Part shown: positions 1 through 64,000 of the stretch, piece by piece
Numbering within the stretch: the first letter of the stretch is position 1
Layout of the letters: the number at the start of each line of letters is the position of its first letter
DNA from: Bacteroidota bacterium
Lineage (GTDB): Bacteria > Bacteroidota > Bacteroidia > UBA4408
DNA length: 64,000 bases
Assembly: GCA_963169745.1 (NCBI GenBank)
Contig: CAUJCU010000021.1
Coordinates: 124,001 to 188,000, forward strand
Reading direction: 5' to 3'
The notes under the pieces: model-generated
Database searches by the model: none
Told to the model about the DNA's origin: nothing
The model's input: the letters and a program-made list of their open reading frames with translations, nothing else
Position numbers and translations under genes: made by a program

Positions 1-132
1 GACTCTTTAGATACTGTTGAGCTTATCATGGAATTTGAGAAAGAATTCAATATTGCTATTCCGGATGATCAAGCAGAAAATATTGGAACTGTAGGACAGG
101 CTATTGCTTATATTGAAGCAAACGTAAAATAA
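1..132 (+). CDS. acpP: Acyl carrier protein, C-terminal part (5' end outside window)
   Basis: The window opens inside this gene. The reading frame begins with the [13 protein letters not shown] motif, whose serine is where the 4'-phosphopantetheine arm is attached, and runs 43 codons to a TAA stop. ACP carries the growing acyl chain during type II fatty-acid synthesis in the cytoplasm. The next gene, 24 bp downstream on the same strand, is the condensing enzyme fabF, the classic partner. The acidic helix II after the serine (residues E, E, E around the motif) is the usual docking face for FAS enzymes. Only the 5' half is missing because of the window edge; nothing suggests a broken gene. Confidence 0.95.
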
Positions 133-156
133 TCCTAACATACAAACTACTTTAAT

Positions 157-1410
157 ATGGTATTGAAACGGGTTGTCGTTACAGGGCTAGGAGCTCTTAC
201 CCCACTCGGAAATAATGTAAACGATTATTGGACAGGTTTAATTAATGGAGTAAGCGGAGCTGCGCCAATAACCCGTTTTGATGCCACCAAATTTAAAACC
301 CGCTTTGCTTGCGAAGTTAAAGGGTTTGATCCGATGCAGTATTTTGACCGTAAAGAGGCTCGAAAAATGGATCCCTTTACCCATTATGCTATGGTTGTGG
401 TTGATGAAGCCATGAAAGATTCTGGAATTGACATTTCTAAAATAAATGTAGATAGAGCAGGAGTTATTTGGGGTTCAGGAATAGGGGGCTTACAAACTTT
501 TCAAGACGAATGTTTTGATTTTGCTAAAGGCGATGGAACTCCCCGTTTTAATCCTTTCTTTATCCCTAAAATGATTGCGGATATTGCCTCAGGTCATATT
601 TCAATTAAGTTTGGCTTCCGTGGCCCTAATTTTACTACTGTATCGGCCTGCGCATCTTCAACAAATGCCCTGATAGATGCCTTTAATTATATCCGCTTAA
701 ACAAAGCCGATATTATTCTTTCCGGTGGTTCTGAAGCTGCCGTCAACGAATCTGGGGTAGGTGGCTTTAATGCTTTACAAGCCTTAAGCACTCGAAATGA
801 TTCACCCGAAACGGCTTCACGCCCGTTTGATTTGAACCGTGATGGGTTTGTTTTGGGAGAAGGAGCCGGATGTTTGGTTTTAGAGGAATACGAGCATGCT
901 ATAAAGCGGGGAGCAAAAATATATGCCGAAATAGTGGGAGGAGGTATGAGTGCTGATGCCTATCATATTACAGCACCGCATCCGGAGGGAATTGGAGCCT
1001 ACAACGTGATGAAAAATGCTTTACAGGATGCTGCTATGCAGCCACATGAAATCGATTACATTAATGTACATGGTACAGCTACTCCTATTGGTGATCCACA
1101 AGAAGTAAAGGCTATTGAGAAGGCTTTTGGTGAACAGGCCTTTAAACTTCATATCAGTTCTACCAAATCAATGACCGGGCACCTGCTTGGTGCTGCCGGT
1201 GCTATAGAGTCTATTGCTACAGTTTTGGCGGTAAAAAATGATATTATTCCGCCTACTATTAACCATTTTACAGACGATCCTGTTTTTGACACACGTTTAA
1301 ATCTTACCTTTAACAAAGCCCACAAAAGAACGGTTAATGCAGCTTTAAGCAATACTTTTGGATTTGGTGGGCACAATGCCTCAGTAGTTTTTAAAAAACT
1401 CGTCCAGTAA
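157..1410 (+). CDS. fabF: Beta-ketoacyl-ACP synthase II
   Basis: This enzyme condenses malonyl-ACP with acyl-ACP to elongate fatty acids (type II FAS, cytoplasm). It is 417 aa, the normal FabF length. The thiolase-fold active site is complete: the nucleophile Cys165 sits in VSACASS, His305 in NVHGTATP and His342 in SMTGHLLGA. The N-terminal motif RVVVTGLGALTPLG is typical and fixes the ATG start at 157. It follows acpP closely and precedes rnc by 17 bp, so acpP-fabF-rnc is probably one transcript, a gene order common in Bacteroidota. FabF rather than FabB is favoured by the HGT/GHLLGAAG context and by the acpP linkage. Confidence 0.97.
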   Translation: MVLKRVVVTGLGALTPLGNNVNDYWTGLINGVSGAAPITRFDATKFKTRFACEVKGFDPMQYFDRKEARKMDPFTHYAMVVVDEAMKDSGIDISKINVDRAGVIWGSGIGGLQTFQDECFDFAKGDGTPRFNPFFIPKMIADIASGHISIKFGFRGPNFTTVSACASSTNALIDAFNYIRLNKADIILSGGSEAAVNESGVGGFNALQALSTRNDSPETASRPFDLNRDGFVLGEGAGCLVLEEYEHAIKRGAKIYAEIVGGGMSADAYHITAPHPEGIGAYNVMKNALQDAAMQPHEIDYINVHGTATPIGDPQEVKAIEKAFGEQAFKLHISSTKSMTGHLLGAAGAIESIATVLAVKNDIIPPTINHFTDDPVFDTRLNLTFNKAHKRTVNAALSNTFGFGGHNASVVFKKLVQ

Positions 1411-1427
1411 ATTAGTATTTCTTTAGC

Positions 1428-2150
1428 TTGTTGGGGCTTTTAAAATTTTTTCGATATTACTTTTCTGACGATAAAAAGTTTTACCTCGCGCTAAAAAATA
1501 TTTTAGGCTTTTATCCACACAATCTTAATTTATATAAGCAATGCCTTAGGCATCGTTCGGCAGCTACTTCTTTAAAAGAAGGTGCCGACAACAGCAATGA
1601 AAGATTAGAATTCTTAGGAGATGCCGTAATAAGTACCGCTGTTGCTCATTTTTTATTTCGCAAATTCCCCTATAAAGACGAAGGTTTTTTAACTAAAATA
1701 CGAGCTCGCATGGTAAGCCGTACTACTTTAAATTTACTGTCACGTAAACTGGGTATTATGCAAATGATGCATGTAAAAAGAGAAAGTGAATACGTTTATA
1801 AGTCAGCGGGAGGAGATGCCCTAGAGGCCTTTATTGGAGCCATCTATTTAGATAGAGGATATGTTAAGGCGCAAAATTTTGTAATTCATAAGCTGATAAA
1901 ACTTCATTTGGATATAGATGAAATATTGCGTCACGATACCGATTATAAAAGCAGATTAGTAGAGTGGAGCCAAAAAGAAAAGAAAAACATTCGCTATGAG
2001 GTAGCTGCCGAGAATGGTTCGGGCTTGGGAAAATATTATACGGTTTATTTATTTGTGGACGAAAACAAACAAACCACCGGCATCGGAAATTCTAAAAAAG
2101 CGGCTGAACAACAGGCTGCTGAAAAGTTTTTTACAGATAAGGAAATATAA
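1428..2150 (+). CDS. rnc: Ribonuclease III
   Basis: RNase III cuts double-stranded RNA in rRNA and mRNA processing. The protein is 240 aa. The catalytic signature NERLEFLGDAV lies at residues 57-67 with Glu61 and Asp65, and the second acidic cluster is in GGDALEAFIGAIYLD near residues 128-142. A double-stranded-RNA-binding domain fills about residues 160-237, ending in the typical KKAAEQQAAEKFF helix. The start is a TTG at 1428 (another TTG follows directly at 1431); there is no ATG before residue 90, and the N-terminal stretch resembles Bacteroidota homologues. It is probably co-transcribed with fabF. No clear hairpin terminator follows. Confidence 0.95.
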   Translation: MLGLLKFFRYYFSDDKKFYLALKNILGFYPHNLNLYKQCLRHRSAATSLKEGADNSNERLEFLGDAVISTAVAHFLFRKFPYKDEGFLTKIRARMVSRTTLNLLSRKLGIMQMMHVKRESEYVYKSAGGDALEAFIGAIYLDRGYVKAQNFVIHKLIKLHLDIDEILRHDTDYKSRLVEWSQKEKKNIRYEVAAENGSGLGKYYTVYLFVDENKQTTGIGNSKKAAEQQAAEKFFTDKEI

Positions 2151-2533
2151 TTTATAGTGCTATAATTTTCGCAGATAATAGACTAAGAAAGTTCTGTTTT
2201 TTTTTGATGTTTTTTTCCGGGATTCAAACTAATTTTTCGATTTAAATTTAAAATTCAGTTCAAGAGTAAGCTTTTTGAGAAAGCCGTTTAATTATGGTAA
2301 TTTATTGTTATTTCGGTGCGAATAACTCATCAAATACAGGGGGTGTTAAAAAGTATGTTTGAACCGCAAATTTAAATTAGGCAATAGGGTTTTTTTAAAG
2401 CTAAAATATTGCTTTGTTCGTAAAACAAAAGCATTGTTTTTATTCCATCAAGTTCACTAATAGGGTAAGTTTAAAGGGCAATACTGGGCCTCATTAGAAT
2501 AAGTTTTTGAAATAACGCTATTCACTTGAAATT
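2151..2533. other. Gene-free AT-rich spacer downstream of rnc
   Basis: No open frame with coding character, tRNA or recognisable RNA family was seen in this stretch. It separates rnc from the convergent leucine-rich-repeat gene. It contains several homopolymer T runs (around 2199-2218 and 2390-2398) but no strong stem that would act as the rnc terminator. Confidence 0.5.
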
Positions 2534-2568
2534 ACAAAAACAGCCCCGATGTTACTAACGGAGCTGTT
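2534..2568 (-). terminator. Intrinsic terminator of the LRR gene
   Basis: A 10-bp stem pairs 2539-2548 (AACAGCCCCG) with 2559-2568 (CGGAGCTGTT), with one mismatch and a 10-nt loop. Read on the minus strand the hairpin is followed by a run of T residues (2534-2540). It lies about 26 bp beyond the stop of the minus-strand gene at 2595-3857, the right place and orientation to end its transcript. Confidence 0.75.
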
Positions 2569-2594
2569 TATAAAAACGTATTTTTATGAAAAAA

Positions 2595-3857
2595 TTATTC
2601 TACTACTACCTTCGTAGTATTTTGTGCCCCTTCGTTGGTGTTTATATTAACAAAGTAAGTACCTTTTGGCGTATTTAAGTTTAAACTAATATGTTGCTCG
2701 TTGCTGATTTCTTTTGCTAAAATTACTTGCCCCAAAACATCTATTACTTGTACATTGATTTGACTGTAGTTTTTGTCTAAAGCAATAGTATAAGTGCCAT
2801 TAGAAGGGTTGGGATAGATAGTAGCAGAAAGAGCTTGCGAACTTTCTGCTACCGACACAACACAATTTTCACTAAAACTTGCTATAGTGTCTTTTTGTGT
2901 CCAGTTGGCAGTACTCCAAGTTGCATCATCAACTTCAATACAAGAAAGGTTGGGGTTATTGGTAGCATTAAAAGCGTAGTCAGGCATATTGCTATTGTTC
3001 CCATTTTTAACATTTAAAGTTGTTAATTGATTGTTGCCACAACTCAAAAATATTAAAGCTGTATTCACAGAAACATCTAATGTAGTTAGTTGGTTATTGG
3101 CACAAAATGTACCACCCAACAAAGTATTTGCAGAAATATCTAAAGTTGTTAATGAGTTATTTTCACAATTCAGATATGTCAAAGCTGTGTTTGCAGAAAT
3201 ATCTAAAGTTGTAAATTGATTGTGGCTACAACTCAAGGCCCATAGAGCTAAATTCACAGAAAGATCCAACGTGGTTAATTGATTGAAGTCACAACTCAGA
3301 TCATTCAAAACGGTGTTCGCAGAAACATCCAAGGTGGTTAATAAATTACCGTAACACCACAAATATGTCAAAGCTGCATTTGCTGAAACATTTAAAGTAG
3401 TTAATTGAGCATTGTAACAGTGTAATCTAGTTAAAGCCGTGTTTGTAGAAACATTTAAAGAAGTTAATGGATTATCGGCACAATGTAAGTAATCCAATGC
3501 CGTATTTGCAGAAACATCCAAGCTAGTTAATTGATTATTGTAACAATGTATGTAAACCAAAGCCGTATTTGCAGAAACATCCAAGCTAGTTAATTGATTA
3601 TGGGAACAATCTAAAGTGTCCAACATAATAAACGCTTCAATACCAGTTAAATCGGCAATTGATAAATTAGCACATAATATAGAACCCGTATATGTATTTG
3701 CTTCGCTTATCTGTATTTCGGTATCTGAATTGGTATTGATAGCAGTGTTTCCAACCAAATAGGCTTTAAAATTAGCATCAGGTATGTTCACGTTTTGTGC
3801 ATTTAGCACAGCACTTATTCCCAATGCCATTAAAATAGAAAAGTAAACTTTTGTCAT
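2595..3857 (-). CDS. Secreted leucine-rich-repeat protein with T9SS sorting domain
   Basis: The 420-aa protein begins with a signal peptide (about residues 1-20, ending LNAQ). Ten tandem 21-residue leucine-rich repeats follow at residues 79-288, with the consensus LxxLxCxxNQLTTLDVSANTA. A spacer is followed by a C-terminal T9SS type A sorting domain (about 345-420, with IYPNPSNG and the final KVVVE). It is expected to be exported to the cell surface or medium. LRR proteins of this kind usually bind other proteins or glycans, but no ligand can be named. Each repeat carries one cysteine at a fixed position. The gene stands alone between two long gene-free spacers, with its own terminator. The exact substrate and role are unknown. 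Confidence 0.85.
   Translation of the reverse strand: MTKVYFSILMALGISAVLNAQNVNIPDANFKAYLVGNTAINTNSDTEIQISEANTYTGSILCANLSIADLTGIEAFIMLDTLDCSHNQLTSLDVSANTALVYIHCYNNQLTSLDVSANTALDYLHCADNPLTSLNVSTNTALTRLHCYNAQLTTLNVSANAALTYLWCYGNLLTTLDVSANTVLNDLSCDFNQLTTLDLSVNLALWALSCSHNQFTTLDISANTALTYLNCENNSLTTLDISANTLLGGTFCANNQLTTLDVSVNTALIFLSCGNNQLTTLNVKNGNNSNMPDYAFNATNNPNLSCIEVDDATWSTANWTQKDTIASFSENCVVSVAESSQALSATIYPNPSNGTYTIALDKNYSQINVQVIDVLGQVILAKEISNEQHISLNLNTPKGTYFVNINTNEGAQNTTKVVVE
2994..3623 (-). repeat. Ten in-frame 63-bp repeats encoding LRR units
   Basis: Ten tandem units of exactly 63 bp (21 codons) run without a gap inside the LRR gene. The LTTLD(V/I)SANTA part of the unit is best conserved at both protein and DNA level, while the LxxLxC positions vary. 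Such a tract could gain or lose units by slippage or recombination without breaking the frame. Confidence 0.85.
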
Positions 3858-3881
3858 AATAAAATCTCTTTAAATAGTTAT

Positions 3882-3895
3882 ACAAAATATTTTGT
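3882..3895. promoter_or_regulatory. Perfect 14-bp palindrome upstream of the LRR gene
   Basis: ACAAAATATTTTGT is a perfect palindrome located 25 bp before the ATG of the minus-strand LRR gene. It could be an operator for a dimeric regulator or part of the promoter region. AT-rich sequence makes short palindromes fairly common, so the assignment is tentative. Confidence 0.35.
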
Positions 3896-4445
3896 GAGTC
3901 CAATATACATCAAATATTCTATAATTGGTTAAGTAATGCAATTGTAAGTGTAGTTCATGGTTTTTTTAGGAGAAATGCTGGGTACAACTAAGGTTTTTCA
4001 GTTGCCATAACTGATAAAATGATTTAATGAGAATGATTAATATCTAATTAGAATATTTACCAAAGAATTATTTAAAGTAAGGAAAAGCATACTCTGTTTT
4101 TTGGCCGCACTCTTTGTGTGCAAATGGCTACATTTAAACGGGTTTGGTTACTGCAGTTATTTGATAGGCTTTTTACCTAAATGCCCACAGCTAATAAGGA
4201 CAGAAATACACCGTTATGAAGAATGCTGATAAAATAGAACAGAACCCCAGCGATTTATTTTGTGCGGAGGATTTAGAATTTTTGAAAGATTGAGGATAAA
4301 TGAACTGCTCTATTTTTGAAAATTTTATCCTTGTCTCACAAAACACTTAAAAGTGCCTTATTATTTATTTGAAACAATAGACTTACTATTTTATGATATC
4401 GCTCTTCTATTTAGAATTGACCGATTTGAATAAAGTACGGAGAGA
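3896..4445. other. Gene-free spacer between LRR gene and rlmN
   Basis: About 550 bp hold no supported gene. A 25-codon ATG frame at 4216-4293 was seen but has no supporting features. An 8-bp inverted repeat (AGGATAAA at 4293-4300, TTTATCCT at 4324-4331) is present with a 23-nt loop. No tRNA or mobile-element ends were recognised. Confidence 0.5.
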
Positions 4446-5522
4446 TTAGGCTTTTTTAAGTACTTTCTCTGTTGTAGAACTGTTGTTGTTGGCTAATTGC
4501 CCACAAGCAGCATCAATATCCTTCCCTCGGCTTCTACGTAGGTTAACAATAACTTTGCGGTTTTGTAAATAGGTTGAAAAAGCCTCTAAGCGCTCCGGTG
4601 TTGTTTGTTGAAACTCCCCACCTTCAATAGGATTATACTCAATAAGATTTATTTTACTTTTAACTTTATAGGAAAAATCGGCTAGCTGAGCTGCATCTTT
4701 TAAGGAGTCATTAAAATCCTTAAAAACGATGTATTCTAAAGTAACCCGATCGCCTGTTTTTTCATAAAAATAATTTAAGGCATCAATTAATGATTCTAAA
4801 GAATTTTGCTCATTGATAGCCATTATTTTATTTCGCTTCTCATCATTGGCAGCATGAAGCGATAGGGCTAAATGAAATTTTACTTGATCGTCACCCAGTT
4901 TCTTTATCATTTTAGCAATTCCGGCTGTTGAAACAGTAATTCGTTTTGGGGCTAATCCTAAACCATTGTGAGAAGTTAAAAGACTTACCGAACGCAATAC
5001 ATTTTTATAGTTTAACAAGGGTTCGCCCATTCCCATATATACAACATTAGAAATTGGGGTGTTGTAATACTTTAAACTTTGTTCCTTTATGAGTTTAACC
5101 TGATCAAAAATTTCGTCAGCATTAATATTGCGCATCATTTTTAATCGGCCTGTTGCACAAAATTCGCAGGCAAGCGAACAACCCACCTGAGATGAAATAC
5201 AGGCTGTCATACGGCCACTTGAAGTGGGGATGAGAACCCCTTCTACGATACTTCCATCATAAAGTTTAAAAGCATTTTTTATAGTTTTATCTTGACTTAT
5301 TTGATATTCTGAAACCTGAACTGCTCGAATAATAAAATTTTTTTGAAGCATGGTGCGAAGAGGCAGCGACAAATTGGTCATATCGTCAAAGGTAACAGCT
5401 TGTTTTTTCCAGAGCCACTCATATACTTGCTTGGCACGGTAGGCTTTTTCCCCTTTTTCTTCGAAAAAATCAATAAGTTCTTCCTGTGTAATATTGCGAA
5501 TATCAATAAGCGAGTTGCCCAT
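4446..5522 (-). CDS. rlmN: Dual-specificity rRNA/tRNA m2A methyltransferase
   Basis: RlmN is a radical-SAM enzyme that methylates C2 of A2503 in 23S rRNA and A37 in some tRNAs. The 358-aa length is normal. The radical-SAM cluster cysteines are Cys115, Cys119 and Cys122 in GCSLACEFCATG. The conserved C-terminal cysteine is Cys340 in DIDAACGQLA. The GEPLLNY motif is also present. It follows the crotonase gene with a 2-bp gap on the minus strand, so the two are almost certainly co-transcribed and probably translationally coupled. No change in key residues is seen. Confidence 0.97.
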   Translation of the reverse strand: MGNSLIDIRNITQEELIDFFEEKGEKAYRAKQVYEWLWKKQAVTFDDMTNLSLPLRTMLQKNFIIRAVQVSEYQISQDKTIKNAFKLYDGSIVEGVLIPTSSGRMTACISSQVGCSLACEFCATGRLKMMRNINADEIFDQVKLIKEQSLKYYNTPISNVVYMGMGEPLLNYKNVLRSVSLLTSHNGLGLAPKRITVSTAGIAKMIKKLGDDQVKFHLALSLHAANDEKRNKIMAINEQNSLESLIDALNYFYEKTGDRVTLEYIVFKDFNDSLKDAAQLADFSYKVKSKINLIEYNPIEGGEFQQTTPERLEAFSTYLQNRKVIVNLRRSRGKDIDAACGQLANNNSSTTEKVLKKA

Positions 5523-5524
5523 GC

Positions 5525-6283
5525 TTATTTTCTTTTAAATGAATTAATAGCATTTACCGAAAATTCACTCAACACCAACTTTCCACTCATTCCGGCTCTT
5601 TCAGATAAAAGTACATCCCATTTTTCAGTGCCCTCCCAAAATACTTTTTTAAGCATAGCCATTGCTTCGGGGTTGCTTTTGCTTAATTTTTCTGCTAAAC
5701 TATTTAAAGCGGTATCCATTTCAACTTCATTTTCATATACATCTGCATAAAGACCTTTCTCATAGGCCCACTGTGCGCTACGCCACACCGTTGCATTAAT
5801 AGAGAGAGCAGTAAAAGCAGCTTTGCCAATTTTACGCTCTACTGCTGGTCCTACAACGAAAGGCCCAATTCCTACAGCCAATTCACTTAATTTTATGGAT
5901 GCCTCTTTTACGGCAAGTGTATAGTCGGCTGCCGATGCAATTCCGACACCCCCACCTACCGCTTTATTTTGAACACGAGCCAAAACAAATTTTGGAGCTT
6001 TTCTAATGGCATTAATAACCTGAGCAAAACCTGAGAAAAAAACCGTACCGGTTTCCATTTCCTTTATGGAAATGAGTTCATCAAAACTCGCACCAGCACA
6101 AAAGGCACTACTTCCCTTGCTTCTTAGAATAATTACTTTAACTTCGGTATCTTGCCCGGCTTGGGTTATTGTTTCGGCCATATTACGAAGAAGCGTTCCG
6201 GGTAGGCTATTGCTTTGCGGATGAAAAAATTCAATTGTTGCGATTCCTTGATTAAGCGAGTAATTAATTGTTCCGTTTTCCAT
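5525..6283 (-). CDS. Enoyl-CoA hydratase/isomerase family protein
   Basis: This 252-aa protein has the crotonase fold. The oxyanion-hole segment SAFCAGASFDEL is at residues 59-70 and the glycine-rich turn AVGGGVG at 108-114. In classical enoyl-CoA hydratases the first catalytic glutamate follows GGG(C)E; here that position is Gly114. The second glutamate is kept as Glu134 in LSELAVGIGP. This pattern is also seen in some crotonases with other substrates, such as methylglutaconyl-CoA hydratase-like proteins. The substrate is therefore uncertain. It is the first gene of a two-gene unit with rlmN. Confidence 0.85.
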   Translation of the reverse strand: MENGTINYSLNQGIATIEFFHPQSNSLPGTLLRNMAETITQAGQDTEVKVIILRSKGSSAFCAGASFDELISIKEMETGTVFFSGFAQVINAIRKAPKFVLARVQNKAVGGGVGIASAADYTLAVKEASIKLSELAVGIGPFVVGPAVERKIGKAAFTALSINATVWRSAQWAYEKGLYADVYENEVEMDTALNSLAEKLSKSNPEAMAMLKKVFWEGTEKWDVLLSERAGMSGKLVLSEFSVNAINSFKRK

Positions 6284-6298
6284 AATTTTTTATTTGCA

Positions 6299-6306
6299 CA
6301 AAAATA
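6299..6306 (-). promoter_or_regulatory. -7 promoter element for the crotonase-rlmN unit
   Basis: CAAAAATA on the plus strand reads TATTTTTG on the minus strand, a match to the Bacteroidota -7 consensus TAnnTTTG. It lies 15 bp before the ATG at 6283, implying a very short leader. No well-spaced -33 TTTG was found, so confidence is moderate. Confidence 0.4.
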
Positions 6307-6475
6307 CCATCATTTTAGAACAAATAAAACTCCTATAACGTGGGAGGCTATTTTATTGAAATAGTGAATAGAAAAAAATTGAGGGGAGAAAGAGAAAAAA
6401 AACAGGAAAAAGCGAAACTTGTTTTTTAAAAAAATGTATAATTGTGGCATAATTTTTTGTTTCACTTTGTTAGTC

Positions 6476-6700
6476 ATGAAAAAGCCCAAAAGTTTAAAAA
6501 AGCCTACTAGCGTAAAAAAGTCACCGGAAGATACATCTGAAGGGAAAAAGACATTAAAACTAAAACCTATTAAATCAAAAGAAGTAAAACGCTCTAAAAA
6601 TCCAAGTGTATTTGATGATGATGAGGAGGATTTTTTTGAAGATGACTTAACAGGGCTTGATGATTTTGAGGCAATGGAAATGGATGAAGATGATTTTTAA
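6476..6700 (+). CDS. Small charged protein, basic N-terminus and acidic C-terminus
   Basis: This 74-aa protein is not recognised by family. The first half is lysine-rich (KKPKSLKKPTSVKK and similar), and the last 25 residues are almost all Asp, Glu and Phe with a few Leu. There is no signal peptide or membrane segment. The ATG at 6476 is preferred over an upstream TTG at 6419. The upstream codons read as AT-rich spacer containing a promoter-like TATAATTG at 6437-6444. Similar small proteins with polyacidic tails are common hypotheticals in Bacteroidota. It converges with the PolX-like gene. It is probably disordered, perhaps a nucleic-acid or protein-binding tail, but this is a guess. Confidence 0.65.
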   Translation: MKKPKSLKKPTSVKKSPEDTSEGKKTLKLKPIKSKEVKRSKNPSVFDDDEEDFFEDDLTGLDDFEAMEMDEDDF

Positions 6701-6731
6701 TTCATCATTCCTTTTCCCAAAAAATCAGATT

Positions 6732-8333
6732 TTATTTTTTCTTAAGCCATTGGGAAATTGATTCCAATGACTGCGTATTAAAACAATATTGCTTTTTAAG
6801 TAGCCCTTTTTGTGCTGCTAGTAAGCCATAGTGTATATCATCCAACCCTTTTATGCTGTGTGCATCGGGGTTTATTGAAATATAAACTCCTTTCTGCACA
6901 CAAGTTTGAATGTAGCGCCAGTCAATATCTAAACGATAGGGATTTGCATTCAGTTCTATGATCACATGGTTAGCTGCACATGCGTCAATTATTTTATTCA
7001 TATCTAACGGATAAGCAGGTCGCGATAGCAATAACCTGCCCGATAGATGCCCTAAGATGGTTGTAAAGGGGCTCTCAATAGCTTTTATAAGTCTTTGTGT
7101 AGCTTTTTCTATGTCCATCTTGAGAACACTGTGTACTGAGGCGATAACGAAATCAAAGCGTTGCAATATGTCGTCTTCGTAGTCTAAACGACCATCAATT
7201 AGAATATCGCTTTCTATTCCTTTTAGAATTTTAAAATTGTTTGAATTTTTATTCCACTCTTCAATTTCCTGATGTTGCTTTTCGATAGCTTCAACTTTTA
7301 ATCCTCCGGCATAAAAGGCAGATTGGCTGTGGTCGGTAATACCTATGTAATCCATTCCCAAATTCTTTACCGCCTGAGCCATTTCTTCCAGTGTATTTTT
7401 TCCGTCACTATATTGGGTGTGTATGTGAAGCATTCCTTTTATATCACTAAACTGCACCACATCATGAATACTCCCGTTTTGGGCCATTTCAAGAGCTTGT
7501 GCACTTTCACGCGCTGCCGGAATAATAAAAGGTAATTTATTTTTTAAAAAAACATCTTCTTCACTTAATGCATTGGTTGGAAAAGAATAAGAGGCATAAA
7601 AAGCCTCCAAAAACGCAGTAGAAGCACTCGTGTTAAACAACACCCTCCAAAACTCTTCAGGTTCAGTTACCATAATATTGACCTTAATAGGAAATTGCTC
7701 GAAATTTCTTATATATTCAATAGGTTTAAATGTGGTAAGCAAATCGAGTGATTCTATAATCTCACATTTTCTATGAAAATCTCCTGAATAGGCAAAAAGA
7801 TGATGTGGATATTGTTTTTGAAGGAGGTGTATTTGTTTTTCGGCCAACACTTCTATATCGGAATATAATGATTTGCCTTCGTGTGCTAAAGCAAACTCAA
7901 TTGCTTTTTGTATGGATTCTTGTGTTTTTTCGCCAAAGCCTTTTAAAGTAACTAATCGGTTTTCATAACAAGCGTATAACAGCTCTCCTGGGCTTTCAAT
8001 ATGTAATTCTTTCCATAGAACACGAAGCTTTTTAGAACCAATTCCTTTTATTCCAAGCATTTGTATAACGCCCGGTGGTATTTCACTCTTTAGCTGGGTT
8101 AATTCCTGAGTGGTTCCTGTTTGTATAATTTCATGAATTTTTTGTGCTATTCCTTTTCCTATTCCTTCAATTTTATCTAATTCGGCAAGAGTGTATGTAC
8201 TAAGGTCAGATCCAATTCTGTCAATTTTATACGCGGCAAAAAGCAGCGCTTTAATTTTAAAGGAATTTTCTACAAGCAACTCTAAAAGATGAGCCGTAGT
8301 TTCTAATATGTTGGCTATCTTTCGGTTGCTCAT
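6732..8333 (-). CDS. PolX-like protein: HhH plus degenerate polymerase plus PHP domain
   Basis: The 533-aa protein has the PolX layout. An N-terminal 8-kDa/helix-hairpin-helix region (about 1-150, with IEGIGKGIAQKI and IKGIGSKKL) comes first. A family X polymerase core (about 150-290) and a C-terminal PHP domain (about 298-533) follow. The PHP metal ligands are present: HIH at 303-305, DH at 334-335, ES, SVH, LGH and PDAH. The polymerase site is not conserved. The catalytic DxD position reads Ser195-Leu-Asp197, the third aspartate (VDF in Bacillus PolX) is Asn219, and the nucleotide-binding GS near 238 is lost. It is likely a nuclease or phosphoesterase in DNA repair without polymerase activity. 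It lies 36 bp after pntB on the same strand. Confidence 0.88.
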   Translation of the reverse strand: MSNRKIANILETTAHLLELLVENSFKIKALLFAAYKIDRIGSDLSTYTLAELDKIEGIGKGIAQKIHEIIQTGTTQELTQLKSEIPPGVIQMLGIKGIGSKKLRVLWKELHIESPGELLYACYENRLVTLKGFGEKTQESIQKAIEFALAHEGKSLYSDIEVLAEKQIHLLQKQYPHHLFAYSGDFHRKCEIIESLDLLTTFKPIEYIRNFEQFPIKVNIMVTEPEEFWRVLFNTSASTAFLEAFYASYSFPTNALSEEDVFLKNKLPFIIPAARESAQALEMAQNGSIHDVVQFSDIKGMLHIHTQYSDGKNTLEEMAQAVKNLGMDYIGITDHSQSAFYAGGLKVEAIEKQHQEIEEWNKNSNNFKILKGIESDILIDGRLDYEDDILQRFDFVIASVHSVLKMDIEKATQRLIKAIESPFTTILGHLSGRLLLSRPAYPLDMNKIIDACAANHVIIELNANPYRLDIDWRYIQTCVQKGVYISINPDAHSIKGLDDIHYGLLAAQKGLLKKQYCFNTQSLESISQWLKKK

Positions 8334-8341
8334 AAGGGAGT

Positions 8342-8361
8342 CGTGTTATAGAAATAACACG
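8342..8361. repeat. Perfect 8-bp inverted repeat between pntB and the PolX-like gene
   Basis: CGTGTTAT (8342-8349) and ATAACACG (8354-8361) pair perfectly around a 4-nt loop in the 36-bp gap between the pntB stop and the next ATG. There is no T run after it on either strand, so it is not a standard intrinsic terminator. It could set the relative expression of the two genes or stabilise the 3' end of the pnt message. Confidence 0.5.
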
Positions 8362-8369
8362 CAAGAAGG

Positions 8370-9809
8370 TTATAGCATTTTTATTTCAGCAACTAAATTG
8401 GTTAGCGCTTTTTTGGCATCACCAAAAAACATACTGCATTTTGGATTGTAGAAAAGCAAATTGTCAATACCGGCATAACCGGCATTCATGCTACGTTTAT
8501 TAACCACAATATTTTTAGCATGGTCAACTTCTAAAATAGGCATTCCGTATATAGGTGACGATGGATCTGACTTAGCTGCCGGGTTTACTACATCATTAGC
8601 TCCTACTATCAATACAACATCTGTTTGATCAAACTCCGGGTTAATATCATCCATTTCTACCAATTTATCATACGAAACGTTACTCTCAGCCAAAAGTACA
8701 TTCATGTGACCGGGCATTCGACCAGCTACAGGATGTATGGCATACTTTACCTCAACACCACGTTCCTCGAGCAAGAGTTCTAATTCATGAATAATATGTT
8801 GTGCTTGAGCTACAGCCAAACCATAACCGGGAACAATAACAACTTTTTTGCTGTAATTCAATAAAATAGCTAAATCGCTCACGTTTACATCCTTAATAGA
8901 CCCTTTTGTTTGATCGCCACTATCGGTACTTGTTGTACCACCACCAAAGGCTCCAAAGATAACATTACTCAGCGGGCGATTCATAGCTTTACACATCACT
9001 AAAGTGAGCAAAGTGCCCGCAGAACCCACTAATATTCCTCCAGTAAGCATAACTTTATTGTCATAAAGAAATCCACCAAAGGCAGCAGCCAAGCCGGTAA
9101 ATGAGTTGAGCAAAGAGATTACTACAGGCATGTCAGCACCACCAATTGGTATGGTAAACAAAATTCCGTATAATATAGCTGCTGCAAAAAGAAGATAAAG
9201 TAAGGTGCTGTTTCCTCCGGTAAACACAATATACGTTCCAAAAGCCAAAACACCTATCATAAACATTGTATTGATTATATTGTAGGACGGAATTCGAATT
9301 GGCTTTGCCATAGTTCCATTTAGTTTTAAATAAGCAATGATACTTCCTGAGAAAGAAACTGTACCAATGATTAAACCGGCAATAATTGCAATAAGGACAC
9401 CATAGAGTTTATCCATTGAATCGGAAAGAACAATAGCAGCTCCTACAATAGGGTTATGCATGGTGTGCTGTAAATGATTGTATTCTATAATGGATATTAA
9501 TGCAGCACAGGCCCCACCCATTCCATTAAACATAGAAACCAATTCGGGCATTTTTGTCATTTGTACTTTTTTAGCAGTAAACCAGCCAATTACAGTACCC
9601 AGAGCTATAGCCCCAAAGATTAATCCGTAAACGAGACCGCTAACCTCATTATCATGAAGAAATATAGTTCCCACAATTGCAATAGTCATACCTACAGCAG
9701 CTATTAGATTTCCTTTTCGCGCTGTTTTGGCATTGCCCATCATTTTTAGTCCTACAATAAAAGTTATAGAACCAATTAAATAACAAATTTCAAGTAAATT
9801 ATGTTTCAT
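8370..9809 (-). CDS. pntB: NAD(P) transhydrogenase subunit beta
   Basis: PntB forms the proton channel and the NADP(H)-binding domain III of the proton-translocating transhydrogenase in the inner membrane, which makes NADPH from NADH. The 479-aa protein has many hydrophobic segments over about residues 1-280. A soluble domain follows, with the VPGYGLAVAQAQ NADP motif and the HPVAGRMPGHMNVLLAE and VGANDVVNPAA loops. The GxGxxxA-type VPGYGLAVA pattern is typical of domain III. It is the third gene of a pntAA-pntAB-pntB set on the minus strand, with a 28-bp gap to pntAB. No unusual residue was seen. Confidence 0.97.
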   Translation of the reverse strand: MKHNLLEICYLIGSITFIVGLKMMGNAKTARKGNLIAAVGMTIAIVGTIFLHDNEVSGLVYGLIFGAIALGTVIGWFTAKKVQMTKMPELVSMFNGMGGACAALISIIEYNHLQHTMHNPIVGAAIVLSDSMDKLYGVLIAIIAGLIIGTVSFSGSIIAYLKLNGTMAKPIRIPSYNIINTMFMIGVLAFGTYIVFTGGNSTLLYLLFAAAILYGILFTIPIGGADMPVVISLLNSFTGLAAAFGGFLYDNKVMLTGGILVGSAGTLLTLVMCKAMNRPLSNVIFGAFGGGTTSTDSGDQTKGSIKDVNVSDLAILLNYSKKVVIVPGYGLAVAQAQHIIHELELLLEERGVEVKYAIHPVAGRMPGHMNVLLAESNVSYDKLVEMDDINPEFDQTDVVLIVGANDVVNPAAKSDPSSPIYGMPILEVDHAKNIVVNKRSMNAGYAGIDNLLFYNPKCSMFFGDAKKALTNLVAEIKML

Positions 9810-9837
9810 ATTCAGTGTAAGGCCTGTTTCTTAATTT

Positions 9838-10143
9838 TTATTTCTTTTTAAACATTTCCAACATTCTATCGGTAACTACAAACCCACCAACAACATTTAG
9901 AGTTCCTAGGAGTACCGCTAGAAAGCCAAGTATTAAGGCCAGTATGTTTTCGGGGTCAACATTAATCATTACATAAATTGCACCTACTATAACCACTCCA
10001 TGAATGGCATTAGCTCCACTCATTAACGGGGTATGAAGCACTGTTGGAACACTTCCTATAACCTCAATCCCAACAAAAATGGATAGAGCTACAAAATAAA
10101 TCATTTCACGATGTTCGCTTACTAAGTTTAAAAATGTTTCCAT
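9838..10143 (-). CDS. pntAB: NAD(P) transhydrogenase subunit alpha, membrane part (alpha-2)
   Basis: This 101-aa hydrophobic protein matches the membrane segment that in E. coli forms the C-terminus of PntA. In many other bacteria it is a separate gene. It has three to four transmembrane stretches, including VALSIFVGIEVIGSVPTVLHTPLM and the region ending ALILGFLAVLLGTLNVVGGF. The HTPLMSGANAIHG loop is the family hallmark. It sits between pntAA and pntB on the same strand with gaps of about 30 bp, so the complete three-subunit enzyme is encoded here. Confidence 0.96.
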   Translation of the reverse strand: METFLNLVSEHREMIYFVALSIFVGIEVIGSVPTVLHTPLMSGANAIHGVVIVGAIYVMINVDPENILALILGFLAVLLGTLNVVGGFVVTDRMLEMFKKK

Positions 10144-10175
10144 AAATTTGTTTTATAATGATTTAACTGCTTTAC

Positions 10176-11312
10176 TTAGGCTGCACCAACAGGCTTTTGT
10201 TTAACACTTGGATGAACTGCTTGCCCATTGTGGACAATAAGAGAGCCCTTGGTTATTTCTTCGTCCATTTCCCATTTAAATCCGTCTTTAGTTGCCAAAT
10301 GATATAAAAAGGTTTGAATATTTTTAGCATATAAATCACTGGCGTTCATAGATAATAATGAAGGAATATTGCTTTCTCCGATAATGGTAACTCCGTGTTT
10401 TTGAATGGTTTTATTAACCTCGCTTCCTACAACATTTCCCCCTTGCTCCACAGCCATGTCTAAAATTACAGAACCAAAACGCATACTTTTTACCATATCT
10501 TCAGTTACTAAGACAGGTGCTTTTTTACCCGGTATCAAGGCTGTTGTTATTACTATATCAGCTTCTTTTACGTGTTTGGCAACAGTTTCTTGTTGTTTTT
10601 TAAGGAAATCATCAGAAATGCTCTTCACATAACCGCCTTCAACTTTAATAGTGCTGTCTGTTGGAACTTCTATAAACTTACCACCTAAAGATTCTACCTG
10701 CTCTTTGGTATCAGGACGAATATCTGAAACCTCAACTACTGCGCCTAATCTTTTAGCTGTAGCAATAGCTTGTAAGCCGGCTACTCCAGCCCCAAAAATA
10801 ACAACTTTTGATGGTTTAATAGTTCCTGCTGCGGTAGTCATCATAGGAAGTATCTTTCCTAAAGCATTAGCAGCTAATAAAACAGATTTGTATCCGGCCA
10901 GGTTGGCCTGAGAAGAAAGCGCATCCATTTTTTGTGCCCTTGATATTCGAGGAACAGCATCCATACTAAATGCTGAAATTTGTGCTTTACAACAGGCTTC
11001 TGTAAGTTCCGGATTAGTAGCAGCAAACATAAACGAAATAAGTACAGTTCCTTTTTTCATTTGTGCAATTTCTTCCGGCAGTGGGGCATTAACACGTAAT
11101 ACGATATCTGTATTATTGTACATATTGGCTACGTTGTCGCTTATTTTGGCTCCGGCAGCACTATAAGATTCATTTGAAAAGTTGGAAGCTAAACCTGCTC
11201 CAGATTCTATGGTGACCTGAAACCCTTTGTTTACAAAATCTTTTACGATATCTGGAGTAACGGCTACTCTGTTTTCTTTAAACTTTGTTTCTTTAAAAAC
11301 TGAAATGTGCAT
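10176..11312 (-). CDS. pntAA: NAD(P) transhydrogenase subunit alpha, NAD-binding part (alpha-1)
   Basis: This is the soluble NAD(H)-binding domain I of the transhydrogenase (378 aa). It is related to alanine dehydrogenase. The N-terminus has the KETKFKENRVAVTPD signature of the AlaDH/PNT family. The Rossmann motif VVIFGAGVAGLQAIATAKRLGA lies near residues 169-190, followed by an acidic residue for the NAD ribose (EVSD). The RQD-like loop and the mobile GYVKSIS region are also seen. It is the first gene of the pnt unit. Upstream, the minus strand has an imperfect -7-like TACTTTTA near 11366-11373. Confidence 0.96.
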   Translation of the reverse strand: MHISVFKETKFKENRVAVTPDIVKDFVNKGFQVTIESGAGLASNFSNESYSAAGAKISDNVANMYNNTDIVLRVNAPLPEEIAQMKKGTVLISFMFAATNPELTEACCKAQISAFSMDAVPRISRAQKMDALSSQANLAGYKSVLLAANALGKILPMMTTAAGTIKPSKVVIFGAGVAGLQAIATAKRLGAVVEVSDIRPDTKEQVESLGGKFIEVPTDSTIKVEGGYVKSISDDFLKKQQETVAKHVKEADIVITTALIPGKKAPVLVTEDMVKSMRFGSVILDMAVEQGGNVVGSEVNKTIQKHGVTIIGESNIPSLLSMNASDLYAKNIQTFLYHLATKDGFKWEMDEEITKGSLIVHNGQAVHPSVKQKPVGAA

Positions 11313-11451
11313 TTATTTCTTAGGTTATCTTGTGTGTTTTATACACATAGTTAAATTCGGGCGCTAAAAGTATAAAAATATACAATATTCAGCAATAAGT
11401 TTATAACATAAAGTAGAGTTAAATATATAAACTTTGTGAATTTTTGACACT

Positions 11452-12444
11452 TTAGTTTTCTCTGTCCATCAGATTTTGAGTAAAGGCAGTTAAAGCCTCT
11501 TTTTTTGCCTTATTGCATGGTATTTTTTCTAAATGCGCTAAAGACTTATTATAAAAACCTAAAAGCTCTTCACGAGCCAAATTTTTTACATCAAAATATT
11601 CATAAATAGCTTTTACCGCCTCTATTTTCAAGTTGGGATCAACTTGTTTGGTGTGCATCCAAAGCTCTAACTCTTCTTTTTTATAACGATCGGCTATATT
11701 TAAAGTTTTTAGCAACAAATATGTTTTTTTGTTGCTGACTATATCACCTCCTGTTTGTTTTCCTACCAGATTTTTGCTTCCAAATACATCTAGAATATCG
11801 TCTTGTAATTGAAAAGCTATACCTAAATTTTTCCCAAATTCGTAGATATGCTGCGCATCTTCTGGACGTGCACCACTAACAACAGCACCTATTTTTGCAC
11901 TACCTGCCAGCAAAACAGATGTTTTTAGTTCAATCATTTTAATATACTGGGCAATGCTAACTTGGCTTTGTGTTTCAAAATCCATATCCATTTGTTGTCC
12001 TTCACAAACTTCAATCGCTGTTTTTGTAAAAATTTCAAGCACTTCTTTCAGGCAAAACTCAGGGCTTTGCATGACGTATTGAAAACTTTGAACAAACATG
12101 GTATCGCCACTTAAAATAGCAATATCGGTATTCCATTTTTTGTGAACTGTAGGTTGGTTTCTACGCAATGGAGCTTTGTCCATTATATCATCATGAAGTA
12201 ATGTAAAATTGTGAAAAATTTCAAGTCCTAAAGCAGGTTTCAAAACATCTTGGATGGAACCATCGAACAAATCACAAGAAAGGAGAGCTAATAATGGACG
12301 TAATCGTTTCCCCCCTAGTTCAAGTGTATATTTAATTGGGGCATAAAGATTGATGGGCTTTTTATGGAGCAATGATTTATTGAACGATTCTATTTCAAAA
12401 TCAATGAACTTATTAAATGACTCAATTCGATCCAAAACTTGCAA
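11452..12444 (-). CDS. Polyprenyl (short-chain isoprenyl) diphosphate synthase
   Basis: This trans-prenyltransferase joins isopentenyl diphosphate units to make an isoprenoid chain precursor. The 330-aa protein has the first aspartate-rich motif DDIMD at residues 85-89 and the second, DDILD, at 216-220. GGKRLRP (44-50) binds diphosphate. A phenylalanine (Phe80) five residues before the first motif suggests a short product (C15-C20 range), but this is inference. The gene lies 6 bp after ugd on the minus strand. dxs, the entry enzyme of the same pathway, is 3.5 kb away. Whether the product feeds quinone, polyprenol or other synthesis is open. Confidence 0.92.
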   Translation of the reverse strand: MQVLDRIESFNKFIDFEIESFNKSLLHKKPINLYAPIKYTLELGGKRLRPLLALLSCDLFDGSIQDVLKPALGLEIFHNFTLLHDDIMDKAPLRRNQPTVHKKWNTDIAILSGDTMFVQSFQYVMQSPEFCLKEVLEIFTKTAIEVCEGQQMDMDFETQSQVSIAQYIKMIELKTSVLLAGSAKIGAVVSGARPEDAQHIYEFGKNLGIAFQLQDDILDVFGSKNLVGKQTGGDIVSNKKTYLLLKTLNIADRYKKEELELWMHTKQVDPNLKIEAVKAIYEYFDVKNLAREELLGFYNKSLAHLEKIPCNKAKKEALTAFTQNLMDREN

Positions 12445-12450
12445 GATGGT

Positions 12451-13800
12451 TTATTGAGTTACTTTATTGCGACCAATACTTTCATAATGAAATCCTAATT
12501 TTTGCATTAGGTCATTACTATACACGTTTCTTCCGTCAAAAATCACTTTATTTTTTAAAAGGGAGCCTACTTTTTCAAAATCAGGAGTGCGGAATTGACT
12601 CCATTCTGTAGCAATAATTAAAGCATCAGCTTGGGCCAAAGTGTCGTAAGAATTTTCAGCAAAACTAATTTTATCTCCTAACAAATTTTTCACATTTGTC
12701 ATAGCCTCCGGGTCAAAAGCGCAAACAGTAGCTCCTTCAGCCAATAATTCTTCTATTAAGTATAAGGCAGGTGCTTCACGAATATCATCGGTGTCGGGTT
12801 TAAAGGCTAGGCCCCATAGGGCAAAATGTTTTCCCTTTAGGTTATTGTTATAGTAGCGCTTTATTTTAGGAATTATAATGGTTTTTTGATTTTCGTTTAC
12901 CTTCATTACAGCATTTAGTAAATTAAAATCATAGTTTACTTCGTTTGCTGATTTTGATAATGCCTGTACATCCTTTGGAAAACAGCTGCCACCATAACCT
13001 ATACCAGGAAATAAAAATCTTTTACCAATGCGGTCATCAGAGCCTATCCCAATTCTTACCATATCTACATCAGCACCTAAGCGCTCGCATAAATTAGCTA
13101 TTTCATTCATAAAAGTAATCTTTGTGGCCAGAAAAGCATTGGCTGCATATTTTGTTAACTCTGCAGATTTTTCATCCATAAAAATAATAGGATTGCCTTG
13201 GCGAACATAAGGTTTATAAAGTTCATCCATGAGTTTCTTGGCTCTTTCACTACTCGTTCCAATAACCACACGGTCGGGCTTTAAGAAATCATCTACGGCA
13301 AATCCTTCACGCAAAAATTCGGGATTGCTAACTACATCAAAAGCTGCGGTACGTTCAGCCTCTGTATTAAAATATGGGTTTTGTTTCATACTTTCCAAAA
13401 CCATTTCACGTACTTTGTTAGCTGTTCCTACTGGAACTGTACTTTTGTCAACAATAACTTTATAGTCAGTAATAATTTTTCCTAAGTCTTTGGCTACGCC
13501 TAAAATATAGCTTAAATCGGCCGAACCATCTTCTCCTGGAGGAGTAGGCAGGGCTAAAAAAATAATTTTAGCTTCTTTTACAGCTTCTGCCAAATTGCTT
13601 GTAAAGCTTAAACGTCCGGCTTTAATATTTCTATGAAAGAGCACATCCAGATGAGGTTCGTATATGGGGACTTCACCGGCTTTCATTTTTTTTACTTTTT
13701 CAACATTTATATCAACACAGGTAACGGTGTTGCCTGTTTCGGCTAAACAAGTTCCCGTAACTAATCCTACGTAACCGGTTCCAACAACTGCTATATTCAT
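12451..13800 (-). CDS. ugd: UDP-glucose 6-dehydrogenase
   Basis: Ugd oxidises UDP-glucose to UDP-glucuronate with two NAD+, providing precursors for surface polysaccharide. The 449-aa protein opens with the Rossmann motif IAVVGTGYVGLVTG. The catalytic cysteine is Cys273 in GYGGSCFPKDVQAL, and the central helix has the conserved ELTKYAANAFLATKI. The WGLAFKPDTDDIREAP motif is in the C-terminal domain. UDP-N-acetyl-hexosamine dehydrogenases are related, but these motifs fit the UDP-glucose enzyme best. It follows a sugar aminotransferase gene by 33 bp and is followed by the prenyl synthase at 6 bp, suggesting a three-gene transcript. Confidence 0.93.
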   Translation of the reverse strand: MNIAVVGTGYVGLVTGTCLAETGNTVTCVDINVEKVKKMKAGEVPIYEPHLDVLFHRNIKAGRLSFTSNLAEAVKEAKIIFLALPTPPGEDGSADLSYILGVAKDLGKIITDYKVIVDKSTVPVGTANKVREMVLESMKQNPYFNTEAERTAAFDVVSNPEFLREGFAVDDFLKPDRVVIGTSSERAKKLMDELYKPYVRQGNPIIFMDEKSAELTKYAANAFLATKITFMNEIANLCERLGADVDMVRIGIGSDDRIGKRFLFPGIGYGGSCFPKDVQALSKSANEVNYDFNLLNAVMKVNENQKTIIIPKIKRYYNNNLKGKHFALWGLAFKPDTDDIREAPALYLIEELLAEGATVCAFDPEAMTNVKNLLGDKISFAENSYDTLAQADALIIATEWSQFRTPDFEKVGSLLKNKVIFDGRNVYSNDLMQKLGFHYESIGRNKVTQ

Positions 13801-13833
13801 AAATTTAACGACTTTATAATTATTAATTTGGTG

Positions 13834-14985
13834 TTACATTTTCAAAAAATCCAATATGGTTTGTGTAATGTATTGTTGTGTGTTTTCTTCCAATTCAGTG
13901 TGCATTGGTAACGATAACACATTGTTGCAAAGCTTTTCGGTAATTGGGAAATCGCCTTTCTTATACTGTGGATTGGAATATGCTTTTTGATGGTGCAATG
14001 GAATTGGGTAATATATCATAGAAGGAATACCTTGAGCCATCAAATACTCACGAAGTGCTGTTCTATCAATGTCGTGAAGTTGTAAGGTATATTGATGAAA
14101 AACATGTGTGCTATATGACACTCTTTTTGGGGTACTAATACGAGAATGCCCTGCCAAGGCCCTATCGTATATACTGGCTGCTTTTTGACGGGCAGCAGCA
14201 TAAGTATTTAAGTGTTTTAGTTTCACTTTTAAAACAGCTGCTTGAATACTGTCAAGCCTAGAGTTTACACCAATACTATCGTGTACATACTGCACTCTTT
14301 GACCGTGATTAGTAATCATTCTAATTTTAGAAGCAAGAACTTCATCATTTGTGAAAAGAGCACCTCCATCACCAAAACAGCCTAAGTTTTTACTTGGGAA
14401 AAATGAGGTACATCCAATTGTGCCAATAGTACCAGCCTTTTTACGAGTTCCATCTTTATATATATAATCTGCTCCAATGGCTTGGGCAGTATCTTCAATC
14501 ACAAATAAGCCGTGTTTTTCAGCTATTGCCATAATCGTTTCCATATTGGCACACTGCCCGAAAAGATGAACAGGGACAATAGCTTTGGTTTTTGAAGTTA
14601 TCGCTTTTTCGAGGGCTTCTGTATTTATATCAAAAGTATCAGGATAAACATCAACTAAAACAGGAGTTAAGCCTAAAAGAGCAATAGCTTCTGCTGTGGC
14701 AACATAGGTAAAATCAGCGGTTATAACTTCATCTCCGGGCTTTAAACCCAAGGCCATCATTGCTATTTGTAAGGCATCGGTTCCGTTAGCACAGGGAATT
14801 ACATGTGGTGTTTGTAAATATTGCTCTAAATCAGTTTGAAAGCTTTTTACTTCAGGACCATTGATAAAAGCAGTATTTTCTATTACTTGCTGAATGGCAG
14901 CGTCAACCTCAGTTTTTATTTTTTGGTACTGGGTTTTTAAATCTACCATCTGAATTTTAGAAACTATTTTGAAATTTGCAGCCAT
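13834..14985 (-). CDS. DegT/DnrJ/EryC1 family sugar aminotransferase
   Basis: This PLP-dependent enzyme transfers an amino group to a keto-sugar nucleotide for polysaccharide synthesis. The 383-aa protein has the PLP lysine Lys199 in FFPSKNLGCFGDGGA, with Asp165 and Gln168 in EDTAQAIGA contacting the cofactor. It resembles WbpE-type enzymes that act on UDP-3-keto-glucuronate sugars, which would suit the neighbouring ugd, but the substrate is inferred. The ATG at 14985 is kept because a -7 element lies just upstream. The internal Met13 (14949), which begins MVDLKTQYQKI, matches the usual family N-terminus and is an alternative start. Confidence 0.9.
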   Translation of the reverse strand: MAANFKIVSKIQMVDLKTQYQKIKTEVDAAIQQVIENTAFINGPEVKSFQTDLEQYLQTPHVIPCANGTDALQIAMMALGLKPGDEVITADFTYVATAEAIALLGLTPVLVDVYPDTFDINTEALEKAITSKTKAIVPVHLFGQCANMETIMAIAEKHGLFVIEDTAQAIGADYIYKDGTRKKAGTIGTIGCTSFFPSKNLGCFGDGGALFTNDEVLASKIRMITNHGQRVQYVHDSIGVNSRLDSIQAAVLKVKLKHLNTYAAARQKAASIYDRALAGHSRISTPKRVSYSTHVFHQYTLQLHDIDRTALREYLMAQGIPSMIYYPIPLHHQKAYSNPQYKKGDFPITEKLCNNVLSLPMHTELEENTQQYITQTILDFLKM

Positions 14986-15005
14986 TGTTCAGTTAAAAAA
15001 GCTTG

Positions 15006-15013
15006 CAAATATA
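15006..15013 (-). promoter_or_regulatory. -7 promoter element for the aminotransferase-ugd unit
   Basis: CAAATATA on the plus strand reads TATATTTG on the minus strand, a full match to TAnnTTTG. It lies 21 bp before the aminotransferase ATG at 14985. It is back to back with a promoter for the divergent outer-membrane protein gene. Confidence 0.45.
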
Positions 15014-15021
15014 GCTAATAA

Positions 15022-15053
15022 TTTGCTTGTATTTACCCTTTTTTGTTACTTTG
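15022..15053 (+). promoter_or_regulatory. Promoter of the outer-membrane protein gene
   Basis: A -33 TTTG at 15022-15025 is followed after 20 bp by TTACTTTG at 15046-15053, close to TAnnTTTG. The predicted transcript would start near 15060. This makes the TTG at 15027 impossible as a translation start and supports the TTG at 15075. Confidence 0.6.
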
Positions 15054-15074
15054 GCCACTTTGCAGCCTAACCCC

Positions 15075-15854
15075 TTGAACTCACGAATTTTTTCTGTATT
15101 TCTATTATTGCTTACTAGCCTTAATCTTATTGGTAAAGATGCACGTGCTCAATTTAGTTTAAAAGATAGTACTATCCGCACTCCACTAATAGGTGTAAGT
15201 TATGCATTTCAGTTTCCTGCGGGTGACTTAAAACAGCGATTTGGGACTAATTCCAGCTTGGGGTTGCATTTTTTTAACAAGTCTTCAAAAAATTGGATAT
15301 GGGGCTTAGATTTTACTTTTACTCATGCCGCACAAAGTCAAGTATTAGAATCGCAAAATTTGTTTGACTCAATTGAATCAAGATCAGGTCATGTTATTGA
15401 TGGTAATGGTGAATATGCTTCTTTACTTTTTTACGAAAGAGGTTTTACAACTACAGCTAAAGCAGGCAAGATTTTTCCTTTATGGGGGCAAAATCAAAAT
15501 TCAGGTATTTGCTTACTTAGTGGGCTGGGTTATATGCAACATAAAATTAGAATAGAAGATAAATATAACCGAACACCGCAGCTCACCAAAGATTATAGAA
15601 AAGGTTATGACCGTTTAAGCAGTGGTTGGATGTTGAGTCAATTTGTAGGCTATATGTTTTTAGGGAGTAACCGATTATTAAACTTTTATGCCGGTTTTGA
15701 ACTTATGGCAGGCTTTACTAAAAATAGGAGAAGCTATAATTTTGATACTATGGAAAAAGAAACTCGCCAGCGTATTGACATTTATTATGGCCCGCGCATT
15801 GGTTTTATTCTCCCTCTATATAAGAGACTTCCAAGAGATTTCTATTACAATTAA
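15075..15854 (+). CDS. Predicted outer-membrane beta-barrel protein
   Basis: The family is not recognised by name. From the TTG at 15075 the protein is 259 aa. It starts MNSRIFSVFLLLL, a clean signal peptide that ends at about DARAQ. The rest is rich in alternating hydrophobic and aromatic stretches (GVSYAFQFPAGD, GLHFFNK, NFYAGFELMAGF, YYGPRIGFILP), the pattern of short outer-membrane beta-strands. There is no in-frame ATG near the 5' end. A promoter at 15022-15053 excludes the longer TTG start at 15027. It is convergent with dxs. The function cannot be given beyond a likely outer-membrane location. Confidence 0.7.
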   Translation: MNSRIFSVFLLLLTSLNLIGKDARAQFSLKDSTIRTPLIGVSYAFQFPAGDLKQRFGTNSSLGLHFFNKSSKNWIWGLDFTFTHAAQSQVLESQNLFDSIESRSGHVIDGNGEYASLLFYERGFTTTAKAGKIFPLWGQNQNSGICLLSGLGYMQHKIRIEDKYNRTPQLTKDYRKGYDRLSSGWMLSQFVGYMFLGSNRLLNFYAGFELMAGFTKNRRSYNFDTMEKETRQRIDIYYGPRIGFILPLYKRLPRDFYYN

Positions 15855-15974
15855 ACAATCCTTTACTCCTCATTTAAAAGCTGTTTATATATACTTAGCT
15901 CAATAAAACAGAGTACCAATCTTTTTTGAATTTTTAAATAAATAAGCTGGTGATATTAGAGTGTATCAGCTCTA

Positions 15975-17903
15975 CTAGCTTGCCATTACATTTTTCTTTT
16001 CAGCTATAAGCTCTATGGCTGTATGATATATTCCTTGTGTATCAAATCCACATTCGGCATAAAGTTCATGCTGTTCACCGTGATCTATAAACCGATCAGG
16101 AATACCGAGTCGTTTTATCTGTGCTGTATAACCATTATCGGTCATAAATTCGGCAACAGCACTACCCATACCACCCAAAATACAGCCATCTTCAACTGTA
16201 ATAACTTTATCAAACTTAGAAAAAACTTCATGCAAAAGTATTTCATCTATTGGTTTTGCAAATCGCATATCATAATGTGCTGCTGTGATTCCTTGTTTTT
16301 CCAAAAGGCTAGCTGCTTCCGCAGCTAAATTTCCGATGTGTCCAATACTTAAAATAGCCATGTCTTTACCCTCTTTTAACTTATTTCCTTTACCTACAGG
16401 AATAGCTTTCATCGGTTTTTTCCAGCTGGTCATTACTCCATTTCCTCGAGGATATCGAATAACGAACGTGCCCATGTTTTCCTGCTGAGCAGTAAACATA
16501 AGATTACGTAATTCTTCTTCATTTAAAGGAGCTGCTACTATAATATTAGGAATACACCGCATAAAGGCCAAATCATAGGCTCCGTGATGTGTAGCCCCAT
16601 CAGACCCTACCAGGCCGCCACGATCTAGACAAAACACAACATTCAATTTTTGCAATGCAACATCATGTATAACCTGATCGTAAGCCCTTTGCATAAATGA
16701 AGAATAAATATTACAAAACGGGACAAGCCCTTGTGTGGCCATGCCGGCTGAGAAAGTAACGGCATGTTGTTCAGCAATTCCTACATCAAAAGCTCTTTGA
16801 GGCATAGCTTGCATCATCAAGTGCATAGAGCAGCCAGAAGTCATTGCAGGGGTTACACCTACTATTTTATGGTTTTTTTCGGCTAGTTCTACAATAGTAT
16901 GTCCAAAAACATCCTGATACTTGGGTGGTTGGGGCTGTTTAGGTATAACCTTTACTATTTCTCCCGTATCTTTATTGAATAAGCCTGGTGCATGCCAAAC
17001 GGTTTGGTTGCCTTCTTCAGAGAATTTATATCCTTTTCCTTTAACGGTAAGGCAGTGTAAAATTTTAGGACCGGGTATTTCTTTTAAATCTTCAAGCACT
17101 TTGGTTAAACGTACCACATCATGCCCATCAACAGGCCCAAAGTAACGGAACTTGAGCGATTCAAACAAATTACTTTGTTTAAGCATGGTTGCTTTAATTC
17201 CATTTTCAATTTTAGAAGCTATTTCCTGGGCATTAGGCCCAAATTTGCTTATTTTCCCCAAAAGCTTCCAAACCTCATCTTTTACCTTGTTGTAGGTTTG
17301 TGAGGTGGTAATATCAGTTAAATATTCTTTAAGAGCCCCAACATTAGGGTCAATACTCATACAATTATCATTAAGGATAACCAGTAAATTAGTATTTTCT
17401 ACACCAGCATGATTTAAACCCTCGAAAGCTAACCCGGCTGTCATGGCACCGTCACCAATTACAGCAATATGCTGACGATCTTTTTCTCCTTTTAAACGAC
17501 TGGCAACAGCCATCCCTAACGCTCCAGAAATAGATGTGCTGGAGTGTCCAACACCAAAAGTATCAAAAATACTTTCAGAACGTTTTGGGAAACCACTTAT
17601 TCCCTTGTAAATACGGTTGGTATAAAAAATATCTTTTCGTCCGGTTAGTATTTTATGGCCATAGGCTTGGTGTCCTACATCCCAAACTAATTGGTCATAG
17701 GGTGTGTTAAGCACATAATGCAGCGCAACGGTTAGTTCTACTACGCCCAAACTGGCTCCAAAATGGCCTCCTTTAACAGAAACTATATCTATAATAAATT
17801 GCCTTAATTCATTACATAATTGTGGCAATTCACTTTCTTTTAACTTTTTTAAATCGTCAGGAGTATTAATTTTTGAAAGTAATAGTCCGGTATTTATTTT
17901 CAT
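15975..17903 (-). CDS. dxs: 1-deoxy-D-xylulose-5-phosphate synthase
   Basis: Dxs condenses pyruvate and glyceraldehyde-3-phosphate, the first step of the MEP isoprenoid pathway, using thiamine diphosphate. The 642-aa length is normal. The ThDP motif runs from VIGDGAMTAG to ILNDN (about residues 147-183). The transketolase-type GVGHSSTSIS loop is present, as is the HDGATHHGAYDL-like segment (GSDGATHHGAYD). The C-terminal transketolase domain is complete. The gene follows a lipoprotein gene on the same strand after 43 bp and faces the outer-membrane protein gene. It supplies precursors for the prenyl synthase encoded nearby. Confidence 0.97.
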   Translation of the reverse strand: MKINTGLLLSKINTPDDLKKLKESELPQLCNELRQFIIDIVSVKGGHFGASLGVVELTVALHYVLNTPYDQLVWDVGHQAYGHKILTGRKDIFYTNRIYKGISGFPKRSESIFDTFGVGHSSTSISGALGMAVASRLKGEKDRQHIAVIGDGAMTAGLAFEGLNHAGVENTNLLVILNDNCMSIDPNVGALKEYLTDITTSQTYNKVKDEVWKLLGKISKFGPNAQEIASKIENGIKATMLKQSNLFESLKFRYFGPVDGHDVVRLTKVLEDLKEIPGPKILHCLTVKGKGYKFSEEGNQTVWHAPGLFNKDTGEIVKVIPKQPQPPKYQDVFGHTIVELAEKNHKIVGVTPAMTSGCSMHLMMQAMPQRAFDVGIAEQHAVTFSAGMATQGLVPFCNIYSSFMQRAYDQVIHDVALQKLNVVFCLDRGGLVGSDGATHHGAYDLAFMRCIPNIIVAAPLNEEELRNLMFTAQQENMGTFVIRYPRGNGVMTSWKKPMKAIPVGKGNKLKEGKDMAILSIGHIGNLAAEAASLLEKQGITAAHYDMRFAKPIDEILLHEVFSKFDKVITVEDGCILGGMGSAVAEFMTDNGYTAQIKRLGIPDRFIDHGEQHELYAECGFDTQGIYHTAIELIAEKKNVMAS

Positions 17904-17946
17904 TATTTATTTAGGGCTAAAAATGTTGTTTAAAAATCAAAGCACA

Positions 17947-18438
17947 TTAAGGAGTAATAAATTCTGGTGTTGTAATCACATTGCTCTTGTTAAGCGCCTT
18001 ATCCACAATGTACATTTCGTATTTAATGGTGTCGTATTTAGAATAAGGGTCGTAATAAAAGGGCTTGATTGCTATTTTAATAAGTCCTTGTAAAGTTTTT
18101 TTCTTATTCGATTTATTAATTACAGGAATTCGGTAATTAAAATCAATGGGTAACTCTCTTTTAACCCATTTCCCTTTTTGTTTTTCGATATAGGTAATAA
18201 AGCAGTTGTAGTTGTTAGGAGGAACTGTATCACTTTGCAGAAGCCCTATATCACCATCGCCATCAATAAAATCAATATATAAATTAGCAGTATCCTTTTG
18301 TGCTTCAAATTTATTAAATTGGATATTGGGAATTGGAGAAGCTGTTTGTTTTTTTAGACAAGAATTCAATAAAGTTATAATCAAAACGGCATAAGAAAGT
18401 AATAAAAATGTACTTATTTTAGGGTTTAATATATTCAT
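17947..18438 (-). CDS. Predicted lipoprotein, unknown function
   Basis: The 163-aa protein has a long hydrophobic N-terminus (about residues 12-26) ending in LLNSC, a lipobox with Cys27. It is therefore probably a membrane-anchored lipoprotein. The mature part has DFIDGDGDIG, an acidic motif often seen in Bacteroidota lipoproteins that may bind calcium. No catalytic residues or named family could be recognised. It lies 42 bp after a T9SS-sorted secreted protein and 43 bp before dxs on the same strand, and may be co-transcribed with them. Confidence 0.7.
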   Translation of the reverse strand: MNILNPKISTFLLLSYAVLIITLLNSCLKKQTASPIPNIQFNKFEAQKDTANLYIDFIDGDGDIGLLQSDTVPPNNYNCFITYIEKQKGKWVKRELPIDFNYRIPVINKSNKKKTLQGLIKIAIKPFYYDPYSKYDTIKYEMYIVDKALNKSNVITTPEFITP

Positions 18439-18480
18439 ATTCCTTATGCAAGAATTAGGTTATAACAATTAGCACAGAAT

Positions 18481-19449
18481 TTATTGTTTAATAAACTTTA
18501 CTAGTTCGCCATCACTGGTTTTAATAAAATAAATTCCTTTTGATAAGTTATCGGTATTATATTCTTTCCCATAAACTGCTTTCCCTAAATTTTGTCCCAA
18601 TACATCGAGCACAATAAAATTTGTAGTTTTATTTAAATATAATTTTCCTTCGTTAATCGGATTAGGGGCAACGGTTAAAGTTTTTTTAGGGCTTTGCATT
18701 GTAGGGATACTTGTCACAATATCACGCGTTACAGAAATGTCATCAACAGCTAGTAATGGTCTTTGCCCACCGGTGTTGGCAAAAGTTTGATAATAAATCC
18801 AGCGTATTTCAACCACAGGTTGATTGTTGCAGGTATCTGGTAAAGTACTCACTAAAGTATCGTTGGCTCCCATAGGTTTATAGGTAGCAGAGTCAATGTT
18901 GCAAATAAATTGGTAGTTTCCGGGCACATTGGTAAAACTACCACTAGTACCTATTCTATACTGACAAGATATTGCATAAAAGCGTGACATTTGATTGGGA
19001 AGCGCACTGTTAAACGTAAATGCAGAAAGCATACGACCTATCCATGAAATTTTAATATTTTCACAATCAGTTGTATTTAGAGCTAATACGGCATCTCCTA
19101 CAAATACGGAATTGCCTGTTCCGTTAACTTTACAAGTTGCGTTTTGAGTTGTCCCGGTATTTTTAAATCCTATTCCTTCTAAAGCTCTGCCCTTAAAGCA
19201 AGGTCCTGTCTGTAAATCGTAAGTGCATGCCCAGTCGCCATTGGCTTGTCCGTTTTCACCTTGATCTGAAGTTCCAGTGGTATGAAATATCATATTGGGA
19301 GGGTAACTGAGTGCCGGGTTGATATTAGCAGTACTATCCCATTGTGTGAACGTATAAGTATTGCTACTTAAATTATAAGGAGTTGGGTTGCTTTGTGCAA
19401 AAACAAAAAATGGATTGGCAAGCAATACCATAAGAAGTATTTTCTTCAT
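18481..19449 (-). CDS. Secreted protein with T9SS type A sorting domain
   Basis: The 322-aa protein has a signal peptide (residues 1-19, ending VFAQ). The main domain is beta-rich with several paired cysteines (NATCKVNG, DTTDCENI-like, YQFICNIDS, PDTCNNQP). A C-terminal sorting domain follows from about residue 255 (VAPNPINEG, then DLGQ-like VLDVLGQ and KGIYFIKT). It should be exported by the type IX secretion system. The middle region looks like an adhesin or carbohydrate-binding beta-sandwich, but no ligand can be assigned. It has its own -7 element and heads a possible unit with the lipoprotein gene. Confidence 0.8.
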   Translation of the reverse strand: MKKILLMVLLANPFFVFAQSNPTPYNLSSNTYTFTQWDSTANINPALSYPPNMIFHTTGTSDQGENGQANGDWACTYDLQTGPCFKGRALEGIGFKNTGTTQNATCKVNGTGNSVFVGDAVLALNTTDCENIKISWIGRMLSAFTFNSALPNQMSRFYAISCQYRIGTSGSFTNVPGNYQFICNIDSATYKPMGANDTLVSTLPDTCNNQPVVEIRWIYYQTFANTGGQRPLLAVDDISVTRDIVTSIPTMQSPKKTLTVAPNPINEGKLYLNKTTNFIVLDVLGQNLGKAVYGKEYNTDNLSKGIYFIKTSDGELVKFIKQ

Positions 19450-19483
19450 AAAATAAATTTTACTTATTTAGTATTAGTTTATG

Positions 19484-19491
19484 CAAATATA
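19484..19491 (-). promoter_or_regulatory. -7 promoter element for the T9SS gene at 18481-19449
   Basis: CAAATATA reads TATATTTG on the minus strand, matching TAnnTTTG, 35 bp before the ATG at 19449. No -33 element at the standard spacing was found. Confidence 0.4.
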
Positions 19492-19508
19492 TGCTTTTTG
19501 TTTAATAG

Positions 19509-20840
19509 CTAATGCACTAACCTTTGCAGATTATGAGCTAAAATTTCTGTTTGCTTTTTCCGGGTGTAAAAATCTATTGCTTCTTGGTTTGTTTGTATAA
19601 AAATTTTACCGGTTTGCAACCACTCATCGAGTAGCTTTTTTAAAGCTTTGTACGACTCTTCTTCGGTGTCACAAATAATACCTTGTTGTGTTTGACTTAC
19701 AATACGTTCTAAAATATCATGATCAGAAGGGCAGAGAATAATTGGTTTTCCGGTAGCCAAGTAGTCAAATGTTTTGGTTCCTGTAATACCACGCACAGAG
19801 CCGTATGAAACTAATAACAATACCTGAGAGCGCATTTGTATTTCAATTACTTTTTTGCGTGGAATTCTATGAGTAATATTAAGATTTTTTTCAAAGCCTT
19901 CCATCAATGCACGAATTTTCATTTCCTGATACACATTGAATCCGGTGCCAATAAAATTAATTTTTATAGTTGTTTTATCAGCATATTCTACAATTAATTT
20001 CCTAAGTGCATTTATAAAAATACCAATTTCTTGCATCTCTATCATAGTACCATTAAAGGTAATATTAAAAGTGTCGTACTGTTTTGATTTGCTGAACTGT
20101 TCAAAATCTTCAGGTATAAAACCGTTGTAAATAGTTTTTCCATTTTTATTCAAAAAATGACTTATTTTATAGGTGTTAAATTCTGATACAGAGGTTATGA
20201 AAGAGGCTGTTGAGGTCCATTTAATTTCTGATTTTTTTTCGATTGAAGCCATCCATTTTTTGAAGAAGGGATAGTTGTTGTACCAATGTGACTCCAATCG
20301 AGTATTCCAATCGTCACGATAATCAGCTACCCAATTTAAATAAGGAATTTTTTTCTTGAGTTTATGGGCAAATTTGAATAACACATAGGGATTTACGGTA
20401 ACAATCATCAATTTAATATCTTTATTTCGGGAAAGATAATGCTTCGAAAAAGTATAGAAATTATGAAATGGAATAACAAAATCAAAAAAGTTTTGCATAA
20501 ATAACTCCCAAAAGGTAAGTACCTGCCTTATTCGTAAGAATTTTCCTTTGTTTTTAAAGGTATATAATTTATCGCGAAATGATTGTTTGTAAGGGAGGTA
20601 ATATACTTCATAGGTGCCAAATTGTTCATGAATAATTTCGGGTTGTGTATTATAATGTAAATCCGTTGGTAGTTGTACAGGGCGTTCCCAATTACGGGTA
20701 ACAACAATTGGGTAAAACCCATAGTTTGATAAATATTTTGCCCAACTTAAAGCGCGCTGCGAAGCGGTAATATTACACGGAGGAAAGAAATAACTTAAAA
20801 TAAGCACTTTAGTTTTCTTTTGGTGGTTCTCTTGCGTCAT
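19509..20840 (-). CDS. Glycosyltransferase, GT4-like
   Basis: The 443-aa protein has two Rossmann-like halves of a GT-B glycosyltransferase. The N-terminal part starts VLILSYFFPPCNITASQRA, a loop typical of GT4-like enzymes that includes the acceptor site. The C-terminal half holds FNGTMIEMQEIGIFINAL and the donor-binding region GTKTFDYLATGKPIIL with a following acidic residue. It probably adds a sugar to a polysaccharide or lipid-linked oligosaccharide at the inner face of the membrane. It follows wecB by 67 bp on the same strand, which fits a surface-glycan role. Donor and acceptor are unknown. Confidence 0.85.
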   Translation of the reverse strand: MTQENHQKKTKVLILSYFFPPCNITASQRALSWAKYLSNYGFYPIVVTRNWERPVQLPTDLHYNTQPEIIHEQFGTYEVYYLPYKQSFRDKLYTFKNKGKFLRIRQVLTFWELFMQNFFDFVIPFHNFYTFSKHYLSRNKDIKLMIVTVNPYVLFKFAHKLKKKIPYLNWVADYRDDWNTRLESHWYNNYPFFKKWMASIEKKSEIKWTSTASFITSVSEFNTYKISHFLNKNGKTIYNGFIPEDFEQFSKSKQYDTFNITFNGTMIEMQEIGIFINALRKLIVEYADKTTIKINFIGTGFNVYQEMKIRALMEGFEKNLNITHRIPRKKVIEIQMRSQVLLLVSYGSVRGITGTKTFDYLATGKPIILCPSDHDILERIVSQTQQGIICDTEEESYKALKKLLDEWLQTGKIFIQTNQEAIDFYTRKKQTEILAHNLQRLVH

Positions 20841-20907
20841 ACTTCCGGAATTGTTAATTCGACAATATATACTATTCAGGCAAATAAAGGTCGGAACAAA
20901 TATATTT

Positions 20908-21996
20908 TTAATTCAGTAATTCTTTGAGCTTAAGTACAATTTTACGGGCTGCGCTACCATTTCCTAAGATATGGTTGCCTTTAAAAGAGGGTTTGCGAAT
21001 ATTGTGTGTATGATATGCTTCCAAAATTTTTTTGGTATGAGGCCCGGCTTGTATATTGCAGCCTTCAGCAACGGTTTCAATCCATTCGGTTTGTTTATCA
21101 ATAAGTATCCCAGGCACTCCATAAAAATAGCACTCCTTAGTAACTCCTCCGGAGTCGGTAATAACCATAGCTGCATTTTTTATTAAACTTTGAGTGTCAA
21201 AATAGCCTAATGGTTCACAAAGAATAATATTTTTATGATTTATTAATTCATCTAAACGAAACGCTTTAGTTGCTTTCATAGTTCTGGGGTGCATTGGAAA
21301 AACAACCGGTATATCTAGTTGTATAAATGCTTTGAGTATTTGTTCCAAATGGTTTTTGTTTTCAGTATTAGTAGCTCTGTGGCAGGTAGCAAAAATATAT
21401 TTTTGAGCAATTAATTTAAAACGGGTTAATATAGCTGTATTGTTGCTTATTTTGCTGCTAAACCGAACCATTAGATCAATCATAATGTCTCCGGTTTGAA
21501 AAACGTGTTGGGTTATTCCCATTTCTTTGAGCCAGCCTACGGCAGCAGGAGTTGGGCAAAAGTAATAATCGGTCAAAATATCGGCAATAAGTTTATTACT
21601 TTCTTCAGGAATTGTTTTATCGAATTCTCTCATTCCGGCTTCAATATGTGCTAATTTAATCTGATTTTTTACAGCTACAATAGCCGCAGCAGCGGTACTG
21701 TTGGTGTCGCCAAAAATAACGATACAATCAGGTTTTTCACTTTGTACTACAGCGTTCAGTTTTACCATGATGTCGGCAATCTGTTCTATTCCTGATTTTT
21801 GCCCTGAACTTAGGTTAAAATCAGGTTGTGGAATTTGAAGTTCCAAAAAAAAATCTCCTGACAATTCTGTGTCATAATGCTGACCCGTATGAACAATAAT
21901 TTCATCAAAGAAAGTACGAAGTTCCTTACTTAAAGCAGCACATTTAATAAACTGAGGGCGTGCGCCTACAACTGTCATTATTTTCTTTTTTTGCAT
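20908..21996 (-). CDS. wecB: UDP-N-acetylglucosamine 2-epimerase (non-hydrolysing)
   Basis: The enzyme interconverts UDP-GlcNAc and UDP-ManNAc for polysaccharide synthesis. The 362-aa protein has the N-terminal motif TVVGARPQFIK, the GDTNSTAAAAIVA region and HIEAGMREFDKTIPEESNK, which carries the conserved Glu and Arg residues. The C-terminal part has TDSGGVTKECYFYGVPG, the UDP-binding loop. The variant residues in the IPEES loop leave room for a related substrate such as a UDP-diacetamido-glucuronate (WbpI-like). It is divergent from the aspartate kinase gene and upstream of a glycosyltransferase. Confidence 0.92.
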   Translation of the reverse strand: MQKKKIMTVVGARPQFIKCAALSKELRTFFDEIIVHTGQHYDTELSGDFFLELQIPQPDFNLSSGQKSGIEQIADIMVKLNAVVQSEKPDCIVIFGDTNSTAAAAIVAVKNQIKLAHIEAGMREFDKTIPEESNKLIADILTDYYFCPTPAAVGWLKEMGITQHVFQTGDIMIDLMVRFSSKISNNTAILTRFKLIAQKYIFATCHRATNTENKNHLEQILKAFIQLDIPVVFPMHPRTMKATKAFRLDELINHKNIILCEPLGYFDTQSLIKNAAMVITDSGGVTKECYFYGVPGILIDKQTEWIETVAEGCNIQAGPHTKKILEAYHTHNIRKPSFKGNHILGNGSAARKIVLKLKELLN

Positions 21997-22316
21997 CAGT
22001 TGAAATTCAGGAGGGTAAAAAAGATCACTCTATAATAGGGTTTTAAAACATTAAGGTTTATTATTGATAAGAAAGCAAGGTAAAAGCACAACAAAACTTG
22101 AGTAAAGGTATATAAAAACAAGTAACTGGGCAAGACTTTAGAAATCAGAAGAAGCAATTTAAAGCATTTTTTCATTTAAGAAATCATCATATACAGGAAA
22201 AGTAGATAATTATAAATACAAAGTAAAATCATCGGTTTTTTGTAAAAAAATGGATTAATATTGTAGCGTATAAAAAGGCGTTCTGCAATTCGGATCAGTA
22301 AATAAATTCAGGTACC
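21997..22316. other. Divergent spacer between wecB and aspartate kinase
   Basis: The 320-bp spacer holds no supported gene. It should contain the promoters for both flanking genes. On the plus strand TAATATTG at 22256-22263 is a one-mismatch version of the -7 element, about 54 bp before the kinase ATG, with TTTG at 22239-22242. That spacing (13 bp) is shorter than usual. Confidence 0.45.
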
Positions 22317-23585
22317 ATGAAGGTTTTTAAATTTGGAGGGGCTTCAGTAAAGGATGCTGACGCAGTAAAAAATGTAGTACAAATACTACAAGACTATTCC
22401 AACCAAAATTTGTTTGTAGTTGTTTCGGCTATGGGAAAAACAACCAATGCTTTGGAAGCTCTTACTCAAGCACTTTATAAAAATCCTAACAAAACCCAAG
22501 CGCTTCTTTTAGAAATTCAATCATTTCATTTCTCTATTTTGCATGAGTTGTTTGACTCAGACAAGTATAAAATATTTGATGATTTACACAATTCATTTGT
22601 GGAATTGGAGTGGATACTTGATCACGATCCAGAGCAAAGTTATGACCATACTTACGATCAGGTTGTTAGTTTTGGTGAAATTTTCTCTACTCAAATTATA
22701 AGTGCTTACTTAAATTATAAGGGTTTACCCAATCGCTGGATTGATGTGCGTGATTTTCTAAGAACAGATGAAAGTTATCGGGAGGCTGTTGTTGATTGGG
22801 AAGAAACAACAAAGTTATACCAAAGGTATTTTCAGGATTATTTTAGTGGTCAAAATACTATTTGTGTTACACAGGGTTTTATTGGATGCACTTCCGAAAA
22901 TTATACAACTACGCTTGGACGAGAAGGCTCTGATTATACAGCCTCAATTATGGCCTATCTGAACCACGCAGAGCAACTAACTATTTGGAAAGATGTTGCC
23001 GGAGTGATGAATGCCGATCCTAAAAAATTTAATGATGCCTTATTGCTCAAGCATCTTAATTATTATGATGCTGTTGAGCTAACATATTATGGTGCTACAG
23101 TGTTACACCCCAAAACAATTAAGCCCATACAAAATAAAAACATACCTTTATATGTTCGCTCTTTTATTCACCCGCATCAGCCGGGAACAACCATTGATAA
23201 TAGACCGGCAACACAACTTGTGCCTTGCTATATTTATAAACCTAGCCAAATATTATTTAGTATTTCGAGTAAAGATTTTTCCTTTATAGTTGAGGAAAAC
23301 ATCAGTAAAATATTAGGTTTGCTAGCCTTGTATAGAGTAAAAGTAAATGTCATGCAAAATTCGGCACTTAGCTTTTCACTGTGTGTTGATAATAACGAAA
23401 AAAGTAAGGAATTAGCTAAACACTTATCAGAAAGCTTTTACTTGAGATATAATGATGATGTTGAACTTTATACTATACGACATTATGATGCTGGAGCTAT
23501 ACACAAGATTACTCAAAATAAGCATGTTTTATTAGAACAACGCAGTCGCTCTACAATACAATTAGTGGTTAAAAAAGTGCAGTGA
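22317..23585 (+). CDS. lysC: Aspartate kinase
   Basis: Aspartate kinase phosphorylates aspartate at the entry to lysine, threonine and methionine synthesis. The 422-aa protein opens with MKVFKFGGASVKDA, the conserved K-F-G-G phosphate-binding start. The catalytic loop TTLGREGSDYTASIM lies near residues 199-213, followed by WKDVAGVMNADPK and ELTYYGATVLHPKTI. A C-terminal regulatory ACT-type region begins about residue 320. It is monofunctional, with no homoserine dehydrogenase domain. The stop overlaps a possible GTG start of the next gene, so the two are probably co-transcribed. Confidence 0.93.
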   Translation: MKVFKFGGASVKDADAVKNVVQILQDYSNQNLFVVVSAMGKTTNALEALTQALYKNPNKTQALLLEIQSFHFSILHELFDSDKYKIFDDLHNSFVELEWILDHDPEQSYDHTYDQVVSFGEIFSTQIISAYLNYKGLPNRWIDVRDFLRTDESYREAVVDWEETTKLYQRYFQDYFSGQNTICVTQGFIGCTSENYTTTLGREGSDYTASIMAYLNHAEQLTIWKDVAGVMNADPKKFNDALLLKHLNYYDAVELTYYGATVLHPKTIKPIQNKNIPLYVRSFIHPHQPGTTIDNRPATQLVPCYIYKPSQILFSISSKDFSFIVEENISKILGLLALYRVKVNVMQNSALSFSLCVDNNEKSKELAKHLSESFYLRYNDDVELYTIRHYDAGAIHKITQNKHVLLEQRSRSTIQLVVKKVQ

Positions 23586-23620
23586 GGGTATTGCCCAACA
23601 AAGCAGTTATAATAGGTGTT

Positions 23621-25024
23621 ATGATTAGGGATATAATTAAAAAAGAGACAGGGGTTCTGATCCTTTTAGCAGTTGTCGTTTTGCTCTCGCGCTTCCCTTT
23701 TTTAAATGCAGGCTATGGGGTAGAAGAAGACAGTTGGGGAATTGCTGTAGCAGCTTATCACACACATCTGTACGGGATTATGGAGGCTTCACGCTTACCC
23801 GGACATCCTGTAAATGAGTTTGTGTACAGCTTGTTTTGGGGCTATGGAGCATGGTTGTATAATCTATTTTCAGCTCTTTGTAGCGTGCTTGCTTTTTTGT
23901 TCTTTTATTTATCTTTAAAGAAATTAGGAATTGAAAATTACCGATGGGGCGCAATTGCTTTAGCTTTTACACCTGTTGTTTACATAAACAGTACGTGCAC
24001 GGTTGATTATTTGTGGGCTTTAATGTTTTCGTTGGCCTCCTTTTATGCTTTAATCCATCATCGCTTTACTTTTTCAGCAATCCTGCTGGCCTTAGCTATT
24101 GGCTGCCGAATAAATTCTATAATTCTATTACCTCCTTTTTTAGGGTGGATTTTTGGGCACACTTCATCACAAAAAATAAAAAAGATTGTACTGTATTGTG
24201 CTCTAACGGGTGCTGTTTCACTTTTATGTTATGCCCCTGTTATTCAAGTGTATGGTATGGGCTTCTTTACTTATTCTGACCAATTTCCTTATCCTTCTTT
24301 TTTAAAGATAGTTTATAAAGCCACCATAGGAGTTTGGGGCTTGCCTGCTACTTTAACTTGGATTTTTCTGTTGTTCTATATTTTGATTAAACGTGCTTAC
24401 AAAAAAGCACAGCCTATTGATCACTTTTTATTTCTAAGTTTGGTTTTTATGCAACTATGGTCGTACTTGATGCTCCCTCAAAAATCTGCTTATGTTATGC
24501 TTATTGTTCCCTTTGGTATTTTATGGCTTGGGCAAGTGCTTAACAAAAAACACTTCACTGCTTTTTGTATCCTTGTTACGCTCTCCTCTTTTTTTATGAG
24601 CATTAATTTAACAGATGCTTATAGAGGTTCGCAATACTCCCAATGGGCATTAAAGAAAACAGTAAATAATCAGGAAATTTTTTTTGATATTTTAGGAAGC
24701 CCTATTCGTAACGATTACACGAAACGAATTCATAAATTAAAATATACTCGTGCCGTGTTAGATAAAACTGCAGAAATTAATTATCCCGCTGTTGTTATTT
24801 GTGGGTGGTGGTTTAACCAAATTCTTATTGAGCAAATGGAAACAAAAGAACGAAATCGGGTAAAATTTGCCTTTTATTTAAGCCCCCAAATGCTGAATTA
24901 CTATCAAAGTATTGGGTATCAGATTTTTTATCTTAGCGAACAAGAGCGATTTAACGACCTTTATTATGCATTTAACGGAACAAAAAGCTATGCTAATCCA
25001 TTTTTATTTGGAGATAAAAAATAA
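23621..25024 (+). CDS. Polytopic membrane protein, GT-C glycosyltransferase-like
   Basis: The 467-aa protein has about nine to ten hydrophobic segments over the first 360 residues and a soluble C-terminal tail of about 120 residues. After the first transmembrane segment a loop carries GYGVEEDSW (Glu35, Glu36 and Asp37). An acidic pair at this place is typical of GT-C enzymes, which take sugars from polyprenyl-phosphate donors on the outer side of the membrane. The family assignment is inference from this layout. The ATG at 23621 is preferred; a GTG at 23582 that overlaps the aspartate kinase stop is an alternative. Confidence 0.7.
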   Translation: MIRDIIKKETGVLILLAVVVLLSRFPFLNAGYGVEEDSWGIAVAAYHTHLYGIMEASRLPGHPVNEFVYSLFWGYGAWLYNLFSALCSVLAFLFFYLSLKKLGIENYRWGAIALAFTPVVYINSTCTVDYLWALMFSLASFYALIHHRFTFSAILLALAIGCRINSIILLPPFLGWIFGHTSSQKIKKIVLYCALTGAVSLLCYAPVIQVYGMGFFTYSDQFPYPSFLKIVYKATIGVWGLPATLTWIFLLFYILIKRAYKKAQPIDHFLFLSLVFMQLWSYLMLPQKSAYVMLIVPFGILWLGQVLNKKHFTAFCILVTLSSFFMSINLTDAYRGSQYSQWALKKTVNNQEIFFDILGSPIRNDYTKRIHKLKYTRAVLDKTAEINYPAVVICGWWFNQILIEQMETKERNRVKFAFYLSPQMLNYYQSIGYQIFYLSEQERFNDLYYAFNGTKSYANPFLFGDKK

Positions 25025-25066
25025 TTATTGTTAATTTACTTAAAGTTCATTTTAAGATATGTTAAT

Positions 25067-25783
25067 ATGAAGACAATAACTACCTTTTTTGCCATGTTTT
25101 TTTGTGTGACAACTGTATTAGCACAAACCGATAATCAATATAAAGATAGTGGTATAAGGCATTACAGAAAGAAAAACTATAAGTCAGCCGTTGAGCAGTT
25201 TACCTATGCCATACAATTAAACCCTAAATTAGCAGATGCCTATATATATCGAGGTATTGCTAAAGATGCTTTAGATGATTTTAGCGGAGCCATTTCAGAT
25301 TTTACAGCAGCTAAAGACATTGATACTAATGATGTTTTTGCTTATACAGAAAGGGCTAAGACCTATTTGAACATGAAAAATTATGATGCAGCCGAAAAAG
25401 ATTTTTTGAAAATAGTAACACTAAGCCCCAACAGTCGTGATTCAGAAGAAGCATGGGAATATCTGGCAGAAATTAAATACAAACAAAAAACTTATCGTAC
25501 AGCGGCTAATTATTTTACACGAATATTAAAATTTAGGCCTAAGGACTCGGAAGTGTATTACAGTCGCGGTGAGTGTAAGTTCTTTTTAGAAGATTATCAT
25601 GGAACAATAAAGGATTGTGACAAAGCCATTGAAAATAATCGTGATTATGAGATGGCATTTGCTCTGCGTGCCCAAGCTAAAATTAAACTAAAGGATAACA
25701 TAGGCGCTTGTGAAGATTTATATAAAGCAAAAAAATATGGATATAAAGCGGTATCTCCGCTTTTAGAGCAGTTTTGTAAATAA
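25067..25783 (+). CDS. Secreted tetratricopeptide-repeat protein
   Basis: The 238-aa protein starts with a signal peptide (MKTITTFFAMFFCVTTVLAQ). At least five TPR units of 34 residues follow, with patterns such as YKSAVEQFTYAIQLNPKLADAY and similar. It is probably a periplasmic scaffold for protein-protein contacts; the partner is unknown. The ATG at 25067 is chosen over a TTG at 25028 because the signal peptide starts there. It lies 42 bp after the membrane protein gene and is convergent with pafA. Confidence 0.85.
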   Translation: MKTITTFFAMFFCVTTVLAQTDNQYKDSGIRHYRKKNYKSAVEQFTYAIQLNPKLADAYIYRGIAKDALDDFSGAISDFTAAKDIDTNDVFAYTERAKTYLNMKNYDAAEKDFLKIVTLSPNSRDSEEAWEYLAEIKYKQKTYRTAANYFTRILKFRPKDSEVYYSRGECKFFLEDYHGTIKDCDKAIENNRDYEMAFALRAQAKIKLKDNIGACEDLYKAKKYGYKAVSPLLEQFCK

Positions 25784-25809
25784 AATCCAATAAATCTTTT
25801 TTATTTCTT

Positions 25810-27450
25810 TTACTTCACTATATCCTTAATAGGTTTTCCAACACTCCCATTGGGGAATGAAATATCTAACAAAGCCGCTACAGTAACGGCAATATCAGAA
25901 ATATTTACCGGTTCATAAGAAGAACCGTGTTCAATTTTCCATCCATACCATATTAATGGAACATGTGTATCGTAAGTGTATGCCGCACCATGTGTGGTTC
26001 CTGTTTTATGAAAATCTAGATAGGCAGGTAAATAATTTAGCACCACATCACCACCTCTTAAATCATTATACCCCATAAATATACGACCCAAAGACACATC
26101 ACTGGAAGTAGAAGAAGAGCGAATATCAAATACCGTATAGGCATTAGCTACTCCCTCTAATTGCAAGGCATATAGAGCAGCCTCGTTGCATACAGTTTGC
26201 AAGTCTAGTTTTTTATTTGCTATGGATTGGTGGTTAAAAAAGAACTGATTGTTGCTGTATTTAAGCACTAAAGTATCGTTAAAAACCTTTTTCAAATGGG
26301 CTTTCATTGAATCTTCAAGCATTTTTTCATTAACATATCCAGCAGGTATTTTTAAATCTTTTAAATAAGCAGCATTATGAGCTCCACCATGATCGGCAGT
26401 TAAGAAAATTAAAACATTCTCTTTCCCTATCTGCTTTTCAATAAACACAAGCAACTCTTCTAAATCTTTATCTAAACGAAGGTATGTGTCTTCTGTTTCA
26501 ATAGCATTTATACCATATTGGTGTCCTACATAGTCGGTGCTCGAAAAGCTTACACTTAAAAAATCGGTAACATCATGTGCTCCAAGTTGCTCGTTTTTTA
26601 TGGCTTCAATAGCAAATTCCTTGGTTAATGTGTTTCCAAAAGGAGTAGCACGTAGCATATTCAATCCATTATTTTTATCTTTTAATTCGGCTAATTTATG
26701 AGGGAAAACGGGTTTTGATTCCCCTTTAAATTTCCCTTCATAAGGGTTGTCATCAGCTATACTTTCAGTATAACTTGTTAGTGGCAAAAGTGTAACCCAA
26801 TCTTGCGAAAGATATTTTTCAGCTAATTTCTTGTTGTTAAAAGCAAGCACCCAGTCGGGTAATTTACTCATATAAAAAGTACTACTAATAAAGGCTCCAT
26901 TACTCCCATCATACCAATAAGCGGCATTCGCAATGTGACCGGCTGGCAATATGGAGGAACGGTCTTTTTGTGATATACCAATTACTTTTGCTTTCATATT
27001 GGTGGCCAAGCGAAGTTCGTCACCAATTGTAGTAGTAAACATATTGCGGGGTGACATTTTTCCGGCACTACTCGTACTGCCTACAGCAATTACATTATCA
27101 TCTTGGGTACAATATATATTTTTTCCAGTTTTTTTGTCGTACCAATCGTTAGAAATAATTCCGTTAATACGAGGAGTACTTCCGGTAAAAATTGCGGCAT
27201 GGCCTGGTCCGGTATAGGTAGGGACATAGTTATAGTTCGTATTTTTATTAAAGAATCCGCCATTCATTAATTTTTTAAAACCACCCTCGCCAAACTTACT
27301 TTGATAGCGATATAAGTAATCTACACGCATTTGATCTACAACAATACCCACAACAAGTTTAGGTTTTTGCCCCCATACATCAATTGAAAATAAAGAAGTG
27401 CTTAACCACACAAGAGCTAAGGTTTTGGAGGGGGAAATTTTATGTACCAT
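25810..27450 (-). CDS. pafA: PafA-type alkaline phosphatase
   Basis: This periplasmic phosphomonoesterase of the alkaline phosphatase superfamily is 546 aa with an N-terminal signal region (residues 1-28). The metal ligand Asp39 is in GIVVDQMRVD. The nucleophile position is a threonine, Thr80 in YVPTYTGPGHAA, as in Elizabethkingia PafA. Asn101 in SNDWYD and the Lys162/Arg164 pair in SQKDRSS match the phosphate-contacting residues of PafA. The later metal ligands are in ADHGGAH and THGAAY. The first 34 bp overlap the end of the PAP2 gene, so translation is probably coupled. It likely releases phosphate from organic phosphates. Confidence 0.92.
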   Translation of the reverse strand: MVHKISPSKTLALVWLSTSLFSIDVWGQKPKLVVGIVVDQMRVDYLYRYQSKFGEGGFKKLMNGGFFNKNTNYNYVPTYTGPGHAAIFTGSTPRINGIISNDWYDKKTGKNIYCTQDDNVIAVGSTSSAGKMSPRNMFTTTIGDELRLATNMKAKVIGISQKDRSSILPAGHIANAAYWYDGSNGAFISSTFYMSKLPDWVLAFNNKKLAEKYLSQDWVTLLPLTSYTESIADDNPYEGKFKGESKPVFPHKLAELKDKNNGLNMLRATPFGNTLTKEFAIEAIKNEQLGAHDVTDFLSVSFSSTDYVGHQYGINAIETEDTYLRLDKDLEELLVFIEKQIGKENVLIFLTADHGGAHNAAYLKDLKIPAGYVNEKMLEDSMKAHLKKVFNDTLVLKYSNNQFFFNHQSIANKKLDLQTVCNEAALYALQLEGVANAYTVFDIRSSSTSSDVSLGRIFMGYNDLRGGDVVLNYLPAYLDFHKTGTTHGAAYTYDTHVPLIWYGWKIEHGSSYEPVNISDIAVTVAALLDISFPNGSVGKPIKDIVK

Positions 27451-28010
27451 TTTTCTAAAAGTGTTTGAGTTAAATTATAAAATAAAAACCCTGTTAAAAC
27501 GCCATAACAAACTCCGGTAATGATATCAGAAGGATAGTGCACTCCCAGGTAAATTCTGCTGTATGAGGTTAAACAAGCGTATAAAATTAAGATTATTTTC
27601 AAATATTTTTTTGAGGGCTTTAATAATAATAAACAAAAAGTAACTACACCAAATGAGTTGGCGGCATGACTAGAGAAAAAACCATACAGTCCACCCCGAT
27701 ACCCATTTACAGTATGAACTAAAAATTGAAGTTCTGGATGGTGTGTTGGACGGTAGCGTTGTACCATGTTTTTACACAAATTAGCACTTTGATCCGTGAA
27801 CCATATCAGCATTACAGTACATACTAAAATAATTCCAACAGCCGAATGATACTTTTGGTAAAGCTTAAAAAGCAACCATAAAAACAAAGGAGACCAAAAA
27901 AGTGTTTTGCTTAGTAAAGGCATAATCATATCAAGCAAGTAATGATGAGAATCGTTCAAAAACAAAAACAAGGAATGATCCCAGCTAATAACTCTATTGA
28001 TAAAAGCCAT
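27417..28010 (-). CDS. PAP2 family membrane phosphatase
   Basis: The 197-aa protein has about five to six transmembrane segments and the three acid-phosphatase motifs: KNMVQRYRP (KxxxxxxRP), FFSSHAANS (the PSGH equivalent) and SRIYLGVHYPSD (SRx5Hx3D). It removes phosphate from a lipid phosphate such as undecaprenyl diphosphate, phosphatidic acid or lipid A, but the substrate cannot be told from sequence. It is 7 bp after obg and overlaps pafA by 34 bp. Two phosphatases of unrelated fold are therefore encoded in one unit. Confidence 0.9.
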   Translation of the reverse strand: MAFINRVISWDHSLFLFLNDSHHYLLDMIMPLLSKTLFWSPLFLWLLFKLYQKYHSAVGIILVCTVMLIWFTDQSANLCKNMVQRYRPTHHPELQFLVHTVNGYRGGLYGFFSSHAANSFGVVTFCLLLLKPSKKYLKIILILYACLTSYSRIYLGVHYPSDIITGVCYGVLTGFLFYNLTQTLLEKWYIKFPPPKP

Positions 28011-28017
28011 AGTTATT

Positions 28018-29004
28018 TTAGTTTAAAGATTTCCAAAGCAAATCTTTAAGTTCTTTTAAATGATATTGCGTATGAGATGATATAAAAATATGAGGGATAT
28101 CAGGTAGTGCTTTTTTTATATTAGACTCGAGTGTTGCATCTAATAAATCACATTTTGAAATGGCTAGAATCCTTTTTTTATCCAGAAGTTCGGGGTTAAA
28201 CTGCTCCAGCTCATGAAGTAAAATTTGATACTCTTTAGAAATATCTATACTATCGGCAGCAATCATAAAAAGCAATACCGAGTTCCGTTCAATGTGCCTT
28301 AAAAAGCGATGCCCAAGGCCTTTACCATGGTGTGCCCCTTCAATAATTCCAGGAATATCAGCCATAATAAAAGATTTATATTCGTGATATTTAACAATCC
28401 CTAATTGTGGGGTAAGTGTGGTAAAGGGGTAGTTTCCAATCTCTGGTTTAGCAGCCGAAAGTTTTGAAAGCAGTGTAGATTTTCCAGCATTTGGGAATCC
28501 CACTAATCCGACATCAGCCAGTACTTTTAATTCTAAGATTTTCCAGCTTTCCTGACCTTCTTCACCGGGCTGTGCAAATCGAGGTGTTTGAAAGGTGGCA
28601 CTTTTAAAATGATAATTTCCTTTTCCTCCGCGGCCACCTTGAGCTAAAACCTTTTCTTGACCATCTTCCGTAATTTCAAATTCTATTTCTCCGCTCTCAG
28701 CATCACGGGCTACTGTACCTAGTGGAACTTCCAGGTATTCATCTTTTCCCGAAGCTCCTGTTTTTAGAGCACTTCCACCATGGCCACCGGCCTCGGCAAT
28801 AACATGTTTACGATATTTTAAGTGCAGCAAGGTCCAAAGCTGCTTGTTCCCCTTTACAATTACATGCCCTCCTCGGCCACCATCACCACCATCAGGGCCT
28901 CCTTTAGCAGTTAATTTACTACGGTGTAAATGTACCGAGCCGGCACCCCCTTTACCCGAACGACACATTATTTTTACATAATCAACAAAATTAGATTCAG
29001 ACAT
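28018..29004 (-). CDS. obg: GTPase Obg
   Basis: Obg is an essential GTPase involved in large ribosomal subunit assembly and stress control. The 328-aa protein has the glycine-rich Obg fold ([34 protein letters not shown]) in the first 155 residues. A GTPase domain follows with G1 [10 protein letters not shown]3 ADIPGI and G4 SKCD. The extra C-terminal OCT domain found in some species is missing, as in many Bacteroidota. It lies between adk and the PAP2 gene on the minus strand. Confidence 0.96.
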
Positions 29005-29038
29005 AAAGGTTAAAACAAATAGAATTTAATAATAAAAA

Positions 29039-29623
29039 TTAGTGCGCTTGATAAACTACTTTTATTTGAGCGCAAAGAGCCTTAAAAATATCATCAACAC
29101 CACCTATGCCGTGTACAGGATAAAATTTTTGTTGGCTACTATAAAAACTTTTTAAAGGTGCAGTTTTATTATTGTATTCTTTTATTCGGTTGCGAATAAT
29201 ATCTTCGTTCTGATCATCAACTCTACCGGAATCTTTTCCACGAAGCAGCAAACGTTTTGTAAGTTCTTCTTGATCCACCTCCAAGGCCAACATGCACGTA
29301 ATGGAAGTGCCATGCTCTGCTAAGAGTTGGTCTAATGCTTCGGCTTGTGGAACAGTACGTGGGAATCCGTCAAAAATAAATCCTTGTGCTTGTTTGTTTT
29401 CACTAAGTTTAGAACTAATCATCCCGATAACAACTTCGTCAGGAACCAGTTCTCCTTTATCCATAAGCGATTTTGCTTTAACCCCAAGTGTAGTTTGCTG
29501 GGCAATTTCAGAGCGTAACAAATCTCCGGTTGATAAGTGAATAAGATTAAATGCGGCAATAAGCTTTTCAGACTGAGTTCCTTTTCCGGCTCCAGGAGGG
29601 CCAAACAATACAATATTTAACAT
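29039..29623 (-). CDS. adk: Adenylate kinase
   Basis: Adk interconverts ATP, AMP and ADP. The 194-aa protein has the P-loop GPPGAGKGTQ at residues 8-17, the AMP-binding DGFPRTVPQAEAL and the GRVDD segment. The lid is of the short form. It heads the minus-strand unit adk-obg-PAP2-pafA (gaps 34 bp, 7 bp, then overlap). Confidence 0.96.
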   Translation of the reverse strand: MLNIVLFGPPGAGKGTQSEKLIAAFNLIHLSTGDLLRSEIAQQTTLGVKAKSLMDKGELVPDEVVIGMISSKLSENKQAQGFIFDGFPRTVPQAEALDQLLAEHGTSITCMLALEVDQEELTKRLLLRGKDSGRVDDQNEDIIRNRIKEYNNKTAPLKSFYSSQQKFYPVHGIGGVDDIFKALCAQIKVVYQAH

Positions 29624-29776
29624 AGCAGGTTGTTTTTTATGAAGAGGCTAAAGTACTAAATCTATCTCACTTTACAAAAAGATACCTTTGTGATTAAAAA
29701 GTCTAAAAACATAAACTGTTATATCCTATTGAATTGTTAAAACAATAAATAAATTATTTTTTGAAGATGATTTTTT

Positions 29777-29784
29777 TACATTTG
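29777..29784 (+). promoter_or_regulatory. -7 promoter element for the T9SS gene at 29813
   Basis: TACATTTG fully matches TAnnTTTG and lies 29 bp before the ATG. A TTTG at 29760-29763 is only 13 bp upstream, closer than the usual 19-21 bp. A second match, TACCTTTG, is at 29683-29690. Confidence 0.45.
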
Positions 29785-29812
29785 TACCATTATTAATCTA
29801 TAAAAAGAAACA

Positions 29813-30886
29813 ATGAAGAAAATTTACTTACCGCTCTTAGCTTTGTCTTTTGGATTTACAACTGCTTTTGGACAAACCAGAGCAATCGGGAATCTAACCC
29901 CAATTACAAAAGCACAAAAATCAATTCAAACAACATTATTAAACAATAATAGAGCTGCCGGAGATACAGTAATGTATTTTCCTTTTCCGGGTGCAGCTCT
30001 TACTAATACTGATGATGCTGCAGCATTTGGTTATTGGACTGAAGATGTAGATGGGTTAACAACTAATAATGCTGGTGCTCCTATTGATTGGGCTCTTTAT
30101 TACAGTACAACGGCAGATACGAATGCACTTGGACAACCAACTGGCGATAATTTCTATCACCCATGGGAAGATCCAGCAGTTGATTCAGCATACTTTATTT
30201 CGGCTACTTCTTGGTTTAACCCTGCAGGGCAAGCTAACAATTGGGCTATGTTTGGTCCTGTAACTATACCTGCAGCCGGAGCAGAAATTTCATGGTATGA
30301 TAGAACAAACCCATCATATCGCGATGGCTACAAGGTTTGGGTAGTTAACTCCATAAGCGGAACAGAACCTACATCAATTGATTTTGAGAATGGTGCTCCT
30401 CTTGGAACTGTATTGTTTACAAAAACAGATGCGGGGCCTAACTCTCCTACTTATGCCACTGATACTACTTGGGTTCAAAGATCAGCTCCTGTTTGGGGTA
30501 TTACCACAGGCACTCAAGTATATTTTGCAGTTCAGCATAATGCTAATGATATGGATGTATTATATATTGACGAATTTGTTGTTACCGAAGCGAATAACGC
30601 TGGTGTAAACGAATTAGCAAGTTCAAATCTTACGGTAAGTCAAAATGCTCCCAATCCTTTTAACAACCAAACTACAATCCAATATACCATTAATACATCA
30701 GCTAGCGTAAACTTTACCCTAACTGATATTACCGGACGTATTGTGAAGGTTTTAGAGAACCAAAACGTTAGTGCAGGTACACACAATATTGTACTAAGTG
30801 CTGATGATTTTGCTGCTGGTGCTTATAACTACACTTTAACTTGCAATGGTCAGAGTGTAACAAAGAAAATGTTTGTAACAAAATAA
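29813..30886 (+). CDS. Secreted protein with T9SS type A sorting domain
   Basis: The 357-aa protein has a signal peptide (residues 1-20, ending AFGQ). A beta-rich middle domain of about 210 residues contains ISWYDRTNPSYRDGYKVWV and VYFAVQHNANDMDVLYIDE. This resembles the choice-of-anchor J / cleaved-adhesin type of beta-sandwich, but that match is inferred by pattern. The T9SS sorting domain starts near residue 280 (VSQNAPNPFNNQTTIQY, then DITGRIV, ending KKMFVTK). It is exported to the surface. It is followed by a strong terminator, and the next gene is another T9SS cargo. Confidence 0.85.
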   Translation: MKKIYLPLLALSFGFTTAFGQTRAIGNLTPITKAQKSIQTTLLNNNRAAGDTVMYFPFPGAALTNTDDAAAFGYWTEDVDGLTTNNAGAPIDWALYYSTTADTNALGQPTGDNFYHPWEDPAVDSAYFISATSWFNPAGQANNWAMFGPVTIPAAGAEISWYDRTNPSYRDGYKVWVVNSISGTEPTSIDFENGAPLGTVLFTKTDAGPNSPTYATDTTWVQRSAPVWGITTGTQVYFAVQHNANDMDVLYIDEFVVTEANNAGVNELASSNLTVSQNAPNPFNNQTTIQYTINTSASVNFTLTDITGRIVKVLENQNVSAGTHNIVLSADDFAAGAYNYTLTCNGQSVTKKMFVTK

Positions 30887-30901
30887 GCAACTTTGACTTA
30901 A

Positions 30902-30942
30902 AATAATAAAAGCTCACCATTGGTGAGCTTTTATTATTTTTG
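30902..30942 (+). terminator. Strong intrinsic terminator
   Basis: An 18-bp perfect stem pairs 30902-30919 with 30921-30938 (core GCTCACC/GGTGAGC), followed by T residues. It ends the T9SS gene at 29813-30886. The A/T arms make it able to work in both directions. Confidence 0.92.
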
Positions 30943-30962
30943 TACGTTTTTACTTATTATAT

Positions 30963-31883
30963 ATGAATTATTTTATAAAGTTTTTGCTGTTTTTGGTTTT
31001 TGGTCTATTACATACTCATGTTAGTACAGCAGCTAGGTGTGAAATGACAGATAATGACACCTTAAATAAAATTTATTTTGACAGCATTTCGTATAAACTT
31101 TATCCATCTCCGGGTGGTGGTTTTGCTTCGGGAAATAATGCTTATCTGGATAAAGCCAAAGTTCAGGAGTTTCACGCAGAAAACTTATGTAATATTTATG
31201 CCGTTCTTTTGCATTTTGGATATAAAAACTACCAGTCGTTAAATGATTCTTCATTGGTTTATATAAACTTTTACCATCTTGATAACCTAGGGCGCAATTC
31301 GTTAAGTTCCAATGTTTCATGTCCGGGAACGATTTTTTATCGCGACTCCTTAAAAGTTGCTGATATAGATACAACAAACGGAAATACACTGAGTTTTCCT
31401 AATCCCTTATTTACCGACAGTATTTTTGCGATAGGTATTAGTTTCGAAAAGATGTTTTCAACAGATACCGTAGCTTTATATACCAATACCGATGGGAATA
31501 GTGGTTCTAGAGAGCAATCATGGGAACAAGATGCATCAGGTAACTGGTTTACACTAAAATACAATTGGCCTTTAAGCGTTGATTTTGCAATTTTCCCGGT
31601 GGTTAATACGGCTGCTGGGATGGAAGATATAAAAGTACCCCCGTATGAATTATTAATTTATCCTAATCCAGCTACCGAGCAAACTATAAATTTTCAAATA
31701 CCTAATAATATAATATTAGATTTTAAATTGTACAACAGCTTGTTACAGCATGTTGAGGTTCCCTATACAAGAGTTAATTCAGAGTGGGTTAGAATAAATA
31801 AAGGTCAATTAGCCACAGGAATTTATTATTTATCAGTCCATACAAAAAATGGTCATCAAATGGGAAAAATTGTAATTAAATAG
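30963..31883 (+). CDS. Secreted protein with T9SS type A sorting domain
   Basis: The 306-aa protein has a signal peptide (about residues 1-23). A middle domain of unknown type (about 25-220) follows, with NIYAVLLHFGYKNYQS and DSLKVADIDTTNG. A C-terminal sorting domain runs from about residue 228 (LLIYPNPATEQ, then FKLYNSLLQ and the final GKIVIK). It is probably displayed on the cell surface or released. The gene starts 21 bp after the terminator of the previous T9SS gene. It therefore needs its own promoter; TATTTTTG at 30935-30942 is a -7 candidate. It is unrelated in the middle region to its neighbour. Confidence 0.8.
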   Translation: MNYFIKFLLFLVFGLLHTHVSTAARCEMTDNDTLNKIYFDSISYKLYPSPGGGFASGNNAYLDKAKVQEFHAENLCNIYAVLLHFGYKNYQSLNDSSLVYINFYHLDNLGRNSLSSNVSCPGTIFYRDSLKVADIDTTNGNTLSFPNPLFTDSIFAIGISFEKMFSTDTVALYTNTDGNSGSREQSWEQDASGNWFTLKYNWPLSVDFAIFPVVNTAAGMEDIKVPPYELLIYPNPATEQTINFQIPNNIILDFKLYNSLLQHVEVPYTRVNSEWVRINKGQLATGIYYLSVHTKNGHQMGKIVIK

Positions 31884-32026
31884 AACATTCTCCCAAAAAT
31901 TATTTTCTATTTTTTAGTACAAATCTCATAATTTTAGCTACATTCTCTATTTACTCTGCTGATTTTCATATATTTACAACTTATTAACGTAAAACTTAAG
32001 TTTTCAACAAATTTAGAGGACATTAT

Positions 32027-32058
32027 TTTGGCTAAACCAAAAAATGTTTTTACATTTG
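32027..32058 (+). promoter_or_regulatory. Promoter of the rplM-rpsI-rpsB-tsf operon
   Basis: TTTG at 32027-32030 and TACATTTG at 32051-32058 are separated by exactly 20 bp, a perfect Bacteroidota promoter. The GTG start of rplM lies 48 bp after it. Confidence 0.78.
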
Positions 32059-32105
32059 CACCCCCTCTTTTCGTTGGGAAACATAATTTTTAAATTAAGA
32101 ATAAA

Positions 32106-32561
32106 GTGGATAGTTTAAGTTACAAAACCGTTTCAGCCAATAAGGCTACAGTAAACAAGCAATGGATATTAATTGATGCCGAGAATGAAGTTTTAGGTCG
32201 CTTATCATCAAAAGTTGCCAAAATTTTACGTGGTAAAAATAAGCCTGAATACACTCCTCATGTGGATTGTGGCGATAATGTAATTATCATTAATGCCGAA
32301 AAGGTAAAACTTACCGGAAATAAATTATTAGATAAACAATATGTTAGGCATACTGGTTATCCGGGAGGGCAAAGATTTACCAGTCCACAAGAGTTATTAG
32401 CCAAACACCCAACAAGAATTATTGAAAAAGCAGTTCATGGGATGATTCCTAAAACTCGCCTTGGAAGCGCCCTAGAGCGTAATCTTTTTGTTTATGCAGG
32501 CACATCGCATCCGCATGAAGCACAAAAACCAACTTTGGTTAAACTAAATACTATTAAATAA
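32106..32561 (+). CDS. rplM: 50S ribosomal protein L13
   Basis: L13 is an early-assembling protein of the large ribosomal subunit. The 151-aa protein has NKQWILIDAENEVLGRLSS at the start and the GMIPKTRLGSALERNLFVYAG signature near the C-terminus. The start is a GTG at 32106; the resulting MDSLSYKTVSANKATV N-terminus is the usual Bacteroidota form. It is the first gene of the ribosomal operon, with rpsI 5 bp downstream. Confidence 0.97.
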   Translation: MDSLSYKTVSANKATVNKQWILIDAENEVLGRLSSKVAKILRGKNKPEYTPHVDCGDNVIIINAEKVKLTGNKLLDKQYVRHTGYPGGQRFTSPQELLAKHPTRIIEKAVHGMIPKTRLGSALERNLFVYAGTSHPHEAQKPTLVKLNTIK

Positions 32562-32566
32562 TAAAA

Positions 32567-32953
32567 ATGGACGTAACGAATACCATTGGTAGAAGAAAAA
32601 CAGCCGTAGCACGAGTATATGTACAGGCTGGAAACGGGACTATAACCGTAAATAACCGCGATTTCAAAGATTATTTTAAAACCGGCCCCCTTCAGGCAAA
32701 AGTTAATCAACCTTTTGCTGCATGTAATGCTTTAGGAAACTATGATGTTAAAGTGAATGTTGATGGTGGAGGCATTACCGGTCAGGCTGAGGCAGTACGT
32801 TTGGCAATTTCCAGGGCACTGGTAGAAATGAATGGCGAAAACCGCACCATGCTTAAGCCTTTAGGGTTACTTACCCGTAATCCTAAAATGGTGGAACGCA
32901 AAAAACCAGGACAAAAGAAAGCTCGTAAGAGATTTCAGTTTAGCAAACGTTAA
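32567..32953 (+). CDS. rpsI: 30S ribosomal protein S9
   Basis: S9 is part of the small-subunit head, and its C-terminal tail reaches the P-site tRNA. The 128-aa protein starts NTIGRRKTAVARVYV, has GGGITGQAEAVRLAISRAL, and ends in the conserved basic tail KKARKRFQFSKR. The final Lys-Arg is intact. It follows rplM by 5 bp, the usual L13-S9 pair. Confidence 0.97.
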   Translation: MDVTNTIGRRKTAVARVYVQAGNGTITVNNRDFKDYFKTGPLQAKVNQPFAACNALGNYDVKVNVDGGGITGQAEAVRLAISRALVEMNGENRTMLKPLGLLTRNPKMVERKKPGQKKARKRFQFSKR

Positions 32954-32998
32954 ACTTTACCTTTCAACAATATTTATTAAGAAATTTCAAATCAACTC

Positions 32999-33802
32999 AT
33001 GTCAAGAGCAAATTATAATGACCTTTTAGAAGCAGGTGTTCATTTTGGGCACCTCACCCGCAAGTGGAACCCGGCTATGGCACCTTACATTTTTATGGAA
33101 AAAAACGGCATCCATATTATTGATTTACATAAAACTGCTGCCAAGTTGGATGAGGCATGTGAAGCCTTAAAACAAATAGCTAAATCGGGTAAAAAAATAA
33201 TGTTTGTAGCCACTAAAAAGCAGGCTAAAGATGTTGTTTCCAATAGCGTAAAAAATATTAATATGCCTTTTGTTACCGAAAGATGGCCGGGTGGTATGTT
33301 AACCAATTTTGCTACGATTAGAAAGGCTATTAAAAAAATGGGCACTATTGATAAAATGGCGGCCGATAGCGGCACTTGGGCCAATATTAATAAAAAAGAA
33401 CGCTTATTAATTAGCCGCGAAAGAGAAAAACTGGAGAGAACATTAGGTAGCGTGGCCGATTTATCGCGCCTTCCGGCTGCCCTGTTTATTGTAGATATTA
33501 GCAAAGAACATATTGCTGTTGCTGAGGCTCGCAGATTAAATATCCCCACTTTTGCCATTGTTGATACAAACTCAAATCCAAACTTTGTTGACTTTGCTAT
33601 TCCAGCCAATGACGATGCTTCAAAATCGGTACAAGTAATTATGGATACTGTAGTTAAAGCCATTCAGGAAGGTCTCTCAGAAAGAAAAGTGGATAAAGAC
33701 AAAGACGAAGAAAACGAAAAAGAAATATCGGAAACTACTGTAGCAGTGGAAGGAACAGACCAGCCTGCAACAGATCGTAAACCAAGAAGAGCAAGAAAAT
33801 AA
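32999..33802 (+). CDS. rpsB: 30S ribosomal protein S2
   Basis: S2 joins late in small-subunit assembly. The 267-aa protein has the conserved LLEAGVHFGHLTRKWNP and RWPGGMLTNF motifs. The C-terminus has an extra, highly charged tail from about residue 226 (SERKVDKDKDEENEKE and so on), ending basic (RKPRRARK). Such tails vary among species. It is 45 bp after rpsI and 21 bp before tsf. The S2-EF-Ts pair is conserved in nearly all bacteria. Confidence 0.97.
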   Translation: MSRANYNDLLEAGVHFGHLTRKWNPAMAPYIFMEKNGIHIIDLHKTAAKLDEACEALKQIAKSGKKIMFVATKKQAKDVVSNSVKNINMPFVTERWPGGMLTNFATIRKAIKKMGTIDKMAADSGTWANINKKERLLISREREKLERTLGSVADLSRLPAALFIVDISKEHIAVAEARRLNIPTFAIVDTNSNPNFVDFAIPANDDASKSVQVIMDTVVKAIQEGLSERKVDKDKDEENEKEISETTVAVEGTDQPATDRKPRRARK

Positions 33803-33823
33803 ATCATTAAAATTAAGAAAAAC

Positions 33824-34660
33824 ATGTCATCTACTACTGTGAATATTACTGCTGCTGATGTAAATAAACTACGCACTCAAACCGGTGCCGGCATGATGGA
33901 TTGCAAAAAAGCACTTACCGAAGCTGAAGGAGATTTTGAAAAAGCAGTAGATATTTTAAGAAAAAAAGGACAAAAAGTGGCTGCCAATCGTGGCGACCGC
34001 GAGGCCAAAGAAGGGTATGTTATTGCTAAACTTTCTGCAGATCATACTTTTGGAGCCAGTATTTCCTTAAATTGCGAAACAGACTTTGTTGCCATTAATG
34101 CCGACTTTACTGCCTTTGCCAATAAAATAATTGATACAGCAATAAACAACAAACCTGCTAATTTGGAAGCTTTAAAAGCTTTAACTATTGATGGCAGAAG
34201 TATAGCTGAACATATTACCGATTATATTGGTAAAATAGGAGAGAAAATTGAATTGGGGAAATATGAGTTTGTAAATGCGCCTTGTGTTGTGGCTTATAAC
34301 CATCCGGGTAACCGAGTGGCTACTATTGTTGGTTTTAATAAAGCATCGAACGAGCAAACCATGCGTGATGTAGCTATGCAGGCCGCTGCAATGGCTCCTG
34401 TTGCTTTGGATAAAGATAGCGTAGATGCCAGTACATTACAGCGTGAGATAGAAATTGGAAAAGAGCAAGCAAGAGCAGAAGGAAAACCGGAAGATATGCT
34501 TGAGAAAATTGCTTTAGGAAAGCTAAATAAATTCTACAAAGAGAATACCTTGCTAAATCAAGAGTTTATTAAGGATAATAAGAAAACTGTAGCCCAGTAC
34601 ATGGACGAAAGTGATAAAGGGCTTACAGCAACCGGATTTGGCAGGATAGCCTTAGGATAA
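33824..34660 (+). CDS. tsf: Translation elongation factor Ts
   Basis: EF-Ts is the nucleotide exchange factor of EF-Tu. The 278-aa protein has the UBA-like N-terminus LRTQTGAGMMDCKKALTEAEGD and the exchange motif SLNCETDFVA. The C-terminal part has ALDKDSVDAS and the conserved KFYKENTLLNQEF. It ends the ribosomal operon, followed by a terminator at 34673-34706 and then pyrH. Confidence 0.97.
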   Translation: MSSTTVNITAADVNKLRTQTGAGMMDCKKALTEAEGDFEKAVDILRKKGQKVAANRGDREAKEGYVIAKLSADHTFGASISLNCETDFVAINADFTAFANKIIDTAINNKPANLEALKALTIDGRSIAEHITDYIGKIGEKIELGKYEFVNAPCVVAYNHPGNRVATIVGFNKASNEQTMRDVAMQAAAMAPVALDKDSVDASTLQREIEIGKEQARAEGKPEDMLEKIALGKLNKFYKENTLLNQEFIKDNKKTVAQYMDESDKGLTATGFGRIALG

Positions 34661-34672
34661 ATTGTTTGTAAT

Positions 34673-34706
34673 AAAAAAGAGAGAAATTAATTCTCTCTTT
34701 TTTTTT
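34673..34706 (+). terminator. Intrinsic terminator after tsf
   Basis: The stem pairs 34673-34685 (AAAAAAGAGAGAA) with 34691-34703 around a 5-nt loop and continues into a T run. It separates the ribosomal/tsf transcript from pyrH. The stem is A/T rich apart from GAGAG/CTCTC, so read-through into pyrH is possible. Confidence 0.75.
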
Positions 34707-34728
34707 GATATTTATAAACCTTAACAAT

Positions 34729-35439
34729 ATGCAATATAAAAGAGTACTACTAAAACTTAGCGGAGAGTCCCTGATGGGCGATAAGCAATTCGGGATTGAC
34801 AATAGAAGATTGGAGCAATATGCTTTAGACATTAAAGAGGTGGTTGAAAGTGGGTTAGAAGTTGCCATAGTTATTGGTGGTGGAAACATATTTAGAGGAA
34901 TACAAGCCGAAGAAGGAGGGATGGACCGGGTACAAGGTGATTATATGGGGATGTTGGCCACTTTAATTAACAGCATGGCTTTGCAAAGTGCTTTGGAGAG
35001 GTTGGGTATTGCTACACGCTTGCTAAGTGCCATAAAAATGGAAGAAATAGCTGAAACATTTATACGTAGAAGAGCAGTAAGGCACCTTGAAAAAGGACGC
35101 GTAGTAATTTTTGGTGCAGGAACGGGTAATCCTTATTTTACAACCGATTCGGCTGCTTCGTTACGAGCTATTGAAATTGAGGCTGATGTTATTTTAAAAG
35201 GCACACGGGTTGATGGTATTTATTCTGCCGACCCCGAGAAAGATAATACAGCTGTAAAGTATGATGTAATAAACTTTGAAGAGGTTTACAAAAAGGGACT
35301 CAATGTAATGGATATGACAGCTTTTACACTATGTAAAGAAAACAAACTTCCCATTGTTGTATTTGACATGAACAAAAAAGGAAATTTATTTAAGCTGGTA
35401 GCTGGTGAAAAATTAGGTACATTAGTAGAAATGGAATAA
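34729..35439 (+). CDS. pyrH: UMP kinase
   Basis: UMP kinase makes UDP from UMP in pyrimidine nucleotide synthesis. The 236-aa protein begins [17 protein letters not shown], the family N-terminus, so the ATG at 34729 is preferred over an ATT-type extension from 34705, which lies in the terminator. Other motifs are [22 protein letters not shown] and [16 protein letters not shown]. It lies between tsf and frr, a widely conserved order. Confidence 0.97.
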
Positions 35440-35476
35440 TTTTGTAAGCTTTGAAATTAGTTTAATAAAATTTACT

Positions 35477-36043
35477 ATGAGTACAGAAAAAATAAAGGTT
35501 TGCTTAGACACAACTGAAAATGAGATGAAAAAATCCATTAATCATTTAGAGAGCGAACTTATTAAAATACGTGCAGGAAAAGCAAACCCCGCAATACTTG
35601 AAAACATTCAGGTTGAATACTATGGTTCTTATGTTCCTTTAAACAATGTAGGCAGTATAAGCACACCCGATGCGCGTACTTTAGTAATTCAACCATGGGA
35701 AAAGGCCAGTATTACGCCTATTGAAAAAGCTATTTTGGCTGCCAATTTAGGATTTAATCCTCAAAACGATGGCGTTCTAATTCGCATAATGGTGCCCCCA
35801 TTAACAGAAGAAAGAAGAAAGGAACTGGTGAAAAAAGCAAAAAATGAAGCCGAACAGTGTAAGGTTACTTTGCGTAATTTAAGACGTGATGCTAATGAAA
35901 CACTTAAGAAGCTGAACAAAGAAGGTGTTCCAGAAGATATGATTAAATCAACCGAGGCCAAAGTTCAGACTATGACTGATAGCTATGTGGCTAAAGTAGA
36001 TAAGCACGTAGAACAAAAAGAAAAAGAAATAATGACAATTTAG
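35477..36043 (+). CDS. frr: Ribosome recycling factor
   Basis: RRF, with EF-G, splits ribosomes after termination. The 188-aa protein has the long-helix domain with LIKIRAGKANPAILENIQVEYYG at the start and the domain II segment YVPLNNVGSISTPDARTLVIQPWE. The C-terminal helices hold VRNLRRDA-like TLRNLRRDANE. It is 37 bp after pyrH. A TAATTTTG at 35437-35444 overlapping the pyrH stop could be a weak internal promoter. Confidence 0.97.
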   Translation: MSTEKIKVCLDTTENEMKKSINHLESELIKIRAGKANPAILENIQVEYYGSYVPLNNVGSISTPDARTLVIQPWEKASITPIEKAILAANLGFNPQNDGVLIRIMVPPLTEERRKELVKKAKNEAEQCKVTLRNLRRDANETLKKLNKEGVPEDMIKSTEAKVQTMTDSYVAKVDKHVEQKEKEIMTI

Positions 36044-36113
36044 CATTATTTTTACATAGGCATACTTTATGCTTAATTTTAATTATTGTTATACTTTAAA
36101 CTTTTAACCGAAA

Positions 36114-36527
36114 ATGTATCCAGAACAATTAGTAAAACCGATGAAAGCCGAAATGACACAAGTAGGCTTTGAAGATTTAACCAGTGCAGATGTAGTAGAT
36201 AAAACCATCCGTGAGTCAAAAGGCACCTTGTTGGTTTTTGTTAACTCGGTATGTGGGTGTGCTGCAGGAACAGCACGTCCGGGAGTGGTGTTGTCATTAA
36301 ATAATGCTAAAAAGCCGGCTAAGTTGGCTACAGTTTTTGCTGGATTTGACAACGAAGCAGTTGCCGCAGCCCGCAATTTTATGGCTCCTTATCCACCATC
36401 CTCGCCTTCAGTGGCTTTATTTAAAGATGGTAAGCTTGTTCATTTTATTGAGCGCCACCATATTGAAGGAAAAAGCGCTGAAATGATTGCCCAAAATCTG
36501 AAATTAGCCTACGATCATTTTTGCTAA
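36114..36527 (+). CDS. BrxA/BrxB family bacilliredoxin
   Basis: The 137-aa protein belongs to the YphP/YqiW family, known in Bacillus as bacilliredoxins that reduce bacillithiol-protein mixed disulphides. The active site is CGC: Cys47-Gly-Cys49 in SVCGCAAGTARPG. The thioredoxin-like fold, APYPPSSPSVALFKDG loop and the IEGKSAEMIA C-terminus fit. Some Bacteroidota make bacillithiol, which would match, but no synthesis gene is in the window. It follows frr after 70 bp and is closed by a strong terminator. Confidence 0.92.
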   Translation: MYPEQLVKPMKAEMTQVGFEDLTSADVVDKTIRESKGTLLVFVNSVCGCAAGTARPGVVLSLNNAKKPAKLATVFAGFDNEAVAAARNFMAPYPPSSPSVALFKDGKLVHFIERHHIEGKSAEMIAQNLKLAYDHFC

Positions 36528-36545
36528 TTTTAAAACATGCTATTT

Positions 36546-36583
36546 AAACACCTTTGAACAAATTGCTTCAAAGGTGTTTTTTT
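36546..36583 (+). terminator. Intrinsic terminator after the bacilliredoxin gene
   Basis: A perfect 13-bp stem (AAACACCTTTGAA at 36546-36558 with its complement at 36567-36579) around an 8-nt loop is followed by seven T residues. It ends the transcript of the bacilliredoxin gene 19 bp after the stop. Confidence 0.9.
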
Positions 36584-36620
36584 ATACCTTTAATCTAAAT
36601 ACTTTTTAAATCTATCAAAT

Positions 36621-37412
36621 ATGAAACCGGAATTGCTAGCCTTTGAACGGATATTAAAGATTATGGATGATTTACGAGCTCAATGCCCTTGGGATAAAAA
36701 ACAAACTTTTGAAAGTTTGAGGCATTTAACCATTGAAGAAGTTTATGAACTGAGTGATGCTATTGTTAAAGCAGATAAAAACGAGATAAAGAAAGAACTA
36801 GGAGACGTGTTGCTTCATATTGTTTTTTATGCAAAAATAGCTTCTGAAACAAATGATTTTGACATAACTCAAGTAATTAATTCTTTATGTGAAAAGCTAA
36901 TTTTTAGACACCCACATATTTATGGAAATATACAAACAGACGGAGGATTAGCAGTAGTTAAAGATGAAAACGATGTAAAGGAAAACTGGGAAAAATTAAA
37001 AATGCGAGAGGGTAATAAATCTGTACTGGCCGGTGTTCCAGTGTCATTGCCAGCAATGATAAAAGCCCAACGTATTCAAGAAAAGGTAAGAGCAGTTGGA
37101 TTTGATTGGGATGAACCGCATCAGGTGTGGGATAAGGTAAATGAAGAACTGCGTGAATTTAAAGCAGAAATAGATCAGAACATTTCTAATGAAAAAAAAG
37201 AATCAGAGTTTGGTGATGTACTTTTTAGTCTTATAAATTATGCCCGTTTTGTTGGTATTAATCCCGAAGACGCTTTAGAAAAAACAAATAGAAAGTTCAT
37301 TAAACGCTTTCAATATCTTGAAACAGCTTCCAAAAATGATGGAAAGAAATTAGAGGAGATGAGTTTAGAAGAAATGGATGTATATTGGAATAGAGCTAAG
37401 AATGAAAAGTAA
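36621..37412 (+). CDS. mazG: Nucleoside triphosphate pyrophosphohydrolase MazG
   Basis: MazG hydrolyses (d)NTPs to monophosphates and pyrophosphate, cleaning the nucleotide pool. The 263-aa protein has the N-terminal CPWDKKQTFESLRHL and metal-binding EExxE at 39-43 (EEVYE), with ExxD at 59-62 (ELGD). A second MazG-type repeat at about 155-230 contains ELREFKAEI and SEFGDVLFSLINYARF. It lies downstream of a terminator and is probably transcribed alone or together with the flippase gene 104 bp further on. Confidence 0.95.
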   Translation: MKPELLAFERILKIMDDLRAQCPWDKKQTFESLRHLTIEEVYELSDAIVKADKNEIKKELGDVLLHIVFYAKIASETNDFDITQVINSLCEKLIFRHPHIYGNIQTDGGLAVVKDENDVKENWEKLKMREGNKSVLAGVPVSLPAMIKAQRIQEKVRAVGFDWDEPHQVWDKVNEELREFKAEIDQNISNEKKESEFGDVLFSLINYARFVGINPEDALEKTNRKFIKRFQYLETASKNDGKKLEEMSLEEMDVYWNRAKNEK

Positions 37413-37516
37413 GTATTGTATTGTTTTAATCAAAACACGGTTAAAATTTAATTACGATTTCTGTTTTTGCCTTAAGTATTTATCAGTTATTTTGCTGTTA
37501 CCATAATTATTCGCAA

Positions 37517-38983
37517 TTGAGCTCTATAAAAAAACTTGCCTCTCAAACGGCTGTTTACGGACTAAGCAGTATTGTAGGGCGTTTACTTGGTTACCTGCTG
37601 GTGCCTTTGTACACAAATGCCTTTTTGCCTGCTCAATATGGTGTTGTTACCGAGTTATATGCTTACGTATCATTCTTTGCTGTTATTATGACCTATGGAA
37701 TGGAAACAGCCTTTTTTCGATATTCAGAAAAAGAAGAATTTCATTCTAATCAAGTATATACAACTGCTTTATTATCCATATTAGGAAGCACTACGGTGTT
37801 TCTAATCATAGGAAGTGTTTTTTATAAACATCTGGCTGATGCTTTATCGTATTCAGATCACACATGGTATATCCTCTGCTTTGTAAGTATTATTGCCATT
37901 GATGCAGTTACTGCTATTCCGTTTGCAAAATTAAGGGCAGAAAATAAGGCTGTAAAATTTGTAACAATAAGACTTATTAATATTTTCGTTAATATAGGGT
38001 TAAACCTATTCTTTATAGTGTTGTGCCCGTACTTATACCAAAAAAATATAACATGGATAGCGCATTTTTACAACCCTCAAATAGGTGTAGGCTATATTTT
38101 TATTTCAAATTTTGTAGCCAGTATTACCAGTTTAATTTTATTACTACCCGAGTTTAAAATTGAATTTAGTTTTGATAAAATATTGTGGAAAGAACTGATA
38201 CGCTATGCACTGCCTTTATTGTTTGTGGGCTTAGCTGGTATGGTTAATGAAACTGCCGATAGGGTAATGCTTAAATATTTTTTACCTGCCGGAAGTAACG
38301 TAATGGCCGAAACGGGTATTTATGGAGCCTGTTATAAAATCAGTATTATAATGACTATATTCATTCAAACATTTCGGTATGCTGCTGAACCCTTTTTTTT
38401 TAGTCAGGCTAAAAAAAGTGAAGCGACACAACTCTATGCCGATGTTATGAAGTATTTTGTTATAGCTTGTTCCATTATTTTTTTAACGACCTTGCTCTAT
38501 TTAGATATTGTAAAATTTTTTGTTGGTAAAAACTATTGGAGCGGCCTATCAATAGTGCCTATACTCTTATTAGCAAATTGGTTTTTAGGTATATATTTTA
38601 ACTTAACCATTTGGTATAAACTAACTAATAAAACAAGCTACGGAGCCGGTATTAGTTTATTTGGGGCTATACTTACCATAGTTTTTAATATTATACTAAT
38701 TCCTAAATTAGGCTATTATGGTGCAGCGTTAACTACCCTTTTTTGTTATACCGGTATGATGCTGATAAGCTATTTTCAGGGTCAAAAATATTATCCTATT
38801 AATTACGATATCAAACGAATAATTACATACATTTTAATGCCAATTGGGCTTTATCAGTTTTCAAAGCTTATGGATATTTCAACTTTTACTAATAAAATGA
38901 TAATACACACCCTTTTATTGTTATTTTTTGTAAGTTTTATTTGGCTTTTAGAACGAAAAAATTTCCCTTTTTCAAGGCATTAA
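37517..38983 (+). CDS. Polysaccharide flippase (Wzx-like, MATE/MVF superfamily)
   Basis: This 488-aa protein has about 12 to 14 hydrophobic segments and the N-terminus LASQTAVYGLSSIVGRLLGY, typical of Wzx/RfbX lipid-linked oligosaccharide flippases in Bacteroidota. It should move undecaprenyl-linked glycan across the inner membrane. The start is the TTG at 37517; no ATG is available before residue 58. The genome neighbourhood has no other glycan genes directly next to it. The exact cargo is unknown. Confidence 0.88.
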   Translation: MSSIKKLASQTAVYGLSSIVGRLLGYLLVPLYTNAFLPAQYGVVTELYAYVSFFAVIMTYGMETAFFRYSEKEEFHSNQVYTTALLSILGSTTVFLIIGSVFYKHLADALSYSDHTWYILCFVSIIAIDAVTAIPFAKLRAENKAVKFVTIRLINIFVNIGLNLFFIVLCPYLYQKNITWIAHFYNPQIGVGYIFISNFVASITSLILLLPEFKIEFSFDKILWKELIRYALPLLFVGLAGMVNETADRVMLKYFLPAGSNVMAETGIYGACYKISIIMTIFIQTFRYAAEPFFFSQAKKSEATQLYADVMKYFVIACSIIFLTTLLYLDIVKFFVGKNYWSGLSIVPILLLANWFLGIYFNLTIWYKLTNKTSYGAGISLFGAILTIVFNIILIPKLGYYGAALTTLFCYTGMMLISYFQGQKYYPINYDIKRIITYILMPIGLYQFSKLMDISTFTNKMIIHTLLLLFFVSFIWLLERKNFPFSRH

Positions 38984-38996
38984 TAAGTTACTCCAA

Positions 38997-39596
38997 TTGA
39001 AAGTGTTTTTTTTTATATTTTTTTTGTTTTATAGTTTGTTCTTAAAAGCACAAAGTACCGACACTATTTTCTACTCAACCCAAAAAGTGCTTCTTGTCAG
39101 CACCCGGATAAATGATCGTGACTCAGTTTTGGAAATGTTTGATATAAATGGGAAAGATATATTGAAGGGCAATTCCGTAACCTATCAGTTTTGGGATAAC
39201 AAATTTGGGAAGAAGCGTATTTTAATAGTCAATCAACGCTTACTGGAAGAGGATTTTTGCATATCTGAATCGGATACAGTTTATAATTATTTTGCAACTG
39301 ACGAAGATTTTAAAATAAGACTTCAGCATTTTTATCAATATCTCGAAAACAATGTGGTATATCCGGGAAATGCTTTAAAGAAAGGCATTCAATGTATGGT
39401 TAAAGTGGCTTTTTTTATTGATAAAGGAGGGCGCATTCACGACACTTTTGCTCTAACAAAACATGATTGGGGGTTTGAAGAAGCACTCATAAAAGCGATA
39501 AAGGACAAAAATCAATTTGGATTTGTATTGTACAGAGGAAAACCTGTTAACTACTATATGGAGGTTCCTTTTTCTTTTAAAATAAAATCACGTTAA
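38997..39596 (+). CDS. Secreted protein with TonB-like C-terminal domain
   Basis: The 199-aa protein has a cleavable signal peptide (KVFFFIFFLFYSLFLKAQ). A middle region of about 85 residues follows. From about residue 112 there is a TonB C-terminal-like domain: YLENNVVYPGNALKKGIQ, then VKVAFFIDKGGRIHD. Ordinary TonB keeps its N-terminal helix in the inner membrane to contact ExbBD. Here the helix looks like a signal peptide and there is no proline-rich spacer, so energy transduction is doubtful. The start is a TTG at 38997, 13 bp after the flippase. The function is unknown. Confidence 0.75.
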   Translation: MKVFFFIFFLFYSLFLKAQSTDTIFYSTQKVLLVSTRINDRDSVLEMFDINGKDILKGNSVTYQFWDNKFGKKRILIVNQRLLEEDFCISESDTVYNYFATDEDFKIRLQHFYQYLENNVVYPGNALKKGIQCMVKVAFFIDKGGRIHDTFALTKHDWGFEEALIKAIKDKNQFGFVLYRGKPVNYYMEVPFSFKIKSR

Positions 39597-39617
39597 ACTA
39601 GTGTTGTTCAACAATCA

Positions 39618-40298
39618 TTAGATTTTCTTTAAACATTGAATCAAAAAATTATTTAAACTTGAAATAGCTAATGAAATTTTCCAAGCATTTTTATTTCGAG
39701 GCTCAACATAATTTGAAATAGCTCTTATTTGCACACAAGGTAAATTGTTTTTTATACAAGCATATAAAAATGCTGCGCCCTCCATTGTCTCAACCTGTGC
39801 TTTACTTCTTGTTTTCATTACAGTTATGCTGCCTACACAGCCATGTACTTTATTTACCGTGTGTCCATCCACTTGTTTTAAAGTTTCTAATAATGGAATA
39901 ACAGCAGGAGAGCTATTGTTTATTCCCAAGTTGGTGTAGGGATGGTCTTTTTCGCTCAATAAATGAAGGTTGCTCAGGCTTAGGAATTGTTCTTGGTCTT
40001 CGGCACCTAATTCATAAATAAAGTCGGTACAAACATGAACCACTTCGCCCAATTCTAATTCTCTGTCAATAGCTCCAGCAACTCCGGTATTGATAGCTAT
40101 ATCATAAGTTTCAGAGCTTAACGCCTGGCCTAAGTAGTAACCCGTAAAAAGAATTCCCACTCCGGTAATTAAAATATCTATTTGACTATTTATAGAGTGC
40201 ACTTTATGAAGGCCATGGTTCAGGTTGGGAGCAACACCCAGCTCATTAAGCAAAGGTGCTATTTCTAAAGTGGTAGCACTTACAATTAATATTTTCAT
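39618..40298 (-). CDS. mqnB: Futalosine hydrolase
   Basis: MqnB splits futalosine into hypoxanthine and dehypoxanthine futalosine in the alternative menaquinone pathway. The 226-aa protein belongs to the purine nucleoside phosphorylase/MTAN superfamily. It has ILIVSATTLEIAPLL at the N-terminus, GVGILFTGYYLG and INTGVAGAIDRELELGEVV in the middle, and METMEGAAFLYAC and IRAISNYVEPRN near the end. The futalosine hydrolase call rests on the VETMEGAAF/IRAISNYVE pattern and on size. A methylthioadenosine nucleosidase is the main alternative. It is divergent from folE. Confidence 0.85.
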   Translation of the reverse strand: MKILIVSATTLEIAPLLNELGVAPNLNHGLHKVHSINSQIDILITGVGILFTGYYLGQALSSETYDIAINTGVAGAIDRELELGEVVHVCTDFIYELGAEDQEQFLSLSNLHLLSEKDHPYTNLGINNSSPAVIPLLETLKQVDGHTVNKVHGCVGSITVMKTRSKAQVETMEGAAFLYACIKNNLPCVQIRAISNYVEPRNKNAWKISLAISSLNNFLIQCLKKI

Positions 40299-40361
40299 GC
40301 TTTAAAAATACAAAAAACAAGACATAGTTTAGATGAAGAATTGTGAGCACTGTATTATATT

Positions 40362-40392
40362 TTTGTGTTTTCTGCTTTGATGATTAATATTG
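40362..40392 (+). promoter_or_regulatory. Candidate promoter of folE
   Basis: TTTG at 40362-40365 and TAATATTG at 40385-40392 (one mismatch to TAnnTTTG) are separated by 19 bp. The start codon of folE is 37 bp further on. Confidence 0.5.
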
Positions 40393-40428
40393 TACTGTAG
40401 TTAATTCAGTACCTTATAAAATTATTTT

Positions 40429-41061
40429 ATGGATAAAGAGAAAAATGTAACAAAAAAAACCACTGAAGGTTATGAGAAAACGGATCTTTATAATGAAGAA
40501 TCGTTGAATAAAATTGCTTCTGACTATCATGAAATTTTAAAAGAAATAGGCGAACAACCTACTCGTGAAGGCTTACTAAAAACGCCCTTACGTGCAGCAA
40601 AAGCAATACAGTATCTAACTCATGGGTATGATATTGACCCGGGAGAAATATTACGCAGTGCTATGTTTAAGGAAGACTACAAACAAATGGTTATTGTTAA
40701 AGATATTGAGATATATTCGCTATGCGAACATCACATTTTGCCCTTTTTTGGGAAAGCACATATTGCCTATATTCCTAATGGCTTTATTGTTGGATTAAGT
40801 AAATTACCCCGAGTAGTTGATGCTTTTGCCCGAAGGTTGCAAGTACAGGAGCGTCTTACAACCGAAATAAGAGATTGTATTCAAAACACCTTAAAGCCTT
40901 TGGGGGTTGCTGTTGTTATTGAGTGCAGTCATTTGTGTATGCAAATGCGAGGCATACAAAAACAAAATTCAGTTACCACCACTTCGGCCTTTACAGGTGA
41001 GTTTACTAAAGAAACCACACGAAGCGAGTTTATAAATTTGATACAAAGTAAACTACATTAA
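40429..41061 (+). CDS. folE: GTP cyclohydrolase I
   Basis: FolE converts GTP to dihydroneopterin triphosphate, the first step in folate (and pterin) synthesis. The 210-aa protein has the zinc ligands Cys99 and His102 in [12 protein letters not shown] and Cys170 in SHLCMQMRG. The catalytic QxQERLT motif is [11 protein letters not shown]. The C-terminal ends TTSAFTGEF as usual. It is divergent from mqnB and convergent with the TonB-dependent receptor gene. No riboswitch-like leader was seen. Confidence 0.96.
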
Positions 41062-41069
41062 TAGCATAC

Positions 41070-43397
41070 TTAAAAGCTAAGATTTAATCCTACTGAAGGC
41101 ATAAAAGGTAACTGGTAAATAGTTTTATTGCTTATACGATCAAAATAAAAAACATTGGAGCGATTATACATATTGGTTATTCCGGCATTTACCTCAAGCA
41201 GGGAGTTTTCGCTTAAAATAAATTTTCGCTTTACGCTTATGTCTAAACGGTGATAAGAGGGGAGTCTTTGACCATTTAGCTTTCCGTATAATATCCCCAT
41301 AGTTCCATTAGATGTTGTGTAGTCTGTATTAATACCTCCTTGAAAGTCAAGCAGCTCATAATAGCCTTGAGTTTGTGTAAAGGGGAATCCTGATCCATAG
41401 TTCCAACGTGCATCAAGTTCCCAATTTAACCTTTTTCCAAAGGTATAAGATGCCACTAAATTAATACTGTGCCTGCGATCAAAATGTGGGGGGTATAATT
41501 GTTGCCCATCCCACCTGCGTACATACCCAAAAGAGTACACGGCCCATACATAAAGCTTCTTGTAGTCATACTTTAAAAGCACATCAATTCCGCGGGCAAA
41601 CCCATTTTCAATAATATAATCTTTTTTAATAGAGTCAGGTTTATTAAAGTTATCAGCAACATCTTCTAAAATTTTATTTCGATTTAAATTAGATAGCTGA
41701 ATAAATTCTTTGTCATAAGCTTCAATGTTCAACATCAAATGTTGGGTTAAGTCATACTCAAAACCAACAATATAATGATCGGCCTTTTGCAGCTTGCTAT
41801 TTACCTTAGTAACATTTCCGTTTCTTTTAATAAAGGTTGATGGTAAATTTTCAGATCCGGATAAAAAGCCATAAAATAAATTAACCACATCACGGTCTGA
41901 ATTAGCTGCTATAAGGTTTTGTGAATAGCGTCCAGCGGAGGCTTTTATACGAAACACATCAGTAACATTATATTTGAGACCAACACGAGGTTCAGGTGAT
42001 ATTTCACGTAATGAGGCATAGTAATGCAAACGAAAACTGGGATCAATAATCAATTTCCCGGCAATTATTTTATATTTAAAATATCCAGCAAGCTCTGAGG
42101 TGTTTTGCTCTTGGGTAATTTTGTATCTGAACGTATAATAATCAAACTTGGTTTTAAAACCTAGAACATCAACACCATAATTGAGTTCATTTTTTCGAGA
42201 AAAGTATGTAAAATTCAAACCTAAGTTAAACCCATCAATATTACTGGTGCGTGGTAAGTCATTACCTTGCGACATGTTTATACCATATTTTGAGTACGAA
42301 AAATTTCCCTTAATAAGTACCGATGAGCCCGAAGGTAAAACTATAAAGTTAGAGCCTACTCCATTCGAAGACCAATTTATTTTGTTTGTAGATTTATAGT
42401 TTACCATATCATTAAAACTAAAGCCAAACAAATTAAACTTACTACCATTGTTAGCATTAATAGAAACTTTGCCATAAAAATCATGGAAGTTATAAGGTAG
42501 CCCGGCTGAGTCAATGTAGTTATAAAATATTTTTGAGCTTTGTTGCAAGTATGAATTTTTATAAGAGAGCAAGAAAGATGTAGAACTTTCACCATCTTCT
42601 TTTGCCTTAATTATAGGACCTTCAAATAAAATTTTAGATCCAAATGTAGTGGCTCCAACTTTTCCGGATAGCCTTTTTTTATTCCCATCGCGAGAAGTAA
42701 TATCCATTACCGATGAAATACGTCCACCATATTGTGCCCCAAAGCCTCCGGTATAAACATCTGCATTACGAATATAATCAGCATCAAAAACGGAAAACAA
42801 ACCTATGGAGTGAAAAGGATTGTAAATAATCATACCATCAAGCAATACTTTGTTTTGAACAGGAGCTCCTCCTCTGATGTACAGTTGACCACCTTGATCA
42901 CCGGTAAAAACAACACCTGGAAGTACTTGTAAATACTGGGCAATATCAGGCTCTCCGCCAACCGAAGGTATTTTTTTAATATCTTGTGGTGTTATCTTTG
43001 TAACTGAAGTGCGTACTTCTGTCATTTGTTCTTTCTTTTCAGCCGAAATTTCAAGCTCTTTAAGTTTAACAGATGATTTTTTTAGATAAAGTTTTTTCGT
43101 AATAATTTCACCTTCTTTTAGGTTAATTTTTTCAGTTAAGGTGTCATGCCCTAATGTGGTAACCATTAAAGTATAGGCACCTGATGGAAGTTTCGAGATA
43201 GAAAAATAACCGTTAACATCTGTTTGAATTCCATAATTTGTTCCTTTAAGATACACAGAGGTAAAAATTACGGGCTCTCCACTCTCTTCCTCATAAACAA
43301 ACCCACGAATGTTTCCAACTTGGGCTTGGACTTGAGTTGAAATTAAGCAAAGAGTTATACTTAAAATTAGGAGGGGAATAGTATATATATATCGCAT
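41070..43397 (-). CDS. TonB-dependent receptor with carboxypeptidase-like domain
   Basis: This outer-membrane receptor is 775 aa from the ATG at 43397. It starts with a signal peptide (MRYIYTIPLLILSITLCL and so on to VQAQ). A carboxypeptidase regulatory-like domain (VRGF-like NIRGFVYEEESGEP) follows. Next is the plug domain, with PSVGGEPDIAQYLQVLPGV and LYIRGGAPVQNKVLLDGM, and then the beta-barrel ending in LNLSF. The promoter at 43455-43487 rules out the longer ATG start at 43457. The substrate is unknown and no SusD partner is adjacent. It follows the protease gene on the same strand but has its own promoter. Confidence 0.93.
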   Translation of the reverse strand: MRYIYTIPLLILSITLCLISTQVQAQVGNIRGFVYEEESGEPVIFTSVYLKGTNYGIQTDVNGYFSISKLPSGAYTLMVTTLGHDTLTEKINLKEGEIITKKLYLKKSSVKLKELEISAEKKEQMTEVRTSVTKITPQDIKKIPSVGGEPDIAQYLQVLPGVVFTGDQGGQLYIRGGAPVQNKVLLDGMIIYNPFHSIGLFSVFDADYIRNADVYTGGFGAQYGGRISSVMDITSRDGNKKRLSGKVGATTFGSKILFEGPIIKAKEDGESSTSFLLSYKNSYLQQSSKIFYNYIDSAGLPYNFHDFYGKVSINANNGSKFNLFGFSFNDMVNYKSTNKINWSSNGVGSNFIVLPSGSSVLIKGNFSYSKYGINMSQGNDLPRTSNIDGFNLGLNFTYFSRKNELNYGVDVLGFKTKFDYYTFRYKITQEQNTSELAGYFKYKIIAGKLIIDPSFRLHYYASLREISPEPRVGLKYNVTDVFRIKASAGRYSQNLIAANSDRDVVNLFYGFLSGSENLPSTFIKRNGNVTKVNSKLQKADHYIVGFEYDLTQHLMLNIEAYDKEFIQLSNLNRNKILEDVADNFNKPDSIKKDYIIENGFARGIDVLLKYDYKKLYVWAVYSFGYVRRWDGQQLYPPHFDRRHSINLVASYTFGKRLNWELDARWNYGSGFPFTQTQGYYELLDFQGGINTDYTTSNGTMGILYGKLNGQRLPSYHRLDISVKRKFILSENSLLEVNAGITNMYNRSNVFYFDRISNKTIYQLPFMPSVGLNLSF

Positions 43398-43454
43398 ATA
43401 TTTTAGGAAAAGGCGTAAAGATATAGTTCTACCTTTATTTAGATTCTTTTTTAA

Positions 43455-43487
43455 CAAATATAAAGACGAAATTTAACAGCCGGCAAA
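43455..43487 (-). promoter_or_regulatory. Promoter of the TonB-dependent receptor gene
   Basis: On the minus strand, TTTG (complement of CAAA at 43484-43487) is followed after 21 bp by TATATTTG (complement of CAAATATA at 43455-43462). This is a full match to the Bacteroidota promoter and fits the ATG at 43397. Confidence 0.68.
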
Positions 43488-43550
43488 AATAAGATTTCTT
43501 AATAGAGCGGGCTTTTAAAAAGAAACTCGAATTACATTGTGATCGATAAT

Positions 43551-45239
43551 CTACTCTTTAATCAGCTTTACCGTTTGTTTCTTTTCATTAGTTCCCAATT
43601 CAAGGAAATACAATCCCTGAGCTATTTTTTCAGGAACTTGAATGTTTATTTGATAATAATGTAAAGAATCGCACCACATTTGCGTACTAATAATTTGTTC
43701 ACCAAGCACGTTATATATAGAGATATTTAAGGTTTGTGATTTAGAGGAAAAATAGGTGGCTCTAAGCTGGTTGTTAAAGGGGTTGGGATAAACCGAAACT
43801 AAAGAATCGTAAGGTGGTATCTCAATTTTTTTTCCGGTAACGGTGGTATAAATCTGTGCAAAATTAGGAATACCATACCCCATTAAAGAATCGGGATTAA
43901 GATATTGGCTGGCACTTTCTTTTACTTTTTGTATGAGTTGGGCAGCCGTTAAATCAGGAAGAGCTTCCCACAAAGAGGCACACATACCGGCTATTAATGG
44001 GCTTGAAAAAGAGGTTCCGTTTCCGGTAGCATACACCCCCGGTTGGTATTGCCCAACTGTAGCCACTCCCTGAGCAGCTACATCCGGCTTTATACGACCA
44101 TCTGCAGTGTTCCCTCTGGAGCTGAATCCGGCAACAATTTCGTTAGCATCAACAGCACCTACTGTCAGGATATTGAAAGCATCAGCAGGGACAGAGATTT
44201 TTTTCCAAAATCCATCTCCACTGTTGCCGGCACTGTTACATACTACGATTCCTTTGGCAGCAGCAATATCAGCTCCTATGCTAATCATAGTGGTTGTTCC
44301 GTTTAAATCGTTCCAGGTGTGATTTTGCAATGGATTATCAAAAGTGGTATAGCCTAGTGAGGAATTAATAATATCAACTCCAACACTATCAGCAAATTCT
44401 GCAGCACATACCCAATTAAATTCTTCTACTAAATTTTCAGTTGGAGCATCTTCGCTTCGAAGCAGCCAATATGAAGCCTTGGGGGCTGTTCCTATTAATT
44501 CTCCGGGAGTGTTTCCGGCCATAGTTGAGAGTACATAAGTGCCATGATAGTGATCGTCATATACATTGGAGTCTCCCGAAACAAAGTCCCAAGTCCCTAA
44601 AATCTGATTATGGGCAAACAAACTATCAAAAGTTTCACATTGATCGGCAATAGCAAACCCGGCATCAATTACTGCAATAGTTTTACCGGCCCCTTTAAAC
44701 CCTGCAAAGTGTAGCAGGTCTCCTCCTAACATGGCAACCTGATTTAGTGAAGCTCCATAATTTAAATTTGATGAGGAGCTATTTATGGTTATATATTTTC
44801 TTTGCTTGGCTTCGTTAACGTCTTGAAAATCTGATTCTAATTTTGGAACAAGAGGAAACTGGGCTATTCTTTTTACTGGGTTTACACCTTGAACAAATGA
44901 GAGCATCTGAATGTTTTGCAGCACAACGGAATCGGTACAATAAATAGAAACAGCATTAAGCCACTTAGACCGATTAAGTATTTGGGCTCCCAAAGCACTT
45001 ATTTGATTTACATAGTTATTATTTACCGGAAAATCTTGTGTACTTATACCAATATTTTGATTTGTTCGCCTGTTAATAGCCCGTGGCGATAAATAATCTA
45101 GCGGAGCACTTATATTATATGGAGAATTATTTTTGTCAGTAAACTTTACAACATAAACACTAGCATTAGATTGAGCCTGTGCTTCAAAGCAAAGGCTATA
45201 TAGAAATAATATTAGAAAAAGATTTTTTAAAATAGGCAT
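43551..45239 (-). CDS. Subtilisin-like serine protease with T9SS sorting domain
   Basis: The 562-aa S8-family protease has a signal peptide (about residues 1-22). A propeptide-like region follows, with YLSPRAINRRTNQNIGIS, a motif common in Bacteroidota S8 proteases. The catalytic triad is visible: Asp192 in IAVIDAGFA, His232 in DDHYHGTYV, and Ser410 in GNGTSFSSPLIAG; the oxyanion Asn is in CNSAGNSGD. The C-terminal T9SS sorting domain starts near residue 483 (VSVYPNPFNNQ), ending VKLIKE. It is secreted to the surface or medium. It lies 19 bp after the histidine kinase on the same strand, so they are probably co-transcribed. Confidence 0.93.
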   Translation of the reverse strand: MPILKNLFLILFLYSLCFEAQAQSNASVYVVKFTDKNNSPYNISAPLDYLSPRAINRRTNQNIGISTQDFPVNNNYVNQISALGAQILNRSKWLNAVSIYCTDSVVLQNIQMLSFVQGVNPVKRIAQFPLVPKLESDFQDVNEAKQRKYITINSSSSNLNYGASLNQVAMLGGDLLHFAGFKGAGKTIAVIDAGFAIADQCETFDSLFAHNQILGTWDFVSGDSNVYDDHYHGTYVLSTMAGNTPGELIGTAPKASYWLLRSEDAPTENLVEEFNWVCAAEFADSVGVDIINSSLGYTTFDNPLQNHTWNDLNGTTTMISIGADIAAAKGIVVCNSAGNSGDGFWKKISVPADAFNILTVGAVDANEIVAGFSSRGNTADGRIKPDVAAQGVATVGQYQPGVYATGNGTSFSSPLIAGMCASLWEALPDLTAAQLIQKVKESASQYLNPDSLMGYGIPNFAQIYTTVTGKKIEIPPYDSLVSVYPNPFNNQLRATYFSSKSQTLNISIYNVLGEQIISTQMWCDSLHYYQINIQVPEKIAQGLYFLELGTNEKKQTVKLIKE

Positions 45240-45258
45240 ATTGTTAAAGTATTTGGGA

Positions 45259-48200
45259 TCAGTTTTTTTGAAGCTTAAATTGAAGTTGATAAACAGTTCC
45301 TGACGTGTCTAATTTGGTTATAGACCCATCTAATTGCTCGCTTAAAATTTTTATCAACTCAAGTCCTAAAGTGACTTTGTCAGGATGATTAGGGTCGCCT
45401 TTATATCCTTTTCCATTATCACCAATTATCATTTCATAATTGTTATAAGAGGTGCTTTTTAAAGAGATAGTCAGCATACCTTTTTCTATTTCTGTGAAAG
45501 CATACTTTAAAGAATTAGAAATTATCTCATTTAAGAGTAATCCTAAGGGAACTAAGGTGTTGAGGTTGAAAAACTCGACTTGCAAATCAGTTTTAATTTC
45601 GATCTCCTTGTCAACATTATAGGCTTTAACCAAATCTTTTATTAAAAATACCAGATAGTTGTTAAGGTTAATTTTTTTGAAATCGTTTGATTTATATAAT
45701 TTTTCATGAATTAACGAAATTGATCGAATACGGTTTTTGCATTCTTCAAAAACTTTTAAGGCTGCTTCATCTTCTATATAAGAGGCCTGTATATTTATTA
45801 AACTGTTTATTACTTGTAAATTATTTTTAACCCGATGATGTATTTCTTTTATGAGTACTTCTTTTTCTTCATTTTGTTTTTGAATTTCTCGTGTTCTTTC
45901 CGTAATTATTTTTTCGAGAATTTCACGATCTCTCTTACGCTTCACTTTTCGGTATTTATTTATTGTCAAAACAGAGCCACCAACAGCAATTACAAAGCTT
46001 AACATAAACCATGTTTCTTGATAGAAGGGCCCTTTTACCTCAAAAGGATATTGAACAATTTTACTTACTTTATTATTGACATCTAACATTCTAACTTTAA
46101 AAATATATGACCCAGGAATGAGATTAGAATAGGAGGCACTATTATTTGTTACCCACGGACTCCAATTGTTATTATTACCTTCCAAAATAAATGAGTATCG
46201 AGCCTTTTCAGGGGCGGCAGGGTTAATGTATCGAAAAGAGAATGACATTCTTTCGGTATTATATGATATTATAGGATTAAAGGGCAAACGATACCAATAG
46301 TTGTAATATTCTTTAGTAGTATCAGAGATATCTTTAAAATCTACTTTAATATTTTCAATCCTTACCTGATTCTCAGTAGGTATAGAAGCTAACTCAAGTT
46401 CAGGACTGAATTTAATTACTCCTTTAATGGTGCCAAAATACAAATCGCCTTTACCGTCCATAGTTACTGCTCTTGAATTGCATTCAACTCCAATAAAACC
46501 ATCGTTAAATCCGTAATTTTTAATATTCAAAATACCTCCATCTCGGTCAAAACTTACTTTATCAATTCCTTTATTAGTACCAACCCATATATCCCCCATT
46601 TTATCGCACAATAGTGAATAAACCGTAACAGATGAAAAGCCATCTTTGGTATTAAAATTTTTCAATTTTTTTCCATCCCATACCGATATGCAACGGTCGG
46701 TGCCTATCCACACCCGTCCAATATGGTCTTTAACCATTGATCCAATATACATATTGCATAAATCGGCTCTTAGAACATGCTCTTTTAGCCCTTCATTACT
46801 TACTTTATATACCCCATCTCCTGTACCAATCAACAAATTATTTTTTGTTTCACAAATAGTGAAAATATTAAACGGGCGCCCCCCAATAGTATTTGAAATA
46901 TTACGCAATTTCCCATTTTTATAAAGAAATAAGCCTTGTCCGTATGTTCCAATCCAGATGTCTCCATTTTTATCTTCATACAAACAACTAGCGCTTATTC
47001 TGGGGTTGTCAGGAATACCGGGTAAAAGAGAGAAATTTTTGCCATCAAAGATTCGTATTCCACGAGCTCCACCAATAAGTACTTTTTTGTTCCGAAGCAG
47101 AATAATAGAACGTACAATAAATCTATGAAGCAAAGGATCTTCGTTGTATTCGGTTACTTTCTTTCCATCATATTTTAAAAGCCCTCTAGAATAATCTCCC
47201 AACCACAAATTTCCTGAAGAATCAGGTTGAATTGCAAACACTTCACCGCTACTAAGGCCTTTAAACCCATCAAAGTATGAAAAAGCATTATCTTTAAACT
47301 TAAGCAGTCCGTTCCCTTTTGAGCCCAACCATATATAGCCGGTTTTATCTTGAAATACACATAATATCCTATTTGTTGGCATACCATTCTCAGTGTTATA
47401 CAGATTAACATTTCCGTTACTTTGTACACAAACTAAACCCGAACCGGAGGCTACAAGCCACATTCTGCCGAAAGTATCTATATAAACAGAAATAAACTGA
47501 TCATCATTTAATTGAGGAATTACAGGAGTTATGTTTTCTGCTTTACTTAGGCTGCCATCTTTTCCGATGCTTTGGCGAAATAGCTCACCGGAATTAAGGA
47601 GGTAAATCAATTGATTTTTTTTATCCAAACTCATTGATTTTATAGCCTCATTTGTTCCGAGTTCGGGCTTCATAAGTTTGTTGTTTTTGTATATATATAA
47701 ACCATGGTTAGTACTTACCCAAACATTTTCAGAGTCATCTTCGAGTATTTTGGTAATAAGTAATTTTTTTGTTTCAATCTGGCTTACTTTTTTGAACCTG
47801 TTCTCATCAAAAAACACTAACCCATTGCTTGTCCCCACAAGTATTGTTCCGTTTTTTTTTACCCCAACACAAGAGGTATAACCATCTGTTAATCCTCTTG
47901 TACTGTTATATTGGATGAATTTTTTTCCATCAAACATACTAATACCCCCCCAAGTAGAGCTGATCCAAAGATTTCCCTTTTTATCTTCATGTATATCAGT
48001 AATAATTTGACCGGCTAATCCATTTTCGGCTTCGTAAGAAACAAATTGATTCCCATCAAATTTACACAATCCGCCTCCTGAAGTGCCTATCCAAAGGTAG
48101 CCTCTTGAATCTTGAAAAACACAAGTAACCTCACTTTGTGTAAGTCCTTCGCGAATAGAGTATTCGCGAAAATTATACTGTTGTGCAGCGAGTGTCCCAT

Positions 48201-48273
48201 ACCAGCAAGTGAACAATAAAACCAACCCAAATTTGAAACAGGCTTTTTTAAATATTTTGAATACAGCTTGCAC
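45259..48273 (-). CDS. Two-component-regulator-propeller sensor histidine kinase
   Basis: The 1004-aa protein begins with a signal/anchor region and about 14 propeller repeats (for example DSRGYLWIGTSGGGLCKF and EDKNGDIWIGTYGQGLFLY), forming a periplasmic sensor. A Y_Y_Y-type domain (about 670-760) and one transmembrane segment (about 768-785) follow. The kinase is of the HisKA_2/HATPase class: EIHHRVKNNLQ carries the phosphorylated His near residue 815, NEIISNSLKYAF is the N-box and GDNGKGY a G-box. There is no receiver or DNA-binding domain, so it is an orphan kinase, not a hybrid sensor. No response regulator is adjacent. It sits between a zinc-ribbon gene and a T9SS protease gene on one strand. 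Confidence 0.92.
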   Translation of the reverse strand: MQAVFKIFKKACFKFGLVLLFTCWYGTLAAQQYNFREYSIREGLTQSEVTCVFQDSRGYLWIGTSGGGLCKFDGNQFVSYEAENGLAGQIITDIHEDKKGNLWISSTWGGISMFDGKKFIQYNSTRGLTDGYTSCVGVKKNGTILVGTSNGLVFFDENRFKKVSQIETKKLLITKILEDDSENVWVSTNHGLYIYKNNKLMKPELGTNEAIKSMSLDKKNQLIYLLNSGELFRQSIGKDGSLSKAENITPVIPQLNDDQFISVYIDTFGRMWLVASGSGLVCVQSNGNVNLYNTENGMPTNRILCVFQDKTGYIWLGSKGNGLLKFKDNAFSYFDGFKGLSSGEVFAIQPDSSGNLWLGDYSRGLLKYDGKKVTEYNEDPLLHRFIVRSIILLRNKKVLIGGARGIRIFDGKNFSLLPGIPDNPRISASCLYEDKNGDIWIGTYGQGLFLYKNGKLRNISNTIGGRPFNIFTICETKNNLLIGTGDGVYKVSNEGLKEHVLRADLCNMYIGSMVKDHIGRVWIGTDRCISVWDGKKLKNFNTKDGFSSVTVYSLLCDKMGDIWVGTNKGIDKVSFDRDGGILNIKNYGFNDGFIGVECNSRAVTMDGKGDLYFGTIKGVIKFSPELELASIPTENQVRIENIKVDFKDISDTTKEYYNYWYRLPFNPIISYNTERMSFSFRYINPAAPEKARYSFILEGNNNNWSPWVTNNSASYSNLIPGSYIFKVRMLDVNNKVSKIVQYPFEVKGPFYQETWFMLSFVIAVGGSVLTINKYRKVKRKRDREILEKIITERTREIQKQNEEKEVLIKEIHHRVKNNLQVINSLINIQASYIEDEAALKVFEECKNRIRSISLIHEKLYKSNDFKKINLNNYLVFLIKDLVKAYNVDKEIEIKTDLQVEFFNLNTLVPLGLLLNEIISNSLKYAFTEIEKGMLTISLKSTSYNNYEMIIGDNGKGYKGDPNHPDKVTLGLELIKILSEQLDGSITKLDTSGTVYQLQFKLQKN

Positions 48274-48278
48274 AAAAA

Positions 48279-48638
48279 TTAGGTTTCAGATCTTTTAACC
48301 ACCATGTAATAATCATTATCTAGTGGTAAATAACCGTATTCGTAACAAAATTTATAAGTATTTCCGGTCTTTGTGGTGTACAGGTGGGTTTGGTAATTAA
48401 AGTTAAATCCGTTGTCCATAAGTTTTTTTAGGGTGGCTTTAGACTTACCTTCTTCGTTTTTAACTAAAGCTTCCAAAATTCTTCTGTTTTTTCGCAGGAT
48501 GTTATTTATATTGCGTATGGTGTTGTTGGTTGTACCGTTAGCTTTGTTGTTGTGATTATTACGACATTGGTCGTTACAAAATTTTTTATCAGACCTACCT
48601 GCTAATTTTTCACCACAATCAATACAAAAACGATCCAT
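48279..48638 (-). CDS. Small zinc-ribbon protein
   Basis: The 119-aa protein opens with a C4 zinc ribbon: Cys5, Cys8, Cys21 and Cys25 (FCIDCGEKL ... KFCNDQCRNNHNN), similar to DUF2116-type domains. After an Asn-rich stretch comes a helical segment (IRNINNILRKNRRILEALV) and a C-terminal part with YKFCYEYGYLPL. There is no enzymatic motif. It could bind nucleic acid or protein. It starts the minus-strand unit and ends 5 bp before the propeller kinase start, which suggests co-transcription with it. Confidence 0.8.
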   Translation of the reverse strand: MDRFCIDCGEKLAGRSDKKFCNDQCRNNHNNKANGTTNNTIRNINNILRKNRRILEALVKNEEGKSKATLKKLMDNGFNFNYQTHLYTTKTGNTYKFCYEYGYLPLDNDYYMVVKRSET

Positions 48639-48749
48639 TTTTGCTTTGTTTAAAACTCATTAATTTACAATAATAATAAAAATTAGTTTAATTTTTAGTG
48701 AACATATAACAAAAGTGGAATTTTTTTAGATAAATGGCCATTAAAACAC

Positions 48750-48757
48750 TATATTTG
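48750..48757 (+). promoter_or_regulatory. -7 promoter element of tig
   Basis: TATATTTG fully matches TAnnTTTG, 23 bp before the tig ATG. At 21 bp upstream there is TTTA (48725-48728) in place of TTTG, a weaker -33 element. Confidence 0.55.
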
Positions 48758-48780
48758 CGCCCCAATTTTAGTCACAAAAA

Positions 48781-50124
48781 ATGAACATTGTACAAGAAAA
48801 AGTAAACGATTTAAATTCTATCTTAAAAGTTAGTTTAGGGCCGGCAGATTATCAGCAACTAGTTGAAAAACAACTAAAGGACATTCAGCGCAAAGCAAGT
48901 ATGCCTGGTTTTAGGCCGGGTAAAGTTCCTGTAGGATTGGTCAAAAAAATGTATGGAAAATCTGTTTTAGCCGATGAAATAAATAAGGTATTAAACCACT
49001 CTGTTACTCAATATATCAGCGACAATCAGCTTGAAATTTTAGGGCAACCTATACCAGCTCAAAATGAAAATGATATTATTGACTGGGAGCATCAACAAGA
49101 GTTTGAATTTTCATTTGAATTAGGTCATATTCCCGATTTTCAGATTGAGGTTTTAGAGGAGCCTTTTGAATATTTAATTATTAAAACAGATGATGCACTT
49201 GTTGATAAGGAAATAGAGGATATGCAACGCAGATATGGGAAAGTAAGTTATCCTGAAAAGGCGGAAAGAGGCGATCTTGTTTTTGGCGATTTCTCGGAGC
49301 TTGATGCAGAAGGTAATCTGTTAGAAAGCGGAATAAAAAAGACCAGTTCTATAGCCTTAGATAAAATTACTAATGAGCAAGTGCTTAGTCGTTTTATAGG
49401 TTTAAGTAAAGGTGACCATTTAGAACTTGACCCACATGACCTGTCTGACAATCATACGGACATAGCTGCAATGCTGGGGGTAAATAGCGATAAAGTTGCC
49501 GAATTAAACAGTAAGTTTCAGTTCAAAGTTACCAACATCAGCAGAATGGAACACGCTGAAATTAATGAAGAGCTCTATCACAAAGTTTATGGTGATAGTA
49601 TTAATACAATTGAAGCATTTAGAGCAAAGATAGATGACGAATTAAAGGCTATGTTTAATGCTGACTCGGATCGTTATTTTTTATCAAAAGCAATAGCCGG
49701 ATTAGTTCGGAAATATGATGTGCAGCTTCCAGAAGAGTTTTTAAAAAGATGGTTACTAGTGACCAATGAAAAGGAATTAACTGCTCAACAAATTGAACAC
49801 GAATTTCCGGTATATGCCGAAAGATTAAGAACTCAAATTATTATCAATAAAATTGTGAAGCAAAATAATCTTTCTGTTTCTCAGGAAGAAATACAGAACT
49901 ATGTTAGCGACCTTATTAAAAAACAATTTGAGTCATACAATCATGGAGCTGAAATGGAAGCTGAAGATTTGAAAAATACGGTTAAACGTGTATTGAGCAA
50001 TGAAAAAGAATACAATAGGTTAGTTGAAAAACTTTATGATGATAAAATGTTGAAATTTTTAAAATCAAAGTTAAAACTTAACTTTACCGAAGTTTCTGTT
50101 GATCAATTTTATAAACAGCAATAG
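48781..50124 (+). CDS. tig: Trigger factor
   Basis: Trigger factor is the ribosome-bound chaperone that first meets nascent proteins. The 447-aa protein has the ribosome-docking motif MPGFRPGKVP at residues 37-46. A shorter PPIase region (about 150-250) and long C-terminal helices follow. In Bacteroidota the PPIase signature (GDxVxxDF) is kept as RGDLVFGDF. It is the first of tig-clpP-clpX, the common order linking folding and degradation. Confidence 0.95.
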   Translation: MNIVQEKVNDLNSILKVSLGPADYQQLVEKQLKDIQRKASMPGFRPGKVPVGLVKKMYGKSVLADEINKVLNHSVTQYISDNQLEILGQPIPAQNENDIIDWEHQQEFEFSFELGHIPDFQIEVLEEPFEYLIIKTDDALVDKEIEDMQRRYGKVSYPEKAERGDLVFGDFSELDAEGNLLESGIKKTSSIALDKITNEQVLSRFIGLSKGDHLELDPHDLSDNHTDIAAMLGVNSDKVAELNSKFQFKVTNISRMEHAEINEELYHKVYGDSINTIEAFRAKIDDELKAMFNADSDRYFLSKAIAGLVRKYDVQLPEEFLKRWLLVTNEKELTAQQIEHEFPVYAERLRTQIIINKIVKQNNLSVSQEEIQNYVSDLIKKQFESYNHGAEMEAEDLKNTVKRVLSNEKEYNRLVEKLYDDKMLKFLKSKLKLNFTEVSVDQFYKQQ

Positions 50125-50161
50125 GAACAGAAATATTAACCCCAAAAAAACCTAATAGAAT

Positions 50162-50842
50162 ATGTTATTACCAGACGAGTTTAAGAGATTTGCTGTAAAA
50201 GAAAGAGGTATTAGCAGTGCTTCATTACACAGCTATAGTTCTGTTTACAACGATTACATTTCGCCAACTATTATTGAGGAACGACAAATGAATGTGGCCT
50301 CTATGGATGTGTTTTCGCGCTTAATGATGGATCGGATTATCTTTTTAGGTGTGGGCATTAACGATTACGTTGCCAATATTATACAGGCACAACTGTTGTT
50401 TTTAGAATCTGTTGACTCTAAAAAAGACATTCAGATTTATTTAAACTCTCCGGGTGGTTCTGTATATGCAGGCTTGGGTATATACGATACCATGCAATAT
50501 ATTAACTGCGATGTAGCAACTATTTGCACCGGTATGGCTGCTTCTATGGGAGCCGTTTTATTGTGTGCCGGTGCAGCCGGTAAACGCACTGCTTTAAAAC
50601 ATGCTCGGGTTATGATACATCAGCCTATGGGTGGAGCACAAGGTCAAGCTTCGGATATAGAAATTACTGCTCGTGAAATTCAAAAACTTAAAAAAGAGTT
50701 GTATGATATTATTTCACACCATAGTGGTAAAGACTATGAAACGGTATGGAAAGACAGTGATCGGGATTATTGGATGACCTCTGAAGAAGCTAAAGAATAT
50801 GGAATGATTGACGAAGTGCTTATCAGAAATACCAATAAGTAA
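50162..50842 (+). CDS. clpP: ATP-dependent Clp protease proteolytic subunit
   Basis: ClpP forms the double-ring protease chamber. The 226-aa protein has the catalytic triad Ser128 in GMAASMGAV, His153 in MIHQPMGGAQGQ and Asp202 in DSDRDYWM. The N-terminal extension of about 30 residues before RIIFLG is common in Bacteroidota. The handle region SPGGSVYAGLGIYDTMQ is intact. It lies 37 bp after tig and 84 bp before clpX. Confidence 0.96.
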   Translation: MLLPDEFKRFAVKERGISSASLHSYSSVYNDYISPTIIEERQMNVASMDVFSRLMMDRIIFLGVGINDYVANIIQAQLLFLESVDSKKDIQIYLNSPGGSVYAGLGIYDTMQYINCDVATICTGMAASMGAVLLCAGAAGKRTALKHARVMIHQPMGGAQGQASDIEITAREIQKLKKELYDIISHHSGKDYETVWKDSDRDYWMTSEEAKEYGMIDEVLIRNTNK

Positions 50843-50873
50843 TACCTGCTTCAAAATTGAAGGGTAAAATATT

Positions 50874-50899
50874 CCGAAAAGGGAAAAATATATTTTCGG
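50874..50899. repeat. Inverted repeat in the clpP-clpX gap
   Basis: CCGAAAA at 50874-50880 and TTTTCGG at 50893-50899 pair perfectly over 7 bp with a 12-nt loop, 28 bp before the clpX ATG. A second smaller one (CTTCAA/TTGAAG) is near 50849-50862. These might be a weak attenuator or a processing site; no T run follows. Confidence 0.4.
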
Positions 50900-50926
50900 G
50901 TTAACTTAACGCTTTCGTATAAAATA

Positions 50927-52156
50927 ATGGAAAAAAGTCCAATTAAATGTTCCTTTTGTGGACGTGATAAAAAGGAAGTATCGGTGTTGATTGCCGGAAT
51001 TACCGGCCATATCTGCAATTTTTGTATTGACCAAGCGCATCATATTATTGCCGAGGAGAGCAAAGAAAAAGAAGGTCGAGAGAACAAGAAACTAAATTTG
51101 CTTAAGCCCAATCAAATTAAGACTTACCTGGATGAGCATATTATTGGTCAGGATGAAGCTAAGAAAATTCTGAGTGTAGCAGTTTACAATCATTTTAAAC
51201 GAATATCGCAAGCTCAAATTACACCAGAGGATATTGAGATTGAAAAATCAAATATTGTTATGGTGGGCGAAACCGGAACAGGAAAAACCTTAATGGCGCG
51301 AACCATAGCTAAAATATTGAATGTGCCGTTTTGTATAGCTGATGCTACTGTACTTACTGAGGCCGGTTATGTAGGTGAAGATGTAGAAAGTATTTTAACA
51401 CGCTTGCTCCAAAGTGCCGATTATAATGTAGCAGCAGCCGAAAGAGGAATTGTTTTTATAGATGAGGTAGATAAAATTGCACGTAAAAGTGATAACCCCT
51501 CAATTACCCGTGACGTAAGTGGAGAGGGTGTGCAACAAGCCCTGCTAAAGCTTTTGGAGGGTTCAGTTGTTAATGTGCCTCCTCAAGGAGGACGAAAACA
51601 TCCAGAACAAAAGATGGTTGCCGTTAATACCAAAAATGTTTTATTTATTTGTGGTGGTGCTTTTGACGGCATTGAGAAAAAAATTGCCCGAAGATTACAA
51701 ACACAAGTTATTGGCTACAACGTTGGGAAAGGGAATGAAGATATTGATAAAGAGAACTATTTGCAATACGTTTCGCCTCAAGACTTACGAGCCTTTGGAC
51801 TTATTCCTGAGCTTATAGGACGATTGCCTGTTGTAGCGTATTTAAATCCACTCGACAGAGATGCCCTGCGAAGAATATTGACAGAACCTAAAAATGCCAT
51901 TATAAAACAATATATAAAACTGTTTGAAATGGATGGTATTAAACTAAGTTTTGATAAAGCTGCTTTAGAGACAATAACCGATAAGGCAATTGAGTTTAAA
52001 TTAGGAGCAAGAGGTTTACGCTCTATTTGTGAAGCAGTTATGACTGATGCTATGTTTGAGGCTCCTTCATCAAGTGAAAAAGAGCTGAAAATTACAGGAA
52101 GATATGTAAACGATAAGCTTAAAAAGAGCAACTTTAATAAACTTAAAGTTGCTTAA
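50927..52156 (+). CDS. clpX: ATP-dependent Clp protease ATP-binding subunit ClpX
   Basis: ClpX unfolds substrates and feeds them to ClpP. The 409-aa protein has the zinc-binding domain with Cys8, Cys11, Cys30 and Cys33. The AAA+ domain has Walker A GETGTGKT near residue 113, the pore loop GYVGEDVES and Walker [11 protein letters not shown]. The C-terminal region has [13 protein letters not shown]. The tripeptide that docks ClpP (IGF-type) is in the loop around KHPEQKM and VNTKNVLF. It ends the tig-clpP-clpX group and is convergent with a TlpA-like gene. Confidence 0.97.
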
Positions 52157-52170
52157 TTCCTTTGCCTTTT

Positions 52171-52710
52171 TTACTGTACGTATTTAGCCAATTCGCTTTC
52201 AAGTGCCGGGCCGCGTAAACCACGCGCTACAATTATTCCGTTTGGATCAATCAGCCAATTGGTTGGAATCGAATTTACCTGATAAGGCTTACAAGCTTCA
52301 GATTGCCAGTATTTTAAGTCAGAAACATGATATTCCCATATCAACCCATCTTTAGTAATAGCTTGTTTCCATGCATCGGCAGAACGATCTAGCGAAACGC
52401 TATAAACAGTAAACCCTTTGGCAGCACCTTTCAGTTTTTTATCTTTAAAATTATTATAAGCTTTCACAACCGTAGGGTTTTCCATACGGCAAGGCATACA
52501 CCATGATGCCCAAAAGTCAATTAATACGTAGCGACCTTTATTAACCTCATTCAAACTAATTTCATGGCCATCGGGGCTTTTAAATTTTAATTCTGGAGCT
52601 TTATTCCCAATGTTGATTCCGGTTTGAGCATTTTGTTTTTTATAGCTTGCAAATCCAAAGATTATAGTAGCTAAAGCCAATAAGGCAATAATAAAATTAA
52701 CTTTTCTCAT
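52171..52710 (-). CDS. TlpA/ResA-like thioredoxin-family protein
   Basis: The 179-aa protein has one N-terminal hydrophobic segment (about 5-22), likely a membrane anchor or signal, then a thioredoxin fold. The active site is Cys71-Met-Pro-Cys74 in FWASWCMPCRMENP, the AhpC/TSA-like class used for thiol reduction in the periplasm. The cis-proline is in VNSIPTNWLIDPNG. It may act in cytochrome c maturation or disulphide reduction. It is convergent with clpX. Confidence 0.88.
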   Translation of the reverse strand: MRKVNFIIALLALATIIFGFASYKKQNAQTGINIGNKAPELKFKSPDGHEISLNEVNKGRYVLIDFWASWCMPCRMENPTVVKAYNNFKDKKLKGAAKGFTVYSVSLDRSADAWKQAITKDGLIWEYHVSDLKYWQSEACKPYQVNSIPTNWLIDPNGIIVARGLRGPALESELAKYVQ

Positions 52711-52844
52711 AATTATAAATAAGGGCTAAAAATATATTTTTTATATACCAATTGCAATTATCATACCTAAAAAGATTAAAATAAGTTTTGTTTTCTTCAC
52801 TCATGGAAAAGTTAGAAAAAGAGGTAAGCACAGCAATTAAATTA

Positions 52845-52884
52845 AAACAAAAGCGGCTTAAACTAAAGGTTTAAGCCGCTTTTT
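52845..52884 (-). terminator. Intrinsic terminator (bidirectional) after the response regulator
   Basis: A perfect 15-bp stem pairs 52849-52863 (AAAAGCGGCTTAAAC) with 52869-52883 around 5 nt. T-rich sequence follows on both strands. On the minus strand it sits 20 bp after the response regulator stop, ending the kinase-regulator operon. On the plus strand it would stop any transcript from the clpX side. Confidence 0.88.
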
Positions 52885-52902
52885 GAGAAAGAGGACCAAC
52901 AA

Positions 52903-53613
52903 CTATAACGAATTCTTTACTAACAATTTAAAACCTTTTCCATGAACGTTTACAATTTCTAAATTGGGGTCTTCTTTAAGATACTTTCTCAACTTAGCAA
53001 TATAAACGTCCATACTACGACCGTTGAAATAATTATCATCGTGCCAAATAGATTTTAGGGCAAAAGTACGGTCTAGTACATCATTTACATTAATACACAA
53101 GAGTTTCAACAATTCAGCCTCCCGGGTAGTTAATTTTTGAGCATTTCCTTTTACTTCCAGTTTTTGGAGGTTAAAATCAAAAGAATATTCACCTATTTCA
53201 AAATTATTTTGGTCACTGTTTGTCAAGGTTTGATTCTTAGTACGTCTGAGTATTGCTTTTAAACGCAGTAAGAGTTCCTCCATACTAAAAGGTTTGGTTA
53301 AATAATCATCTCCTCCGGCATTAAACCCTTCAATTGTGTCTTCTTTCATTGATTTTGCTGTTAAAAAAACAATGGGCGTTTCGGTATCTATTTTTCTAAC
53401 TTCACGTGCCAAAGTAAAACCATCCATTACGGGCATCATTACATCAAATATACAAACATCAAATACATTGTTTTTAAACAAGTTGAGGCCTTCTTTCCCA
53501 TTGGGGGCTAAAACAGCATCATAATCTTTAGCCTGAAGGTATTCAAGCAGTAGGCCGCCCAGGTTTGGATCATCCTCAACGAGCAAAATTTTCGGTTTAA
53601 AATCTTTTGTCAT
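52903..53613 (-). CDS. OmpR-family response regulator
   Basis: The 236-aa protein has an N-terminal receiver domain with phosphoacceptor Asp57 (VCIFDVMMPVMDGF), acidic pair Glu13/Asp14/Asp15 and Lys in FLTAKS/TKPF. A C-terminal winged-helix DNA-binding domain of the OmpR/PhoB type (about 135-235, with LTTREAELLKLL and RSMDVYIAKLRKYL) follows. It resembles RprY of Bacteroides. It is the second gene of an operon with its kinase (26-bp gap) and is followed by a terminator. Confidence 0.95.
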   Translation of the reverse strand: MTKDFKPKILLVEDDPNLGGLLLEYLQAKDYDAVLAPNGKEGLNLFKNNVFDVCIFDVMMPVMDGFTLAREVRKIDTETPIVFLTAKSMKEDTIEGFNAGGDDYLTKPFSMEELLLRLKAILRRTKNQTLTNSDQNNFEIGEYSFDFNLQKLEVKGNAQKLTTREAELLKLLCINVNDVLDRTFALKSIWHDDNYFNGRSMDVYIAKLRKYLKEDPNLEIVNVHGKGFKLLVKNSL

Positions 53614-53639
53614 AACTTGTTTATTTTAATTAGTAATTA

Positions 53640-55232
53640 TTAATTTTCAGATTGTTTAAACGGGAAAAAACATACAAAAGTACTTCCTTCGCCAAGGGTA
53701 CTCTCTACAAAAATGTTGCCACCGTGTTTTTCAACTATTGCTTTAACATAACTTAACCCTAATCCAAAGCCTTTTACATTATGTAGATTCCCTGTTGGCA
53801 CTCGGTATAATTTTTCAAAAATTCGTTTCTGGTCCTCTTTACTTATTCCAATACCATTATCAGCCACCTTAATAAATACCCCCTTATTATTACTTTGGGT
53901 TGAAATTTTTATGATAGGATTTTCAGAACCATATTTTAGAGCGTTATCAATAAGGTTATAGATTATATTAGAAAGGTGCACTCGATCGGCTAAAATGATG
54001 CTTTCAGTAGCATCAAATTCAATTTCGATTTCGGCTTTTTTGTTTTCAATTTGCACATAGCTGTTATTCAAAACCCCTTCAATAGTTTCGTGAATGTCAA
54101 GTGATTTCAGCTTTAGTTTTAATTGTCCCTTATCTAACACTGCGGTTTGTAATACACTTTCTACGAGCAGTCCTAAACGCTTATTTTCATCTTTAATCAC
54201 TTTCACATAATTTTCAATACGTTTCTGATTTTTCTCGATTGTTGTATCTCCTAAAGCTTCGCAGGCAAGCGAAATGGTTGATATTGGAGTTTTAAACTCA
54301 TGTGTCATGTTATTTATAAAATCGTTCTTTATTTCAGATAGTTTTTTTTGCCTGAAAATAGTGAGTACGGTATAAGAAAAAGTCCAAACAATTAGTATTA
54401 TTAGAAAGGCTGAGCCTAATAACATAATCCAAAGGTTTCGTAAAATATAGTTTTGCTGCTCCGGGAAATAGATACTCAAAAATTTAGGACTGATAAAAAC
54501 ATTATCGGCCGAAAGGCTTATTTGATAAGGTGATTTTAGAAGTGAAGAAATTAACCCGGCTTTTACCGGATAAACAAAGGCATTTTTATTTTGATTCAGA
54601 ATTCCGAAGTGGTATTTTGCTTGAATACCTTGTTCTTGCAATTCAGTTTGTAATAAACTATCCAGAGTAATGGTATCTATTTTATTACTAAAATCATTGT
54701 AAATATTAATCCGAACCGATTCATCAAAAATATCGTTAAGTAAATTTTCTTGGTTTAAAAACCAATTTAGACTTCTATTTGTTTTTCCTTGGCGATTAAT
54801 TTCGAAAGGCTCTTTTTTGTCAAGCTCTACATTAATATCAAAATCAGGATGATTTAGGGCATTGCTTCTATAGGATTTTGTGCTTTGTTGCCGTGTTTGT
54901 ACACCTGCACTATCGGTAATTATTTCTTCAAAAACATTTAAGCGCATATCCTTATAGGTATTTTTGCGCTTTTTAAATAAAATTTCATTGTTTGATAAAT
55001 GATCTTCGCGTTCTGATTGTCTGTGCATATTAAGCCTACGGGTAACGGTAGCAGCTACAGCTTTTTTTTCTATGTCTTTGGCTACTTTAGATAATGCTTG
55101 TTGTACACTATCATTAAACTTTTCTTGTTTAATGGTCATGGCGCTTTTAATCCAATATAATTGAAAAGCTAAAATACCCCCTACAGCAAGCAATATAACG
55201 AGGATAGCCAGCAATAACTTCTTGTTGCTCAT
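53640..55232 (-). CDS. Sensor histidine kinase (RprX-like)
   Basis: The 530-aa kinase has two transmembrane segments (about 5-27 and 267-293) around a periplasmic sensor domain of about 240 residues. The cytoplasmic part has a HisKA domain with His311 in NMTHEFKTPISTISLAC. An HATPase follows with NLIDNALKYG, VADNGIGI and FGLGLSYVKAIVEKHGG. It is the partner of the downstream regulator. The signal sensed is unknown. Confidence 0.94.
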   Translation of the reverse strand: MSNKKLLLAILVILLAVGGILAFQLYWIKSAMTIKQEKFNDSVQQALSKVAKDIEKKAVAATVTRRLNMHRQSEREDHLSNNEILFKKRKNTYKDMRLNVFEEIITDSAGVQTRQQSTKSYRSNALNHPDFDINVELDKKEPFEINRQGKTNRSLNWFLNQENLLNDIFDESVRINIYNDFSNKIDTITLDSLLQTELQEQGIQAKYHFGILNQNKNAFVYPVKAGLISSLLKSPYQISLSADNVFISPKFLSIYFPEQQNYILRNLWIMLLGSAFLIILIVWTFSYTVLTIFRQKKLSEIKNDFINNMTHEFKTPISTISLACEALGDTTIEKNQKRIENYVKVIKDENKRLGLLVESVLQTAVLDKGQLKLKLKSLDIHETIEGVLNNSYVQIENKKAEIEIEFDATESIILADRVHLSNIIYNLIDNALKYGSENPIIKISTQSNNKGVFIKVADNGIGISKEDQKRIFEKLYRVPTGNLHNVKGFGLGLSYVKAIVEKHGGNIFVESTLGEGSTFVCFFPFKQSEN

Positions 55233-55388
55233 CCTAAATAATTATGAAATCTAATATTACGGCTATTTGCCGAATGAAAATACTTTTTTGTTCGATGATT
55301 AACCATTTTTAACAGGCAAAGTGCTGTTCCTTTAAGTTATCTCAAATATTTTTTGAGCTTTTGAACAAAGAGAGCAAATATTTGCTTT

Positions 55389-55396
55389 TACCTTTG
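55389..55396 (+). promoter_or_regulatory. -7 promoter element upstream of the 55467 gene
   Basis: TACCTTTG fully matches TAnnTTTG, 70 bp before the ATG. The nearest TTTG (55360-55363) is 25 bp upstream, slightly wider than usual. Confidence 0.4.
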
Positions 55397-55466
55397 TAAA
55401 ATTACACCCTGTTTTAGGTAAGGTAATCAAGGCGCATTCCATTTTTTATTATACAGCATCATAGCT

Positions 55467-55964
55467 ATGTTCAAGAACATTCTGTTTATTCTTTTTTTTA
55501 CACTGACTTCCAATGTTGCATCTTGCCAAACTTCGGTAAATTCCGAACAGCAGGTATTAACCGGTATTAGCAATGTGCGCATTTTAGAACGAGGTGTTGC
55601 TTATCGATGGTATAAAGACGGATATTTTAATTATCAGCCAAACTTATCGGCTGTTGAGGTAATAAAGCAAGCTGCACCCAATGTGTCGTTTATTATTTTT
55701 GCCGGAACTTGGTGCATCAAGAGCAGGGATATTTTACCTCATTTTTTTAAGACTATGGATTTGGCCGGAATAGCACGTCAGCGTATAACACTCTGTTTTT
55801 TAGATCGTGATTTCCGTAGTCTCGCTGGTTTTGAGAGTGTTTACGGAATATACTCAACACCGGTTATTATAGTGTTGAATGAGAAAGCTGAAATAGGGCG
55901 TATAACAGAAAATATTAGTCATTCGGTTGAAGCTGACATAGCTGATGTTTTACCACAAAAATAA
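55467..55964 (+). CDS. Thioredoxin-like lipoprotein with WCxxS active site
   Basis: The 165-aa protein starts with a signal sequence ending VASC, a likely lipobox with Cys20. The thioredoxin-like fold has FAGTWCIKSRDILPHFF: Trp82-Cys83-x-x-Ser86, so the resolving cysteine is replaced by serine. A cis-proline is in GIYSTPVIIV. A monothiol site suggests an isomerase-type, peroxiredoxin-like or purely binding role. It is 11 bp before the M16 peptidase gene and probably co-transcribed. Confidence 0.75.
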   Translation: MFKNILFILFFTLTSNVASCQTSVNSEQQVLTGISNVRILERGVAYRWYKDGYFNYQPNLSAVEVIKQAAPNVSFIIFAGTWCIKSRDILPHFFKTMDLAGIARQRITLCFLDRDFRSLAGFESVYGIYSTPVIIVLNEKAEIGRITENISHSVEADIADVLPQK

Positions 55965-55975
55965 GTGTATAAATT

Positions 55976-57199
55976 ATGGATGAATTTGAACGATTTGAAC
56001 TCCCCAATGGATTAAGAGTAATATATAAGGCCGTAAAGAGTGAGGCTAGCCATTGCGGTATAATAATTAACGCAGGTACTCGTGACGAAGAAGCTCAAGA
56101 GCAAGGATTGGCGCATTTTATTGAACACACCTTATTTAAGGGCACTCATAAACGCAAGTTTTACCATATTTTAAACCGAATTGATAGTGTTGGAGGCGAG
56201 TTGAATGCCTATACGGCCAAAGAAGAAACCTGTCTCTATGCTTCTTTTCAGAACCAATATATAGAACGCGCTGTTGAGCTAATAGCTGATATTACTTTTC
56301 ATGCAACTTTTCCTGAAAAGGAAATTAACAAAGAAAAGGATATTATTTTGGATGAAATTAATGCCTATAAGGATACTCCGGCCGAGCAGATATATGATGA
56401 CTTTGAGAGCTTTTTGTTTCAAAATAACGCATTGGGAAATAATATTTTAGGAACTGTTGAGAGTGTGAAAAGTTTTAAGAGAAAACACATCCAAAAATTT
56501 ATTCAAGATAATTACACGCTCGAAAACATGGTGTTTAGTTTAGTTGGTAATTATAAGATTGAATTTGTAAAGAAAATCCTGACGAAGCATTTAGGCCACT
56601 TTCAACACCAGGGTAAAACACGCATTCGTAAAACTCCTCACATCAATAAGGCATTTCATGAGGTTCAAACCATATATGCCAATCAGGCTCATTTTATTAT
56701 TGGCAATCGTGCTCCATCAATATGCTCTAGAAAGCGTAATACCATGTTTTTATTGAATAATATTATTGGTGGACCAGGGATGAACAGTCGCTTAAATTTG
56801 AATATTCGAGAAAAATATGGTTTTGCCTACAACCTTGATACTAGCTATGTTGCATACAGTGATTCGGGTTTGTTTGTTACTTATTTGGGAACAGATAAGA
56901 AATACTTACCCAAAACGATAGCCCTTATTCATAAAGAGTTTGATAAAATGAAAAATCAAACATTGAGCAGCCTGCAGTTACACAGGGCCAAACAACAGGT
57001 AAAAGGCAATATTGCATTGGCACAAGAAAATAATAATGCGCTTATGCTCACAATGGGTAAGAGCTTGCTCCTGTTTAACAGAATTGATCCTTTAAGTAAG
57101 GTTTATGCCGAAATGGATAGATTAACCGCCAAACAATTACTTGATGTAGCTAATCAGGTATTTGACAGTAAACATTTAAGCACTTTAACCTTAATATAA
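55976..57199 (+). CDS. M16 family zinc metallopeptidase
   Basis: The 407-aa protein is a pitrilysin/processing-peptidase family member. The inverted zinc motif HxxEH is His47-Phe-Ile-Glu50-His51 in GLAHFIEHTLFKGT, with the third ligand Glu in DIILDEINAYKDTP. The second half has the typical RLNLNIREKYGFAYN motif. There is no signal peptide, so it may be cytoplasmic. It lies between the thioredoxin-like gene and the O-methyltransferase gene (2-bp gap). Confidence 0.93.
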   Translation: MDEFERFELPNGLRVIYKAVKSEASHCGIIINAGTRDEEAQEQGLAHFIEHTLFKGTHKRKFYHILNRIDSVGGELNAYTAKEETCLYASFQNQYIERAVELIADITFHATFPEKEINKEKDIILDEINAYKDTPAEQIYDDFESFLFQNNALGNNILGTVESVKSFKRKHIQKFIQDNYTLENMVFSLVGNYKIEFVKKILTKHLGHFQHQGKTRIRKTPHINKAFHEVQTIYANQAHFIIGNRAPSICSRKRNTMFLLNNIIGGPGMNSRLNLNIREKYGFAYNLDTSYVAYSDSGLFVTYLGTDKKYLPKTIALIHKEFDKMKNQTLSSLQLHRAKQQVKGNIALAQENNNALMLTMGKSLLLFNRIDPLSKVYAEMDRLTAKQLLDVANQVFDSKHLSTLTLI

Positions 57200-57201
57200 T
57201 C

Positions 57202-57843
57202 ATGGAAATTGTAACAAGCGAAATAGAAAAATATTGCGAGCAGCATAGTGAAAAAGAATCAAATTTGCTTCAACGAATTAATCGCGAAACACATTTAGAA
57301 GTACTCATGCCTAGAATGTTATCCGGACATTTGCAAGGGCGATTTTTGGCTCTGATGAGTCGTATGATAAATCCGAAACACATTTTGGAAGTAGGTACTT
57401 TTACGGGTTATGCTACGTTATGTTTAGCCGAAGGTCTTAAGGATAAAGGGAAATTAATTACTATAGATATTAATGAGGAGTTGGCTCCTCGTGTGCTTCC
57501 ATATTTTGAAGCTTCAGAAAAAAGCACGCAGATACATTTTATGAACGGAAATGCTTTAGAAATAATTCCCACCTTATATGAAAAGTTTGATTTGGTATTT
57601 ATTGATGCTGACAAAAAAAACTACAGCCGGTATTATGATTTGATATTTGACAAAGTTCATTCGGGAGGCTATATTATTGCTGATAATGTATTATGGAGTG
57701 GAAAAGTTGTTGAAAATAAAGAGCATAAAGATGCTGATACGATAGCTATGGACGAATATAATAAGAAAGTGGCCAGCGATAATCGAGTTGAGGCCTTTTT
57801 ACTTCCTTTACGTGATGGATTAAATATTTGCAGAAAAAAGTAA
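57202..57843 (+). CDS. SAM-dependent O-methyltransferase
   Basis: The 213-aa protein belongs to the class I SAM methyltransferases of the catechol/caffeoyl-CoA type. The SAM-binding motif I is ILEVGTFTGYATLCLAEGL. The metal and substrate region is FIDADKKNY and ADNVLWSGKV. The acceptor is unknown. It is 2 bp after the M16 gene and likely translated together with it. Confidence 0.9.
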   Translation: MEIVTSEIEKYCEQHSEKESNLLQRINRETHLEVLMPRMLSGHLQGRFLALMSRMINPKHILEVGTFTGYATLCLAEGLKDKGKLITIDINEELAPRVLPYFEASEKSTQIHFMNGNALEIIPTLYEKFDLVFIDADKKNYSRYYDLIFDKVHSGGYIIADNVLWSGKVVENKEHKDADTIAMDEYNKKVASDNRVEAFLLPLRDGLNICRKK

Positions 57844-57910
57844 AAATTTGAATACACCCCCCTCTGTTTTTACATAACACTTTGTTAAAAATATATTATT
57901 TTAAAAAATA

Positions 57911-57930
57911 CCCCCTTTTTTTATTGGGGG
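57911..57930. promoter_or_regulatory. C5/G5 inverted repeat over the glnA -33 region
   Basis: CCCCC (57911-57915) and GGGGG (57926-57930) pair around a 10-nt T-rich loop and overlap the -33 TTG of the glnA promoter. A second C run is at 57857-57862. It may be an operator or an O-methyltransferase terminator; the T run lies inside the loop, not after the stem, so the latter is less likely. Confidence 0.4.
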
Positions 57931-57952
57931 CATTAAAAAATAATTACTTTTG
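57924..57952 (+). promoter_or_regulatory. Promoter of glnA (type III)
   Basis: TTG at 57924-57926 is followed after 18 bp by TACTTTTG at 57945-57952, a full match to TAnnTTTG. Transcription should start near 57959, so the TTG at 57950 cannot be the translation start; the ATG at 57983 is. Confidence 0.58.
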
Positions 57953-57982
57953 TTTCGTAAAAAAACTAAAAAACTTAAAAAC

Positions 57983-60172
57983 ATGTCAGTATCCAGAACC
58001 AGAGCCTTTGATGAAATTATTCATCGTGAGCCGGTAGCCCCATTATCTTCCTACAGTAAGAGTTCAGAAATATTTGGAACGAAAGTATTTAACCGCAGAG
58101 CCATGCGTGAATTTATGCCTAAAGAGGCCTTTGAAAGCGTGGTTAGTGCTATAGAGCAGGGAACTACGATTAACCGTAAAATGGCCGATATGGTAGCAAC
58201 CGGCATGAAATCATGGGCTATGAATAAAGGAGCTACACATTACACTCATTGGTTTCAGCCCTTAACGGGAACAACTGCTGAAAAGCATGATGCTTTTTTT
58301 GATATGGATATTTCGGGTAATGTGATTGAAAATTTTGAAGCCGATAAACTAGTGCAACAAGAGCCCGATGCTTCTAGCTTCCCTAATGGGGGTATTCGCA
58401 ATACTTTTGAAGCTCGTGGTTATTCTGCATGGGATCCATCATCTCCGGCTTTTATTATAGGTAAAACATTATGTATCCCAACTGTTTTTGTTTCTTATAC
58501 CGGTGAGGCGCTCGATTATAAAACACCTTTGCTTAAAGCTCTTAATGTAATTGATAAAGCTGCCGTTGACGTTTGTCAGTACTTTGATAAAAATATATTA
58601 AAAGTAATTGCTACATTAGGTTGGGAGCAAGAGTATTTTTTAGTAGACTCAGCCTTATACAACGCTCGCCCCGATTTGAATATGACCGGTAGAACCCTAT
58701 TTGGACACACTCCGGCTAAAGGTCAGCAACTAGATGATCATTACTTTGGAAGCATATCAGACCGGGTTTTGAACTTTATGCGAGAATTAGAGGCCGAATG
58801 TTTAATGTTAGGAATTCCGGTAAAGACAAGGCATAATGAAGTTGCACCCAATCAATTTGAATGTGCCCCTATTTTTGAAGAGTGCAATTTGGCAGTTGAC
58901 CATAACCAATTGCTTATGGATATTATGTCAAAAATTGCCGATCGCCACTACTTTAAAGTATTATTACACGAAAAGCCATTTGCTAAAGTAAACGGATCAG
59001 GCAAACACAATAACTGGAGTTTAAGTACCAATACGGGTGTAAATTTATTATCTCCCGGAAAAAACCCTAAAACAAACTTACAGTTTCTAACCTTTTTTAT
59101 CAATACCATAAAAGCTGTTCATGAAAATGCTGACTTGCTTAGAGCTTCTATTGCCTCGGCAAGTAACGACCACCGATTGGGGGCAAATGAAGCACCACCG
59201 GCTATAATGTCAATTTTTATAGGTTCGCAACTTACTCAAGTTTTGAATGAATTAGAAGAAAAAGTAAAAACAGGTAAAATGTCGCCCGATGAAAAAACGG
59301 ATTTAAAGTTAGGTATTGGAAAGATACCTGAAATATTATTGGATAATACGGACAGAAATAGAACATCACCATTTGCCTTTACCGGAAATAAGTTTGAGTT
59401 TAGAGCTGTTGGATCATCAGCCAATTGCTCGTTATCAATGACCACATTAAATACAATTGTAGCCAATCAATTAATTGAGTTTAAAAAAGAAGTTGATGCC
59501 CTCATTGAAAAAGGATCGGGGAAAGATGAAGCCATTTTTAAAGTATTGCGGAGCTATATTGTTTCATCGAAAAATATTCGCTTTGAAGGCAATGGGTATG
59601 GCGAAGAGTGGGTTAAAGAAGCTGCCCACAGGGGGTTAAAAAATATTAAAACTACACCCGAATCATTAGATGCATTAGTTTCTAAAAAGTCTAAAAAACT
59701 GTTTACCTCCCTTCATGTTATGAATGAAAGAGAAATAGAAGCACGCCATGAGATTTATTTAGAGATGTACACTAAAAAGATACAAATTGAATCGCGTGTT
59801 ATAGGTGATTTATCTTTGAACCACATTGTTCCTGTTGCGTTACGCTATCAAAAGGTGCTGGTTGAGAATACACGAGGCATGAAAGAGCTTTTTTCGGCTA
59901 AAGATTTTCAAACTGTTGCAGGAACACAGATGGAAATGATAAAGACTATTTCAAGTCGTGTAGCAACCATTATTTTAAATGTTGAAAAAATGACAGAAGA
60001 GCGCAAAAAGGCTAATTTAATGGAAGATCCCAAAGAACAGGCTTTAGCTTATTGCCATAAAATAAAACCATTTTTTGAAATAATAAGATATGAAGTAGAT
60101 AAACTCGAATTGCTGATAGATGATACTTATTGGACCTTGCCTAAGTATCGTGAGTTATTATTTACTAAGTAA
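57983..60172 (+). CDS. glnA: Glutamine synthetase type III
   Basis: GSIII makes glutamine from glutamate, ammonia and ATP and is the main form in Bacteroidota. The 729-aa length is typical of GSIII (GlnN), much larger than GSI. Motifs include the GWEQEYFLVD glutamate/metal-binding strand, ETRHNEVAPNQFE-like KTRHNEVAPNQFECAP, NGSGKHNNWSLS and NDHRLGANEAPPAI. The start is the ATG at 57983 (MSVSRTRAFDEI), set by the promoter just upstream. An inverted repeat lies over the -33 box, suggesting control, perhaps by nitrogen. Confidence 0.96.
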   Translation: MSVSRTRAFDEIIHREPVAPLSSYSKSSEIFGTKVFNRRAMREFMPKEAFESVVSAIEQGTTINRKMADMVATGMKSWAMNKGATHYTHWFQPLTGTTAEKHDAFFDMDISGNVIENFEADKLVQQEPDASSFPNGGIRNTFEARGYSAWDPSSPAFIIGKTLCIPTVFVSYTGEALDYKTPLLKALNVIDKAAVDVCQYFDKNILKVIATLGWEQEYFLVDSALYNARPDLNMTGRTLFGHTPAKGQQLDDHYFGSISDRVLNFMRELEAECLMLGIPVKTRHNEVAPNQFECAPIFEECNLAVDHNQLLMDIMSKIADRHYFKVLLHEKPFAKVNGSGKHNNWSLSTNTGVNLLSPGKNPKTNLQFLTFFINTIKAVHENADLLRASIASASNDHRLGANEAPPAIMSIFIGSQLTQVLNELEEKVKTGKMSPDEKTDLKLGIGKIPEILLDNTDRNRTSPFAFTGNKFEFRAVGSSANCSLSMTTLNTIVANQLIEFKKEVDALIEKGSGKDEAIFKVLRSYIVSSKNIRFEGNGYGEEWVKEAAHRGLKNIKTTPESLDALVSKKSKKLFTSLHVMNEREIEARHEIYLEMYTKKIQIESRVIGDLSLNHIVPVALRYQKVLVENTRGMKELFSAKDFQTVAGTQMEMIKTISSRVATIILNVEKMTEERKKANLMEDPKEQALAYCHKIKPFFEIIRYEVDKLELLIDDTYWTLPKYRELLFTK

Positions 60173-60190
60173 TCTCATTTTTTATTGAAC

Positions 60191-61393
60191 ATGGCTTATT
60201 TTAAGGCAGATTATATTTATTTAATAAGCCAGCCGCCACTTAAAAATGGAATTGTACAAACTACTTCAGAAGGGGAGGTTATCAGATTGTTTAATGAAGA
60301 ACAAAGTGAGGCCGTTGAACCCTCTGAAGTGAGTTATTATCGTGGGGTAATTGTTCCCGGTTTTGTAAATTCACATTGCCATTTAGAACTTTCGCATTTG
60401 CAGGGTAAGATACCCGAAAAGACAGGACTTGCAGCGTTTATTAAAGAAATACAGAAAATACGTGAATGTCCTGTTGAGATAATTGAGGAAGAAACGTTGC
60501 GATGGCAAGAAAATATGTTATCGAACGGGATTGTTGCTATGGGCGATGTATGTAATGGAACTCATTCCATTACTGCAAAGCAAAAGTATCTGTTGCATTG
60601 CCATAATTTTATTGAACTTTTTTCCTTTAATCCTGCAAAGGCCGAAGAGAGTTTGCAGCTTGGGAAAACATTATTACAACAGTTTAAAGCTCTCGAAAAT
60701 AAAGATCCGCACAAGTTCTTTACTTCATCTATAAGCCCTCATGCTCCTTACAGCACTTCTGCTGCATTAATAAAAAAAATTGCCTACTTACCCGAAAGCA
60801 GCGCATTTACTGTATTTATACACAATCAGGAAAGCCAAGCTGAAGATGAAATGTACCTGCATGGAGAGGGAGATTTTATCACTATGCTGCATGACTTTAA
60901 TATCTCTACCAAGCGGTGGGAAAAACAGGAACAATCGTCATTATTAAGTGTTGCATCATGGTTGCACCAACAAACAAAAATGCTTTGGGTTCACAATACC
61001 TTTAGTAAGGAGCATGAAGTTTTGCAAACAATGAACAAAGTGCCTAACTCCTATTGGTGCTTGTGTCCTTCAGCAAATTTGTATATTGAAAATACATTAC
61101 CCAATTTTTCAATTTTTAAAACCATACCCGATCGTGTATGTCTTGGAACCGATAGCTTAGCTTCCAATCATCAGTTAAGTATTTTAGATGAAATGAAGGT
61201 TATCAATAACACCTATGCCATAGATTTTGAAACCCTTTTAAAATGGGCTACTATAAATGGAGCTAAAGCATTGGGTTTTGACTCCGTAATTGGAAGTATT
61301 GAGCCCGGTAAAACTCCCGGTCTGAACTTATTGGTAGGACTTACAGATGAACTCTATTTTAATAATCATGTAACCGTAAAAAAATTGATTTAG
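60191..61393 (+). CDS. Amidohydrolase, candidate aminofutalosine deaminase
   Basis: The 400-aa metal-dependent hydrolase is of the cytosine deaminase/chlorohydrolase-like group. Metal ligands are in VNSHCHLELSHL (HxH), VFIHNQES and CLGTDSLASNH; SPHAPYST and WVHNTF are further family motifs. Similar sequences include 6-aminodeoxyfutalosine deaminase (MqnX), which makes the futalosine needed by MqnB, and guanine or SAH deaminases. MqnB is encoded 20 kb away, which fits the first option, but the substrate is inferred. It follows glnA by 18 bp. The ATG at 60191 is preferred over a TTG at 60185. Confidence 0.82.
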   Translation: MAYFKADYIYLISQPPLKNGIVQTTSEGEVIRLFNEEQSEAVEPSEVSYYRGVIVPGFVNSHCHLELSHLQGKIPEKTGLAAFIKEIQKIRECPVEIIEEETLRWQENMLSNGIVAMGDVCNGTHSITAKQKYLLHCHNFIELFSFNPAKAEESLQLGKTLLQQFKALENKDPHKFFTSSISPHAPYSTSAALIKKIAYLPESSAFTVFIHNQESQAEDEMYLHGEGDFITMLHDFNISTKRWEKQEQSSLLSVASWLHQQTKMLWVHNTFSKEHEVLQTMNKVPNSYWCLCPSANLYIENTLPNFSIFKTIPDRVCLGTDSLASNHQLSILDEMKVINNTYAIDFETLLKWATINGAKALGFDSVIGSIEPGKTPGLNLLVGLTDELYFNNHVTVKKLI

Positions 61394-61558
61394 AATACCG
61401 GATAAACATTAGGGTAAAGTTTGTGTCTCTTGTTTTGATACTTTTTTTTCATTCATTTAATTCATTCACACTTGCACAGAATTAAAGAGTACTTTGTTTT
61501 CAGGATACACACTCTAATCATTTAGCCTATGCTAAATAAAATTAAAAATAACAGAAAA

Positions 61559-63280
61559 CTAAGGGTTTATATCCTTTGGTGCGAGGAGCCAATCTTCCTC
61601 CAAATCCCAATTAGCTCTTAAGTTTAAGCTGCCATCTTTAAAAATAATTTTTTCGGCTTGTTTCCCTTTTATTAAATTACCTGTATCCCAATTATTATTG
61701 TTATTGCTGTCAACAATTATTGTTGCGAAATATTTTCCGGGTTTGTAATTAAGGTAACTAAAAACACCATAATTAGTTATACTTTGACTGTGTATAGCCT
61801 GTCCTTTTTCATTGGTTAATTGCAGGAGTAAATGTGTTTTTATAAAATCAATAGGCTTTTGTGCACTATCGGGTTTAATGTGAATAAAAATATTTCCAAC
61901 AGTTTCTGTTAAAGGTACTTTAAAGTTTGTTGAAAGAGTATCGTTGGTATAAGAAAAGCAGTCTTTAAATGCTCCTGGAAAAACTTGGAGATTGTATGTG
62001 CTGTCGCTATTCCAATGCGTATTAACTTCAAATACAAGTCCCACACTATCAGATTGCTGTAGTGTGAAATTGATTTTGTTTTTGCCCTCAAATAAGTATA
62101 TACTATCCTTTTGAGTTTTTAATACCGGATTGTTACTTTGAAGTGTCACAGGAATATTGAAATCCTTATCATTCCCTTGGGCAGGTGTTATTTTGAGTAT
62201 TGTTTTTTGTGGGATAACTCTTTTAGTTTTAGAGATAAACTTTTCTTTAGGGAGAACGGCAAACGCAATAGTATCAATCCCTTTTCCTTGACTTAATAGA
62301 GCTAAGCGAATACTGTCAGGAGTAAAATCTTGCAACCAAATATTTAGTGTATCATTTGTTTTGCTTTTAGAAATAATACTCCAGGCATTGTTTTTTATGG
62401 GATGTAAAGCTTTAATTTCGATATTGGGTAAGGCTTTATTTAAGATTATATTAAAGTGGCCATAAGATGGATTGCTTTTTCCTTTTACGTAACTTTTACT
62501 TTCTACTTCTTTAAATATTTTAAAGTCAAGCTCTATGTTTGACTTTAGGTCAATTGTAGAGTCAGAAAAACCAATTGCTTCTTCAAAATTGTCAAACAAG
62601 TAATTATTATTTAAATCTTTTAGGGCTATGGCTCTGTATTTTCCTTCTTTAATAAAGTTAATTTGGTATTTTCCTTGGTCATCACTCAGGGCAAAGTAAT
62701 CAGGCGGTATTTTATAGGCAAAAGAGTCGTTTGTACAACGTGCTTCTTTATACAACATAATTGTAATTTCTTTTTCATTTTGATTACTTAATGCATTACG
62801 TACTAAGCCTTGTACTTGGAGCGAGTCAATAAAATTACCGGTGCTGAAGACGTAACTCCAGGGAGGTATAATATTACCTTCGTTAACATCAGCAATTGAT
62901 TTCCCAAAATTAAAATTATAAGTTGTGTTTTCTTTTAAGGTATCTTCAATTTGAATTATCAGATTTTTACCTTTAATTTTATATTCGGGTACCTTTTTAA
63001 ATGGGGGAGAAATAAGCCATTGTTTGCTTGGATCTTTTACGATAAAGTATTCATCAAACTGAATAGCAATGGTTTTAGAGTTGAAGTAGAGTGACTTGTT
63101 TTCAGGAGAAACTTTTAAAATTGCAGGTGCTTCTCGGTCTGTTTGACCTCCTGTAGGGCGTACCACTTGTGCGCAGCCTGCAACAAAAAGACTCCATAAA
63201 ATTATGAAAACCTCTATTCTGTTTTTAAAGCGTATGGGCACTTTGAAAGTATTACTCTGTTTAAACACAAAAGAACACAT
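61559..63280 (-). CDS. Lipoprotein with N-terminal Ig-like domain
   Basis: The 573-aa protein has a hydrophobic segment ending VAGC, with lipobox Cys36. Then comes a bacterial Ig-like domain of the SbsA type (about 45-150, with REAPAILKVSPENKS and KENTTYNFNFGKSIADVNEGN). The remainder is beta-rich with repeated NNNYLFD/NNNNWD-type turns (DLNNNYLFDNFEE and DSNNNNNWDTGN) that may bind calcium. It is likely anchored to the outer membrane. A further upstream ATG is not needed; no internal Met is available. The function is unknown. Confidence 0.82.
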   Translation of the reverse strand: MCSFVFKQSNTFKVPIRFKNRIEVFIILWSLFVAGCAQVVRPTGGQTDREAPAILKVSPENKSLYFNSKTIAIQFDEYFIVKDPSKQWLISPPFKKVPEYKIKGKNLIIQIEDTLKENTTYNFNFGKSIADVNEGNIIPPWSYVFSTGNFIDSLQVQGLVRNALSNQNEKEITIMLYKEARCTNDSFAYKIPPDYFALSDDQGKYQINFIKEGKYRAIALKDLNNNYLFDNFEEAIGFSDSTIDLKSNIELDFKIFKEVESKSYVKGKSNPSYGHFNIILNKALPNIEIKALHPIKNNAWSIISKSKTNDTLNIWLQDFTPDSIRLALLSQGKGIDTIAFAVLPKEKFISKTKRVIPQKTILKITPAQGNDKDFNIPVTLQSNNPVLKTQKDSIYLFEGKNKINFTLQQSDSVGLVFEVNTHWNSDSTYNLQVFPGAFKDCFSYTNDTLSTNFKVPLTETVGNIFIHIKPDSAQKPIDFIKTHLLLQLTNEKGQAIHSQSITNYGVFSYLNYKPGKYFATIIVDSNNNNNWDTGNLIKGKQAEKIIFKDGSLNLRANWDLEEDWLLAPKDINP

Positions 63281-63376
63281 TTTTTACGAATGCTTGTAGA
63301 AGCGCATGGGTATATTATGTTAATTACTTTGTTTATACTAAAGTTTAATAACAGCTAAATACAATTTCTTGCTTTG

Positions 63377-63384
63377 TAACTTTG
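63377..63384 (+). promoter_or_regulatory. -7 promoter element of the GT2 gene
   Basis: TAACTTTG fully matches TAnnTTTG, 17 bp before the ATG at 63402. No -33 TTTG at standard spacing was found. Confidence 0.45.
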
Positions 63385-63401
63385 CAGACTAAGGTGATTT
63401 T

Positions 63402-64000
63402 ATGACGATTCCAGATTTGATTTGGGAAATTATTTTGGGCTTATTTGTAGTAGCAACACTAAGCCAATTGTATTACTACTGGGTGTATTATGTTCGTACA
63501 GCCTGGTTTAAAACTAAAACGGGGTTTCAAGTTCAACCCCCTGTTTCGGTGGTTATTTGTGCCAAAAATGAGGCTTTAAAATTACATAAAAATATACCTC
63601 TTTTTTTTCAGCAAGATTACCCACAGTATCAAGTTGTTGTTGTTAATGATTGTTCTGTTGACGAATCTTCTGATATTTTAGAAGAGTTTCAGAAGACCTA
63701 TCACAATTTGCATGTGGTGGATTTGAATGAGGACGACATAAAAGCGCATGATAAAAAATTAGCTTTAACTTTAGGGATAAAAGGAGCTAAATATGAGCAT
63801 TTGCTGTTAACAGATGCTGATTGTGTTCCGGCAGATTCTAAGTGGATAGCTACAATGGCTCGAAATTTTAATGATGAGAATGAAATTGTTATAGCTTATG
63901 GGCCATATAAAAATACAGGTGGTTTGCTTAATAAAATAATTCGTTTTGATGCCTTTTTTATTGCATTACAATACTTATCATTTGCGTTAGCCCGTAAAAC
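63402..64000 (+). CDS. Family 2 glycosyltransferase, N-terminal part (runs off window)
   Basis: The reading frame from the ATG at 63402 is open to the window edge (199 full codons). After an N-terminal transmembrane segment (about residues 6-30) the GT-A domain begins with VSVVICAKNEALKLHKNIP, then VVVVNDCSVDESSDILEEF and the metal-binding DxD-type LLLTDADCVP. These are the hallmarks of inverting GT2 enzymes. Further transmembrane segments are expected beyond the edge. The sugar and acceptor are unknown. Confidence 0.9.
   Translation, partial: MTIPDLIWEIILGLFVVATLSQLYYYWVYYVRTAWFKTKTGFQVQPPVSVVICAKNEALKLHKNIPLFFQQDYPQYQVVVVNDCSVDESSDILEEFQKTYHNLHVVDLNEDDIKAHDKKLALTLGIKGAKYEHLLLTDADCVPADSKWIATMARNFNDENEIVIAYGPYKNTGGLLNKIIRFDAFFIALQYLSFALARK

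What the first reader, a model, noticed from the sequence alone, without database searches (positions are those of the whole stretch)
6732..8333. PolX-like protein with replaced polymerase residues but intact PHP site
The domain order is that of bacterial PolX. However, the first catalytic Asp of DxD is Ser195, the third Asp is Asn219, and the dNTP-binding GS is absent. All PHP metal-binding motifs are kept. The protein would be a PHP nuclease or phosphoesterase guided by HhH and a dead polymerase core. It lies next to the pnt operon.
Basis: partly seen in the sequence, partly recalled or inferred. Interest (0 to 1): 0.55.

Follow-up and report, generated by a model that had tools for sequence, protein, structure and literature searches.

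The report
Polymerase-dead PolX acting as nuclease
This bacterial gene encodes a DNA-repair protein built like a small DNA polymerase whose DNA-making site has decayed while its DNA-trimming site is intact; such proteins are already known to be common in this bacterial group, so the find is ordinary.

Summary
The minus-strand ORF 6732-8333 (533 aa) is a PolX. Aligned with canonical PolX, the Asp triad reads Ser195-Asp197-Asn219 and the dNTP motif YFTGSKEHN reads NTSASTAFL. Palm and fingers are each about 23 residues short; the nine PHP metal ligands are kept. Here 35 of 35 PolX-bearing genomes of the relatives search and the 80 nearest relatives that one search kept are all noncanonical. Most likely it is a PHP-dependent 3'-end-processing repair nuclease held on DNA by its HhH domains. 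The genome gives no match for Ku or the LigD polymerase domain, so the proposed NHEJ role is unlikely here. The pnt neighbour is seen only within the genus (4 of 4; 0 of 106 other loci). A small extra: the lysine aligned to Pol beta residue 72 is kept in 112 of 144 noncanonical sequences.

The parts
6732..8333 (-). polX gene, noncanonical PolX, 533 aa (stop codon included)
7884..8333 (-). N-terminal 8-kDa HhH domain and second HhH (thumb region), residues 1-150; K65 aligns with Pol beta residue 72
   Evidence: Pfam HHH_8 and HHH_5; Pol beta alignment
7662..7883 (-). Truncated palm, residues 151-224, with S195/D197/N219 in place of the Asp triad (domain borders approximate, set by me)
7521..7661 (-). 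Truncated fingers, residues 225-271 (borders approximate), dNTP motif degraded to NTSASTAFL (residues 234-242)
6735..7442 (-). PHP domain, residues 298-533; ligands H303 H305 H335 E374 H401 H429 E460 D490 H492
   Evidence: Pfam PHP; motif HHHEHHEDH at positions chosen by me to fit the paper's consensus; H303/H305 = D. radiodurans H332/H334

Best explanation
The protein is a noncanonical PolX of the short-palm, short-fingers type that is common in Bacteroidota. It cannot polymerise DNA. The HhH (8-kDa and thumb) domains hold gapped, nicked or broken DNA, and the PHP domain, with Mn2+, removes nucleotides or blocking groups from the 3' end so that a polymerase and ligase can finish repair. The shrunken palm and fingers serve as a scaffold between the two ends of the protein. 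Shown here: sequence, domain order, triad, truncations, PHP ligands, predicted fold, distribution. Shown elsewhere for Deinococcus members: no primer extension, Mn2+-dependent 3'-5' exonuclease. Inferred: that this protein has the same activities, and that it works in NHEJ-independent repair (gap repair or break-end cleaning), because no Ku and no LigD polymerase domain were found in its genome.
For: Triad S/D/N, missing dNTP motif and two deletions; all nine PHP ligands; profile match to 2w9m (D. radiodurans PolX) E 9.9e-113 and to 3au2 E 7.9e-104; VIA-align Z 38.7 to 2w9m_B (511 aligned, rmsd 9.4) and 39.0 to 3au6_A (517 aligned, rmsd 14.5; the high rmsd probably reflects domain arrangement). 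PHP is the best-conserved part: mean identity to the three genus relatives is 67.5% in PHP, 59.6% in HhH, 42.6% in palm, 36.9% in fingers and 29.5% in the fingers-PHP linker. Biochemistry of two noncanonical PolX in PMC9226535. One PolX in the genome by the protein search; no match for Ku or LigD-pol.
Against: No member of the Bacteroidota group was assayed in the sections I read; the assayed ones are Deinococcus. One acidic residue (D197) and R188, the equivalent of Pol beta R183, remain, so residual nucleotide binding is not formally excluded; R188 is kept in 141 of 144 noncanonical sequences, which a merely decayed polymerase core would not need. The score in the NCBIfam PolX equivalog model, 396.7 bits, is below its cut-off of 426, as expected for a truncated member.
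Confidence: 0.9

Rival explanations
1. An NHEJ nuclease: it trims ends for Ku and LigD, as proposed for noncanonical PolX in general.
For: PMC9226535 reports enrichment of NHEJ genes in PolX-bearing Bacteroidetes (about 49% against 19%). In the phylum sample, 13 of 29 same-class genomes with a strong PolX match (E below 1e-70, own genome left out) also have Ku (counted by hand).
Against: The own genome gives no match for Ku or the LigD polymerase domain. In the relatives sample Ku occurs in 4 of 34 PolX-positive and 2 of 25 PolX-negative genomes (own genome left out; Fisher p = 1.0). In the phylum sample 16 of the 29 lack a Ku match, and 18 same-class genomes have Ku without a strong PolX match; the number of PolX-negative same-class genomes is not fully listed, so enrichment could not be judged there.
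Confidence: 0.04
2. Base-excision repair enzyme (a narrower form of the best explanation): AP endonuclease and 3'-cleaning by PHP, together with 5'-dRP lyase by the 8-kDa domain, leaving synthesis to another polymerase.
For: K65 aligns with Pol beta residue 72 (that K72 is the lyase nucleophile is recalled) and is Lys in 112 of 144 distinct noncanonical sequences. No Nfo match in the own genome. PolX PHP domains are reported to have AP-endonuclease and 3'-phosphodiesterase activity (PMC9226535 section 13). Three relatives with PolX (G049, G052, G056) have no Nfo match and no Xth match over the cut-off.
Against: The own genome has Xth, which would normally carry AP-site cleavage. D. radiodurans PolX, the assayed noncanonical relative, has Glu at the K65 column in the printed alignment, and the 2022 paper says it does not take part in BER. 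The three Xth-less genomes are 91-99% complete, so gaps are possible.
Confidence: 0.33
3. A free-standing phosphatase or phosphoesterase of small molecules (histidinol-phosphatase-like), with DNA binding incidental.
For: The PHP domain resembles YcdX (1m65, Z 27.5) and histidinol phosphatase (2yxo_A, Z 21.8).
Against: The HhH domains are the second most conserved part (59.6% within genus), and the full-length matches are to PolX with Z near 39.
Confidence: 0.03

Closest known systems
Noncanonical (altered) PolX, Prostova et al. 2022 NAR (PMC9226535), including Bacteroidetes and D. radiodurans PolX (2W9M)
   Same: Altered catalytic triad, palm and fingers deletions, degraded dNTP motif, hydrophobic residue at the Pol beta N279 position, PHP motif HHHEHHEDH, 8-kDa domain kept, found in Bacteroidota.
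   Different: Triad here is SDN (D. radiodurans AEE, D. gobiensis ARE). No Ku or LigD-pol match in the genome. Lys, not Glu as in D. radiodurans, at the Pol beta residue-72 column. Activity of this protein untested.
Canonical bacterial PolX (T. thermophilus 3AU2)
   Same: Domain order, fold over the full length, PHP domain (T. thermophilus itself has QHHEHHEDH according to the paper).
   Different: Canonical members have the Asp triad, GS motif and full-length palm and fingers; the window protein keeps only the second Asp.
PolX-like proteins of Actinobacteria (PMC12926913, passages seen)
   Same: PHP kept without polymerase function.
   Different: Those lack part of the 8-kDa domain and the whole polymerase domain; here a reduced palm and fingers remain.

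Membership tests
Noncanonical PolX (PMC9226535) | Substitution of one or more residues of the Asp triad | tested here: met
   S195, D197, N219
Noncanonical PolX (PMC9226535) | Deletions in the palm (paper: <77 aa) | tested here: met
   Second-to-third triad spacing 22 against 45, i.e. 23 residues missing; the paper's own domain borders were not reproduced
Noncanonical PolX (PMC9226535) | Substituted dNTP-binding residues | tested here: met
   YFTGSKEHN to NTSASTAFL; N279 equivalent is L242
Noncanonical PolX (PMC9226535) | Deletion in the fingers (paper: <55 aa) | tested here: met
   Span 36 against 59-60 by my proxy; the paper's own borders were not reproduced
Noncanonical PolX (PMC9226535) | Intact PHP site and 8-kDa domain | tested here: met
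   HHHEHHEDH; HHH_8 E 2.3e-15
Noncanonical PolX (PMC9226535) | Grouping with other noncanonical PolX apart from canonical ones | tested here: inconclusive
   180 sequences: canonical and noncanonical separate with and without palm and fingers, support 0.40 and 0.58. 186 sequences with other phyla: all 150 noncanonical group, support 0.52, but without palm and fingers the nearest group that holds them takes in 9 canonical sequences
Noncanonical PolX (PMC9226535) | No polymerase but Mn2+-dependent 3'-5' exonuclease activity | not testable with these tools
   Needs protein assays
Canonical PolX | Three acidic residues in the palm site and the GS motif | tested here: not met
   S/D/N and AS

The most novel reading that the evidence does not exclude
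In Bacteroidota without NHEJ the polymerase-dead PolX is a two-ended gap cleaner: a lyase site on the 8-kDa domain (K65) treats the 5' side while PHP treats the 3' side of the same gap. The conserved remnant of the palm (G184, R188) is kept to hold the gap, which would explain why a dead polymerase core has not been lost. (Odds lowered from 0.2 on re-checking: D. radiodurans PolX has Glu at the K65 column.)
Probability: 0.17. Interest if true: 0.4.

Novelty: new member of a known kind. Interest (0 to 1): 0.12.

Why it matters
It adds one more clean example, in a genome with no Ku or LigD match, to the published case that bacterial PolX is selected for DNA-end processing rather than synthesis, and suggests that this protein type does not depend on NHEJ everywhere. 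The retained lysine at the Pol beta residue-72 column and palm Arg188 give two concrete sites to mutate.

Tried and rejected
Rejected: frame error or misassembly. The ORF is open over 533 codons, and same-genus genomes show the same kind of change (L002 SEE, L003 EEK, L004 IEK triads).

Rejected: hidden replacement of lost acidic residues. S195, D197 and N219 sit on palm strands in the model, and none of 144 distinct noncanonical sequences has acid at all three columns. Model coordinates could not be read, so distances were not measured and a shifted acidic residue was not excluded by geometry.

Rejected: functional link to the pnt operon. PntB is next to polX in 4 of 4 loci of the genus but was not found in the 106 other loci scanned (26 unnamed, 80; four of these pairs are the same sequence), whose flanks are at most about 1.5 or 4 kb and sometimes cut short by contig ends. 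The commonest neighbour families in the 80 loci, named by my own reading of the sequences, are SppA-like (32), GH3-like (27), FolK-like (27) and glycosyltransferase-9-like (27); a DprA-like protein, which does act on DNA, is near polX in 10. I did not follow that up.

Led nowhere: monophyly of noncanonical PolX was weakly supported. The NHEJ link was not visible in the relatives sample. A literature search on PolX, dRP lyase, 8 kDa domain and Bacillus subtilis gave one paper, seen as a listing only. Two other searches gave 8 and 2 papers, of which I looked into PMC9226535 (abstract, sections 11-14 and 16, passages) and PMC12926913 (passages).

Counts: one search listed matches in 37 of 60 genomes (own included); two (G016, G031) were set aside as short PHP-only matches, leaving 35, all noncanonical. 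Four pairs of loci are the same sequence (L009/L074, L006/L086, L013/L087, L018/L095), so 148 noncanonical rows are 144 distinct. The 65 phylum loci looked at (30 best plus 35 chosen by me down the list) were 32 canonical and 33 noncanonical; further matches were not examined. One search reports 3 matches in the own genome: two are pieces of this gene, the third is not listed; the protein search gave one. In one search the label '145' stands for 144 sequences. I could not tell how many canonical-looking sequences other phyla hold: six plasmid records only were added.

Full report
What is there. The minus-strand ORF at 6732-8333 encodes 533 aa. Pfam finds HHH_8, HHH_5 and PHP, with no palm hit. 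NCBIfam's PolX model scores 396.7 bits, under its 426 cut-off. Searching the 2.99-Mb own genome with the protein gives one match, itself.

The polymerase site. L033, a canonical PolX from the same phylum, aligns along its length to T. thermophilus PolX 3AU2. Its triad D196/D198/D243 falls on S195, D197 and N219 of the window protein, both in a 60-sequence alignment and in a 180-sequence one. The dNTP motif YFTGSKEHN is NTSASTAFL; the GS pair is AS, and the Asn equivalent to Pol beta N279 is Leu242. The palm is 23 residues shorter between the second and third triad positions and the fingers about 23 shorter. Each of these is a listed mark of noncanonical PolX in Prostova et al. 2022 (sections 11, 12 and 16 read).

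The PHP site. The nine ligands HHHEHHEDH are present. H303/H305 align with D. radiodurans H332/H334, whose mutation abolished exonuclease activity. Among 144 distinct noncanonical sequences none keeps three acidic triad residues (91 keep one, 47 two, 6 none; 96 different triads), and 144 keep the full PHP motif; the 32 canonical sequences also have it. The GS pair is still present in 43 of the 144 and in 32 of 32 canonical ones. The loci were found through PHP-containing queries, which favours intact PHP.

Relatives. The 35 PolX-bearing genomes of the relatives search, the window's own included, are all noncanonical, as are the 80 nearest relatives kept, among them Pedobacter, Sphingobacterium and Mucilaginibacter. 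The 80 are the best of 542 and so not a fair sample. SDN also occurs in L007 and L141. Of 65 further phylum loci that I looked at, 32 are canonical and 33 not, so canonical PolX does occur in this phylum as delimited by the genome set. This agrees with the paper's statement that most Bacteroidetes PolX are noncanonical. A 2026 survey repeats that PHP is better conserved than the polymerase site in PolX1 (PMC12926913, passages seen).

Structure. The model matches 3au6_A (Z 39.0, 517 aligned, rmsd 14.5) and 2w9m_B (Z 38.7, 511 aligned, rmsd 9.4); the PHP part matches YcdX 1m65 (Z 27.5, rmsd 1.9, 219 aligned).

Role. Mean identity to the three genus relatives falls from PHP (67.5%) and HhH (59.6%) to palm (42.6%), fingers (36.9%) and the linker before PHP (29.5%), so selection seems to have favoured the nuclease and DNA-binding parts. 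Yet G184, R188, P272 and R275 are each kept in 141 of 144, so the remnant is not drifting freely. R188 corresponds to Pol beta R183 by the GSFRR motif given in the paper. K65 aligns with Pol beta residue 72 and is Lys in 112 of 144 noncanonical sequences and in 2 of 32 canonical ones of this phylum, 27 of which have Asp. It is Lys in 4 of 4 canonical sequences from other phyla that I added, while 2 of 2 alphaproteobacterial noncanonical ones lack it, and D. radiodurans PolX has Glu there. Lysine is therefore probably ancestral and kept in this group, which leaves lyase chemistry possible but not shown.

Partners. The own genome gives no match for Ku, the LigD polymerase domain or Nfo, and one for Xth. 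In the relatives sample Ku occurs in 4 of 34 PolX-positive and 2 of 25 PolX-negative genomes (own genome left out). In the phylum sample 13 of 29 same-class genomes with a strong PolX match have Ku (counted by hand), close to the paper's 49%; 18 same-class genomes have Ku without a strong PolX match. NHEJ is therefore a frequent companion in some lineages but apparently not needed here.

Neighbourhood. pntB precedes polX in 4 of 4 loci of the genus and was found in 0 of 106 other loci. The gap between the two window genes is 36 bases on the same strand, so co-transcription is possible but says little about function. Around polX in the 80 loci the commonest neighbours are housekeeping-like; a DprA-like gene is near it in 10 (names by my own reading).

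Verdict. Observation confirmed, interpretation supported, kind already described. The remaining open points, the role of the palm remnant and NHEJ-free function, are modest.

Noticed in passing
window 6419-6700 (+): 93-aa ORF with a basic lysine-rich start and a very acidic end, converging on the polX stop; no Pfam match and not found in the flanks held for the 109 other PolX loci scanned.
   Followed up: partly
window 2595-3857 (-): 420-aa ORF of short leucine-rich repeats (LTSLDVSANTAL type) with an apparent C-terminal secretion/sorting-like tail (own reading, no search).
   Followed up: no
genomes G049, G052, G056 (loci L150, L026, L011): PolX present but no Nfo match and no Xth match over the cut-off: noncanonical PolX might be the AP endonuclease there, unless the genes fall in assembly gaps.
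   Followed up: partly
loci (10 of 80), e.g. L140:7141-8235: A DprA-like protein (own reading of the sequence) is encoded a few genes from polX on the other strand.
   Followed up: no
L149, L159 (palm region): Noncanonical PolX with longer than canonical palm spacing (59 and 55 against 45), so palm length drifts in both directions.
   Followed up: no
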